Shown here piece after piece: positions 1 to 64,000 of a stretch of 64,000 nucleotides of DNA. A program made the translations under genes and the position numbers. The notes beneath the pieces are model-generated. The model was not told the origin of the DNA and ran no database searches. It saw only the letters and a program-made list of their open reading frames with translations. This DNA comes from Dysidea avara (taxonomy: Eukaryota; Porifera; Demospongiae; Dictyoceratida; Dysideidae), in NCBI RefSeq assembly GCF_963678975.1, contig NC_089281.1, forward strand, positions 310,001 through 374,000. Direction: 5' to 3'. Numbering within the stretch: the stretch's first letter is position 1; each line of letters starts with the position of its first letter.

Positions 1-814
1 TCATTTTGATGTACCAAGGTTGAAATTTTATTCAAAAATGTATCTAAATACTTATTTGAACACATGACTGTTCTATTAGAGTAGTTGACTGCTCTATTAG
101 AGTATATCTTGATAATTAGAAGTGGAGGGGTGGAAGGACTTTAGACCCTCCCCTTTGTGCTACATCCATGCATTTCAGTGCTAAAAGTTCTTTGGAACAG
201 TTCATAAGTCATTTTGTGGAGTCCCACAGTAGCATACTGATCACTAAAATGGTAAACTTTTACGACTCCTTGGAAATCCAATTAGATTTTGTACCACACA
301 TTTCATTTTCATGGCTAATTATACCTAAAAGGTAGCTTTGAAGTGATAAAACCGCGTGAAATGAAATTCTTCCCTGTCCGATTATAGAGGTCGCGACACA
401 CCCGAATATTAATGGCTGTAGCTCCGCTTACGAGTGGAGGAATGAAACAAACTATGGCTGCTTAGAAAGTACATGTATTCCCCTAACAGTCAGTGGTGGT
501 TGTGAGGAATTTCATCTTTTAGTGGAGGATTGCTGGGCGGTGTCCGATAAAAGAGGTAAACTTCCGATATTAGAGGTTTTCGGACAGTCACTTTAGACAG
601 TCACTTTAATCGGCTGTAGCAAAGCAACCACAAAAGCTTTCCAGCCCAAATTTTGGTACATTGCTAGGCTAAGTGTGAAGTTTATCCGTGGCAAAATTCA
701 GAAGATTCGGCCTGGTAGTTTCTGAGAAAAAGTGTCCGATTATAGATGGTGTCCGACAATAGATCGCTTACTCTAGTTGGGGGACTGTTATACCATAGAT
801 ACAGTATGGAATAC
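1..814. other. No gene; repeat-derived flank
   Basis: No coding region is supported here. Positions 66-115 carry two copies of the motif TCTATTAGAGTA, part of a dispersed repeat also seen near 38.88, 43.63, 46.49 and 57.11 kb. Positions about 378-770 carry four related GTCCGATTATAG-type motifs, which look like pieces of an old interspersed repeat whose ends I could not define. Confidence 0.5.
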
Positions 815-905
815 TGTCTCCCTCCTCATACCCGAGATACTCACACAAACACATACTGGTGTGCAGCTGCAGGCGCGGCTACTAGTTCATTTAATTTAAC
901 AAACA
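815..905 (-). repeat. Split direct repeat A, outer copy
   Basis: About 91 bp, nearly identical to 1784-1873, from GTCTCCCTCCTCAT to TTTAACAAACA. It marks the minus-strand 3' terminus of the DIRS-order element. The bases just outside (ATAC then T) resemble the ATAC at the end of block B, as expected if element ends are joined in a circular intermediate. Confidence 0.75.
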
Positions 906-1252
906 CTACATACACTAATTACAAAACTTAAAATAATGTTATAAACACTAACTATACATATTAACTTAAAAAAATAAAAAAAAACTCCCTACTTGTGCCT
1001 AACCAGGGTGGGGGCCTACGCAGTGCAATTAATTTAAGACCCACTGTGCCCAAGTGAGCCTAAGGGAAAAAACCGATAGGGGCTTTTTTTTTTAAATTTT
1101 GGCTGCCCCTAACCGGAAAAAACCAAGCGTATCCACCCTATTAAATACAATGCGTGCTGTGTGCGAAAAGTCCAGAGTTAGCAGCAAAATCTTCACCATT
1201 ATCTAAATCTGTTAAGGATATACACCAGACACAACTGGGAGGGGGGGTGGGC

Positions 1253-1783
1253 CAGCCAACACTGTCGTACCTGTCAGCCTAGAATGAACATGCGTTCACA
1301 CTTTACAGCGGTTTTCCAAGTTCTTGCAATGCAAAGCGTCATGCGCTATACGAGCATGTACGTGCGCAGTTGTTCAACAGTAGATTTTCAGTAACAACTA
1401 CTGACTCACAGGACTTCAAGGATGCCTACGCATACAACTCGACAGCCACAGAATATCAACAGGTGTATTTAAAGAACTGCGCATACTGACACATTATTAG
1501 CGCATAACGCTTTGAATTGCAAGAACCTGGAAAACCGCAGTACTATGCGTAGGCATGCTTGAAGTCCTGTGAGTCAGTAGTTGTCACTGAAAATCCACTG
1601 TTGAACAACTGCGCACGTACATGCTTGTATAGCGCATGACGCTTTGCATTGCAAGAACTTGGAAAACCGCAGTAGCTATATAAATACTCACACATGAATC
1701 ACGTGCACTAACACACATGCGCAATGTATTACGGCGGGAGATTATTTTCTGTCTAATTCGCAAGCTCAAACGACATAAAATAC
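1253..1783 (-). repeat. Split direct repeat B, inner copy (with MITE insertion)
   Basis: Matches 12349-12654 once the MITE at 1306-1672 and the other MITE at 12483-12626 are removed. It shares CAGCCAACACTGTCG at one end and CGACATAAAATAC at the other. It abuts repeat A at 1783/1784 without a gap, forming the fused B-A junction typical of split-direct-repeat elements. Confidence 0.75.
1306..1672. mobile_element. TA-flanked MITE (367 bp) with long inverted arms
   Basis: Begins CAGCGGTTTTCCAAGTTCTT and ends with its near-perfect inverse (GGAAAACCGCAG). The arms are about 130 bp each (1306-1433 and 1543-1672). It is flanked by TA on both sides, and the other repeat-B copy has an uninterrupted single TA at this point, so this is a clean Tc1/mariner-type insertion. 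A third related end at about 1499-1543 suggests a partial nested copy. It encodes nothing. Confidence 0.8.
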
Positions 1784-1873
1784 GTCTCCCTCCTCATACC
1801 AGAGATACTCACACAAACACATACTGGTGTGCAGCTGCAGGCGCGGCTACTAGTTCATTTAATTTAACAAACA
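1784..1873 (-). repeat. Split direct repeat A, inner copy
   Basis: About 90 bp, matching 815-905 with one small length difference (CATACCAGAG versus CATACCCGAG). It lies directly downstream of the recombinase stop and directly joins repeat B. Confidence 0.75.
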
Positions 1874-1980
1874 ATTAGAGTAACAAAGAAGGCCTAGTGT
1901 TGGTTCACACTCTGCAGCTAAGCACCATATGTTACCCCTCCATAAACACCACCACAGGTATCCCCTTAATACAGATACTG

Positions 1981-3044
1981 TTATATCCCTATACTCTTGG
2001 ACACTGTCAGGCGGTTCTCCACAGAGTCCTCAATGTAGCCATCTTTAGCTGTCTCTGATCTCCACCTTCCATGCTGGCGGAACAATCTGTCTGGGACCCC
2101 TGCCTGGGCTGCAGTGGAAGCACCACCTGCCCTGAGACTGTGCAGACCATATCCTGAAACAGGGTAGCCCAGTTCCAACATCTTGCCCCTAAACTGCTCT
2201 CTCACGGTTGTATAACTGAGCGGACCTGTACCTCTTAGTCTCTCACCACCACTGGTTCTGGTAATCCCTCTAAACAGGAAGAGCTCACTTGTGGTGTCCA
2301 ACCCGACCTTAGCCATGTACCACTCCAACATTCCTACTGGGCAGGTTGGCATCCCTGTCCTGGCAATTAATACTTCACTTCCTTGCCTGAGTTGATCAGT
2401 CTTGCTACGTGGGATCTGGAGTTTGGCCATTCCCTCAGCAATAGTGACATCACTAGCCCTAATGTGAATGACCTCATCAAACCTGAGAAAGCCAGCAGGC
2501 TCAGGGTAGTGATCCTCATGTTTGCCAGAGTTGGATGAGAGTTCATGTTCTCAACCATGTCAGCCAGCATGTCTACAGTCACAGGCTTCTTCTTCCGCAC
2601 AGGCTTGCAACACGATCTCCTTATTCCTTGCAGTGTAGCTTGTACAAATGTTGCATTCGCTGGAGATTCTAGCCCTGCTAGTGTGTGAGCCCAGTTGATC
2701 GCATTGACAGCTTCTTCTGCAGCTGATTTGGATTCAAGGCGGTTGGCAATACTCTGCAGATACAAGGCAATGTGCTGCTCCTTAGCTGGAAATACTGGCA
2801 GGTTATGAGTTGAAGCCCAATAGTGCCACCGTTGAAAGGCTCCTAGGTATTTCTTGGCGGATGAGTCTGCTCTGCTCTTGAGCACTGTGGATGGTAGCTG
2901 CAAAGCAAGCCTAGCCAGCTCAGGGTCCTCAAGGTCCTTCAGCGTGAGCCAGGTCCCTGTCGTCTGGACATCTGTGGTAATAACACAACATGTGATACAA
3001 TATCTCCATGCATTGGTGACCTTGAATCCCATTGCACTTATCAT
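1981..3044 (-). pseudogene. Tyrosine recombinase of the DIRS-order element, frame-broken
   Basis: Read on the minus strand, 3044-2367 encodes the N-terminal SAM-like core-binding region (pattern SRADSSAKKY...AFQRW) and the start of the catalytic domain. 2430-1981 encodes the rest in another frame, with the HxxR box (LHSLRAGG), the H/W box (RQHGRW) and the nucleophile Tyr context (DGYIED). The two frames meet at about 2480-2495, just after LLAFSG. This is where the first catalytic Arg box should be, so the break seems to be a short deletion that also removes that box. Start choice is uncertain: the first residues before DVQTTG may lie upstream of a splice acceptor. The enzyme would join linear or circular DNA to the target. 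Confidence 0.85.
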
Positions 3045-3129
3045 TCATACTTACTAAGAGTCTGATAACTATGTTTCCGTAATTATAAAGTATAACATTC
3101 TATGTACAACTAGCAGCTAAGCTAGCACA

Positions 3130-3687
3130 TTAAACATTAAAACACTTGACTACCCCAGCACCTGGGCTGGTCCATTAAACATTAAAACACCTGACTACCC
3201 CAGCATACATTAAACCTTAAATTACTTGACTACCCCAGCACCTAGACTGGTACATTAAACATTAAAAACACTTGACTACCCCAGCACCTGGGCTGGTACA
3301 CTAAAACACTTGACTACCCCAGCACCTAGACTGGTACATCAACACACTTGACTACCCCAGCACCTGGGCTGGTACATTAAAACACTTGACTACCCCAGCA
3401 CCTGGGCTGGTACACTAAAACACTTGACTACCCCAGCACCTAGGCTGGTACATTAAAAACACTTGACTACCCCAGCACCTGGGCTGGTACATTAAAACAC
3501 TTGACTACCCCAGCACCTAGACTGGTACATTAAACATTAGGAACACTTGACTACCCCAGCACCTGGGCTGGTACACTAAAACACTTGACTACACCAGCAC
3601 CTAGGTTGGTACATAAAAAAAAAAAAAAACACTTGCCTACCCCAGCACCTGGGCTGGTACATTAAAACACTTGACTACCCCAGCACC
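3130..3687. repeat. Minisatellite inside the retrotransposon, left part
   Basis: About 14 imperfect units of roughly 37-50 bp, each with CTTGACTACCCCAGCACC followed by TGGGCTGGTACATTAAA or close variants. The array lies between the recombinase and pol ORFs and continues at 8813-8880 after the inserted DNA transposon. The units are near-identical and have no unique spacers, so it is not a CRISPR array. Confidence 0.85.
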
Positions 3688-3705
3688 CAGAGGAGGATGG
3701 ACACG
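3688..3705 (+). repeat. Left terminal inverted repeat of the DNA transposon
   Basis: 18 bp, CAGAGGAGGATGGACACG, an exact inverse of 8795-8812. The next bases diverge (CACACGTGAG here, ATATAAGCGC at the other end), so the repeat is short. The 191 bp between it and the ATG at 3897 must hold the promoter; I see no clear TATA box. Confidence 0.9.
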
Positions 3706-3896
3706 CACACGTGAGCGCATCTATTTCAATGGTAAACGCTATAGAAGCTTTAATCAACTTAATTTACATACCATTCTAAACTATTCGTCATGACTTACTG
3801 ATATTTTCGATCAGCCCCATTCATCCCCTATGATCTGAACGCGTAAATTCACCCTTAAAATTTACAGATCACGTGTGCAATAGACGCGCGTGAGTA

Positions 3897-4284
3897 ATGG
3901 CTGAGCAGCATGGCGCGGAAGTTTGTACTCCCAAAGGCTCGCCCGAAGGCTTGACAAAGAAGCGTGACAGAAGTTCTCCAACACTTCAAACGCCTTATAG
4001 AGAGTCAAAACGGATTCCTCTAAGAGAGTTGGATCAGAATAGGGTGGAAAATAGCGAGGAGATAGGTACATCTCAGCCACGACCACGTGTTTTATCAGCA
4101 AGCTTCAGCAAAAGAAGCAAAAGATTCAATCCAAAGGAAAGTTGGACGGATGCTGAATTAGGAGCTCTGACAGAATTCGTATTGTTTCATACGAAGGGTA
4201 GTAGCTGGCCCTCTCACAAGCAGGAAGATTTCTGGAGTGGTGCCAGTCAATGGGTACAATCAAGATCAGGACATTGCAGGAGTG
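3897..4284 (+). CDS. Transposase-like gene, exon 1 (Myb/SANT start)
   Basis: Encodes the basic, Ser/Pro-rich N-terminus and the first two helices of the Myb/SANT domain (Trp at residues 83, 104, 113 and 119). Ends at AGTG|GTAAGT in phase 1. Confidence 0.8.
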
Positions 4285-7200
4285 GTAAGTGTTATTGTAA
4301 AGACAATGCATTATGTAAATCTTGTATTAGCAAATGGTTGCAGAGCTAAAGTAACTGGATGGTTGGCAAAGCACTATAGCTCTCCACAAGATGCTGAAGT
4401 GCAATACTGTAATCAAGTCATCCCGCCAGCTGATGAGGCAACAGATGCAAGCAAGCAAAACCTGTCTTCTGGTGTACAGAGAGGTGGCACTGATTCTTTC
4501 ACGCTTATTGTCCAGTTATTTACTGAGCTAGCTATGGAGGATCAATCGAAAGTCTTGTCGGAGTTGTTTGAATTGTATATGTCATCACGTTACTTACATG
4601 TTCCTGAAGATTTCTTGGTCCATGCAACCAATGCTATGGTGCAACTGAAACAGAATGGACGCTCTAATGTCTTATACAACTTAGCAAAAGGTATAGGGAC
4701 ATTAAGAGAAGATGGCAGTGACTCTAGATTTCCAAGCAAGCGAATGTCAATGGGCTTGGTGGAATATGCTGCAGACTTTTTTGTTGCTGACAATTTGCAA
4801 AAGGTATAGATTTTATGATATTTGACGTGTATACATAGTGTCGTACATGTTGCACACCAGGTAACATGTCCTCCTGATTATCGATTGTGGCAGCAAACCA
4901 TGTACAGTCAGTTCGGACAAAAGTGGTCAAGGTTGCAGCAGGGACCCATGTGGAATGTAGTTTTTTCTGCACAAGCGTCTGAAGTAGGTGAAGGTATACC
5001 ATCTGATGTGGATCCAGAAGATTCACATTGTCGAAGTACAATGAAGGTAAGAATCTACGTAAATATCCTGGTGAATACTGTTATATTCTGTAGGCCTTGG
5101 TTAACATTCCAGCCATTTCAGACAGGTCATTGCGCCGAGATATTGCCTCCAGTAATATACATCTTGGTTCTCAAATCCAAGTACATAATGTTGTCGTTTA
5201 TGATGATCGAGTATTAGTAATATTATTCCTAGGAAACAGTTCTTGATGATGCAGCTAAAGCACACCCGGATGCATGGTGGTGGCTGAAGGCTGATGGCTG
5301 TGATATCTCAAAAGGTCTCAAAGAGTCTGTAAAGCAACAATGGAGCGGGGATGTTGACTTAAATGATGGAAGCTTACAAAAGCAGTTTGCTGAATACAAG
5401 GTTCGACTAGGAATAGCTGAGAAAGTTGGAATAGAGAAAGAGAAGGTTACGGAAGATCTTGATGCTGTCTTAGAAGATTTAGTCAAAGATCTAGACTTTA
5501 TTCATTCAGGTATGCCAATTATTGAAATTGAATTATAGTAATATGAGCATTATGTATAGAATTGAAGAAGTACAATGATACTTATTCTGAAAAATTACAG
5601 TCTGACAAGTATAGTGACAAAGACATGATCAATCTTAGCTGGAAAATCAAGGAACTCGGGGATTTGAATGGCATGGGAAGGTTGTTGCGTACAGAGATAG
5701 ATAGATTATTCAGACGAATGAAGGCTGGGGAGTGCTTATGGGAGCAGGAAAATATTCCTAGGAGTATGGCAGAGATTCAGAAGAACTTGACCACTTTTAT
5801 CAAAGGAATAACCCGTCACCAACGCATACCAGCAAGTCATGTTTTGGTGTTCATGATTAGCAATGAGGAACGAAGAAATAAACCTTATGCAATACCTGTA
5901 CAGTGCATACCGTACAAAAGTTTAACTGATTTGAAAGTCCGAGAGCTTGCTAACAAAGTCATACAAGAGATGACCAGCAGAAAGATGAAAGTAGCAGGTA
6001 GCTATAGGTTGTTTGAATGTAGTAATGATATAGTCCTAATATCATAGGGTTTACTACAGACGGAGAGTGGAATTCTTTACGTACTAAAGGAAATCTCCAA
6101 CCACTGTCTGTCTTTCAGATTCTCAGCAACGTTAGGAGACAATACGCACATAAGAAGCAAAAGACAATGATTGAAATGCTTACTCCGTTGTGTAAGTGAA
6201 TTTTATGTATGCTTGTACATTGCTATGTCAATGAATGAACAGGCAATACAAATGGAATTTTCACTGCTCGTGTTCCTAACAATGCCGTTAGTCAAAACCT
6301 ACTTAGTGAAATACATGGATGGATTACAGCTGGTGCAACCATGAATGATGTGATAGAACGTTTAAGGTTGAGGACTGTACCAACTGGTTATGCAATTCAT
6401 AATTGGACAAATGGTACTGATATTACACATCTGTCCTGTAAATACCATTCTCTGCTAGGGAAGGATGAAAGCCTATTAGACAAACTTCGATCAATCTTGG
6501 CCCAGCTCGAGTATAAGTACCAGATAGATTTGTGGCATTCCAAGGGTGTTCCTTTCAAGGATCATCTATATGTGCCAGAGGTACACCCAAACACGGGACT
6601 AAGATTTTGTGAGCGGGAAGATGACGCTCATGTCTTAAAGGTATAAATACATGTTTCAACAATAATGTACGTAGTCAAGCTAAGTGCATTAATTATTATC
6701 CTCAGCTTTGTATATAGTACTATATATATATGTATATATGCATGCACAGATTCATCATTTTCTGAATAGCGTATTGGACACAGCCTTAGAGTTGGAGGAA
6801 ATGCTGATATTCAATTGGAGAGATTCGTGGAAGCCGTCCATGATTCGTCTGCTGGACTAACCTACACAGCTCTCTCAGGAATCCGCAAGCAATCTGTTGA
6901 AGACGTGGAGAGATTATTCAGCAAATCATTAATAAAATGGATGGAAAGCAAAGGATATAGTACTGAGGCCAAGCATATTGAAGTAGTCTGTAATTGGAGA
7001 CGTGCATGTGATGAAAGAGGGCTGACAGACCAGCAGCGCAGTAAGTTCAACAATGATTTCCTCGACTACATCCTTGATGATCTAATGCCATGGCATCGAA
7101 AACCACATCATAGAGATTTCAGTCTCCTAGAAGTCAACAGGTATAAGTACATATTATACCAGATAGTGCTATTGCTTTATTTCACAGGAGCATTGCAGGA

Positions 7201-7798
7201 GTGAGAGGCTTTAGCAGAGAGACTATTGTAGCCCTAGCTGCTAATATTGAGTCCCGTGAATGGAGGCGTGGATATCTTATAGAGAAGAATTTACCACCAG
7301 AACATCCCCGTGCAAGCACGACTGATGACGTCGAATGTTTATTTAGTGTATTGCGTGACAGTGTTGGAAAAGATTTTACACTGAAAGAGGTTAGGTTAAC
7401 TGTATTATATATTATTCGACATGTGCATTACATTAATTACTTACATTAATTACTCTGCATTAATGGTATTACAGGTTATGTTTGGATGGAGGAAAGTTGT
7501 ACTTGAATTTGCTAAAAGGATCGACCCTGACTTACCATTTTATTACTTCACATCATCCCACAGCCGTTTTTATGAGGGAGAGATGCCTGAGTTCAACAGG
7601 AAAGGAAACAAAAGTCAGAAGCCCAAGCGAATGCCAAAGTATGAATTGCTTGGATCGGACAGCAGGGTTACACTAGCAGTTCGCAATTCTACTTCAATTC
7701 GGACTGCATTCCATAACTTGCCTGTAAAGCTACCTCCTCCACCCGGCACAATATATCAATTAGCACATGATCATTCATATACAGCAAATAAAAAATGA
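3897..7798 (+). CDS. Transposase-like protein with Myb/SANT domain (11 exons, 1,090 aa)
   Basis: Exons read from splice sites and phase: 3897-4284, 4346-4803, 4861-5046, 5094-5180, 5233-5509, 5560-5997, 6048-6191, 6243-6640, 6770-7140, 7188-7389, 7475-7798. All junctions keep frame and no stop interrupts them. Residues about 81-140 form a Myb/SANT-like DNA-binding domain (ESWTDAEL...FW...RS..CRSAKV), preceded by a basic N-terminus. The remaining ~900 residues look like an RNase H-fold transposase with a large insertion. Candidate acidic residues are D394 in LKADGCDI, D616 in FTTDGE and E965 in TTDDVECLFSVLRD; this triad is inference. The ATG at 3897 opens the first frame after the terminal repeat. 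Exon 2 uses the acceptor CAGAG rather than CAG to keep frame. An AATAAA overlaps the stop. A cellular gene caught between the repeats is less likely, given the element's structure. Confidence 0.8.
5233..5997 (+). CDS. Transposase-like gene, exons 5-6 (first candidate catalytic Asp)
   Basis: Exons 5233-5509 and 5560-5997 are separated by a 50-nt intron. Exon 5 carries WWWLKADGCDI, whose Asp (residue 394) fits the first acidic residue on a beta strand of an RNase H-fold transposase, then a charged, helix-rich stretch. Exon 6 is a Lys/Arg/Glu-rich region ending in the phase that leads into FTTDGE in exon 7. Confidence 0.75.
7188..7389 (+). CDS. Transposase-like gene, exon 10 (candidate catalytic Glu)
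   Basis: Encodes the block HPRASTTDDVECLFSVLRD. A conserved-looking acidic residue followed by an F..LR helix is the usual form of the last catalytic block in P- and hAT-like transposases, so E965 is my candidate. Phase 2 in, phase 0 out. Confidence 0.75.
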
Positions 7799-7821
7799 TT
7801 ACATAGTCATTCATGTGATTG

Positions 7822-8742
7822 TTAATTTCGTGCACAACTGCTTTGTGTTACAGTTTTGGACCATGATCCATTTTTGGTGATTGCGATGCCAGCATATAAG
7901 CCTGGAGGTTTGAAGTACACAATATATCTGATCCAGTCAAAAAATACTTTGATGATCTTGTCGTCGTCAATTGCCTTGTGTACATCAGGTAGAGCTTCTT
8001 TCACTACATACCCAATCCTCTCCCACTGTTTGTCTGCTTTACACATAAAAGCAATCGCATGGGAATCAATCGGATTGCTTGGCTCTTTCTCAAGCTTGAC
8101 AGGAACTGTCTCACCAGTGCTTTTCTTCTGCTTGGCAAGAGCAAGCAGCTCTTGATAGCGATGTTCCTTGGTTGCTCCAATGCATTTAAATATAACTGTG
8201 TGAGTAATACTTGGAACTAAGTCTTCACTATCACTTATCTCCTCTGATCCAGATTCATCAGTATTGTGCTGATCGTCCTGTGGCAATGATGCTGCACTGG
8301 AGTTGTCATCTTCATCTTCAGCTCCATCTACCCACACCCAATCCCAGATAACAAAAACTTGTTTGTCTTCGAATAGAGTGTACGAGGACACATTGATGGA
8401 TTTATTAAACTCTTCTTTCTGAAATAAAAAATATTGTTCATAGTTTTATGTAAAGCTAGCTAGTTACATGGATTAATGTATCAGTACACATATATAAACC
8501 ACACTAACTTCAATTAAAAACCCACTGTCATTGCTGACAGGGAACTTTGCGATGGCTGGAAGAGGATGATTCAATAAATCTATGTTACGAGCGAAGCCAT
8601 CAAACACGTGCACAGTCCCGTCCACATCTTCCCAGCGAAACTTTACTTCCCTCAATGGAACCTTGAAAACAGGGAAGCTTGGAACTACATATCGGTGCAA
8701 ATCTCCTTTCGATAGTATCTCCATGTATACGTAATCCTCCAT
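7822..8742 (-). CDS. HIRAN-domain protein carried by the DNA transposon (2 exons, 276 aa)
   Basis: Exon 1 is 8742-8509 (ATG at 8742) and exon 2 is 8418-7822, joined in phase 0 through a GTTAGT...TTTCAG intron of 90 nt. Residues 1-78 form an unrecognised N-terminal domain. Residues about 109-150 are a very acidic Ser/Asp/Glu linker. Residues about 152-265 match a HIRAN domain, with the core pattern VKLEKEPSNPIDSHAIAF and the following IGYV block. In HLTF and Rad5, HIRAN binds 3' single-stranded DNA ends; in bacteria it occurs alone or with helicases. No helicase or nuclease is present here. A role in handling transposition intermediates or recruiting repair is inference. The gene faces the transposase, ends 23 bp from its stop, and starts 70 bp inside the right end of the element. 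Confidence 0.8.
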
Positions 8743-8794
8743 TTTGGAATTCTAAATATGCAATTAAGGCAATAATTTTGTGTGGCGCTTATAT

Positions 8795-8812
8795 CGTGTC
8801 CATCCTCCTCTG
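8795..8812 (-). repeat. Right terminal inverted repeat of the DNA transposon
   Basis: 18 bp, exact inverse of 3688-3705. It is followed at once by the 9-bp target duplication CCCAGCACC (8813-8821). Confidence 0.9.
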
Positions 8813-8880
8813 CCCAGCACCTAGGCTGGTACATCACATTAAGCATTAAAACACTTGACCACCCCTACATCTGGGCTGAA
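8813..8880. repeat. Minisatellite inside the retrotransposon, right part
   Basis: One and a half degenerate units of the 3130-3687 array (CCCAGCACCTAGGCTGGTAC, then a diverged unit), left on the far side of the transposon insertion. A T-rich low-complexity run follows at about 8886-8945. Confidence 0.8.
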
Positions 8881-9069
8881 ATCTTTTTATTCATTTAATA
8901 AATTTTTTTTTTTTTTTTTAATTTATTTATTTATTTTTTTTTTTTACCTCCAAAACTGATAATAGCACATGCATAGTTTACATAAATATGTCCCTATTAC
9001 ATTTATCATACCTTAACAGTCTACAATGGCTGGCTAGCAAATCCTAGCTGTATAGTTACTGACCCACCA

Positions 9070-11175
9070 CTATGGTATGCGCAGTGCCAACAAGTTAGTG
9101 TTGGGGTAACCTACAAACAAGCTGGAGCCTCTTCTTCCAGGAATTATAGTGAAGGTAGCTGGTGTCAGGGTACGGGTTTCTGCAATGAAGCTGGCTGGTT
9201 TGCCTCCTTCTGGGAATAACATAGGCCAGAACGGCGCTGATGGCCATTCTGGCAATATCAGAGTTGCTGCTGCCTTGTACTTCAACAGGTGCCTGATAAC
9301 ACGTGGCACCAAGTTTACAGGCGGACAAAGCCAGTTGTTGTCCATTTGCCAGTTGCAAGTGAAAGCATCCACATCCTCTGTGCCTGGGTTCCAAAACCTA
9401 GAATTAAAACGTGGCAGCTGTGTATTGTAATAGCTTGCAAAGCGATCGACTGTGTGAGGGCCCCACACTCTGTCCAATTCCATGAAGGAAACATGATCCA
9501 GGCTCCAATCATCATAGTCAACAAGCCGACTGAGGTAATCAGCGACCTCGTTATCCCGCCTTGGTATCCACTCTGGCTCAACGTGGACGCAGTGTGCTAG
9601 CGAAGTCGAAAATATAGCAAGTGCTTCATTCTGCAGGTCAGGTTTCTTACTCCCTACTGACAGTATACGTACTACATTCTGATTATCAGTGAACCACCTA
9701 ACCCGCTCATTAGCCAACTTAGCTGCAAGGGCTTCCAGCACTAGTCTAACTGCTCTTAGCTCACGCCATGTGGAGCTCCTTTTGGATTCATCTGGCAGCC
9801 ATGTACCCTGTGCTATGTGACACCCATGTTGCACTGTGTAACCTGCATAACCAGAGTCACTAGCATCAGTGAACACAACCCTTACTGCTGAGGGTCCCAT
9901 CCATATATTATGCCCATTGAACTTTTCAATTTCGTTATACCAGAACCCGAGTTCCCCTCTTACATGGTCGGATAGTGGCAGGTACTGTAGCCATGACATG
10001 CGTGTGTTCAATAAGGTGTACAGTCCCCTGGTCATTAACCTGGTCACTGGACCCAACCCTGGGGACATAGAAATTATCTTACCTGTAATACTAGCTAGGG
10101 CCTTAGCAGGGAGGGAGCACTTGCCTATTGCATCTTTAAGTAAGGCTTGCAGTGCATTAATTTTTGCCTGTGGGACTGTTATCTTGCCTTGCTCCAGGTC
10201 CAGCTCAAAGCCAAGCCAGGCGCACTGTTGGGATGGTGTCCAATTACACTTTGTATGGTTTGTGACAAAACCTGCTCTACTAAGGTCCTCCTGGACTAGT
10301 ACACTAGCAATCTGTGCCTCCTTTTTTCCACTTACTGCCACTATCCCATCATCTAAATAGACAACTGCCCGCAAGCCTTGGGCCCTCCAGTGCCGAACCA
10401 GAGGTCTCAACAATTTGGTGAATAGGTAGCATGCAGTGGCTAATCCAAAAGGTAACACACAAAAGACATAAAATTGCTGTTTCCTGCCCTGACCCCAGGA
10501 AAACCCCAGAAATTTCCAGTGTTGCCTATGGATATCTACGTGGTGGTACCCCGATTTGAAGTCAAAAGAAAACATATAGTCCCCTTGTTGAAACATTGAC
10601 ATAGCCACCCTTAGATCTTCGTACTTAAATTTAGCCTTCAGCAGAAATTGGTTAAGATAACGCAGGTTCAGGACTAGTCTCAACTTACCAGAGCTGTTGG
10701 ACATTACTGAGAGTGGGCTACATATGTGAGGTTTCTGTGTGACTGTTTGGATGCAGCGGTTCTGTAGCAATTCTGCAACTGCCTCAGTGACAAAGCTTGG
10801 GTTATTGGTAGCCTACTTCTGGTTCTTAGCTATGAATGGCGGTGGCAGAGAAAGGAGAGGGAGCTTATACCCCTCCTCAATGCACTCAATCACTGGATTG
10901 GAGGCATTCAACACTGTTCTCCAGAATTCTATCGAGCCTTTAAGCCTACCTTGCACATCGACTATTTGTTCCGAGTTCTGTTCTAGCTCCCAAAAACGTG
11001 TGGGGCCCGCCATGTCACCTTCTGTGACCTCCACCATGGTATAGCTCTTTCGTAAACCCTTGTCACCATCATGAGTGCCATTACTTAGGGAACCCACCTG
11101 CATCCTGGGCCCACCTGGCTGGACTATGGGCTGTGATACTACACTCACTCTGAACTCATCATCCACAGTTTCCAA
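9070..11175 (-). pseudogene. DIRS-order pol: RT, RNase H and methyltransferase-like region
   Basis: One long minus-strand frame with a single in-frame TAG at 10815-10813, after IAKNQK. Upstream is the typical N-terminal stretch (GRLKGSIEFW). Downstream are RT blocks, including FSFDFKSGYHHV and the catalytic YLDD. RNase H follows with FTDAS, WRELRA, FTDNQN and NEVADYLS, giving the D-E-D-D residues. The C-terminus has VDRFAS, FNSRFW and a PP motif, resembling the phage Dam-like methyltransferase region of DIRS and PAT elements, though the DPPY signature is degenerate. The frame overlaps the end of gag in the +1 register, so translation would have needed a frameshift or splicing. The premature stop makes it a pseudogene, but it is otherwise well preserved. 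Confidence 0.9.
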
Positions 11176-11209
11176 AGTGTGGGCACAATCAGTAGCAGAT
11201 TGGTTACTG

Positions 11210-12262
11210 CTAACCTTGTATACCCACCTTACTCACAACAAAATTACTATTAGCATTGCATACATTATCAACACCATTAGCATTATCTACTGTACTTACT
11301 ACATAAGCACTCTTAGCATTGCATAGATTTTTGACACCCTCACAATGACCCACTGTACTCACAATACCCTGACTTGTAGGTAGTACAATGCTCACACCAT
11401 AAGGTGTACCCCACTGACATTCAGCATAACAATCATTACTATTCACCAAAGGATACGGTCTACCACCCCTGAACCTGGCTGGACATTGAGCCCTCAGGTG
11501 TCCCATCTGTAGGCAGTGGAAACATGGACCGGGCACTCTTGTTGGTGGTCCTGGTGGCCCAGTTGGCTTCATGAACATGGGAGGCTGGGGGTGCGGTGGC
11601 GGCCCAAATACAGGGGGTGGTGGCATACCACAGGCAGGGCCTGTGCCTACTACTGGAAAGGGGCCAGCAAAACCCTGACTCACAGGCTGAGGCGGCGACT
11701 CCCTCTCACTAACTGTCCTCTTTAGTCGCCGTCTCTGCTCCATTGTACGCTTCTCTGCGTCAGACCATTTCTTGGCATCCTTCTCGTCGGTGGCAATCTC
11801 TTCCTTTAAGTACTCTTCCACCGCACCCCAGCCGCAGTCTGAGCTATCCGCAAGGCGAATAAGCTTTTGCTGTGCCGCAATGGCGTGCACACCTTCTTGC
11901 AGCTGCTCTCTTGCGTTCTTAAGAACGGACGCTGCCTGGGGTTGCTCCGGCTTCAGCTTGTCCAACATCGAGGCAGCTGACTTGATGGCGTCGACCACCG
12001 ACTGATTGAAGGCGAACTGACGCTCATTCCCTTTTCGACGAAAGGTCGGTTCGGGCTCCTTCTGCTGGATCTTCCGGACGATAAGGTGGGCTGTCTCCTC
12101 TTGGCCGTCCGCTACCTCCTTCTCGAGGCGCTCAAACTTGGCGTTCATATCCTGCTGGATCTGCGCGTGGGCCACCTTCATATCGTCCTGAATCTGGGTG
12201 TGGGCCGCCTTCATCGAGTCCACGGACTTAAGAAGTAAGTCCAGCTTCTGGGAGTCATCCAT
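11210..12262 (-). CDS. DIRS-order gag-like protein with one zinc knuckle (350 aa)
   Basis: Intact minus-strand ORF from ATG at 12262. Residues about 1-70 form a coiled coil with repeated Met/Ala/His/Gln heptads. A helical middle region follows, then a basic stretch (RRRLKR), a long Pro/Gly-rich segment and one CCHC knuckle (CFHCLQMGHLRAQC). The last ~80 residues contain two imperfect repeats (VSTV...N.CNA). It would package the element RNA. The stop lies within the start of the overlapping pol frame. Unlike pol and the recombinase, this ORF has no lesion. Confidence 0.85.
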   Translation of the reverse strand: MDDSQKLDLLLKSVDSMKAAHTQIQDDMKVAHAQIQQDMNAKFERLEKEVADGQEETAHLIVRKIQQKEPEPTFRRKGNERQFAFNQSVVDAIKSAASMLDKLKPEQPQAASVLKNAREQLQEGVHAIAAQQKLIRLADSSDCGWGAVEEYLKEEIATDEKDAKKWSDAEKRTMEQRRRLKRTVSERESPPQPVSQGFAGPFPVVGTGPACGMPPPPVFGPPPHPQPPMFMKPTGPPGPPTRVPGPCFHCLQMGHLRAQCPARFRGGRPYPLVNSNDCYAECQWGTPYGVSIVLPTSQGIVSTVGHCEGVKNLCNAKSAYVVSTVDNANGVDNVCNANSNFVVSKVGIQG

Positions 12263-12348
12263 CCTTCGGAGCCGGTAACTATTGTGGCTCGTGAATAGCC
12301 GCCTAGTAAATTAACAACTTATATACTTATTACTAGAACAGGTACTAG

Positions 12349-12654
12349 CAGCCAACACTGTCGCACCTGTCAGCCTAGAATGAACATGCGTTCACACTTT
12401 AGCTATATAAATACTCACACATGAATCACGTGCACTAACACACATGCGCAATGTATTACGGCGGGAGATTATTTTCTGTCTACACTGGATTTCAAGTCCG
12501 TTGTCCTATTTAAACTCGCGCATGCGTACGGCGCGAGCATTTGAATGACTGTGACGGACAGCCATCTTACACATAAATGAAACGCATGCGCGAGTTTAAA
12601 TAGGACAACGGACTTGAAATCCAGTGTAATTCGCAAGCTCAAACGACATAAAAT
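12349..12654 (-). repeat. Split direct repeat B, outer copy (5' terminus)
   Basis: Matches 1253-1783. It begins CAGCCAACACTGTCG and ends CGACATAAAATAC, the 5' end of the retrotransposon in minus orientation. It contains the 144-bp MITE at 12483-12626. The gag ATG is 87 bp inside it. Confidence 0.8.
12483..12626. mobile_element. TA-flanked hairpin MITE (144 bp)
   Basis: Arms of about 44 bp start CACTGGATTTCAAGTCCG and end with its exact inverse. TA lies on both sides (12481-12482, 12627-12628), and the other repeat-B copy has one TA at the equivalent site (about 1753), proving insertion. Non-coding, Tc1/mariner-type by its duplication. Confidence 0.85.
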
Positions 12655-12664
12655 ACATATCTAT

Positions 12665-12933
12665 GGTCATACAGGCGCCTATGGGGAAAATTTTTTGATC
12701 GCTCACATTTCAGCTAGGCATGGAGATATTGACCATTAACCGACTGGTATGGTTATGAAGTAACAAAAGTTATTATTGTAAATATACGCTATTTAGAAAA
12801 AAAATTGAAACACGACAAAACTCGTTCATCGTAATGTTTTATATAAAACTTGACTGTACCTGTTGTTTAGAACTCTTTTCTGGCTGAAATATGAGCAATT
12901 TAAAATTTTTCTCCATAGGCGCCTGTATAGACC
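12665..12933. mobile_element. Inverted-repeat element, 269 bp
   Basis: Ends are GGTCATACAGGCGCCTATGG and the inverse of GGTCTATACAGGCGCCTATGG. No ORF. Its right end overlaps the left end of the next inverted-repeat element at 12926, so the two may be one composite insertion just outside the retrotransposon. Confidence 0.6.
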
Positions 12934-13217
12934 TTATTCATTTACAACAGCAAGCGCCCTCTGATGTCACGCGAAGCCATACAAGGGTCCACATTCACCA
13001 TGACGATAGTGTTTCGGACGCCATTTTGAGTTCTGAAACTGGGCAAGCACGACCGTTGCTATCATGTTACCATAGTTATGGTACTGCAAATGGCAAATTT
13101 GGCGGAGAATTGTGATGTTACCATGGTTTAGGTACTGCAAATGGCGAACATTGGCGGACAACTCCTTCGCAACGGGTTATAAGCGCTACGAAATTAATTC
13201 AGTGAATAAGGTCTATA
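12926..13217. mobile_element. Inverted-repeat element, 292 bp, with internal duplication
   Basis: Ends TATAGACCTTATTCA and TGAATAAGGTCTATA are exact inverses. Inside, a ~42-bp unit (GTTACCATAG...TTGGCGGA) is repeated in tandem at about 13065 and 13115. No coding content recognised. Confidence 0.55.
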
Positions 13218-14729
13218 ACCACCCGATTCTCGTACTATATTCAGGTAGTTATCTGAGGAAAAGTCACGTGTTATATCAGGTAATACCTGAATAGTATCAC
13301 CGTGTATAGTCGCACGTTTGGGTAGCGCTGCTATTATTACCATATTGAAGGATGCGGGTGTCAGGAGTAGCGCCTTGACTGTCTCTCCGGGTGTATTGGA
13401 GTTTAGTGAGATTGGAAGTTTATTGTGAGTTTAGTGTGAATTCAAAGTGCTTGTGTGTTGTAAATGGCCTAAGGCAGTGTGTCATCTTACTCTACGCATA
13501 GATACTATCTATGCTCTACGCTGTATCCTCGACTGTATCCATACCCTGCAATATGCTTGATCATAGATAGGTGTCACACGCACGAGACTAGGTCTCATGA
13601 TGTTCCCTTGGATTTTCCTGTCCCACCGTACTTGCATGAACTAGCAAACATGTTGTGATACCACAGATGCAAGGAGTGACTTGTACAGTCACCACTTAAA
13701 CTCTGACCATGGGAAAGGCACTAGACGTTAACTACAGTCGCAGCTCCGCCTGCAGTCCATGCCTGTGCAACACCATGCAATGCAGCAGTCATGATTTCAT
13801 TAAAACATTATGGAAACACCACGTTATTATTGATGTAAATGTTCAGGCCTGTAGAAAATGTTGTGGTTGTGTCCCATCGTGATACTGTAGTAAACTATTG
13901 ACTCTTGAATTGTTACTCATTTTTTATTTCAACTACTGAGTTGGGTTCGCTAGCATCTGAAGGCTGCTTGTCATTAATAATGTTTAAATCACCTTGATCG
14001 TTCAATGTTAAATCACAAGCCACATTTCCAGAACTATTTTAGTGCTTCCTCTATTGCTGTATATCATGACGTAGGCAAGAAATTCATGCATATTAATTTA
14101 TCCTTTTAGCAGAGCAATTTCATGGTACTACAGGTACAATAGGCAATAGAGTGTATAGCAGATACTTTTTGATCACAAAAAAGAGATATTGTACGTGTTA
14201 GACAAAACTGACTCAACCCAATGACCACCTTTCACACTGCATGCGCCAACCACACACACACATGCACACACAAACTCAATATGCAAAGTGTTAGCCACTA
14301 GAGTTCACTTTTACAAGGACTACACCATGCATACGGTTTTGAAATATATATTCGTAGCTGTGTAATGCAGCTATGTAACTTTCTGCTTGGTATACCACTA
14401 TTTTAGGCAGAGCATCATTTATTGTCATGTGTCTGGCACACATCAAGAAAAAATGTAGCCTCTCAGTTTGCCTTGTATTGGAGAGTAACAGTAGACCCTG
14501 GCATTACCTCAATTCATTAAAATTCATTTCAGAAATTTTAAACTTTAATATGGTACTTACAGAGTGCACAACTGCGTCCATGCTTACATGAATAATATAT
14601 AATTTCAAGTGAGATTATAATGTGTTATTCATTGTATTTGCTACTATTGGCACAGGTTAGCCTTTGAACCCAACCTTATCTACTGACAAAGCAGATAGTA
14701 CAGGTGTGTAGTGTGTCTAGTGTCCACCC
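13218..14729. other. No gene seen
   Basis: AT-rich unique-looking DNA with no ORF, RNA gene or clear repeat boundary. TATCAGGTAATACCTGA at about 13275 resembles a motif near 30975, so part may be old repeat. Confidence 0.4.
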
Positions 14730-14751
14730 AGCTGTTACATCAATGGCCACC

Positions 14752-14905
14752 TGGTATAAACCAGGGAGGTATACGTAAATGCCAGCTGTAAATGCCAGCT
14801 GTCCATGTATCGCAGAGTGAGTGAATGGGACTTTGGGTGTCCATACCTTCACCTGTGAGACATGATACAGTCTCCTGTGAGTAACTGGTCCTGTCTCAGG
14901 ATATT
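14752..14905 (+). repeat. SINE body fragment
   Basis: About 150 bp resembling 24665-24795 (GCCAGCTGTCCATGTATC...CCATACCTTCACCTGTGAGAC). The tRNA-like head is missing, so this is a 5'-truncated copy of the same SINE family. Confidence 0.6.
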
Positions 14906-15009
14906 TGCTGGTGTTGACTCATATCACCTGGGTAATGTACAGGTGTTCCAGTGCTGGTTCACTGCGTGCATGTGTGTGTATGTGTGTGCATTAGAGAGAG
15001 AGAGAGAGG

Positions 15010-15074
15010 CAGAACAGCCAAGTGGCTAGAACATCATCCTGTTAATCAAAAGGGTCATGCCCGGTTATGCTAAG

Positions 15075-15115
<41 letters not shown>

Positions 15116-15345
15116 GCTTTCTTAAACAAAAATCTTTACCCATATTGCTCCTGAATACTCGGCTGTAAAATGAAGACCTGGTGACCTTGTGTCAACTGGG
15201 GAAGCAGCTCTAACATTAATGGGTACCTGGTGTTTTCTGGGGAAGCTAATACCCAACTGTCGTCTCTCTTAGGGGTGTAGGGGTCATCGTGGAACTTCAG
15301 GTTCTGTGACTTCTCTCTGTGAGACTTGGGCAATCCTTGTGTGGC
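15010..15345 (+). repeat. tRNA-derived SINE copy with internal GTT run
   Basis: The head GCCAAGTGGCTAGAACATCATCCTG matches the tRNA-like head at 24510 (box A region); box B is degenerate (GGTCATGCCC). A (GTT)n tract occupies 15074-15117, followed by a body similar to 24600-24690 (TTACCCATATTGCTCC, CTGGGGAAG). Transcribable by RNA polymerase III when intact; this copy is decayed. Confidence 0.65.
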
Positions 15346-16536
15346 TTACGAGTACTGCACCAAGAGGATTTTCCTGCACCAAACTCAAGTAACTGAGGCT
15401 TCCCAGTGCTAATTCGCTGGGGAGCAACAGCTGTGTTTCACTTGGCTGCTGTGTTTTGCTTAGCTGCTGGTGACCTTCTTTTTTTTTCTGTAGTGTGTGT
15501 GTGTGTGTATTTGAAGTAAGTAATTAGAATAATCAAAACAATTTGTGCATTGTATATACTCACCTAGGGATGGGAGGTATTGCATTTTTGAAGAACGGTA
15601 CGGTATTAGGAGAAATACTTCGGTATCACTAAATACCTTTAAACTTGGGTAAGCTATGATTTGCACTTATACCCACATTTTTTTAAAAGAAACAAATGAA
15701 ACAACAATAATATTGTGCCGCAAAGTAAGTTTTGAAGTATCCCAAAAAGTAAAAACCATTGTGAATACTTCAACATGCACTCACAGCTCTGTGCTTGTCC
15801 ACAGCGTAATTATGGTTGTATGAGGCTTGACTTCATGTACGTATGGTCATCACTAAACCGCCAAAAATTAATTACTACATCAAATTCGGTATTCGGTATT
15901 TTTAGAAAATCACTTTGGTATCTGAAAAATACCTTTTTAACTACTAATACCTAAAAACCTCCCAACCCTATACTCACTATCCACAAAGTACACATTATCC
16001 CCATTAGGTCCAGTCCATTGCTTGTCTGATATGCATAACAATAGTTCTGCCATAGAATAATTATTCGTTACATTTTGAGATTTTTCTGCTATGGGTTGTT
16101 TATGTATGTAGTGGCTATATTTTTCTTTTGTGTTTGGGTAGGATTCCTAGCAATGGAGTAAGCCCAATATAATTTTCAAATCAAACCACGATAAGGTGCT
16201 CAGCTGAGGGGTACACTGGTGACCCCAATCCTCATGCATCAGCTGTTGTCACCCTACTCACTCATTCACTTGGTGTGGTGTATTTTGCTTACAAACTGGA
16301 TGACAGGACACATAGACTGAGCTTTACACATAATCCATACGGTATCTACATAGTTCTTGCAATGCATATTATTGTTTCACAATTTTTGCTATTTAGTCTT
16401 CAATAAGTCATGCATGGAGTATTTGATTAGACAATACAGTAATGCTGTAGTATTCATAAATTTGTATATCTGGTTTCTTCATTACTACAGCACTTGGTAT
16501 AATAGTAGATTTTTAGCTTTGGTGATGGAGCAATTA
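15346..16536. other. No gene seen
   Basis: Contains a short GT run near 15492-15510 and AT-rich sequence around 15590-15960 with repeated TCGGTAT-type words, probably an old interspersed repeat. No supported coding region. Confidence 0.4.
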
Positions 16537-17321
16537 GGGGCGTAGCCAGGATATTTTTGAAGGGGTTTGGAGTTAAAGTGGAATGCCTTAAGGAGAAGGC
16601 CTGGGTGTTTCCCCTAGACCATGTTTGAACGAAAATGAAGTATACATAAAATGTGCCCTTAAGCAGTAACATCGAAAGGTGTGGTTTGTGCATCTAACTA
16701 ACTAAAAGCTACACACTGCTGTTTATGCAGCTTATGAAACTATAAACCAACTGTAAAACTAACTAATCTTCACTTCCAGACAGCATACTGACAGCCAACT
16801 TCAATTTCATAGCACATGGAAGCCCTCCACACTCAAGTCCCTTAGCAGTTGGCAATATTTCTTTCCAGGCATACATTATTCTCTGCCAGTCCTCCTGTTG
16901 ATGGTCTTGGCTTGTACTCCTATATGTTCGAGACATCTCGTGCCCACAACAAGTAACAAAATAAACAAACCATTCTTCAGTTAAATATGCATCAACAATT
17001 CACAGTTTGTTCTAACCTGACACATGTATAACACGACCACTCAAGTTTAGCAGCAGCTGCCTTGTAATATGTCTCAACACAGTCCTTCACTATTTCACTC
17101 ACACCATTTCAACCATGCATCACGTGCGCAATTGATCACGTGATGTAATAGATAAAATTTGCAATGGTTCAGCATTAATGTGATGTGACCCTCAAGAGTA
17201 GTACAGAGGAGCCGGTGGGGTAAGTAGCTACCAGAGAGCTCCAGGGCTGTAAGACTTGGTATGATTTTTAAAAATTCTGCCTCTGAAAGGGGGGTTCGTC
17301 TGAACTCCCCTGCCTACGCCC
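16537..17321. mobile_element. Inverted-repeat element (785 bp) with a short coding remnant
   Basis: The left end GGGGCGTAGCCAGG pairs with the inverse of the right end CCCCTGCCTACGCCCG, followed on both sides by GGGG-rich subterminal sequence. The interior holds a minus-strand ORF at 16763-16936. Target duplication not resolved. The two 'end' sequences might be separate repeats, but their opposite orientation and matched composition favour one element. Confidence 0.5.
16763..16936 (-). pseudogene. Short ORF inside an inverted-repeat element (57 aa)
   Basis: From ATG at 16936 the frame reads MSRTYRS, a Gln/Asp/Trp-containing helix (QQEDWQRIMYAWKEIL) and a Cys/Gly turn, ending KLAVSMLSGSED. 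The frame stays open about 60 nt further upstream. Composition looks like real protein (a mixed helical C-terminus). I do not recognise the family; a remnant of the element's own transposase or an accessory ORF is most likely. Confidence 0.35.
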
Positions 17322-18246
17322 GTGGCAGTAGGTACTTTTAGCTACAAGTGCATTTGTTATGGTTGTAGTTTAAATCGATGGCAACTGTGTACCCTAACTA
17401 AGATTTCTAGCATCATCTTTTGAAAATATTGGTGCGTATATAGTATTCATGAAAACAGTCTCCAACATTTCCTGTTTCAAGCCCTGTCCGTCAGTGAGTC
17501 CATGGGTCTAGTCCATGAGATGCATTATGCTCATTCACTTATAAGTTAATGGTCAGCCGGTTCATTCGTTGTCATTCTCATGAGTGACCGTAGCTTTCCT
17601 CTGGCCTTTATTTAAGGCCAGGTATTACCATATGTATGTATGGTGATGATAGTTTCAATCGGATGAAGATTGGGACAGCTGTGTGATTTGTGTTAGTACA
17701 AGCACAGCTAAGAACAAACTACTTTTGCAGGCATATATATATATATAATAATAGTTCTATAGCCTTTATTTTGTTGAGTACATTACAATAACTGTTTTTT
17801 TTTGGTTGCCAGCAAATAAATTGTTGCTGACATGAATGCATGTAGGATATGAGTATCAATGCATAAAATTACCATAAAATATTTCCCTGTGAATGAATGT
17901 GTGAGTGTAGTTTTTACTTTTTGTCAAAGCTGGGTCTATTGGAAGCTTTGTCATGTGATAAATAATTTCAAGTATGAAATGGAGGATAAGCAGCCACCAG
18001 AGAAGACAGCACTGCTAATAACAAAGTGAGGACTGCCAAGGGAGTCTTAATTATAATCCTTCATACTCCATTAAAACATTCTTTCCATAATTTAAAAATT
18101 CAAGAATGCAATTAGCATTAATTCTTTATGATGGTGCTGATTTCACGGGCAATTACCCTATAATCCATACTGAACTGTAATCACTTGCAAGTCCTTGTAG
18201 GTGTTTTGTCATACTTGTTTAAGTTGGGCCCTAAATAATAGTTATA
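17322..18246. other. No gene seen
   Basis: AT-rich, with a short TA run near 17738. Nothing supported. Confidence 0.4.
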
Positions 18247-18382
18247 CGGGCACAATGTGGATTCTATGAAATTTATAAACCCGAAGTCCCGGGTTGTAGT
18301 GCACGAGCGAAGCGAGGGTGCTACTATGGGCCTGAGGGTTTATAAATTTCATAGACTCCATATTGTGCCCGTATAACTGCTT
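18243..18382. repeat. Palindromic repeat, about 140 bp
   Basis: Arms TTATACGGGCACAATGTGGA...TTTATAAACCC and GGGTTTATAAATTTCATAG...TTGTGCCCGTATAA flank a GC-richer loop (CACGAGCGAAGCGAGGG). A diverged half copy recurs at 18556-18650 inside the next element. Confidence 0.7.
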
Positions 18383-18412
18383 TAGGCTCTATTTCACGTT
18401 ACACTCTAAATA

Positions 18413-18771
18413 GATTATTTTGTCACATGAGGACGCATAGTTGCCATGGTGCTAGTATTATCTCAATAAAACCAGCCACTTTTGCCAAGCCTACAGCAGA
18501 AACAGCTGTGGATGAGGTAAGTAATCTGAGTAATGTTAAATGGGGTCTAAAGCAGTTACACGGGCACAATGCGGAGTCAATGAAATTTATAAACCTGAAT
18601 GCCCGGGGTGTAGCGCACGAGTGAAGCAAGGGCGCTACTGAGGGCCTTTTCTAACTCTATTTAGACTATTATTCATTTCACGGCTGTTTCTGTTGTAGGT
18701 TCGGCAAAAGCGTCTGGTTTTCTTGCGATAACACTGGCGCCATGGCAACTATGCGTCCTCATGTGACAAAA
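18413..18771. mobile_element. MITE with ~45-bp or longer terminal inverted repeats
   Basis: Starts ATTATTTTGTCACATGAGGA and ends with its inverse (TCCTCATGTGACAAAATAAT). Homology continues inward past GCATAGTTGCCATGG and, with gaps, to CAGAAACAGC. The open frames on both strands here are by-products of the palindrome. It contains a half copy of the 18243-18382 palindrome. Confidence 0.75.
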
Positions 18772-20484
18772 TAATCGTGCTCGTTAAATCACTGCACGTG
18801 AACAATGCATAGCGATTGGATAAACCTAGATTTTGAGCATGTTATATTGTGCCTGAAGGCGTGGTAAGCTGTTTGACATGCAGTAATCTATTTAATGGCA
18901 GTGTAGCCAGATATATATATATACACTAGTCAGTGTGTTACAGCTCATAACATGCTGTGGTTTATGTAGGTGGATTGTGGTACTTCAGTGAGTGTGAGTA
19001 AGGAAAATGAATGAAGGTATCATTCATCAGGTATGACATATATAAAATTAACAATGTGTATCAGTCCCCTGTCACTATCTGGCATTTGCCTGCAAGCTAT
19101 GAAATTCGATCATTGATTTCTACAAAGCAGTTATCATAAAATTAATTCCTCTGTAAAATATTTTAAAGTTTGTTTAGTAACTCTAACCCGATGCGCTGTT
19201 AAGCTGTAGGCCAGCTGTGGGCATGAACCTGGTTTCCTGAAATTGGATATAGGAAAACCACATGTTTCTGTGTAGTATGATTGTATGTTTGCCTGTCCAC
19301 ATCATGCTTGTAAACAAGTGTGAAAAGTTTCAACCTTCATTCTCATTATGATAACTTGAATGAGGATGGCTGATCTCTGAGAGCAATGAATGGGGCTTTC
19401 CTTGTGTGCTGCAAAGCACTTTAACTAGAATGGTGGGTGGACACACCCATCACAAAAATACTTTGTAATGAACCGTTTACTGGCTAAAGAATTTGCTTTA
19501 GAAAACATGTCATGTAGTACACCATTGCTGTGTTTGGAAACTATTTGAGGTGGCCAGTATAGAGAAGTGGTTAAGGAGGTGGCCACTACATACAGAGAGG
19601 TTGTTAAGGAGATGGCTGCTGAGTGAGTCATTCATGTCAATGTCTGTCAATACATCTCAGATGCAGCTGCCAAGTAAAATTAGGCAGTAGGTGCATGTGT
19701 GGTGGCTACAGCTCTTCTATGCAAACATGAGTTCACTTTTCGTTGAAATTGTTTTTTTTTACTACTACAGTACTCTGCTTGTCAAAGTAATTTAACAGTA
19801 AGGGGATTTTTCATTGAAGGTTTAGATGACTTAATATTTTCAACGTTTAAAGTTTACTGTAACGGTACTGTGTATTTTGCTACATGCATATTTCACTTTG
19901 CATGTACAGTGTATAAGATCTGTTTGTTTCTACATTAGACGTAAAATTATTCTGATGGGACTGCAAAGACAAGATGCTTATACATATTGAGCTAGGTAAG
20001 CTACATACATGCTGTGGTTACAGATATACGTATATTTCTACTTATAGGAGAAACAGAAAATGGTGATTCAACGTTGCTGTATACATCTGAGAACAATTAT
20101 AGTGCTACTTTGACATTTACAGTGTGAATGTTGTGTCTGTATTGTGTTATTGTAAACTGTTTACACATCATGTATACATTAAATTTTCCATTGTGATTGT
20201 TTTATTCCTCACATTAGTCATAAGTCAGTACATTATGTTTATGTGTACACAGTAAGGATCCAAAGGCAGTGTACGTGCTTACTGGAGATCCAGGCCTAAG
20301 GCTTGTTTGGAGACCTGGTATGATGAATTTCAACTGATATCACTGATGACCTTTCTACTTGTGTCAGCATAAAAGTGCCATGCATGTGTAGTCAGTGGTA
20401 GTATGTGGCATTGTTGTGACTATGGAAAGGTGGAATGATGTGATTGTTGCAAGCAATCTACTAACCACATACCAAATGTACATA
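18772..20484. other. No gene seen
   Basis: AT-rich with a short TA run near 18912-18923. No coding region, RNA gene or clear repeat recognised. Confidence 0.4.
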
Positions 20485-20741
20485 TGTGACCGGATTTGCA
20501 AAAGGGGGTCTTCCTACTCTTCCACACACATCCAGTTTGCCATTTTTGGCAATTCATATCTTTAGAATGGAAAGAGCTATTGACTTGAAATTTGGTCAGA
20601 AATGAGCACCAACATAGCTGAATATATGGTGAAAGTTTCAGGATAATAATTATGTTACTTGAGCACTAAGGAATGGTCTCCCAAGTTTATGGAATTGGAT
20701 GTGTGGAAGACCCTTTTTTCATAAATCCAGTCACAAATAGT
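20485..20741. mobile_element. MITE-like inverted-repeat element, ~257 bp
   Basis: The left end TGTGACCGGATTTGCAAAAG and right end (inverse TTTGTGACTGGATTTATGAA) are ~80 percent similar, and GGGTCTTCC...CACACATCCA continues inward on both sides. Non-coding. Confidence 0.65.
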
Positions 20742-22667
20742 AGTTCTTTGTAACTCTTTCACAAAGATTGCTGAAATAATGTTGAAGATGTCACAATTAT
20801 GCACACAACTACTCTTGAAAATTACGCTATTCTTAAAATTAAATACATTATAGCTAACAATAACAGATCTAGGTATGGATAATCTCAAGGGAAGTATCAT
20901 CATTTAAATGCATATAAAATTATAATACAGATAATTACGTATACACTATCTGTATCCTGGCCTTTCAGTTTCAGTATAAGGCCAGTAGTTTATGTAGGAG
21001 CATGTATGGATTATTAACCAACTGGTCCAAAGCATTTTTTTAATCTTACATTTTTGGTTATTACTTTTATTTCATTAAAAGTATACAATTAACCACCTCC
21101 CCCTAGCAGCATACTCTTTGCATACTTAGGCTGAAGAGATGGATGACTCATTGTAATACATGGCTTACTGATATGATAGCTAGATAATAATATATAGACC
21201 AGAAGTATGCATGTCACCGACCTGATTGCGATAGAATAGACTCAAGCACATTAAATTTCTTCAATTGTATAATATTTAATTTAACTTTGTTTACTCTTTC
21301 TATATATGCATGTTTTGATTTACATACTTGGATAGACTCCATCAATATCATACATGAAGTGATACAAGCAATCAACAAAACGATTGTTTTATTAGAAAGT
21401 TTAAGCTAAAATACATAATGGCACAGATACCCAGACACATATGGACTCTTTCGTAATTATAACCATTGATTTCTTTAACAGATATATAATAATAATAATT
21501 GTATATAGACCATAATTATAATATTACAGTTCGTATAACAATGCATTATAGTTTGCAACTACTGTAACCATGCTTGCAACAGTACATGTAAAGAGTTATA
21601 TAGGTTATAAAGCTATATAAATTATATAATTATATAGGCACATGCATATGCAGCAATAAACCCATGCATGCACGGTTACTACAATATATAATTACACACT
21701 TGTGCATGCATCAGTGTTACAATGTTGTGTTTAAGATACGTATTATTAATATGAAGTTCACCATCGATCGATAACAATATAATACAGTAAAGATCTGCCA
21801 ATGATGCAATTGCAGAATGCATGTATAGTAATTATAATGCTTAATACCTTATGATAAAATAATACTATATACACTTAAGTGATTACACTAAGGTTATAAC
21901 CATATGTACTATACACTAGTACTCTGCATATTATGTTTTACAGTACATGATATACTTGTACACAGTACATGCTGTTGAACTTGCAATCACTCTTATAAAA
22001 CACACATAATATTATCTGCCCACACTGTTGTGCCAGTATATTACAGCATAACAGATCTATTATATTTGAAAAAGTACAACTACGGCATGTATTGGTTTAA
22101 TTTGCATCAATATAAATACACTTCTATCACATGTACACTGAATATGTATACACAGAATGTTTAAATATGCAACATCGTAACTGCTGTATTGCTGTTTGAT
22201 GCAGTGCTGCAGTAAGAGTTCCTTTCCATGTCTCCTTAGAATGACCTGTTAGTTATACTTAATGGCATACTCAACTGCACTGTATATAAACTATAGCTTA
22301 CCTAAGTATGTAAAACAAGCATCAATGGCCTGCATCACTAAACTGTTGAAATCTCATCATGTCACTTTAATCTATTAAATAAAATCATGTGGGTCACTAA
22401 CATCTACCACCATGAATAAATTGAATATAGACATGCAGTTACTACATATGAACACAATACATGTACAGATGTACATGCACAGTACAGAACATTTTGTGTA
22501 ACATTTGACTTTCAGAATAGAAACATCACGCAGGATTTTAAAATTATGAGTTGTCTATATATGCAGTCCGTTGGGATAACTAGCTACTTTTCTCTGTACT
22601 GTACCTATGTTACAACAATGGTTACATAGTATCTAGTAATCATGCATTAAAACCAAACACCTACTTG
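20742..22667. other. No gene seen
   Basis: Very AT-rich (many TATATA and AATAAT runs). No supported coding or repeat feature. Confidence 0.4.
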
Positions 22668-23522
22668 GGGAATTGGAAGCAGTGGAAATAGAAACTGGAA
22701 AAAGAAAATAGAAATCGGAAAAGGTCAAATCTTCATTACATGTGTACACTAGGGTAAAACTCTTGCTTAGTTACCACCTCTCAAAGACCACCTCATTACA
22801 AAGACCATCTCTGTACAAAGACCACCTCATTACAAAGACCATATTGCAATTAGGTCTAGAAGATGCCAAAGGCATACTTAATGACCTATAATGACCACCT
22901 CTTTACAAAAACCGAACGTAATAATGAATTTGTATACAATTACATATATTCATCATAATCCCAACCCATTACTATAGCCAGGTATACTCCAGGACCTATA
23001 CTATAATGTGTAAAATATGTACACCCCAGAAAATTAATGGTGTATCTCCTCTTTATGACCCCATGGTAAGGTCAATATCATCCTCCATATTTTGGTCTGA
23101 TCAGACCATCTGTACCATAAATCAGTTGGTTGGTTTGTAATGGATATTCTCATAAAGTGTTGTAAACTATAACTGTATCAAAGAAAATGCAGTCTCAAAA
23201 GATGACCATAAGTACCTATCATTTTCTAGGTGAGTTAGTGAATAAGTCATACATACAATACATGTTTGTAGCTTAGCTATGAAATCTTAAGAAGTGGTCT
23301 TTGTAAAGAGGTGGTTATTGTAAGGAGGTAGTCACTGTAATGTTCTTGGATATAAGTGTGCCTTTGTCATCTTATGACCTTGTACAGAAGTGGTTTTTGT
23401 AATGAGGCTGTTTTTGGGAGGTGGCCACTAAGTAAGAGTTTTACCCTAATATACATGTCATGAAGATTTGACTTTTTTCCGTTTTCCATTTCCATTGCAT
23501 ACAGTATATTCTTCCCCTGGGT
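22668..23522. mobile_element. Long inverted-repeat element, ~855 bp
   Basis: Left arm at about 22668-22800 (TTGGGGAA...GGTCAAATCTTCATTACATG...GGGTAAAACTC) pairs with the right arm at about 23395-23522 (inverse: AGTCAAATCTTCATGACATG...GGGTAAAACTC). Several ACAAAGACCACCTC repeats lie inside the arms. No ORF; a non-autonomous foldback-type element. Confidence 0.65.
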
Positions 23523-24371
23523 GAAATGGTAACAAACAAGGACATGAAACTAACAGTTATAACCTAATTTATAGTTAGCTAATTTTACAAAAAGTAAGTT
23601 GCATGGGATATAAAGGATTAGTTAATATTTCTACCCCTATACACAAGCTATTACTTCAATATATTTTCACAAAAGTTTCAGGTTATATGTATGCCAGCTA
23701 ATTTCACTTGGTGAACAAATGGCATATGCTGGCTGATGACTGTCTTACACATCCTAAAATGGAAATAAAGTCTGTTTATATAAGAAGTGCCTCCATGCAG
23801 ATAATATCATATACATCAGACTAGGTACTCCAAAAGATAGTATGTTTTAATTCTTGAGTATATACATTTCTCACAGAGTTTGGGATAGCAAGATGACTAG
23901 TTTATTGTGGCCACGTGTACACAAATTACTGTGGAGTTGTGGTCTAATTCCTATATGGTGCAACTGTAGTCACACCAATTAACTACAACTCCCAACTCAG
24001 CATTTACTTTTGATATTTGTAATGATACTCAGTACTTGTCATGTAGATCTTACAACAAGCAAACATAAAGTTTATGGATGTATACCCATTCACTTGACTG
24101 GACTTTTGGATTACTGCACTAGAGTACTGGGCTGGATTACTAGAATGGACTACTGGACTCACATTAAGTTTGCTCAAGTACCTTTTCAACCATTAAGCAT
24201 CATTAGCGATATACATGTACACCACATTCTCGGTCTTGCATATTAGAGGCACATACAAACTGTAGTCTTGTCTATTCAACAGTATGAGTGCATAATTAAG
24301 AGTTTAAACTCACCAAATGTGCGTAGTTTTTCACTAATATATAGAGCCTTACCTGCATGCCTGTTAAATAG
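23523..24371. other. No gene seen
   Basis: AT-rich; overlapping open frames near 24010-24246 show no recognisable protein. Confidence 0.4.
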
Positions 24372-24378
24372 AGTGAGC

Positions 24379-24500
<122 letters not shown>

Positions 24501-24506
24501 AATACC

Positions 24507-24800
24507 AGGCCAAGTGGCTAGAGCATCAGCCTGATAATGGAAAATTAAGGTTCTATAGGTTCGATGTCTGGTTACACCAATTGATATTTTGGTGTTTCCT
24601 TGAGCAAGAAACTTCACTTACATTACTCCAGTCTATTCAGCTGTTCAATGGGGACCTCGCAGCCTGGTGTCACTGGGGAAGTAAATGCCAACTGTCCATG
24701 TATCACATAGTGGGTGAAGGTCCATATGGGACTTCAGGTGCCCATACCTTCACCTGCGAGACATGGTACAACCTTCTACAGGTTACTAGTCCTGTGAAAG
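24507..24800 (+). repeat. tRNA-derived SINE
   Basis: The tRNA-like head has a box A at 24511-24527 (CAAGTGGCTAGAGCATC) and a box B at 24558-24568 (GGTTCGATGTC), spaced as in a tRNA gene. A unique body follows (TTGAGCAAGAAACTTCACTTACATT..., CTGGGGAAG) that recurs at 14752-14905 and 15010-15345. The body resembles central domains shared by SINEs of several invertebrates (recollection, not checked). The best-preserved of the copies here. It is preceded directly by the GT microsatellite. It is not a functional tRNA gene: no acceptor stem pairs. Confidence 0.75.
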
Positions 24801-27386
24801 TCTTTGAGATACTTGTACGTAGTGCATTAAAACTTTTTGATGGGATATTTGGGCTTGACTGCACCTACCTATGTACCAGTAAACCATCCATACCTGATAA
24901 ATTTCTGAAAAATGCTCTTTGTTTTTTAGCTTGAAATTACAACTTATTATGATTTTCATGATACCAACATTTGTATACAACTACAATATTGTGTTATTAT
25001 ACTGGCTATTGGTATATCAATGATTACAATTTGTGTAGAAAGATTGAAGGTATAAATATTGTAGTACGTTGTGGAAGAAAAACTGGAAAATATTTTATAA
25101 CATAAACATGTTTCTTACACAACAAAAAGCTAAGCAAAAGTAAGCAATGGTGCTATATTAGTTTAGCTTTCTTTTAGAATTAATATGGTGTAGTATAACA
25201 TTGCAATAAAGATGGTTCAAAGCTTCCTCTTTATCATGGTCGATTTATATGCTAAGGGATACTTTGAGACCATTACAAAATGTCCAGACTCTGGATTTTA
25301 CAGGTGTCCACATATGATTAAGTGTCTATTATTAACATTATTAACAGGTTCCACTGCTAGTTGATAATCAAACAACAAAATGATTTGTTACGTGGAAACC
25401 TTTTAATGTGGACATTTGGGAGGTCCCAACTTCACCCATAAAGTGATCTGGAAAATCAGTACGTTTAAGTATCAGGATATTTGTGCTATATCACTCGTGA
25501 GCTTGGGGAGAAAAGCAGCTTACAAGAAAAACCATGAGGCAGGGCTGATCAAGTGGCTCATAATAAATAAATGAACACTGCATGGGGGCTATCTAATAGA
25601 TTTCTCTATAACATGTTTATGAAATTGGTTTTTAGAATTGATGATTTTACACACAATTTGCATACATCTCCTGTTCATTATGCTTATATCTGGCAACATA
25701 ATTTTGTAGTAACCTGAGTTTATACCATCATGCTATTTATTAAAGACTGGTACTACTTTGACAGTGATGTATACAGCATTTGTGCATGGCAAGTTACTTA
25801 AACACCTGATTTAAACTAGCTAATGATCTGCTGTGATCTAAATTTACTGTACGTATCATTTGACATGAAAGACAGGTTCGTGTTTGTGGGTACATTCTAC
25901 CTGTTTGTGTATAATACAGTATATTGATTTTAGGTGGTTTCTAAATGTTCTAAGGCAAAGAGTCTGGATGTTTCATTGTTCGGATACAGCACTTTTCTTA
26001 AAGCGAATGACCAAATAATATACCACCATATATGTACAAATTTTTGAGGTACAGTATGTAATTTTTGGGGTCGATGAATTTCAGGATTTTCGCGGTTTTA
26101 TTTTGAGGATCAGTCATTTCTCACTGAGGTTATCTATTAGAAAGCATAGAACTAACCTTGATAATCATTAATTTTCAAAGATGAAAATGTTGCGGAAAGC
26201 AAAGCAACTGCAAAATCCATGAAAATTATGTCCTTTGAAAATTTGTATGTGTACAGTAACCATGGAATGTACAGTTCTGCTAATTCATCCTCCAATACGC
26301 AACCCCAAATGTATAGCATATGGCACATGATCACAAATGATGACAACCAAATTAACTTCAACTGTTTAGTCATTTAGGCCAGGTGTGCAAACCTGGAGCT
26401 GTTGGAACCACAATTCCACAATTAATTACAACAAAAGCAAGGTGAGAAAATCCCCTCACCTTGTCTTGTCTACAAATTCACCAAAGGGAAGCCACATCAC
26501 CAACAGATGTTGTGTTATCAGGCCCACAATAAGGATTTCAGCAGAATGCACACACTCACTGAAAGCAGACTTATTTTTGTTGACTAAAAAAAAAACAAAA
26601 GTGTAGGAGCCGCTACTTTACACATGCAGAATCATAGCCATGTTTACCTATTTATGTTAACAATTTTGATTCATCCCACAGCTGCAGGGCATCATGTATA
26701 TTTTTATATTTGCTGTTGGTAGTATTTAAAAGCATTATTGCGTGGTTGCTACTTATTGAATAACTTCTGTGCTGCTCACAATCATTGGCAGCACATACTG
26801 TAGTGTGTTTAACATCATCAGCTACTGGCTGATAGAAGTACCATGTGTGACAGGTGTCATAAGTTCAGTAACAATTATTGTTCTCACTATAATGCTTCCT
26901 TACTAGCAACATAGTGTAGACAGTTATTTATACTGATTATACAACAAATGACTGAACAGCCATAGATAATAGAGCTGAACTTTAAATTGCTTCTAGCACA
27001 GCAGGACTCAAGAACACATTTTTGACACAGTATCACTGCTCTTTAAGGTGTTTGGGCACATCTTCTATGATAAGTTACAATGTTGTGTCAGTTATATTTG
27101 AATTGGTCAGGTCATCTGACCATTACTCATGCAGGCCTCCTTTCAGGTCGCCTGGCCAAGCTGGTTTAGTATTATTTTAGACAACATCATATTCATTTAG
27201 AGGTTTACTAAATCACTTATCACTTTCACATGCCCACTTAGTCACATGCATGCCCTCAAGCAATTTTGTACATGATAAACTATTACAACACAAAGACAAA
27301 CTGCTAATCTAGTAGTCCTTCAGTAGCACTGTTATACTGCACTTGGGATGCTACTGCCTCTAGTCTATGATAGTACTAAATTACTT
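24801..27386. other. No gene seen
   Basis: AT-rich non-coding sequence. Short open frames near 26152-26606 show no recognisable protein. Confidence 0.4.
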
Positions 27387-27395
27387 TGTTCTCCC

Positions 27396-27813
27396 TAGTC
27401 TGGCAGCGCCCGCCCTTTCGCTTTTAGAGTAAGGGTCTAGTAACCGTAGTATAGGGTACTTGTGCTACTACCACTATAGTGGTAGAGCCAATCAAATTGC
27501 AATATCCAGTTTAAATAAGTATTTGTGACATAAAACGTGTAGTTTGCATCATGAATAACACAATAACCATAGTTACTGAATTCGGGATAGTTGGAAAGCA
27601 GCTGATACTCTCCGAGCGAGACTCCGAGATATACACGCTGTAGACCTACGTTGAGAAGTGCTTTCTTTGCCGAGTTACAACAGCCTGAAAACAGGTAAAT
27701 TATTACGTCACGTGCAATTTGAAACCACATTTGAATTCTGGTAGCACAAATACCGTATACTACGGTTACCAGACCCTTACTCTAAAAGTGAAGGGAAGGG
27801 CGCTGCCAGACTA
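27396..27813. mobile_element. MITE, 418 bp, with 9-bp target duplication (family TAGTCTGGCA, copy 1)
   Basis: Starts TAGTCTGGCAGCGCCCGCCC and ends with the inverse GGGCGCTGCCAGACTA. Arms extend ~75 bp with small gaps. Flanked by exact TGTTCTCCC at 27387-27395 and 27814-27822. The core CACTATAGTGG palindrome and following CCAATCAAAT are shared with copy 2 at 46642-47152. Open frames inside it are not real genes. Confidence 0.85.
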
Positions 27814-27822
27814 TGTTCTCCC

Positions 27823-30800
27823 TTGGTCTTGGTGCCTAACTACTGTATTAGTTCTATTCTTTTTACCATGTACGTATTATTAGTAACAAACTGTGCAGCC
27901 CAATGATGATATATTTTTAAGTTGTCCACTTGCATTGCGAATGCATCAATGGTCAAGGCTATAAAATAGTGGGTCAATGATCAATGAAACAGAGTTTTAG
28001 GCCCAAACTATACGTAACTGGAATCAAGTTTACAGAATTATACATAGCTCACAAGATGTAAGGATCTCCAAGAAGATGTTTCAAAGTTTAAGCATCAGCA
28101 GACATTTCATTGTGCATCTAGTATGCTAGAAATGTAGGTCACATCAATATAATATGTACAATTTTATATTACATGGCACAGTGGACTGTTAACATGTAAT
28201 TTGGAAGGTGATGGATATTAATTTACATGGCACAAGTTCTCTATGTCAAGCAAGGAATACGACTCCTATTCATTACCACGGTCTATTGCATGTATAGAAA
28301 CTTTTGAAGGAAATTTCCACTTGTAGAAAATGTCAGATGTAGCGCTGGGACTGTAATACTCACAAAATTTCAATATATAATAAATTATCAACAATCCTTT
28401 TCCATGCTACAATACCACTTCAAAATCACCACCCTGGACTCCTTAAATTGAATAACATAATTGAATAACATGCTACTATATATACTTACTATGTTTTTGT
28501 ACAAGTAATTTTATTTGTATATGTGACTGTACCCCAGATGCAAAAATAAGGCACGTGGGCACAAACTACACACCATCACACAACAGGTCATATCTTATTA
28601 CTAGAATAGAATAATATGTATAATGTAAAGAGTGATGAAAGTACAAAAATGTAGGCCAATATACGTGCTCACATGTCCTGTTTTCACATACATCACCATC
28701 TTCAAAAGGTATATGCTACATATGGGGGATAAAATTTACTATTAATATCCACTTTGACCACACACTTTAGTCTATGCAACTTTGCAATCATAGATATAGT
28801 TGTCTATGGTTGTTTTGTTGTTTATTGATGTAACTACAGAATTACATGTAAACGACTAATTTTGAAAACGAAAATTTATAATTTCATACAAAATAATAAG
28901 GTTTTAGTAGCTTGTACCTAATTCTGAATAGAAGGGTTTTAAGCTAGTAAGGTCCGAAAGTTTAGTACTAGAGAGACCCTCATCCCCACAACTAATGCAT
29001 GGGGCATTTGGGACAAAATGCACCCTTCTCCTTCCCTTTGTGGAGGAGTCATATATCTTTTAATTGATTCAGAATTGCTAAACTTTCTCAGGCCAAAATC
29101 AAGTGATCACTCAAGAAGTACACTGTATGCATACCATGACCATTTATTACAAACTCACCTTAAATCAAAGTCAAATGAGCTGCTACACAGGCTTACAGTA
29201 GTGGGTCCTTAATTAGGTGGATAATATACAATAAATAAATAAAACTGTTACCTAGCATCTTACTTACTTAGCTTGTTTGTGACCCTCTCCTTGCCACTCA
29301 TGGATCCACCCCTGCCCCCCCACCTTGACAAACTATCCCCCACCCCCCCTTCAATAGTTTAAATCAAAGTGCCTTAGAATGTATCAAAAGCAATCTTAGA
29401 AAGTCTAAAATACAAAAAAATTCCTAGAGCAGCATGTACCTGAGAATGCACCTAAAATGCAAAAATCAACTGGCAAGTTATTCGCAGATACTTGAGAATG
29501 CACCAGGAGCAACAAAACACAGCGGCATGTTATTCTCAGGTACCTGAGGATGTACCAAAAGCATTCCAAGAGTCTAAAATACAAACATTTCTGGTGAGCA
29601 TGTCCCCAGACCTAAATGCACACATGGATCTTTACACTACTGCCCTCCCCCACTCTCATAAGGCCTTCCTTTGCCCCCCCCCCCCCCCGACTAGATGAAG
29701 GCCTGCTATTGAAGATACTTGTTTGTGCACAAGGTACAGTTGATCTCATGTACAAATTTAAGAGTGCTGCAACTCACAGATGAGTGACACTACAATCTAT
29801 TGTGTAGTGTGATCTTCATCCTAAGTCGAAATCAATGTCAAAAGGAATTTTTGTAGTAGCTCACAGGACAACTATAAAATCACATATGTGTTAGAAATAC
29901 AATGTGAATGTGAGTTTTATGAGAATTTGACTAATTAAGAGTTAAGCGTCCTTTTAATGTCAAGGCCTATTTGGCACTTTGACCAAGAATGAAGATCATA
30001 GGCATAGTCATAGTACACAATACTTTGGAGTACCACCCCCTTGTATAGCAAACGGTCAGTAATTCCACAGTATCTTAAATACACAACCACATACTGATCA
30101 CAGCATTGTAACACCGCAGGGAACTTACTGGTCATGGAGATAAGGTTTATGCAGACTAATCCTTGCAATTGGTGTACTGAGGATTGAATCAGTACATAGG
30201 AATAATGCACCTATCAATGCTTTGTACCACTACTATAAACACGAGTAGAGGTGGGGGAATCAGCCGCCAACCTTGCCCCAGGTAGTGGGGCATTTAACCA
30301 CAGGTGATATCTTGTTGAGCTTTATCGCTCTGTCTTTACTTTCAAACACTGAGATTTATTCACATTAAGTTCTGTCTCTTTTGCATGCAAGGCTCACGTG
30401 CTGTCTACTAGATCATGTATGTTAAAAGATATGTTGAGTGATGTAGTTCCATACCGAGCATGAAGACCGAAGACCACGGGAATAGTAGGGGATAGCAAGA
30501 CCACCAGATAGTGGAGATTAGAACTTTTAATGTGATCTCCACTTATCCCCACCTCTGCCCTTGTTCATAGTAGTGGGGAAACATTGATAAGTGTATTATC
30601 TCCAAAATGAAAGCCTATTCCAAGTCCTGACTCACTACTATTCAGTTATGCACAAATCTCAGAAAAACCTCAGAAAATGAGGATGTCAAGTGCATCAAAA
30701 TAGGACACATCATGCACATGCACGCCGGCCACTCTGGCCGGCAATCATTTCACTCACCAGGACTCAAGCAGGAAACTTGGTAGCTACCCATCCAGGAACG

Positions 30801-31649
30801 TATTTATTAAGTTATTCGTGTTGACATCAGTCTCACATCCTTAAAAGATCAGTAGCCTGGGCCAAGAGCCAGCCACAATCCGTTACTAGTATGCACGTTT
30901 CAGCATCCTACGTATACTAAGTATACGAATAACCTCTACAATGAGTATACTGGGGCGCGCTACCAGTTGTCAGGTATTACCTGAATATAGCATACCTTTA
31001 AAGCCAGATAATTACCTGATGATAACGCGTGAACCGCCTGCTATAACAGCCCCCAAACTATCGCGGCCATCTTTATTCTCATGATGTCATAAAACGTCAT
31101 TGTGGATAAGGCTCATACACTTACGTTCGCAGCCTCTCAACAACACCTTGTTGTTGCTTGTACGACATTATCCGCAATCAAAATTTACATGGTCCCATAT
31201 AAATATACCTGTGAAGCATTCCTGTGGTTTCATGTCTTGCAGGTGAGTCGCCCAAGTGGAATATATTATTAGTTGTAACATGCAGCACTTGTGATTTTCC
31301 TGAAATATATGCACTCGTGCTCATGCGTATATTTCAGGCAAATCATGATCACTTGTGCCCATGCTACAGCTATTACATAAAGCACTGTTTATCCTGAAGT
31401 GTGTACACTTTCCCTTTGATCTCGCCCATGCAAAGTTCTATAAATAGTTGGTTGATGGTGTTATGAGTTGAGAAAGTACACCTCAATAAGCCTAATATAA
31501 CTGATAAGATTTGGCAATGATGTGTTGATAACGTGGCTCCCACATACTAAGATCACAATGAGTGTCAGCTCTAGTAATAGGAGATAATATATAGATTGTT
31601 TGTACACTTAGCTTTGTTCAGTGATACTCCTGATGCCATAATACATTCC
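27823..31649. other. No gene seen
   Basis: Mostly AT-rich. A C-run lies at about 29677-29688. 30970-31035 has GGTATTACCTGAATATAG followed by an inverted-like ATTACCTGATGATAAC. A splice-donor-like CTTGCAG|GTGAGTCG lies at 31240-31254 after a GC-richer stretch, but no coding frame supports an exon. Confidence 0.4.
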
Positions 31650-32009
31650 AGTGTGACAATCAGGCTCTGGTCATTCTGCTCTTGTTGCTCCGATCACCAA
31701 TACATCATCCATTTGGCAGACCACTCCTTCCAAACCCTCAAGTATCTTGAGTTGAAACAATTCTGAAATCCCAAAAGGCAGGAGTTAGCACTCATAAGGT
31801 GTGATGAAAGTTGTTAATGGGCAAGATACTTCTGCTAATGGAATCTGCCAAAACCCACTGTTGGCATCGATCTTACTGAATATGGTGGCCCCTGCAAAGT
31901 GTTGTCTACCTTGGGTATTGGAAAGAACTCATGCAATACACTTTCATTTAAAACCTTGAAATCAACACGTAATTATCTGAATAGTCCCATCTTGTTTTGG
32001 CACCACCAC
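31650..32009 (-). pseudogene. Outer gypsy RT fragment
   Basis: On the minus strand, short readable blocks include FPIPKVDN, FSKIDANSGFWQIPL and QMDDVLVIG, the last being the RT catalytic box with Gln before MDD. It ends abruptly after the catalytic box. Confidence 0.7.
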
Positions 32010-32149
32010 TATAGTATTTCATTGATTTCTAGTAAGCGCTCATACAGCAAGCTACACGCATGTGTACAACTACACGGTACACATACAATTACATAATCAT
32101 ACTTACAATAGCTAAATTGGACAGTCCTTACAATGACTAATATACTACA
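32010..32149 (-). repeat. 3' LTR of the nested gypsy element
   Basis: 140 bp, matching 36259-36400. Shared core includes TACACATACAATTACATAAT. Confidence 0.85.
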
Positions 32150-32379
32150 GTCTTCCCCCAACTTAGCAATTACATCTCTTCTATAAGTCTATTGAGGGCC
32201 TTGGCCTGTCTAGTTGACTGCCTGATAGGCTGCTGAGCTTCGCCCTGTTCAGCAGATTGCTGGATTGTAGGCTGAACTGTGGGTTGTTCTCTGATCAGGG
32301 TGCCAGTGATGCCTGCATCCTGTGCGTCCGCATCAACAAGCCTTGCCTCAGATTCTGTCACCGTTGTCTCACTTGCAGT

Positions 32380-33567
32380 CTAGGAGGAACTTGGGCTGTT
32401 CTCCAAATGTACATCATTATTAGTAGGCAAAACACTACTGTCCTCTGATGAGATTGTACCGGAGCTGTCTGATGCGACGCACATGGGATTGTTGGCAGAG
32501 CCTGCAGGGTGTGATTGTATCTCACTCAGCATGTGTGATACTGGACTGTCACCAATCCGTTTAGTCAGATGATCTACATGTGCCTTCCTCCAATTACCAC
32601 CCTCAATTTCAACATCATAATTCAGAGTTCCTGCTGGGGATCTCACCACACTTTTAATCCATTTGCATAAGGCATTAAGACGGTAATCATGCACCCAAAC
32701 TAAGTCTCCTTGTTGGAACTCTCTAGCAGGTTTTCATACTTCTAGGGGTTGCAAGGTTTTCTTAACCCTTTCACTCACATTTGGTAACACCATGGAAAGG
32801 TGTGCGCTTGTGGCACGACCAAACAACAACTCAGCTGGGGTGCACCCTGTACTTGTGTGAGGAACATTCCAATAAGTGCACAGGAAATCAGCTAATTTAG
32901 TTGACATACTTTTACTCCCCCCTTGCTTTCTCAACCATTGCTTCACATTTTTCACCTATTTCAGCCAGACCATTGGTTGCTGGATGGTAGCTGTGATGAA
33001 GTATGTGATTGCTGTACAGGTATTCCTGAAGTACATCTGCTGTGAATTGAGAGCCATTGTCCGATACCAGTGTTTGTGGGAACCCATGAGTTGCAAAAAG
33101 ATCATGGAACACTTCAATTGTGTGGTGGAGGACATGTAGCGTACTTCTGGCCACTTGCTATAAGCATCTACAACAACTAGAAAATGTTGCTTGTTGAACT
33201 TGCGAAAGTCAATATGTACTCTGTCCCAGGGTGCAGCAGTACATGGCCAGGGATGATAAGGTGCCGTTGGTGGTAGGGCTGCTATGTTTTTGCGAGCTTC
33301 ACACTGTGCAGCCATCTTCTCTATCTCTTTATCCATCCCTGACCATCAGATGTAACTTCGAGCCAATGCCTTCATCCGGCAGATCCCTAGGTGACCATCA
33401 TGGAGCTCTAACAACAATCTCTGGTGGAGTACCTGTGGTATCACTACTCGCTGGCCCCACAAAATGCAGTTGTCATGGCAAGTGAGTTCGGTTTGCCATC
33501 GCAAATAGGGGGCAAGGTTATCATCATCTGATTTTGGAGGACCACTGCAAGGGTACTGTCCTTCCAA
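32380..33567 (-). pseudogene. Gypsy integrase, broken
   Basis: Read on minus: N-terminal zinc-binding His/Cys region (LHDGHLGICRMKAL, 33567-33346), one in-frame TGA at 33348-33346, then the catalytic core with VHIDF, SDNGSQF and the Glu-bearing block HPATNGLAE (frame changes near 33145 and 32955). A further in-frame stop lies at 32736, before the C-terminal GPF/Y-like stretch (32694-32540). All three acidic catalytic residues can be seen, but in different frames. Confidence 0.8.
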
Positions 33568-33616
33568 GTTGTCTTTGCAATATCAGAAGCCGTCACTGGT
33601 AATGCCGATGTGTCCA

Positions 33617-34093
33617 TCAGCAGCACACAACCTGACTGCTCAGCATTGTCCCTGAAGGAAGAGGTGAGAGGTAACCTGGACATATACAATCAGCACATTG
33701 GTTTTGTGCCCCAGGAGTAAATTCTAACCTATATTGGTATGTGCTCAATATTAATGCCCACCTTTGCATCCTGGCAGCTGCCAAAGTAGGGATCCCCTGG
33801 TCATGCCCTAAAATTCTGCATAGCAGTCGGTGATCTGTCACCAAGGTAAATTGGTGACCATACAAATACTGATGGAACTTACGAACGGCAAATATTATGG
33901 CCAGAGCTTCTCGCTCTATTTGGGCATAATTGCCTTCAGCTGATGTCAAAGTACACAATGTGTACACTACAGGCCTCTCCTGTCCATCGATGATATGCAT
34001 CAAGCACGCACCCACACCTCGTGGAGATGCATCATAGTATAGTTTCACGGGTTTGTCAGTGTCATAATGGGCCAGCACAGGAGCTGTACTCAC
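33617..34093 (-). pseudogene. Gypsy RNase H domain
   Basis: Contains YYDASPRGVGACL, ALAIIFAVRKFHQYLYG and TDHRLL, the D-E-D pattern of Ty3/gypsy RNase H. It is in a different frame from the RT segment upstream, with an interrupted linker at 34094-34424. Confidence 0.8.
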
Positions 34094-34424
34094 TAATTTC
34101 TTTGCCTCCTGAAATGCTTTGTCATGTCTCTTTTGCTATACCCATTTGGCATCCTTTTTCACCAACTGGTAAAGGGGGTGCATAATATCTGAGAGAAATC
34201 TTATTAAAAATCTTTTACGTTGTAGGTCATCATGCGTAAAAATGACTTCAACTCAGTTTTATTTCATGGGATAGGTGTTTCTTTATCCGTTCTTGTGTTG
34301 GCTGGATGCCCTCACATGTGATTTTGTGCCCTAAGTAGGTTACAGAGTCCTGGAAGAATTGACACTTGGACAACTTGACACGCAAACCAAACTGCTGCAG
34401 GCGGCGAAACACCATCTGTTGATT

Positions 34425-35351
34425 TTACTCATGCTCTACCCTTGTTTTCCCTGTAACAAGAATATCATCAATATAATATACAACACTCTTGCAGTCTTGT
34501 AACATCACTGGAATCGCCTTTTGCCAGATGGCAGGGGCTGTAGCAATACCAAAAGGTAACGTTCGATAACGAAACAGCCCTAAGTGTGTGTTAATAGTCA
34601 AGCAAGCTCTGCTGTCTGGTGCAACTACCATTTGTTTATAAGCACAGGCTAAGTCTAAGGTAGGAATTGACTTACCCTGTGCCAGTGTGGAGAAAACTTC
34701 ATCTGTAGTTGGGAGTGGGAAAGTCTTGGTCTGCTAATAGGGGTTAACTGTCATTTTGAAATCAGCACATATTCTGATCCCTCCATCCTTCTTACGCACA
34801 ACTACAATGGAAGTTGCCCAATCACTATGCTCCACCGGCTCCAGTTCTCCATCAGCTACTTGTTGCTGGATAGCTTTTTCTACTTGGTCTCGCAATGCAA
34901 ATGGTACCGGTCTACTCTTACAGAATATAGAGGTTGTGCCCGGCTTCAGTTCCATCTCAGCCTCAATACCTTTCAAAAGCCCCAACTCCTCCTTGGTAAC
35001 ATCAGGGTATTTACTAAGCCATACTGCCTGTTGCACTGAGTGTACTCTAGGATCGCTCCTCTTACAAGTTCGAATAAACCTGGTCCAGTCTAGGCGTAAT
35101 TGGTACAACCAGTCTCGTCCTAAAAGTAGTAGTTGTGTATCAGCATTCTCTACAGTGATAAAAGAGCCATTGATTACTTGTTGGTCAAGTGAAACAGTGA
35201 CCATAATTTCACCAACAGTGGGAAGTACTGTTCCATCATACTGTCGGAGGGTGACAGAAGAGGGGTGTATTGTACCGTTTAGTAACTTGGCACGGTACAC
35301 TGCGATTGGAATTGTTGACAATTCAGCTCCAGTGTCTACCTCAAACTTCAC
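34425..35351 (-). pseudogene. Gypsy protease and reverse transcriptase
   Basis: Protease active site VDTGAELS is at the start (35340-35315). RT blocks follow: DWATSIVVVRKKDGGIRIC, then FRYRTLPFGIATAP and the catalytic YIDDIL. The frame has a stop at 34736-34734 in RT but is otherwise continuous to 34425. Confidence 0.85.
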
Positions 35352-36213
35352 ACAAACACCATTGATAACTTCCTGTAGCGAGTATCTTGTCCAACTTTAT
35401 GAAGTCCAGGCTCCAGCTCTAAAAAGTCATCTTCATCGTTACTGCTGCCTTCATCATCTGAGACTGCCTGTAGTAGATGAGTTCCTTTTGACTTGGATGC
35501 TTTAAAGGACTTGTGAGTTGGTTCACTCCTTGACTTGCAGACTCTGGCAAGATGGTCAGTCTTGCTACATTTATTGTATTGCTTATCCTTGTGAGGGCAA
35601 GAGTCTGCAACATGTTTGGGATTCCCACATCTGTAGCAGCTGCAGTGAGTGGGTCGCGACACTGAATGAGTCTCCATCTCTTGTTTGGAAATTCTGCAAC
35701 TCTGTTGATGCAGCCTCCATAGCTCTACTTTTATCTAATGTAGTATCAACGGTGAGATCACGGATAGACAACAATTCACGTGGGCCCCTCAGTCCACAAA
35801 TGAACTGATCCCACAGTGCAGTATTCAAATACCCAGCAAAGTTACACGTTTATGCCAACTTACGGAGCTCACCCATATAATCAATCACACTTTCTGATGG
35901 TTGTTGTAGTGTCTTGAAAAAACTTGCATCGCTCTGCAATTTCCACAGTTTCTGTACAAGTGTGCACCTTGAGGTGTTCTACAATCTGCGCTAAGGTCAA
36001 CTCTGCCAGGGGTGTTGGATTAACTTACGTCTTTAGCTTTGTATACATCGTCTGACCAATATGAGTTAAGAAAAGTGCTTTCTGTTTCCCTTCGGTGATG
36101 CCATGTGTGGTACAATAAAAGTCAAATCTTTCTTTGTAATCTTCAATCTGCTCAATCTGTGGGTCAAACAGTTGTACCACTTGTGAGTGTGCTATCCTCT
36201 TGTTGTCAGGCAC
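35348..36213 (-). pseudogene. Gypsy gag and zinc-knuckle region
   Basis: Gag capsid-like fragments are read in changing frames (36213-36025: QIEDYKERFDFY; 35828-35583: LWDQFICGLRG), then a CCHC knuckle (CYRCGNPKHVADSC) and a second, degenerate one at 35570-35530. At least two frame breaks. Confidence 0.75.
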
Positions 36214-36258
36214 TCAAAACACAAAATAAAACACCAAAAGGTTCAAGCCTCGTCGCCA

Positions 36259-36400
36259 CAGTAGTATTTCATTGAGTTCTAATAAACGCTCATATAGCAA
36301 GTTACACGCATGCGTACAACTACATGGTACACATACAATTACATAATCATACTTACAATAGCTAAATAGAACAGTCCTTACAATAACTAATATAATAACA
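36259..36400 (-). repeat. 5' LTR of the nested gypsy element
   Basis: 142 bp, matching 32010-32149. In the minus sense it is followed directly by the TGGCGACGAGG primer-binding site. Confidence 0.85.
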
Positions 36401-36759
36401 ACCACCATCCCAGCACACCTTGGAGTAGGCTCAGTGATTCTTGAGATGACCCCATTGGTTTCCATTCAACAAGCTCTTGTCTGACTTTCTCTTGCAGTGG
36501 GATTGCCACATTTCTGGGAGTGCATAGAGAGTATGGTGTGGTGCCATCTTTGAGTGTACTTGTCACCTAAAGTGTCCAGATTTTTGAACAACATAGGATG
36601 TCTTAATAGCTTGTATGTACAGTATCTGCATTGCAAGCTACTACATCCATTCTGCACAGAAGACCCAGAAATGTAAGGTTTAACAGGCAGGGCCTTGTAC
36701 AGTTTTACTTGGTTTCTGCAGCACTACATTAGGCAACAACTTGTATGTGTCCTCAGTGA

Positions 36760-37444
36760 TAGCAGTTGTTTCAGCACTGGTGTCAAGCTTAAACTTGGAT
36801 TCTGTGCTCCCAATCAAAAATATTGGATGTCCATGAGGTCATCTGGTTTACAGATGTGACAGCATATCCAAACTAAGTTCATCAGTATCTACAGTGACCT
36901 CGAGCTTGTCTGCCATGACATCAACTTCTTCAGGTCCCATGGCTAATTCATTGGTCGGGAGCCGAACTGTAGTAGAGAAACACTGACTAGCAAAATGGCC
37001 TTTCCTCTTGCATCTTTTACAAGTGGCTCCACTGACAGGACATTGTGTTCCCTGAGTATGGGTAGCTTTGCCACATCAAGAACAGGATTTACCACTTTGG
37101 GGACAAGCCACCATCACCCGAGGACTCTTCTTGTACTGTAGAGGAGGAGTCTGTTCATGGTGGCTAAATCTACTGAGGGTCATGCATTGGGGTGATCTTG
37201 AAGCTGACCGGTGTGCTGCTTCATGGTTTCACTTTGTCTTACTAGTTTCATGGCTTTTGCCAAGTTCAATTCTGGGTCCATTTGCAAATGTTGGCACATC
37301 TTGAATACCCACTACCAGTCTATCATGTAACATTTTGTCTTGCAAGTTGCCATAGTTACATGAGTCAATTGGATGGAACAGGGCTGTGATGTACTCCTCC
37401 ACAGTTTCCTCTGGTAAGTGATTTCTTTGATTAATCGTGCTCAT
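36760..37444 (-). pseudogene. Outer gypsy gag / zinc knuckle / protease fragments
   Basis: 37444-37229 gives a gag C-terminal stretch (NHLPEETVEEYITALF). 37060-36985 gives a CCHC-type knuckle (CKRCKRKGHFASQC), and 36825-36770 an aspartic-protease active site (LDTSAE). Frames are interrupted by stops. Confidence 0.7.
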
Positions 37445-37445
37445 T

Positions 37446-39162
37446 CAGAAAATAATGACATTCTTTTGCAGAAGCTGCATGGATGACAAAATAGACAATG
37501 CAAACAAACATACTGCTATCAATCTTGTTCCTCATCTTGTGCAGCTGGCATGGTGAACTTCCTTCTTTGGGCACTGCATGACCTTAATTATCTGCTTTTT
37601 GGTGTGCATTATAGTTATATGGAATAACATGGTTTTCAGTCACCTACACATTAATTCATTCATTATTTATGATGTAATTTTGACTGTATTAATTTTCATA
37701 TAGTACTCGGTTGTATTATTGTTAGCGTCACAAACAGCCAAGTACATACACCAATGTGACAACCTACAGTATAGCCAGCTGCACCAGCAGTGTGTGCATG
37801 TCAGCAGAAATAATAATATTATGTACACACTTGCAAGCAAGGGGGTTTAACTGGCATTTGAAAATCACAACACTAAACAACTATGCTAAGAAAATCAAGT
37901 AAGCCAGTGGTCATAGTAGATGCAGTGAGATGTCTCTGGAGATGCTCAGTCAAGAAACAAGGCTATGTACAAGGTGGTGAAGGCTAGCACAATCAGCATA
38001 TAATCTAAAATCAAGCCATATATGGCACAATGGTGACAGTCAAATGCTGTTGCGGTAACTAGTGGTGTGTGAAAAACTATCAATATCTTGATAATATTGT
38101 ATCAGTTTTATCAAACAAGAAGGCATACACAAAAGCAATGCAGGTAGCTACAATGTGTCAGCCTACAAAGGCAAACACAATAACTCACAACAAACCAAAA
38201 TACAATAACAGGATGCCGCAGACATCAATAGACACATAAGTAGTTATGTAACAGATGCTGGAAAGATATTGGATTGCAATATTCAATTGCAATTAAGAAT
38301 ATGCAATGGTACATTGTTCCAGAGAAAACCTGTTAGGCTTACATTGATTATGCTGGCATAATGGGGGATGAAGAGCATAAAGCTTATTGCTGGCATAATG
38401 GAGCATAATTAGGAGCATAATGGGCAAATTTCCACCATGATATCTGCTATAATAGTCACAAAGTCAAACTATTTTAGATGGTGAAATGATTTCTGACGAC
38501 AAGTAGAACAATGCACTACTACAAGTTTACACTGCTAGACGAAATGAATGCTTTTCATTGTGGGTTTCAGTTTTATAGGACACATGCAGTCACATGCCAA
38601 CTAGCACTAAGGCACAACAAAACAATTTAGCTGAGCTTCAATCATTGAATTTGGTATTATATAACATGTATCATCGTCTGATTTTGAATAAAAATTGATG
38701 CGATATGATATTGGAAGGTCGATTAGAAGACGTTCTGATAATAATATTTTTTAAGGTTAGTGTTGAGTCAGATAGCTAGTGAATGTCTGGACATTGAAAA
38801 TAGTGAAGTCTCTGCAGGTCTGGAGTGAGACTGGGGTTAATAGGAAATATTTCAAAAAGATTGAGATTCTCTAATAGAACAGTCAAACACTCTAATAGAA
38901 CAGTCATTGCATGCAACAGTGAGAATGAGAACAATTTAAGTGTTTATCCCCAGGAGGCTAATATGTTTTTGGCATAGTGATGCAAATGCAAGTTAATAAT
39001 ATACTGAGCAGTTGCTGTCCTTTGAATACCAACTGCTACAACTCAGAAGATCAATCAGAAACAATGCATAATATTTTATTTGCATACAAAACTGCAAAGA
39101 TATTAGACAATAAAATGTGCATAACTTGTGAGGGACTATAGACATGCCCCCAAACCAGGGGC
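37446..39162. other. No gene seen
   Basis: AT-rich DNA. Positions 38875-38915 hold two copies of the TCTAATAGAACAGTCA motif that marks the dispersed repeat also at 66, 43632, 46480 and 57107. Confidence 0.4.
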
Positions 39163-40956
39163 AGATTTAGGGTTTCAGAAGGGGGGTGCTAACATAATGG
39201 TTGTTGGCTAAGAAAAGTAACAACTAGTTAATAATTGGCTATATAATGCGGAGCATGCACTATCTAGGGGGGTCTGAGGGCATGCCTGCACAGAATTTTT
39301 TTTGCAAATTTAGTCTATTCAGTATTAAAATTTGGTAATATTTTGACTGAAAAATGATGCCACTTTGTTTAAGTGATTCACAATGCTTGTAAAGTATTTT
39401 GAGTCACCGTAATAATGATGAAATGACACCATTATTCCAGAACAGTTGTAATACTAGCTGTCATATAAGGGCACAGCCAGTAACTAAAAGGTATTCTTTA
39501 CATAAAGAACAGGAAGGAGAAGGATATGAATATTAGCTATACATGATCAATACTTGCCATTAATTTTGTGTTTGAAATACCTTCATTTAGCAGTACACTA
39601 AATTTAGTAATTTTAGAGTTTTGGCTTTTTGCTAATTGATTACATCAATTCACGAATTAATAAAATTTATATGGTGGGTAAATTCATCAATATACAAGAT
39701 TGCTAAATTAGTGTATTGCTTGGCTTAAGGTACAGCTAATGTGCTTTACAGTCTCATGGCTCAAACTATAACATCCAAACAGTAACAATGAAGAGAGGGC
39801 TAGAGGCAAATACACTCACCATGCAGTGTGTAGAATACGCATACGTAGAATTTCCAGCTAGGGGGGTCTGGGGTGATGCTTCCTCTGGAAATTTTTGGAA
39901 CATAGCTATCACAAGATTGAATCTGGAAGCTATCTTTAACCAAATACTCTATTGTACTGAAAGATTGTGGGTACAAGATGGACGAGTTCAGTTGTAAGCA
40001 ATTTTAGAAAAACAGAACTACACTTAAATGCTATTGGATTATAAGGAAATACATAATAGTGGATTGTCAAAGACAATACACAGGATTGGATCTTAAGGTC
40101 ATTGTAGAGATTTAAAATGCACACAAAAATAACTTCAACTTTGTAGTATATATAGCCACAGACTGTTCTGTTAATATTTCAATCTGACTTTTTACAATTA
40201 TATGGCCCCATCACCATAATTTATTATTAATTTTTACAACCAGAGTGCAGTCACTTACACATACAACTAGTTTTCAGCCTCAACTAACCCCCTTATAATG
40301 TGACAACGTAAATGCTGTGGTATCATTTGAGCTTATAAAGTTGAGTTTCAAGTGGTTTGGGAATGCAAACCCTGTATGACATTAAATTTTATTAGCTTCA
40401 ATTGATGCTAGATTCAGATAAATGCAGCATGGAACAGGGACTGATAAAGCAAAAACAAACAGTTCTCAGATACTACAGCCTTGTTAACTGTATACATGCT
40501 AAGAAATTAACTGTTTTACTTAAGCATGTCAACCCAAGCATCAAGTTTGTAGCAGCAACTGAAAATACCCACTATAATATTAAACCATTTGACAGAAGTT
40601 GCTCTCAGACAGCGATCAGTATATCGCAGGATGCTTGGAGTAATGGTAAGATAGCAGTGCACAGGTCAAGAAAATACTGGCAACTTCTTGATTAAAAAAA
40701 GACATTATGATGGATGTTCTATTAGAGTATTTCGATTTTTAGCAGCTTTTAGGTCAAGTCTCACACCAATAGTATAATTTGAACCCCTCTTAGTACTTCT
40801 AAATGAAGATTAGCCATTCTCCCTTCTCTTTCCATTGTCCATGCATATGTATAAGATGCAATTGCATCTATACTACAACTTCTAGAAGCTTCCTAGCTTG
40901 CACATGGTAAAATTTTGGAGGGGGAGTGCTTCAGCACCCCCTTAAATCTGCCCTTG
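39163..40956. mobile_element. Possible inverted-repeat element, ~1.8 kb
   Basis: The left edge AGGGGCAGATTTAGGG and the inverse of the right edge (AAGGGCAGATTTAAGG) match in opposite orientation, each next to a run of G with GTGCT. An internal copy of the GGGGGGTCTG word lies near 39860. Interior frames (e.g. 40402-40695) show no recognisable protein. Could also be two separate decayed repeats. Confidence 0.4.
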
Positions 40957-41980
40957 CAGACCCCCTGCTCTAATATGCCTATGAACTCTGGAGCACATGA
41001 CACTTCTCCATTTACATTGTATCACATGAAGAAAATGTTCCTGTACATAGAAAAAAAACACAAAATAAAAGCATAATGTATTTCTGAAAAGCATAATGTA
41101 TTTCTGAAAAGCATAATAGGCAGAAAATTGGGGAAATGCCAAAAAGCATAATAGGGAAAGTTTGGAGTATAAGACTCGAGCCTAAAACCTGTATTGACAG
41201 AAAATGAGTGTGAGTTGATGGTATACTGCAGAGGTTATGATAACGTCCGGACACCGGACAAAATCCGGTCACATTGCATAGATGCCTGACCATAATGCCA
41301 GACCCATCAAAGCACAAGGAAGGAGCCTAAGGGCTGAGTTGGCATGCATCAACAATAACAGTCACTTGGTTGCCAGGAGATAGTATACATTCTTACAACC
41401 CAAGGGAGTGACCACAAATGTACCAATGCCAACCCTCTAGTGTACTGTAACCACATAACAGCTGCAGTAAGGCATGTGACATCTTACCACTATAATGTTC
41501 ATTTGCTATGCTACAGTAGACATATTGGGCATCATCTCCACATGTCTAGTCAATTTTGGCAACTGTCCGGCCAATTCTGGTTTGCCAGGACATTGTGGCA
41601 GGACAACAGAGAAGTCTTATCATAAGCTCTGTACTGTAATACAGTTAATTGTACAGCAGCTATTAAATAATTTTATGAGATAGATGTGCTGGTTTCTTTT
41701 TTATAATTGCTGCTGCATTAGACCTTTTCCAAAATTTACAGTTGCTATGACAAAAATTATTCCTCCAAGTTTGGTAGGCAAGACCAAATACCACAATGGC
41801 AGTAGTCAACACTACTCTGGCTTCTGTAGTAAACAGTGAGGTTATAAGTGAAGAGTTTTTATTATTAATATGAGCATAGACTGAGCAAAGAAAGCTTCCA
41901 AGACTCACTTAATAAGAAAACTCTGAAGTCACTGGCTAAGAGTGTTTCTGTGAGGCTAACAGGTTCCTCTTAGTCCCACG

Positions 41981-42080
41981 TAGCCAGATCCTTTTCTTTT
42001 TTTTGTATGGGGGTGGAAAAAAAGGGGTTTTCTTTCCTTTCCCCCACACAAAAGAAAGAAAAGAGTCTGGCTGTGAGAAT
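41981..42080. repeat. Hairpin repeat, ~100 bp
   Basis: GTAGCCAGATCCTTTTCTTT pairs with AAAGAAAAGAGTCTGGCTGT around a G-rich/C-rich core. Non-coding. Confidence 0.7.
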
Positions 42081-42122
42081 AGGTTCCTCTCACAAACATG
42101 ATTCATCGATTGTCTTATAGCT

Positions 42123-42566
42123 ATGGGGAAGATAGTTGTTAGGGATCCATCAATGGATGATGGAGTGATTAGTTACATCACCGAAGAAGTAAAGGAAGTG
42201 TTGAAAAGCTTACCACCATTTCAATCTTTCAAAGACTATATCCATAGTATTTTACAATTTGCTGACCATGTTGGTGATGACAAACTACCATCAGAGGTTT
42301 CGAAGACATCACAACCAATGAAGTGGAACCAACCACCAAAGAAAGAAATAGCTCCTGCTAGAGCACAAGACATCGTTTTTATCAAGCCATCACACACAGA
42401 TAGCAAGCTAGTAGATGAAGTTCAGTGCAATTACAGAAGTCAATTTGACCCAAGACATCCTTTGCACAGAACAATTCAAGAGGACAAGTTACAAACTCTG
42501 CTGAGTAACCTGCAAAAGACCTTACCTGGTATGAGACTTCAACAGTTTTGGTTGAATAGATCATAG
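42123..42566 (+). pseudogene. Unidentified 147-aa ORF, probably an element remnant
   Basis: From ATG at 42123, preceded by an acceptor-like TTATAG at 42115-42120. It encodes a hydrophilic protein with an acidic N-terminus (DPSMDDGVISYITEEV), a Pro/Lys segment and a helical C-terminus (LSNLQKTLPGM). After the TAG the same frame reads DKSDGKEHYKIGVMSS, so the stop looks like a lesion in a longer frame. Composition is protein-like, but I recognise no family. Flanking sequence down to 43.5 kb is a dispersed repeat, which favours a transposon-borne exon. Confidence 0.4.
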
Positions 42567-42879
42567 GACAAATCTGATGGTAAAGAACACTACAAAATTG
42601 GAGTCATGTCATCTTCTGGTATGAAAATGTTAATGTTGCAATGGTGACTCTTGACAAGTTTCATGAACCATCACTGTTGAGTGTTTTGACTACATTAATT
42701 CCATGAGCCTTTGTATAATGGAAGGATAACAAGTTCCAGGTTTGCACAAATACTACATAGGAGACCTTCTACAAATCCAAGACAACTGGTGAAAGATATG
42801 GAGAACGAATGAATTGTTGCGTGGCAAAACATAGCCACATTCCTGTAGTACAATGTATAAAGACACACGGTAGTGTGTC

Positions 42880-43520
42880 GTGCGGCCCAGGAAACCAGCA
42901 TGCAATGCTTGTGAGTATATTGACAGGAAGAAAGAAAACACAATTTTTGCACCTCTGTAGCTGTGATGCCTTGATGAAACAAGACAATTTTTGCTGTGGA
43001 CACGCCTGCCAACATCAGTACTCCACATTCCCAATTTGATCAAAATCACTTCAAGGGTTCCCGAGATATGCAACTTCAAAAATTGGCTTAGTTTCTTAGT
43101 TTGTTTTTTTTTTGCCTCCTCTTTTCATTTACAAAAACTGCCATAAAATGCTAATGCATTATCCGATTGCCTTGAAATTTGGTACATGGAAGGGGGGGGG
43201 GGTATAAAGGCGCATCTTGGTACCAAGTTTGGCTGGAATACAGTAAACAGTCAAGGAGTTATTAGCAATTATTTGCAAAAAAAATAACACCAATATGTTG
43301 TCACGCCTACAGGGTAAACCACTTATGGGAAGAAGCTAAAAATGGATAGGTTAACTATTGAACCTCAAACCTTTTGTGGTTTGAAAGGAATCGAGCTAAG
43401 AACCACGAAGATACAGCGAAAAGACCAACAGTGTGTAGCAATTACGCAATCGAGATTAGCTAATTAAAAAAAGACCATTGCCATGCCTACCAGAAAAACT
43501 GCTTGCAGTAATGCTTTGAA
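42880..43520. repeat. Dispersed repeat, copy 1
   Basis: Resembles 54590-54905 in the same orientation (GGCCCAGGAAACCAGC, TTGACAGGAAGAA, ACACCAATATGTTGTCAC, CAATCGAGATTAGC). It contains a G-run at about 43192. No coding content. Confidence 0.6.
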
Positions 43521-43624
43521 AATCACTGTACAGATGGAGTAATCATCTTAGAAAGGCTGTTCAATGTAGAAGAATCAGACTTAAAGCCAGAGGTAACACA
43601 AAATCCAACTTAAGGTGCAAGATC

Positions 43625-43985
43625 AAGATACTCTAATAGAGCAGTCACCTTGAAGAGAGATCAGATAGAAAGAAGTAACCCGTATAGAGATCAGCTACAA
43701 ACAAATAACCCAATAAAAATGTGTTGGAAACAAATCACCATGTAGAGAGATCAGTTAGGAAAAGTCACCCAGTAGAGTTCAGTTAGAAACAAGTCACCCT
43801 GTAGAAGGATCAGCTGGAAACAAGTCACTCTGTAGAGATATCAGCTAGAAACCAAAGATATCCTAGAGAGATTGGCTACAAACAAATCACCCTGTAGAAA
43901 TATGTGCTAGAAACAGATCACCATGTAGAGAGTTCAGCTAGAAACAAGTCACCCTGAAAAGAGTTCAAACTGCAAACAATGAGTT
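43625..43985. repeat. Minisatellite of ~33-bp units, copy 1
   Basis: About ten imperfect units of the form TAGAGAGATCAGCTAGAAACAAGTCACCC, entered through CTCTAATAGAGCAGTCACC at 43632. The same family occurs at 46290-46510 and 57095-57345. Confidence 0.7.
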
Positions 43986-44369
43986 TCAGCTAGTTATGTA
44001 AGAAATCGCCTTACTACATGCGATATCATTCAGTGTAAAATATACAAATATTTAATCAGACAAAAAGGTATACACATAATTGCTTCTGGCTTTTGTTCCA
44101 CAATTCCTGCAGCGAAGAAAAGAAAAAAAAACAAGTTAAAAGGAAGCACCAAAGCCCCCACAGAAGTTATATAGCTATTTCAGTATAATAATATAAATCT
44201 TTGCAAGACCACTTTTAGCACTTTGACTGCTTTGTTAGGGTATCATGAACATTTTCTATTAAACTATCTTACTATTGGAAATAATAAGGTCTTAATTCTG
44301 AGCCCAAGCCTCTAAACATGTGAATGCAATAAATTATGAAAAAACTAAGAATTCACAACAAATACATAT

Positions 44370-44541
44370 TCAAGCTGGGGTCATTTTATTTAGTAATGTT
44401 CTAATTGATGACATCACTGTATTATTATTATTGACTAGTTTTTCAAGCTGATTGGCTAGCTGGTCCAGGGAGGGTTTCTGCAGGTCAGTGTTCAATAGTT
44501 GAGTAAACAGCTTGTTCCATAATGCCATTCCAGAGTATAGC
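44370..44541 (-). CDS. BUB1: BUB1 last exon
   Basis: Encodes the C-terminal helices of the kinase (LYSGMALWNKLF to LLNKMTPA) and the TGA stop. It joins the previous exon through AA|G at a CTACAG acceptor. Confidence 0.85.
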
Positions 44542-47500
44542 CTGTAGGAAGAGGTCATCACTAATGATTACCTAGCTTCTTCCTTACTTGGGTGGGTTCC
44601 TACGAGGTTTATATCCCACTCCAGGCATCCTGATCACATCCATGTAGTTACCATGCATCATGCAGTATATTGTTGCTGCTAGTGCATAGTAGTCCACCTG
44701 TAAGGGGTGGGGCTGGCTAGCATTATGTGACTACCAGCCATGCCTACCTGCCAGCTCCATGGTTTACCAGTCTTCATTTCAGTACATACAAAACCACTGG
44801 TATTGCTGGAGCCAGTGAATTGTGTACATGGGTCAAACGCCTTCATGTCAATTGATCGTCCAAAGTCAATCAGCTTAAGAGCACATTTACCACTGCCCCT
44901 AATAATAAGACCAAGACACAACTTCCTTATGACAAAGTGTATAAATTTCACTGCACTAACACAACTTCTTCCATGACATATGCATATTACAATGATAACA
45001 TTCTCAAGCAAATTTGCTTCTTGTAGGCTAACTTTGCCATTGATCTTCTGACTTAGCCTTTGCAAGGGTAACCAATGTATCCAATCTATTCATGTTAACA
45101 CATTCAGATAATATTATCAGAGTTAGCAAACACCAGTGTATTGTTTCCTTACTATTGAATGTACTTTGTACTATATAACTTTGACCTATAGGCAGTGTAT
45201 AACATGCTGTGGTCAGCAACAGTATTTTGACTTCTGATTTATCATATGCACACTTGTGCAGCTGTGATCACAAGAAGTCAAGTACACAGTTAAATACAGA
45301 TATAGGGATCACATGATGACTAACTTGATATACATGTTTAGTACTGTGTAATATCAAGCACCACCAGCACCTTATTATTATCATGTTAGCTATCCATAAA
45401 TGGATATAATAATATTATATGGTAGAAGCTAAGGAAAAAACAGTAGTATCTCCATTATATCGGAGGCAGATAAGTACTGAGAATGCTTCTGTATAAATGT
45501 CTAATTGAGTCCACATAGAGATCTCTGTGCATTTATCATGCTGGCTTGTTTAACTATTCTTTAACTTTTTTTAGTGATCTCTATTCTTCTTTCACACCAC
45601 CAGTCACCCACTACACAAATACCTGATGTCCACAATCATTATATTATCAGGTTTGATGTCACCGTGGATCACATGACACTGATGTAATTTATTCACCATG
45701 GTAACCAACTCAGCAGCATAAAATGCCACCACATCCTCATCTACACTGTAATTACGACGACTGGTCTTGATTGTGTTCACCAGGTCCTGATCACAACATT
45801 GACTACTGATCAGTCATCAACACATATACATACCAACATGGTCCCCAGTGCCTCATAGCTGGTCACTAACACACTACAATTGGTAGACATGTAACTGGCC
45901 TCCACTGTCATGAAGTGTTCCTATAGTTTGGGGCAGCAACAACAACAGGTATATATATACATCATGTTACGCTGGGGTCATTACACTACACTGGGGTCAT
46001 TACACTTTACTAATCTAAACCAGCCAAACTGTGAAAAAAGGACATGCCCACCCCCCACCCAAAAACCAGGGCAAAAAGATGTGAAAATCAAAGGCGGCAG
46101 CCATTGCTCCATTTCTTGGCTGTCACCTTTGATTTTCAACCCTGGCTTTTTGGAGGGCCGCAACCGTTTTCACAGTTTGGCTGTTTTGGTTTAGATATCA
46201 CATATACCCAAGCTCTTTAAAGTAAGATAAAAGAATTATTATGTCCATTTGACTATGTGTGTATTTTTAAATGATATTTTGTATGTATATATGCACATAT
46301 CGCTCTATAGGGTGACTTGAACTCACTACATGGTGACTTGATTGTAGCTGATTTTGCTACAGAGTGACTTGTTTGTAGCTGAACTCACTACATGGTGACA
46401 TAGCTGAACTCTCTATACAGGGTGATTTGTTGTAGCTGAACTCTCTACAGGATGACTTACTGCTCACTGAATGTTCTAATAGGATGACTGCACTAATAGA
46501 GTATCTTGATTGAGCATTTGTTACACAAGGCACTCCTACTATGGCGATGGTACAGGAAGCGCTTTACCCTGTATGCTCCTTGCAGCAGATACACTAGGTA
46601 CATTAACCCTCCTTGCAGCAGATACACTAGGTACATTAACCTAGTCTGGCACTGCCAACCCTATTATGCTACTCGCTCTTTGATTAGTTGGGCAGCGCTC
46701 GCTGTAAAAGGGTCTGGTCACAACTGCATACTAAACTTGTGCTCACTGCCACTATAGTGGCAGCACCAATCAAATCACAGCATTTTAAAATAACTTAATA
46801 TTTGGCACGTGACGAGTGAAACCATAGACACTATTGTCCGGAGGGTAAATTATCTACTGTAACTATGCATGGTCCTACTGGAGTGTGCCGTTGTAAACTG
46901 TATACAGTTTGGCTATACTCGAGACTGAAACCTGAGCAAATGAATTTCGCTTCCTTCTAAACCTTGTACCAAGATTCAAAACCATAATTCTACATTGTCA
47001 GTGTCTCCATGACAAAACCCGTGTGATTTATATGTTAATTAAATTCCAGTTACACAAGTTTAGTATGCGGTTGTAACCGGACCCTTTTACAGCGAGCGCC
47101 ACCCAACTAATCAAAAAGCAAGCGGCATAAAAGCGTCGGCAGCGCCAGACTAACATTAACCCTCCTCGCAGCAGATACACTAGTACCAAGAGTATTATAG
47201 TAGCAGGAGCACATCGAATCCAATGGACAAGGGAGCGTGTAACTCCATACACTACCAATACTATGGGCGAAATTCAAAAATGGCGTCCAGTGTACTATGC
47301 ATATAATTGGTTACATCATTCTTATGCACAACAGGGATATACTGAATGGGCTGCTACTCCATCGTCTAGAGTGAAAGTAGCAAAACTGCTTTGATAGGAA
47401 GATTGCCGAGTCGAAGGAAAAGCTTGGAATAGTCAAGTGGAGTAATTTTGCGTGATTATCAACTGTAGAAAGACTGTCCTGCTAAGCCTGTGCTACTATT

Positions 47501-50500
47501 CCTCGGTTGTGCCATTGATGTTTCCATAGCTTTGCTTTGTCGCAGCAGAAACGTGACATATTCGAGCATGTGCCTCCACATAATATCCTAATTAGAAAAT
47601 TTAAAAGTTACTTATTATAGTACACAGCAGCCATGTTGAATTTCGCTTTTTATGAAGTTACATGCTCCCTTGTCCATAGGATTTGATGTGCTCCTGACAG
47701 TAGTAACTAAGACTATCAAACAGGTGTATTACCCCGTGATTACTGATTGCATGAAGAAACATGGATACTTCAGTAATTGTTCATTTATATTGCCATTAAG
47801 GGGGCAAGCAACTATGTCCTATGGCTTCCATGAATAAAATTATGCGTTTTATATGAAGCTGTAAAGCCAACACAAGTACTGTTCTCCACCTGATAAATAA
47901 CACATGTTGTAGTTGAGACATTGAACTTCTGTTTAGTGTAAATCTGAGTGAAATCCTCTGAAGTATGTAGAAATTATGACATGGTTACAAAACACTGTAA
48001 TTTAACACTAAAATTGATTCTCCTCCTACAGCTAATTGTGAAACTCCCCAAAAATTCTTGTAGTGGCTTGTAATAACATTATGTTTATTACTTCCATACT
48101 TTTGTTACAAACATACTCAGGTAGCAGATGACAAAGTTTAAGAAGCATAGAACTAAAATTGTGAGACTAGATCTAAAATTTGTAGAATTCTCATTCTTTA
48201 AGTCTAAAATACTAAACTGAGTCTTAAAGTCAGTACTTCTAACTGGAGATGGTGATTTTTAATTACCACAAACACATCTGATGTGAAAGGGGATGGAAAG
48301 CAAGCACAGATCAATGAAAAACAAGATTTTGCTTGTGAAGCCATAGGAATTAGTAGCGTGCCCCCTTAAAGGTTGCTGTATTTAGCCCAATTCAGCCACT
48401 AAACCAAGTGAAAACATATTATAAAAGGGAAATGACTAATGTTAAAGTTCTGGCACTGCCAAGCGGATCCCTGAAGGCGTGGCAACTGTGCAACCATTTT
48501 TTAGCAAGCTGGAGTTATCTTGGTACACTTTCCTTGTATAATAACTGTTGAATACTAGATTGAATAACACGGAAAACTGGCGAACAGAGACCAGTTGCCA
48601 TGTACACCTTTCAAATTACCATTTCACGTAAACTTAAATATCAAATATCCATGTTATTTTACACAATCATTAATCACAGGCTAATACACTCTTGATATTA
48701 CTGTATATTAGGGATCATGGAGGCTTAGGTGCTTTTTTGCCCAAGAATGTCACTCAAAAACCAGCCTGTTTTCCTTCATAACAGCTTGGCAGTATCGGTT
48801 AGGCATAACCAAGCCTATAAATGTCTGTAGAGCGAACCCTTTTCTATAAGTTTCTATCTATCTACCTACCTACCTATCTATCTTTTAATTGTTTTAACTG
48901 AATTTTCTGCTAACTGACATGATGAAGCCAAGCATAGCTCGACTTTCAGGATTGGTTTCTTCACTGATCAATATTGCTTCGGACCAATAGGTAGGGCACA
49001 TGTTCAGTTGTGTGATTAATGTGTCTGATGCCAATCTTTCCTTTGATGTGGTATGCGATGGTAATGAATTGTGTTACTGCAAAAAGTGTACAGACAAGCG
49101 AAAAAATAGAAATTTCACAATTGAGTAGGGATCATATAAAATACAATGAAACAAAGGAGGTCATTTATACCTTCAGCTATACTAGTGGACATTTAATCTT
49201 CAGTCATAGCTACACATGACAGGTTGAAGTAGGCATTAATTGTCAGCTAGTACAGCTTCAAGTGTAGATGAACCTGCCTTGTTTCATAGCTTTTTTTTTT
49301 GCCTACGATCCTACTCAAATATAAAATTTCTAATCTTTTCTTACACTTGTAGAGTACTTACAATATTGATGTCTATTTTGGACTGGACTAGTCTACAGTG
49401 TAACTCTTCACTGATGTAATATTCCCATGGACAGGCTGGACTCTGTACCTGTAGTGACATGTGTAACTGATGATGTCATGTTGTTGACTACCTTGAGTGC
49501 CTTCTTGTCTCCATTATCATCAATAGCTAGGTAGATGGTAGCAAATGCTCCTTTACCGATTAGTTTCTTGATCAGGTAATTGTGTCCCCCTATAAGTGAC
49601 ACACATGATCACACGTGCACATACAGCAAATCCTTTAGTTGTCATTGTAATGTGATCACTCCTATCCTCTAAACTTACTGAGAGTCAATGTTGCCCGAAC
49701 TACACTACCTAAACCCCCAGCTGGTGTGACATAATTAAAGAGATCCAAAGTTTTAGCCTTTTGTGATGAATGGTCTTGGAGTTATAGCACTTGACAGTTG
49801 GCACAGTGATAAACTCGATTTGTACAGCAACAATCATACAGTACGATAGTAACTGTATAGTAGGGACCACAAAGGAGTAGGTATGGCCCACAAATAATAT
49901 CACCTGAAAACCAGCCTCAATTGTCCCTTACAATGATGAGGCAGTATTGGTGAGGTAAAACTAAGCCCAAACAAGCTTTCAGATTGACCCGAAATGCTTT
50001 CAACAAGTTGCTATGGAATTTAATTTTTTTTTTATTCAACGGAATTTTCTACTGACTGACTGAGTAAGTAATTAACTGACTGATGCCTTCAGACAAGCGT
50101 AACTCAATAATGGCTAAGGTTACAGGCTTGATTTTTTCTCTCTTTTCGACGTTGCTTCAGCCCGACAGGTGCCTTTTGGTATACCACAGTACATACAATG
50201 CATTCTTCATGGACTTACCAGTGTCCTCTTTGTGTCTCATTCATCTTTGCTGACAGGGAAAGTGTCGATTTGGCACACCTTCAAAACAGAAATCGTCCAT
50301 ATTTTTCATAGTGGCAATTTTGATTGCAGAGGTGCTTTTCAAACAGTTCTTGATTCGTATTGCTGTGTAACGGGTTGAGCATAGCCAACAGCGAAGCATA
50401 ATGGATACTTCACTTTTCAGACGATAATTAATAAAATTGGAGCGCGGCACCATTTCTTTTGGTAAGCGTAGATTGTAGAGGTTCTTCCGGGAAAGTTCTT

Positions 50501-53500
50501 GATTTGAAATGCTGTGTAATGGGTTGAAAATAGCTGACAACAAAGCGTAATGGTACTTCACTTTTCAGACGATAATTGATATAGCTGGGGCACGCGGTGC
50601 CATTTCAGATGCGGTATGCGTGGGTTCACCAGTCATAATAAAATTATAGTTGAAAATTCCAAATTTTTTCGTGTACTTGTACGGGAAATAAATGACTGGA
50701 TTTTGGAAAAACGATCCAAATCGCACATCAGAAGTTTCAAGATAAACGGTTTTAAAGAATTCAAGCCAGCATAACTCTCCAAGGATAGCAAGCACGCGTA
50801 TGAAATTTACACAATAGATGCATCAATCTATTACCTTTCAGGCCACTTCCAGTACTTGTAGCTGCTTGTAGAGTTTCCCACCTATTAAGATAGAAAATCT
50901 GAGCAGTTGGACGAGCGAAGTAGTATCACGAGTGCTCACAAAGGTTAGACCTCAAAATGGAGGCAGACCACGATTGGAGTCCAGAGACGAGATTACAAGG
51001 CTGTGCTGGCTCCTTAGTGGCTGATATGTGGCAAAATCCACAGAAAAAAACGTCTGGCCAACATTATCAGGCTGTCCACCAGTAAACCACTGGTTCTTGC
51101 GAAGCCAGGTCCTTCACAAGGCCTAAAACCACCACTCGAGCTCTACACACCACCCAGAAAAGACGTCTGTTAAAACCAGCCTCGAGTAGTTTGAGTGGTA
51201 CTGAGTGTCAATACTACTAGTACAATAGTGTAGCTATCCACTGGAGGTGTTAGTTAGATTTTGCCTGATGTGCAATTTGGATCGGTTTTGTAAAATCTGG
51301 TCACAATTACAGGCGCTCAATCATATCTCACAATTGAAACAAGCTACGAAGATGGGACTTGGCTCAATCTGTGCATTATGAACTGGCAAATTAATCAAAG
51401 TATATGCTTTTCCTGTACTCCTCCGTGTTGACAAAGAAGAAGGCCATTTCAACTAAGAAATGACGATGGTGAACTTTACCACATCATAAATAAACCACGT
51501 ATTCTTTGCTGTGCAAACATGAAACAAAGATTTTCTTACTCTCCATAAACAGGTGAATCCAATGGTGTATAGTTTTTAGCTTAATTTCAGTACGTACTAA
51601 TACAATTAAAGCGTGTGTAATTTTTCATGTAGTACATGTATTTTTACCCAGTGTATTTCAATACAGTTTTATGGCAAAATATAATTTTGTGAAAACGGCA
51701 GGTGTTTGCTCAGCGGGTCACATTTAATCCCTACTTCAGTCTATACCCATGCCTAAATTAAGGATTAAATGTCCACTAGTATATCTGCAGGTATAGGCAA
51801 CCTTCCTCATTTCACCAGTTTTCAGCTCCTTGTTTCACTACTTTACAAGAAACGTCTCTGCAATCAATCCAGTCACTACAGAAAATACGAGCGATTAGCC
51901 AAAGCTGCATTGTGCATCAACACCTTGCATTGTCAGCGAAAAGAACTGGAACACAAAGGAGGACAAAGACAAGTCCATGATGTGTGTATTGTACGTACTG
52001 TGGTTGGCATCTCGGGATGAAGTGATGTCAAACAGTGAAGAAATCAAGCCCATTGCCTCATCCATTGTCAAGTTATGCTTGGTGGAGGCACCAGTTAGTT
52101 AGTCAGCATAAAATTCTGCTAAATATATATATTTAATTCCATAAAGAAGTGTTTTGGAGGGGCTTGGCTTTGCCTAACCAACGCTGCCAAGTTGTCATGA
52201 AGGGAAAATTGAGGCTTGTTTTAGGGTAATATTTTTGGCTGGAAAAGAATGATACATTTCTAATAGAATAAACAGAAGGAAAACTTATTAGGAATTTTGT
52301 AACCTAGTAAGGACTGTTACCTTAAAAAATGAAGAAACTAGGGAGATCATGTGGTTTTTACAAATTTAATCCCTATATTAAACCTTCAAAATTAATTCTA
52401 CACAAAAAATTGCCTTCAAAATAACTCATTGTATGGTATCTGCTTGACCACCACCAACTGAGGCTCCACTGTAAAACAGGAGGATGTACCATGTCTAATG
52501 AATGAACATTCAAGTTCCACCTGGACCTCTGTTAGCACACTACATACACACTAACAGACCACACCTACCTAATGTAATAGTGGCATCAGTGTTCAATAGT
52601 GAAGGGAAGGATTCCTCTAGCTGACCGGGTGGTTTGATGCTGTTACTGACATTGTTACACATGTACTGTACTATACTAGTATGATAAGGATTGATGTCTT
52701 TAGGGAGTCCCTCCCTACTAGTACTGCTGAACTTGTCCCCCTTCAGCCACGCCCCTCTGCTACCCATGGAACTGGAGCTACTACTGCTACTGCTACTCCT
52801 AATGTCAGACTCCTCCGATATCAAACTGAGATTCCATGGGGTTTGCTGAGGCTTTGATCTTGTTCTTGACACTGGAGCTGGTTTATTATTGTTGACATGT
52901 CCATTGGTAGCTGTAGTCACAATATACAGGTGATCAATTATACATTTAATAATAAGTGTGGTACAATAGATTTTGTTTGTGTCCAATTCTTTGTATTCTG
53001 TGTCTCTTTGAAGTTTTCATAGAAATTATTATATTCCACAGATTACAAATTATATGAACATTAAAATTCCACTGTGTTACTGCCAGGTCATTGTAACATC
53101 ACCTAACTTTATCAGATACAGACTAGTCATATCTCTATGACACCATAAATAATGTGTGTCATATGGATTGGAAATACCCATATTATTTACATATTATTTA
53201 CATAGTGCTGCTGGGCCTTGACAGGTGGAAGACTTTGCAACCAGCAAATAAGTGTTTGTTGTTTACAGGTGGGTTAGTTACCACCTATACTAATTGGAGG
53301 CTGGGATGGGTAGGGAAGCTGGAGAGTAGTAAACAACAGCGTAAGAAAATCCAGGTTCAAAGGTGAAATATGGTGTTTCAAAACGGTTGTGTAAATTTCC
53401 TTTTTAAAAAACAGAAAGTGCAGCGTTGCTTCTTTGCTGCTGTTTACATTACTTGTAGCAGGTACAGTGTAGGAGATATTCACTGCTCCGCTATATATTT

Positions 53501-56500
53501 CCACTGTTTTGACAAAACTTCAAAAAACAGGTACTACATTGTGCAATTGTTTAGCTCAAACTGAGCAGTACTGTAGCATAAAATCTATTTCAATATTTCA
53601 CACATTTCTTTGGTTGTGTAAATGAGGTGACGAGAAGTTGGCTAATAGTACTGCTGCTGAAATATTAGCTGGTGCGTACCTGCCATTGTCACCTGTTGCA
53701 AACAATATGTCTCCCACATGTTGTGTTCTTGTTCAGTGCTGTGTTCTTGTTCAGTACAGTAGGCAACACAATAAACAATGTAAAAGGAATATGCACACCT
53801 TCAAACTGGCCTTCAAACAAGCCAGAGAAAGCCAAACAGCCACTCAGTACATTTCTTAATGTATCGGCATACCATAATTAGGATAGGAAAATAATTTAAC
53901 AGGTGTTTCCAATCCATTAGGAACACATATATTATCTATGATGACACACACAGTCATCACCAAACACACTACATGTACACACACACACTGCACTACTCAC
54001 CAGTAGGATAAGGTGTAGATGTGTAATCATCACAGTCAACAGGACGTGGTATATCAAACTGCGTGGACTGGTCAGCTAATACTGACAATTGGAACTTGCT
54101 AGTGTGCTCAGCAGGGATGGGATCAAGTTGTATACTTTCTCTCTTCTTCCTCTGACTAATACTACTACTATTAGCTGTCTTATCGTCAACCCTACCAACA
54201 GTTCAACTACTAAACTATATGATCATGACTACACTCACTTTGTCTCTTTTATTGATACTGACTTGTGGCGATTACTGGCTCTACAGAAGACACCATAGTA
54301 GTACTAAGTGTATAGTGTAGCTACGTGTTCTGTAGCCCAGACACCATAGTAGTACTAGTATATAGTGTAGCCTTGTGTTGTGGCCCAAGAAGACACCATA
54401 GTAGTACTAGTGTTAGTGTAGCTATGTGTTGTGTGGCCCAAGAAGACACCATAGTACTAGTGTTAGTGTAGCCATGTGTTGTGGCCCAAGAAGACACCAT
54501 AGTACTAGTGTTAGTGTAGCTATGTGTTGTGTGGCCCAAGAAGACACCATAGTACTAGTGTTAGTGTAGCTATGTGTCCTGTGGCCCAAGAAGCCAGCGT
54601 GCCACAACAGTGTGTTATTGACAGGAAGAACAATAATGTAATTTTCACGCATATGTAGCTCCATGCTGCTTTTATGAAATGAGATGATTTTTTCTATGGG
54701 AACGTTCTCCACCTTCTCAATACAATAAATGGTTGCAGAGTTATTAATGATTATTCACAAAAAATAAAACACCAACATGTTGTCACACTGAACCTCAAAA
54801 CTTTTGTTGTGGTTTGGAAGAAATTGAGCTAAAGATCATGAATCATGCAATCAAGTATTGCTATTAAAAAAATAACTTACCATGTCTCCCAGGCAAACCG
54901 CTTAGCAGAATGAGCAAAAAAAAAACAGATATATTATATCAAGAGTACATAATAAAAATAGGAAGGGAGAGTGTCTAACTGCCAATACAGCCTGTACAAA
55001 ATCACTGCGTATTATTGAAAAGACCATGATCTTTGAACAAATCAACACTTTTACTGACTATAGAGATCTGTTGATAGGTGTTGAGTGCTGTTGATAGGTG
55101 TTGAATAAAGTAAAGCCTTTGCTCTACCAATGTGTGGATGCTCTATAATACGCAGTGATTTTGGCTGAAGGTGTCCTAGTTAGACACTCTCCCTCCCTAT
55201 TTTTATTATGTACTCTTGATTATATAGTTATACAACAGGCACGAGTGCTCTGCCTGATATAAACGCACGAGCCTGAGGGCCGTTAGGCCCAAATGCGAGT
55301 GCGTTTATACAGGCAGAGCACAAGTGCACGTTGTATAACTGTTATGTACCTCTCACCTAATAGGTGGAAAGATCCAACGCTGCAGCTACATTTCTTTTAT
55401 AAGGTAGAATACCGCTATCGATTGTGGCACTCTAAAACTAACGACATTATTATGTATCAAGCATGGCCTTGACCATACAATCACATGGCAACGCTACAAT
55501 TGATTGTTATGGTGAGTTTCAATTAGAATAACACTTTAAAAAGCGATTTGTCAAGGTGGAAGCTTCGATCAAACTAGTAAGGTATGTAACTACGTTTATA
55601 TATATATGTAAATAGAGTTTTACTTGCCGTGTTTGCCTTTGATCACCATTCGCTGCTGCATGTATAATGTATTAGTGACGTCCCTGTATGGCCCCACAAT
55701 CGAATTACACATGTAAGGTTATATAAGAATTCGAGTAAACAGTGTAGCATCCTGCCACCTATTAGGTGAGGTGTTACGCCACTGGCACTTGTGCAATGTA
55801 GCACAAAACCGCAGCCAGTGCAATATAAATATATTGCACTGCGGTCATCAGTGCATTATAAGTTATGTACCACTCTGCGTGGGCAGTTCAAAGGCACCGC
55901 CAGTGCCATAATTTGTATATTGCACTGCTGCAGACTACAGCGAGTGCATTATAACTTATAACGCACTGGTTGCGGTTTTGTAGACCACAACGAGTGCATT
56001 ATAAGTTATAATGCACCAACCGCAGTGCAATATACAGATATTGCACTGGCTGCGGTTTTGTGCAGCATAGCACAAGTGCCGGTGGCGAAGACCAATACGA
56101 CACCTCACCTAATAGGTGGAAAGAAACTTCACAGATCACTCAAATTCTTTTATAGCCTGACATGTAAAGGTCGATTGTGGGCCATAACATCACCAATACG
56201 TATAGCTAATGTTTACAAGCAGCCAATGGAAATCTAAAAAGCCAACGCAGGTAGCCACAACTCTAGTCTACATGTATATAAACGTACTTATACACCTTAC
56301 TAGTCTGGTGCCATCTTAGCCCAGATTAAACTGTAGTCCACTTCAACAATGACTCAACAAAACAAATATATTCTAAATAATACTAATCTTTATGTTCGAT
56401 TGTGGTAACCAGTTTTGTCATGCCACCAGATTCGAGTTTAGCCAGTGTGAATAGTAAGAATTAGACTAGTATCGTTTAGTAGTTAGGTTTTGTTTACTTA

Positions 56501-59500
56501 AACCGTCTATTTAGCTGCTTTTTTTCGCTCGAGAGAATCACTATGGCGATTAGTCTGGCACTTAGTCTATATAGTGATTGAGTGATCACGCTGGCATGCT
56601 GAGCACTACATGATGAGAGTCAAACAGCAAATTCAGGTTAGTGATATAACCCATAGCGTACTAGCTTTCAATATCTCAGGTGGCTGCAGTACTGCAGGCG
56701 GAACGTCATCGCAACGTCCGGCTTGGTTACCAACAATCGGTGTTAGAAACCTGGCCTTTATAAGTGTTACAGCTGTCTTGTGAGACTCTCCCCACCTATT
56801 AGGTGAGTGGTACATAACAGTTATACAACGTGCACTCGTGCTCTGCCTGTATAAACGCACTTGCCTTTGGAGGCTCGTGCGTTTATATCAGGCAGAGCAC
56901 TCATGGCCGTTGTATAACTATATAATAATGCACTCGCTGCGGTTAGTGCAGCAGTGCTATATACGAATTATAGTACTCGCGGCGCCTTTGAACTGCCCAC
57001 GCAGAGTGGTACATTGGTAGACTAATCATCGCAGAAAGACCTTTTCAATGGTTTTGAAGAATTGGATTTAAAATAATGTGATAATCAACAAGCGAGTGAT
57101 TGAGATACTCTAATAGTGCAGTCATCCTATTAGAGCTGTCAACTGCTTAATGATAGCCCTGTAGAGTTCAGCTATGTAACAAGTCCTCCTGCAAGGAGTC
57201 AAGCTACATACAAGACAAGTCAACCTGTAGGAAGTAGAGAGTTCAGCTACATAACAAATCACTCTGTAAAACATTCACCCACAAACAAATTGCCTCATAC
57301 AAGTTTCCCTGTAGAGAGTTCATGATGAGTCTATAATGAGTTCTTAGGAGCAGTTACCCTTTTGGTACATGAAACATTTCATCAAAACCATAATAAATAA
57401 ATACTTCCTACAGTAAAGTTAGTCCCAAAGCCTAGTTTTCAGATTTATAAGTGATATCTCTACCAAGCTGTGAAAAAGGGGTGCAGCCTCCAAGGATCAA
57501 TTTCATTGTTACAGACGTTCATTAACTCTTTAAAAGTCTGTGAACTATGGGGGTATATTCAACAATGTATATTGAAGATATTTTCACCATAGAGATGGCT
57601 TTTATAATTAAGTGCAAGATAACTATGTTTCTTATTTCATATGAAATTAGCAGCTGCTTTATGGTGTTATGGGCGTACAAATTTTATGTTACAGACGTAC
57701 AGCTCTGATTTCGGCTTAAAATTATATCAGAAATATTTCTTTATGATACAATGGTGTGTAAATGTATGTCCGTAAAAATGGAATGGACCATACATATGTA
57801 TCGAAAGTGTAGAAATTTTTGTGGTGCATAAATTTTCATGGAATTCATGGTTTGCAGTTGATCCACGAAAATTAATCCGCATACAGCTGATTCACGAAAA
57901 TTAATCCATTTAGAAACTCACGTCTCAGCTCGAGCAGACCTAATAACCGTTGCCACCAATGCACTTTCCTTATACTATTAATGCGCATAATAGCATATTA
58001 ATTCTATGTAATGCGCAATGTACAGCCTGACGACGACACGTGCACTTATTCACCACGTGAATATATACTTGTTCAACCGTTTCCTCTGATTCCAGCAGGC
58101 AAGATTCTTTTGTGGTGAGTCAACTCCACAAAATGGTTTGCTTAGTCCCAGATAAGTGCGCCAGCGTAAATGGAGTAGCCAAGCTGTTAAGCTGTAGCGA
58201 CCTTAAAGTACAAATTTAGCTCTCCGCGGCTCCTCGAGAAAGTAAACTGGCTCATCGAGATTAAACCACAAAAATTATACCAACAAAATTTTACCCACTT
58301 GCAAACTGCCTTTTTGGCAAACCATGAAATTTTACCCACAAAATTTAATACGCTTACAGTATATGTACATGCCTCACTATGCTGTAAGTGCTTCAAATGT
58401 TACTCGCAGTGTTAACCCATTGACGGCCAAATTCTCCAGGACCCCTGGCCGAATTTCCAAATCGCATCATACTAACCGTCCAGTACACAGAACTACTTAG
58501 TAACCATATATCTAAATACTCGCTATAAACTAAGGAGGTCAACTGTGTTATTTTTGTTTACATAACAGCAACCACAACCAGCCCAAACAAACAACGGAAT
58601 CCCAACTAGCTATTCACTAAGGTGTATTACACTCCAAAGAACTACTTTATAGTTTACTTACAATGCGATCCATTCCACAGCTGGTTTCTTCGTGATTTGT
58701 CCTAGTTCTGCTGTTGTGTATGCATATCTGTACCTGTGTCCACCATGCCACGTCTGGGATAAAGCAGCTGACTGTTGACTTTACCTGTCTCCATCGATGT
58801 ATAACACTTTCTTTGTTATCAGCTACTAGGTTTTAAGTCAAAGAACGATTTAATTCGCCTATTATAACAGGTTACACTTTACGCTATTACATAACAAACG
58901 CACACTAGTCTGGGAAGGATCCGGTTATCCCAGAAACGGGACCTCTATGGGCGTGTCCATTTCAGTACTAGCGCATCTTGCTATGAAACACATTTTACAA
59001 GTTATAGTGAAGCTAAAGTTTATTCTATGAGTGAGTTTGATTCCATGCCATCATATGGCAGCAGTGGCTGTTAATGGGTTAAAATAAGTTATTCTGTGGA
59101 ACATCTGATCAATCCCCCTCCCACTCCAAAACATAGCAGGATCAAGGATACAGAATGATACTGTACCATATGGAGCTGTATGCATTCAGACTGTACTTGT
59201 AGTACAACTACACACACCATCTGTTTTCATGTTTACACACTGTTCATGCATAGTAGCTGTACAACATGTACTGTACAAATCTTCACTAAGCGTTAAGCAT
59301 ATAAATCTTTCTTATAAGCACAAACCAAGAGATACATCCAGTGATTCCAGTCTCTACCAAACAGCAGATAATGCATAAAAACATCTACTACAATTAAGGT
59401 CACTTGAATACTGCGTTTATTTGCTGCTTAGTACTATAAGGTAACTGACAACAAGGCAGCTTTATCTAGTGGATCTGGAAGAATTTTATGGTCACTCCAG

Positions 59501-62500
59501 TATAATTTACCTATGATCACATGTTAAAGAGAGCTGAACTCAGTTATGTACTTTATTGTTGACAAGAAAGAAACAAAGTTTATTATAAAGCTGTTATACA
59601 ACATTCTGAAGCAGTCGGTTTCCACATGTTATCCATTCACGTTAAGGATGTACAAACAAGTTGTACATCCGTAACACCAGTACTAGCTGTTCTTTAAATA
59701 GAATCACAATTTTTATGGTACTGTATAGCGGGTTATTTTCGAAACAGAAAATTTTTGCACAAGAAGCAAAATCTGAATTCCAAAGGATTTTAATTTTGAA
59801 GAGTGTATATTTCGAAGTCCGGATGGATTTCAAATAAACGGAAGTTCATATCACAAATTATGAAGATGCGTGAATGTTTGCCAAAAACTGACTTACTGAT
59901 GGAATAACCCCCATCTCTGTGCACTGGAGAGAAAACGGAGGGAGTTTCGAGTGGAGTAAATTCACTGGCTCGATCTTGCTCGATCATAGCTAGCATAGAT
60001 TCTAGAGCAGACAGCATCAATTCCCATTCTGGATTACCTGTTTTCTAGTTATTGGCACAGTAGCTAATGATACAGTTTACCCATTATCATCAGTAATACT
60101 GAGCTAAAACTCGAGGAATACACAAGCGAATCACCAAAAGTTGGATCGTTGCTTTCACTTGTAGGAATTTATTTTCAAGAACAACCGGATGTGGGAATTT
60201 ATTTTCGAAGAGAAGGGCCTCTTCGAAATATCCAAAAATAAAAGCCTTTCAAAAATTACAAGCTATACGGTATATAGTTGTACCTTATTGGAAGTTTTAT
60301 TTATAATATAAAGTGGAACAAAAGTTATAGCAGTGTATCTACTGCTGCTAAAACTTTAGTGTGTATATGCGTTACAGACGTATGGTACTGCATTGCTCTA
60401 ATTGTTCACCACTTTACCCTAAACATCAATACAAGACTTTGGTGATAATTTTTTGGAAAAACATGTGAAAATTGATCCAGTAAACAATTATTGACTAAAA
60501 TGACCTTATCATTTGGAATTTTTGCCCTTTAGAGTTCTAAAGCAACAAAATGGTGAAATTTTGCATCAAAAGATGGAATACTGCCATAGCTCAGCTGTGA
60601 GACCAAATTTTTTTGTTCAATAGTATTACCTGAAACTATAAAAGCATAATATGAGTATTTATGATTACTTCTATCCCACTGAATCCCTACATCAAAGTAA
60701 AAACCGAAAGTATATGGTAGTTAAACCCCAGTGCATATATGGAAGACAACACAAATTTCACATTCAATTGAAAGAAGTGCAATCAAAGCAAATTGAAGCC
60801 TTACACATATAAAACTACAAGCTCAGCAAAAATTGAAGCCATACACATTGTAAAACTATATTCTTGTCCCCAGTCACCCATGCGCTCGATCATGCGAAGG
60901 GCACATGATCAAGTGTGTGGGCGTATGAGACGGGGACATTGAGTGTGTGGGCGTAGTTCAGCAAAAAATGAAGCCACACACAACTGTCATGCTTGTCTAG
61001 CCTTATTGACACGTTGTTTGTGAACTTAACTGCTTCAAAGTGTGGGATAGAAGCCAATTAAACCCCACCTGCACTCGTAGGATATCTAGTTATCAACACC
61101 TTCATGTGTTACGGAATTGACCCAAGGGCAAAGTCATGAAATCAAAGATAACACTACCTTTGATTTCACAAGATTTTTTTTCACCGAGGCCACACCCCTT
61201 TTTCACAGCTTGGCTGGTTTTGGTACATTACTTACAGCAAGAGTTCATAATATATATATATATATACTGAGGAGAGTGTCCTACTCTCATATACCCCTGT
61301 AGAAGGGCGTATCATGAAGTTATGACGTAACGACAAGATGTGGTTTGTGACATACGGGCAGCCACAAAAGCACAAGAATCGTTAGCACCATTTCACACTC
61401 GCGATGCTCAGGATAGCTGTATTCGCGAATGGCCAAGCAAGAAACACCTACAAACAGTCTTAACCCATGAAGGAACGATTGTAGTTCGGTGAGAAATGTT
61501 TAGAGCTGGAGTTAATCTGGTTGCTAGCAACATTGTTAGGTATGCGTTCAATCGGTACCATGTTCAACTAATGACATCATTAATTATGTAAAGAAAAATG
61601 GGCAAACTCAGAAGTGCTACATCATAACTTCACGATACGCCCTTCTACAGGGGTAAATGAGAGTAGGACACTCCTCAGTATATATATATATATACCATGA
61701 TCACATGAAACTTCAAAGGCGCCGCTGGATGCATATAGGGCATATATACTCCAACCCACAAGTGAGTATATATATACCTACCTGAGGTGAGTATATATAT
61801 ACTCACCTGAGATGTCACGTGACACATTACTGTGTCACGATTACGAGTTGATAGCCCGACGTGGGTAGGTGAACGACGCCCACGCTAGCATGACTAATCA
61901 CCCAGATGACTCAGGCTAATACCCTTTGTCACGCTAGGCAATCAATCACCCCAGCCAGTAAGAGTCCTACCACTGGACTCATTTTATACCCATACCTAGC
62001 GACTTCGATGATGGGTGGCAGCAAGTAACATTGCTCCTACGTTTGTTGATATGAACGGACAAATCCTGGAGATATACGGAGATATGTTTTATCAATTTGA
62101 TTCATTATGAGAGCTGAATTGTGAGAGGAACGTTTCCAACGTGTCTACCATGCCAAACTATGGCGAATTAAGTGTAAGTATATACTTTAAGTTGGTTTGT
62201 GTGCATATGGGTTGTTAGTAAGTAATGTAGTGCGGGTTAATTTAGAAACATGGTATATATCATATGAACCATGGCTCACTTCGGTGTATTGCACTTATAT
62301 ACACCCCTTCTCCTCAGTCATCAGAAGTTTACTGTTGATAAACACCGAGGCGTTTATCAACAGTAAACTTCCTCTGACTTCGGAGTCGGGGTGTATGTAA
62401 GTGCAATACACCTCGCAGCCATGGTTTATATATTACATATATATATATATATATATTATGAACTCTTGCTTACAGTGAACAACGTGATAGTGAGTTGTCA

Positions 62501-64000
62501 GCCACAGAGTCACAGTACACATCAAATGACTCCTCATCAGCTTCAATGCTCCTCCTGGATGTACCCCCACACTCTGACTGGTAACTAGTACAATAATCAT
62601 ATGTTAACACTAGTACAATAATCATGTTAATACTCTACATATTGCCTAGCACAACAACAGAAAACGATTATGACTTAACATGTTGGGACCCTCTAAGCTT
62701 GATATATATATATATGAGTAATAGCCGGTACTAAACAATGAAAATTATTGGCCACCCTTAATATGAGTTTTTTTAAATACCTTCTCTATGCATTGACAAA
62801 ACTATCACACACGCGCGCGCGCGCACGCACGCACACAAACTCACACTTCCCAACTACTTTCAGCCGAGTCATCCATTAAGTCTTGTTCCTGTAGTTGAGC
62901 AGCAGAATGATGTTGATCAAGCTGCGAGTCATTATCAACATCATCAAACAGGCTTAACTTGTCGGACAGATTACTGACATCAGTTGGAGCCCTCAAAACT
63001 GGGGTTTTGGGATAAACTTTGTGGGAACATCGAGAATGAGACATCGAGTCCCTTAAACTGAAACTTTTGGCATTGGAATGAGGTACAGAGAATTGAAGAT
63101 TGGAGTATGACATGGAGTTTTGAACATTTGAGATATTATTGGTACTGTCTATATCACTGAAGTTGAGCTTCTTATGGAATGAGCTACAAACACACCACAC
63201 ATAACAACACACACTGATGAACACTACTGACCTTATGTCACCATAGCACAAACTGCCATCACCTTGGTCACTCTTATAACTGACATTACTAACACCAAAA
63301 CTGGTGCTAGCCTTCAACACTACTGGAGGCTTCTTGTCCATTAGCTCTTCAAGCTCTTCCAACTCTTCATCAACTGGTTGTAATTCAGCAAGAGGTTTCC
63401 TCTGAGCACCATTAGAGATCCTAGTGTTCTGAAGCTTGTTCTTCCCTCCACCAATTTGTACTACAGGAATATTTGTGGTGATGTCCTTGTATATCACCTC
63501 AGTCATTTCCATCCCATTTTCATCATCCTCCTCCTCACAAGGGTACTGGGCAGCTCGCAGCTCCTCTAGACTAAACTCGCCACCATTGGGCGGATAAACC
63601 AACTGTTTTGGGTACATCACTTTTGCATTACGACCAGCATAGAACGCCTCGTTTCGCTCCTATGGTAAGCAATGAATTAAGTTGACTGGTATTTTAACGT
63701 ACCGAGTAGTCGTCGATGTACGCGGCAGCCATTGCTGTACTGGTAAGCGGCTTGCGACCAGCACGGTAAGACCTGCATTTGATTGATTTATTACACTAGA
63801 TACACCATACGATAAATTAATATTATACTAACTGAGTGTCCGGATCTGCTTGTAGGCGACTTAGTTTCTGCAAAAGTGTTCAACGTATAACATGACTACT
63901 AAACACTACACATTTCACCTGTTGACGATACATGCTAACAAGATTTGAATGTTCAGTCCCGCCAGGATTTGTATCCGCGCATGCGCATAACTTAAGTTAC
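44370..64000 (-). CDS. BUB1: BUB1 mitotic checkpoint serine/threonine kinase (5' end outside window)
   Basis: Exons in transcript order: 64000-63919 (partial), 63867-63833, 63772-63703, 63659-63232, 63183-62847, 62577-62474, 60037-59897, 54278-54239, 54191-54001, 52910-52569, 49589-49492, 49448-49362, 45920-45834, 45786-45623, 44898-44748, 44697-44588, 44541-44370. BUB1 acts at kinetochores in the spindle checkpoint. Seen: a Bub3-binding GLEBS motif (GEFSLEELRA), a Ser-rich linker, and a C-terminal kinase with glycine loop GKGAFATIY, Lys in KALKVQ, HGDIKPDN and IDFGRSID. Intact catalytic residues favour BUB1 over degenerate BUBR1. The N-terminal TPR domain should lie beyond 64000. Phase between exons 62577-62474 and 60037-59897 does not match, so one small exon (3n+2 nt) is missing or one site is wrong. 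The exon ending at 54278 may end at 54280. Confidence 0.9.
44588..44697 (-). CDS. BUB1: BUB1 exon: kinase C-lobe
   Basis: Encodes VDYYALAATIYCMMHGNYM and a Pro/Arg-rich turn. It corresponds to the helix-F region of the kinase after the activation segment. Confidence 0.85.
44748..44898 (-). CDS. BUB1: BUB1 exon: DFG and activation segment
   Basis: Encodes LKLIDFGRSIDMKAF, the metal-binding Asp and activation loop, through SGFVCTEM and GKPWSWQ. BUB1-type kinases share this SID context after DFG. Confidence 0.9.
45623..45786 (-). CDS. BUB1: BUB1 exon: catalytic loop
   Basis: Carries HVIHGDIKPDNIMI, the catalytic Asp, Lys and Asn, preceded by helix E (AAELVTMVNKLHQC). Flanked by clear acceptor and donor sites; 164 nt. 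Confidence 0.9.
45834..45920 (-). CDS. BUB1: BUB1 exon: kinase N-lobe strands 4-5
   Basis: 87 nt, 29 codons, phase 0 at both ends; encodes EHFMTVEASYMS and VLVTSYEALGTML, the hinge region. Confidence 0.85.
46015..46195. mobile_element. Hairpin MITE in a BUB1 intron, 181 bp
   Basis: TCTAAACCAGCCAAACTGTGAAAA pairs almost perfectly with the right end (inverse TCTAAACCAAAACAGCCAAA). The inner arms (GAAAATCAAAGG / CCTTTGATTTTC) also pair. A related one-sided piece lies near 61130-61215. Confidence 0.7.
46290..46510. repeat. Minisatellite, copy 2 (opposite orientation)
   Basis: Units such as ACAGGGTGACTTGTTTGTAGCTGAACTC are the inverse of the 43625-43985 units. Ends with ACTAATAGAGTATCTTGA. Confidence 0.65.
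46642..47152. mobile_element. MITE, 511 bp, with 9-bp target duplication (family TAGTCTGGCA, copy 2)
   Basis: Starts TAGTCTGGCACTGCC and ends GGCAGCGCCAGACTA. Exact ACATTAACC lies at 46633-46641 and 47153-47161. Arms of 110 bp or more share TTTAGTATGCGGTTGTAACC-type sequence. Lies in a BUB1 intron. Same family as 27396-27813. Confidence 0.85.
47207..47699. mobile_element. Inverted-repeat element in a BUB1 intron, ~490 bp
   Basis: The left arm AGGAGCACATCGAATCCAAT pairs with the right arm (inverse AGGAGCACATCAAATCCTAT), continuing through GGACAAGGGAGC and GCGAAATTCAA. No ORF; target duplication not clear. Confidence 0.7.
48705..48985. repeat. Dispersed repeat with CTAT/CTAC microsatellite
   Basis: Shares AAAACCAGCCT, CAGTATYGGT, AAGCCTATAA-type words with 49865-50175 (same strand) and, inverted, with 52075-52240. 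A tetranucleotide run (CTAT/CTAC) lies at 48855-48882. All three copies are in BUB1 introns. Confidence 0.5.
49362..49589 (-). CDS. BUB1: BUB1 exons: glycine loop, catalytic Lys, helix C, with a 43-nt intron
   Basis: Exon 49589-49492 encodes LIKKLIGKGAFATIYLAI and ends KKALK. A 43-nt intron (49491-49449, GTAGTC...CTACAG) follows. Exon 49448-49362 encodes VQSPACPWEYYISEEL. The splice is required: reading through gives MTSSVTHV and loses the conserved ALKVQ-PWE-Y pattern of BUB1 kinases. The intron is among the shortest workable spliceosomal introns. Confidence 0.9.
50330..50605. repeat. Direct duplication of a ~115-bp unit in a BUB1 intron
   Basis: CTTGATTCGTATTGCTGTGT...CACTTTTCAGACGATAATT at 50349-50440 recurs at 50498-50590, with ~80 percent similarity and a common GCGGYRCCATTTC end. 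Confidence 0.6.
52569..52910 (-). CDS. BUB1: BUB1 exon: Ser-rich linker and kinase extension
   Basis: 342 nt. Begins ATNGHVNNN, has TPWNLSLISEESDI, a run of ten Ser, then INPYHTSIVQYM and LLNTDATITLG, which resembles the extension preceding the BUB1 kinase domain (INPF/Y...). Phase 1 at both ends, consistent with neighbours. Confidence 0.85.
54001..54280 (-). CDS. BUB1: Two BUB1 linker exons
   Basis: Exon 54278/54280-54239 (SNRHKSVSIKET) and exon 54191-54001 (KVDDKTANSSSISQRKKR to TSTPYPTG) join through AA|G. Hydrophilic linker rich in Ser, Lys and Asp. The first exon's acceptor is either of two overlapping AGs; the second keeps phase with 60037-59897. Confidence 0.7.
54283..54595. repeat. 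Tandem repeat of ~57 bp, five to six units
   Basis: Units read GAAGACACCATAGTACTAGT then GTTAGTGTAGCYATGTGTTGTGTGGCCCAA. It begins immediately beside a BUB1 exon and accounts for the repetitive open frames on the minus strand. Confidence 0.85.
54590..54905. repeat. Dispersed repeat, copy 2
   Basis: Similar to 42880-43520 (GTGGCCCAAGAAGCCAGC, TTGACAGGAAGAA, ACACCAACATGTTGTCAC). Continues directly from the 57-bp tandem array, whose units contain its first bases. Confidence 0.6.
54929..55226. mobile_element. MITE with ~50-bp terminal inverted repeats in a BUB1 intron
   Basis: ATATTATATCAAGAGTACAT...GGAGAGTGTCTAACT (54929-54980) pairs with AGTTAGACACTCTCC...ATGTACTCTTGAT (55172-55226). Abuts the next palindrome. 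Confidence 0.75.
55221..56924. mobile_element. Nested palindromic element, ~1.7 kb, in a BUB1 intron
   Basis: Outer arms TATATAGTTATACAACAGGC (55221) and inverse TATATAGTTATACAACGGCC (56924) pair. Each end is itself a hairpin (55225-55330 and 56820-56920) around a CACGAGCCTGAGGGC-type loop. A second pair, CACCTAATAGGTGG, lies at 55365 and 56785. An inner element at 55755-56119 has the same CACCTATTAGGTGAGG ends and is filled with TGCAATATA/TGCGGTTTTGT hairpins. No ORF of note. Confidence 0.65.
57095..57345. repeat. Minisatellite, copy 3
   Basis: Begins GATACTCTAATAGTGCAGTC at 57103, then units such as TGTAGAGTTCAGCTATGTAACAAGTC. Same family as 43625-43985. In a BUB1 intron. Confidence 0.65.
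58416..59078. mobile_element. piggyBac-like non-autonomous element, 663 bp
   Basis: Flanked by TTAA on both sides (58412-58415, 59079-59082). Termini CCCATTGACGGCCA and inverse CCCATTAACAGCCA (12 of 14 match). TTAA duplication with CCC...GGG ends is the piggyBac signature. No transposase ORF. Lies in a BUB1 intron. Confidence 0.75.
59897..60037 (-). CDS. BUB1: BUB1 linker exon
   Basis: 141 nt encoding NPEWELMLSALESMLAMIEQ and an acidic/Ser-Pro stretch. Acceptor AACAG|GT and donor ATCA|GTAAGT are strong. Placement in BUB1 rests on strand, splice sites and lack of another gene; its incoming phase does not match the exon at 62474. Confidence 0.65.
61266..61680. mobile_element. MITE, 415 bp, TA-flanked, in a BUB1 intron
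   Basis: ACTGAGGAGAGTGTCCTACT and its near-inverse AGTAGGACACTCCTCAGT. Arms of ~75 bp contain CCTGTAGAAGGGCGTATC. It sits inside a TA run, so the duplication is TA or a multiple. Confidence 0.8.
62259..62440. mobile_element. Hairpin element, ~180 bp, in a BUB1 intron
   Basis: Almost perfect palindrome. ACCATGGCTCACTTCGGTGT and TTTACTGTTGATAAACACCG pair with ACCTCGCAGCCATGGT and GTTTATCAACAGTAAAC around the centre near 62350. Confidence 0.8.
62474..62577 (-). CDS. BUB1: BUB1 linker exon
   Basis: 104 nt encoding SECGGTSRRSIEADEESF and a Cys/Ser/Asp stretch, between TTACCAG and GTAAGC. It follows the previous exon in phase 0 and leaves two bases, which do not fit the next exon found. Confidence 0.65.
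62847..63659 (-). CDS. BUB1: BUB1 exons: GLEBS motif and linker, with a 48-nt in-frame intron
   Basis: Exon 63659-63232 starts ERNEAFYAGRNAKVMYPK, then GEFSLEELRAAQY, the Bub3-binding motif with the paired Glu, then an acidic tract. A 48-nt intron (63231-63184, GTCAGT...TTGTAG) has no stop and keeps frame, so retention would add 16 residues (SVVFISVCCYVWCVC region), an unlikely hydrophobic insert. Exon 63183-62847 continues SFHKKLNFSD to SAESSWE with many Ser. Confidence 0.9.
63703..64000 (-). CDS. BUB1: BUB1 upstream exons at window edge
   Basis: Exon 63772-63703 (SYRAGRKPLTSTAMAAAYID), exon 63867-63833 (KLSRLQADPDTQ) and a partial exon from 63919 to the window edge (EHSNLVSMYRQQ), all in phase. 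A Met is present in the last, but the frame stays open upstream, so the true start is probably outside the window. Confidence 0.7.

Follow-up and report, generated by a model that had tools for sequence, protein, structure and literature searches.

The window, i.e. the whole 64-kb stretch of DNA analysed here, contains what is, on strong support, a real, intact and complete transposon with two genes (Table 1). It is bounded by exact 18-bp reverse-complement ends, as in the original prediction, and the motif of these terminal inverted repeats (TIRs) has no further match at up to three mismatches across the 64-kb window (shuffle mean 0.01). The TIR core CAGAGGAGG is common to the families F1 to F4 and to several single loci. 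The host site of the insertion is a tandem array of ~38-bp units, and the 9-mer CCCAGCACC that flanks the element as an exact target site duplication (TSD) occurs in six of the seven unit copies listed. Because the units already carry this 9-mer, the predicted TSD length of 9 bp, present at the window element, is not provable from this locus alone and was established through other copies. Joining the flanks of the element restores a normal array unit.

Table 1 Features of the transposon, with positions in the window
Feature	Positions	Strand	Basis
Left TSD CCCAGCACC	3679..3687	.	exact 9-bp identity with right TSD; sibling copies
Left TIR CAGAGGAGGATGGACACG	3688..3705	+	exact inverted-repeat comparison; motif search versus shuffles
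Left AGCGC motif in subterminal position, separated from the TIR by 8 bp; candidate transposase site	3714..3718	+	
Transposase exon 1, putative Myb/SANT-like N-terminus (weak label)	3897..4284	+	11-exon model; sibling models
Transposase exon 2	4346..4803	+	11-exon model; sibling models
Transposase exon 3	4861..5046	+	11-exon model; sibling models
Transposase exon 4	5094..5180	+	11-exon model; sibling models
Transposase exon 5, carries D394	5233..5509	+	11-exon model; profile alignment with P
Transposase exon 6, RNase H strands following a presumed helical insertion; start of the PF21787 match (residues 554-624)	5560..5997	+	11-exon model; Pfam
Transposase exon 7, carries D616	6048..6191	+	11-exon model; profile alignment with P
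Transposase exon 8, revised	6243..6413	+	sibling models
Predicted in-frame GT-AG intron, 45 bp, taken as coding in the original prediction	6414..6458	+	sibling models
Transposase exon 9, revised, carries D771xxH774	6459..6640	+	sibling models; profile alignment with P
Transposase exon 10	6770..7140	+	11-exon model; sibling models
Transposase exon 11, carries E950 (formerly E965)	7188..7389	+	gene models; C-terminal block comparison
Transposase exon 12, including stop codon	7475..7798	+	11-exon model; sibling models
HIRAN-domain gene exon 2, including stop codon, contains HIRAN match	7822..8418	-	frame, sibling loci and Pfam
HIRAN-domain gene exon 1	8509..8742	-	frame and sibling loci
Right AGCGC motif in subterminal position, separated from the TIR by 5 bp; candidate transposase site	8785..8789	-	
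Right TIR	8795..8812	-	exact inverted-repeat comparison; motif search versus shuffles
Right TSD CCCAGCACC	8813..8821	.	exact 9-bp identity with left TSD; sibling copies

The first gene encodes the transposase. Its frame, predicted as 11 exons and 1,090 codons, was reproduced as a protein of 1090 amino acid residues without a stop and with all 10 introns of the GT-AG type, but the gene models of sibling copies place one additional in-frame intron of 45 bp in former exon 8, with GT-AG borders in the window. They point to a revised transposase of probably 12 exons and 1075 aa, in which E965 becomes E950. Twelve gene models were built in total, five of which were used for the PF21787 test and six for the HIRAN test described below. 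The Myb/SANT character ascribed to the N-terminus was recovered weakly: Myb models matched one of three N-terminal pieces (E 0.057 and 0.1); the piece from the window protein had no match.

The second gene, which was absent from the original prediction, lies on the minus strand convergent with the transposase gene and encodes a protein of 276 aa. It is recognisable at 11 of 11 sibling loci, with stops in four of them, and the two genes are conserved together among the siblings. The Pfam domain HIRAN (PF08797) was found in all six members tested out of the 12 models (best E 4.9e-7). In the window element the match falls below the cut-off, at 19.5 versus 24.7 bits. All 12 comparisons across the two genes gave a pN much lower than pS, and dN/dS amounted to 0.09 (F1-F2) and 0.12 (F1-F4), values that are uncertain since dS is near 2. 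Judged from these substitution patterns, both genes are under purifying selection.

Such selection could also be expected of a domesticated host gene pair for which TIRs and TSD are incidental, a reading that is barely conceivable in view of the other copies in the same 550.8-Mb genome. The TIR pattern has 2274 genome matches versus 18 for a reversed control. Ten short copies that were examined share these ends and have TSDs, and many more seem likely from the number of TIR matches. Within the sibling family F2, two copies differ by two mismatches and one gap over 5151 aligned columns (99.8%) and sit between different exact TSDs, and the window's own family has a second, left-truncated copy on C8 that is 99.9% identical over 4010 columns. 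These near-identical dispersed copies, which argue against a domesticated pair, suggest recent mobility in the host. The flanking 9-mers of the copies agree with the original prediction: among the 27 insertions for which both ends could be placed, 20 have an exact 9-bp TSD, its sequence differing between insertions, and 24 match at 8/9 or better, the remaining three at 7/9, 2/9 and 1/9. A 10-bp TSD was absent from all 26 insertions checked, this number being the 27 minus copy F2_C7b, whose TSD was scored separately as 9/9. Copies with one end not located stood outside the count (F3_C8, F4_C14, F4_C7, the truncated copy on C8, L035, L036, L038, L040, L041 and L042). A preference for target sites ending in CC, seen at the window element and two F2 copies, was dropped once further copies were read.

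The RNase H core of the predicted transposase affiliates distantly with the P element transposases. The Pfam family TNP-like RNase H (PF21787), which represents the N-terminal half of the P-type RNase H domain, matched five of five members below its cut-off; the window protein reached 23.0 and 24.2 bits versus the curated cut-off of 24.6, with an E-value of 4.6e-5 that none of the five bettered. In a profile-profile comparison the core scored 48.2 against P (maximum of 100 shuffles 22.1), the core profile having been prepared by cutting out two presumed insertions and choosing blocks with the P layout in mind. In this alignment D394, D616 and D771xxH774 match, in the same order, the two aspartates and the DxxH motif of P RNase H. 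The uncut 731-residue region scored 39.1 (shuffle maximum 25.1), and with the P profile reduced to five sequences the core still scored 41.8. A full-length comparison with hhalign gave a diffuse alignment at probability 31. E950 falls on the glutamate of P in a C-terminal block that scored 11.4 versus a shuffle maximum of 17.3, the P template here consisting of two near-identical sequences. Within the originally proposed triad D394, D616 and E965, both aspartates are thus aligned with those of P, and the glutamate, now E950, is a candidate by motif only. The original failure to match the protein to any named superfamily is borne out at curated cut-offs, yet a distant match to P is reproducible.

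Several features distinguish the transposase from its P counterparts. Its spacings are 222 residues for D-D and 155 for D-DxxH, compared with 73 and 36 recorded for Drosophila P (PMC8230255), and by this spacing the core would hold two extra insertions relative to P. The DxxH-E distance of 179 residues is close to the 192 of Drosophila P (PMC8230255). Pfam searches yielded no THAP domain in the window protein or three N-terminal pieces, and no GTP-binding domain in the window protein or the five members; between DxxH and E the window protein has a stretch of P-like length. No credible match was obtained among solved structures, and the models predicted for two contiguous pieces of the window protein, with mean pLDDT of 36.6 and 43.3, were too poor to use.

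Other superfamilies were weighed as well, MULE and hAT by profile comparison and Pfam, KDZ by Pfam. The original prediction had noted that Mutator-like and a few other superfamilies make 9-bp duplications, a length recorded for Mutator (PMC2774946), and C/DxxH is described for MuDR (PMC9587614). Nonetheless, the core scored 20.2 against a profile of 10 MULE segments from the same genome, below the shuffle maximum of 23.2, the MULE family PF10551 had no Pfam match in the window protein or the five members, and among the MULE matches listed none coincides with the family loci when compared by eye; a Mutator-like element is highly improbable. An assignment to hAT or to the Zisupton-type KDZ elements is very unlikely as well. 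C/DxxH is shared by hAT (PMC9587614), duplications of 8 bp and 7 bp are given for Zisupton and Kyakuja (PMC12730594), and against hAT the core scored 21.2, slightly above all 60 shuffles (maximum 19.9). This score is half of that against P (41.8 to 48.2), even with P cut to five sequences. Neither hAT nor KDZ (PF18758) had a Pfam match in the window protein or the five members, and although KDZ is present in this genome with 39 matches, none of them, compared by eye, coincides with the family loci. P itself scored 23.9 against hAT (shuffle maximum 19.2), and because both the core and P slightly exceed all hAT shuffles, part of the P signal may represent general RNase H kinship.

Within the P relationship, the rank of the lineage has to be weighed. 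It is quite plausible, if short of even chances, that the element simply belongs to the P superfamily, in an aberrant subgroup or in one that is already catalogued. The homology of the RNase H core including D, D and DxxH, the near-P distance between DxxH and E (PMC8230255) and the variation of duplication length within superfamilies, e.g. from 5 to 8 bp in hAT (PMC12730594), would fit a subgroup. Conversely, a TSD of 9 rather than 8 bp, the lack of THAP and GTP-binding-domain matches, the sub-threshold RNase H match, the extra insertions and the second gene speak for a separate lineage, as does the far higher score of PF21787 matches elsewhere in the same genome, which reach 93.8 bits.

Searches beyond this genome yielded no relatives in viral contigs, with a single protein or an alignment as query, or in prokaryotic genome contigs, both being collections other than eukaryotic genomes. 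NCBIfam gave no match either, and a PADLOC match of one member (E 0.004) was regarded as chance. Among the open-access papers listed, judged by titles and the starts of abstracts, none describes the lineage. HIRAN domain, transposase and transposon are mentioned together in two papers, of which by title neither deals with such an element. Judged from this literature, the lineage is large and apparently undescribed; it is read here as P-related, possibly with the rank of a superfamily, and as having a presumed accessory protein with a HIRAN domain.

Overall, the element is very probably a DNA transposon that moves autonomously by cut and paste and belongs to a lineage of several families, its large DD-[DxxH]-E transposase having an RNase H core with distant homology to that of P and a HIRAN gene lying convergent to the transposase gene. 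The transposase would bind the TIRs and the asymmetrically spaced AGCGC motifs and then excise the element, whose 3' ends would be joined to a new target at points 9 bp from each other. The HIRAN protein might, as the most speculative step, bind the 3' ends exposed at the cut element or at the donor break and in this way aid transposition or repair. A further-reaching reading, which we consider tentative and rather doubtful, is an undescribed superfamily sister to P with 9-bp duplications that requires the HIRAN protein to capture exposed 3' ends while the element is excised or integrated; it would be the first transposon to employ a HIRAN domain. If true, a sister lineage that has the catalytic core of P but differs in its ends, TSD length, DNA-binding module and accessory gene would reveal which of these traits are ancestral. 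With a conserved HIRAN partner, a role of 3'-end-binding proteins in transposition could be tested directly, and the lineage could help to trace the evolution of the DNA-moving enzymes of the P group.

Compared with known systems, the element shares the 9-bp duplication and the DxxH motif with Mutator but no Pfam or profile similarity. hAT elements have a CAG-type terminus, which resembles the ends found here, and they share the D-D-[C/D]xxH-E type and a faint profile signal, whereas duplication length and Pfam separate hAT and KDZ from the element and the hAT score is half that of P. Harbinger elements carry two genes, as does the element, which may also share a Myb/SANT-like module with PIF/Harbinger. 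In contrast, Harbinger and its relatives are listed with 0-, 2- or 3-bp duplications (PMC12730594), no Harbinger Pfam match was found, and the putative Myb module is located here within the transposase. P-type transposases, from which THAP9 and other host genes derive, are described as unusual in their GTP dependence and long 3' overhangs (PMC7776569). The element differs from P in its TSD, which in P is 8 bp (PMC7776569), in the missing THAP and GTP-binding matches, in residue spacing and in its HIRAN gene. It resembles P and THAP9 in the aligned RNase H core and in the dispersed short copies that share the element ends, and the unequal spacing of AGCGC at its two ends recalls the unequal spacing of the sites described for P (PMC7776569).

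The original prediction of a DNA transposon was reproduced at the locus, including its 18-bp inverted ends, its 9-bp target duplication and its gene of 1,090 codons in 11 exons. At up to three mismatches, the end motif has no further match in the window (shuffles yield 0.01). The 9-mer of the target duplication is contained in six of the seven listed unit copies of the tandem array into which the transposon inserted, and the window locus by itself is therefore only suggestive of a duplication. The flanks of the element, when joined, give back an ordinary array unit, and the sibling units provide a picture of the empty site. A retroelement with a 580-residue open frame (RVT_1 reverse transcriptase match, 7.4e-21) adjoins the transposon.

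Within the assembly (550.8 Mb, 108 contigs) there are three exact occurrences of the end sequence, two in the window and one in a copy on contig C8 (L001/L004). This copy belongs to the window's own family, with 99.9% identity over 4010 columns, and lacks the left 1115 bp. The transposase protein as query gave 137 exon matches in the genome, which were grouped by place and score into the families F1 (the window element), F2 (eight copies), F3 (six) and F4 (three), plus additional single loci. The full comparison covered two F2 copies only, which differ by two mismatches and one gap over 5151 shared columns and are flanked by different exact 9-bp duplications, while for the remaining groupings the criterion was agreement in search score. 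The termini of F2, F3 and F4 copies were read, as were those of ten short elements, the latter being all facing pairs of perfect terminal inverted repeats (TIRs) of less than 600 bp found among the matches listed. Similarity of the short copies (171 to 550 bp) to the large elements is concentrated at the ends, as would be expected of non-autonomous copies mobilised by the same enzyme. The pattern CAGAGGAGGNTGGACACG, at up to two mismatches, occurs 1132 + 1142 times versus 10 + 8 for the reversed control. Two loci, L035 and L036, represent a divergent sibling lineage with the motifs kept (L036 is 47% identical to F1 in A1, the alignment of transposase family members); a search for their ends at up to four mismatches gave only one weak candidate for L035 and none for L036.

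Exact 9-bp duplications flank 20 of the 27 insertions with both ends located (26 scored together and one F2 copy, F2_C7b, scored separately). Agreement reaches 8 or 9 of 9 positions in 24 insertions and amounts to 7/9, 2/9 and 1/9 in the other three; the chance expectation for a single exact 9-mer is ~4e-6. A 10-bp match was found in none of the 26 insertions scored together, and no fixed motif within the duplications was seen among the scored insertions.

By spliced alignment the window exons were recovered unchanged, and F2 showed a parallel structure. An intron lies within the originally predicted eighth exon in the models of L043, L045 and L036, and an extra intron was predicted accordingly in the window gene. 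At this point L046 reads through an in-frame stretch of dissimilar sequence, which was taken out by hand ahead of alignment A1. With the predicted intron removed, the window transposase has 1075 residues, including D394, D616, D771xxH774 and E950. The Myb/SANT label given to it draws on weak matches in one of three N-terminal pieces. The sibling loci vary in quality: transposase models of L043, L045, L035 and L036 are stop-free, and the other seven sibling loci carry 1 to 8 stops. In all 12 pairwise comparisons (four families, two genes) pN is far below pS; dS is finite in two of them and near 2 there, giving dN/dS values of 0.09 and 0.12.

A second gene, convergent with the first, encodes a HIRAN-domain protein. 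On the strand opposite the transposase, a copy is recognisable just past the transposase gene end in all 11 sibling loci (with stops in four), and the gene is taken to belong to the transposon. Pfam HIRAN matched six of six members submitted, with 4.9e-7 as the best E-value; the match in the window copy of the gene falls under the cut-off. The HIRAN domain of HLTF binds single-stranded DNA at its 3' ends, and the encoded protein may handle exposed 3' ends of the transposon or donor.

Features of the transposon and its surroundings in the window
Feature	Position	Strand	Description
Tandem array	3127-3691		~38-bp units; insertion target
Target duplication			CCCAGCACC; inside tandem array, units ~38 bp
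DNA transposon	3688-8812		18-bp ends
Extra transposase intron (predicted)	6414-6458		45 bp, in-frame, GT-AG borders; at the point where the L043/L045/L036 models have an intron
Second gene	8742-8509 + 8418-7822	minus	276 residues, HIRAN domain
Retroelement	9070-10812	minus	RVT_1 match

By analogy with enzymes of this class, the transposase would bind both ends, excise the element and insert it with a 9-bp stagger. A candidate binding site is the motif AGCGC. In the window element it is 8 bp inward of the left TIR and 5 bp inward of the right one; it appears again at F2 ends among the matches listed, and falls within the first 36 bp of the short copies at six of ten left and six of ten right ends.

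The sole recurrent Pfam match of the transposase, below cut-off in all five members submitted, was PF21787, which covers the N-terminal half of the RNase H domain in P-type transposases. PF21787 itself has 151 matches in the D. avara genome (up to 93.8 bits), where MULE (150 matches) and KDZ (39) transposase domains co-occur with it. A P profile was built from segments of twelve PF21787 loci, reduced to eleven when a duplicate was dropped; several of those left are near-identical. The transposase core, with two presumed insertions cut out, scored 48.2 against this profile; 100 column shuffles reached at most 22.1 and reversal gave 16.7. The alignment placed D394, D616 and DxxH on corresponding P residues. 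Since both presumed insertions had been excised by choice, the test was rerun on one contiguous block (36.5; shuffle maximum 17.2) and on the uncut region (39.1; maximum 25.1). Cutting the P profile to five sequences gave 41.8. Against ten MULE segments the core scored 20.2, under the shuffle maximum of 23.2; against five hAT segments it scored 21.2, slightly over the maximum of 60 shuffles (19.9), and the P profile itself scored 23.9 against hAT (maximum 19.2). The block around E950 had no significant similarity to P (11.4; shuffle maximum 17.3).

No description of the lineage was found among the open-access titles and abstract openings listed by literature searches. The lineage probably works like a P element, and there is a real chance that it constitutes a superfamily of its own. 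According to PMC7776569, P elements have 8-bp duplications as well as THAP and GTP-binding domains, whereas the duplication here is 9 bp and neither domain was matched; the lineage is therefore not to be filed as a P element. The residue spacings are 222, 155 and 179 in the window transposase, in contrast to 73, 36 and 192 in Drosophila P, going by the residue numbers of PMC8230255. The unequal spacing of the candidate AGCGC sites resembles that of the sites of the P element (PMC7776569).
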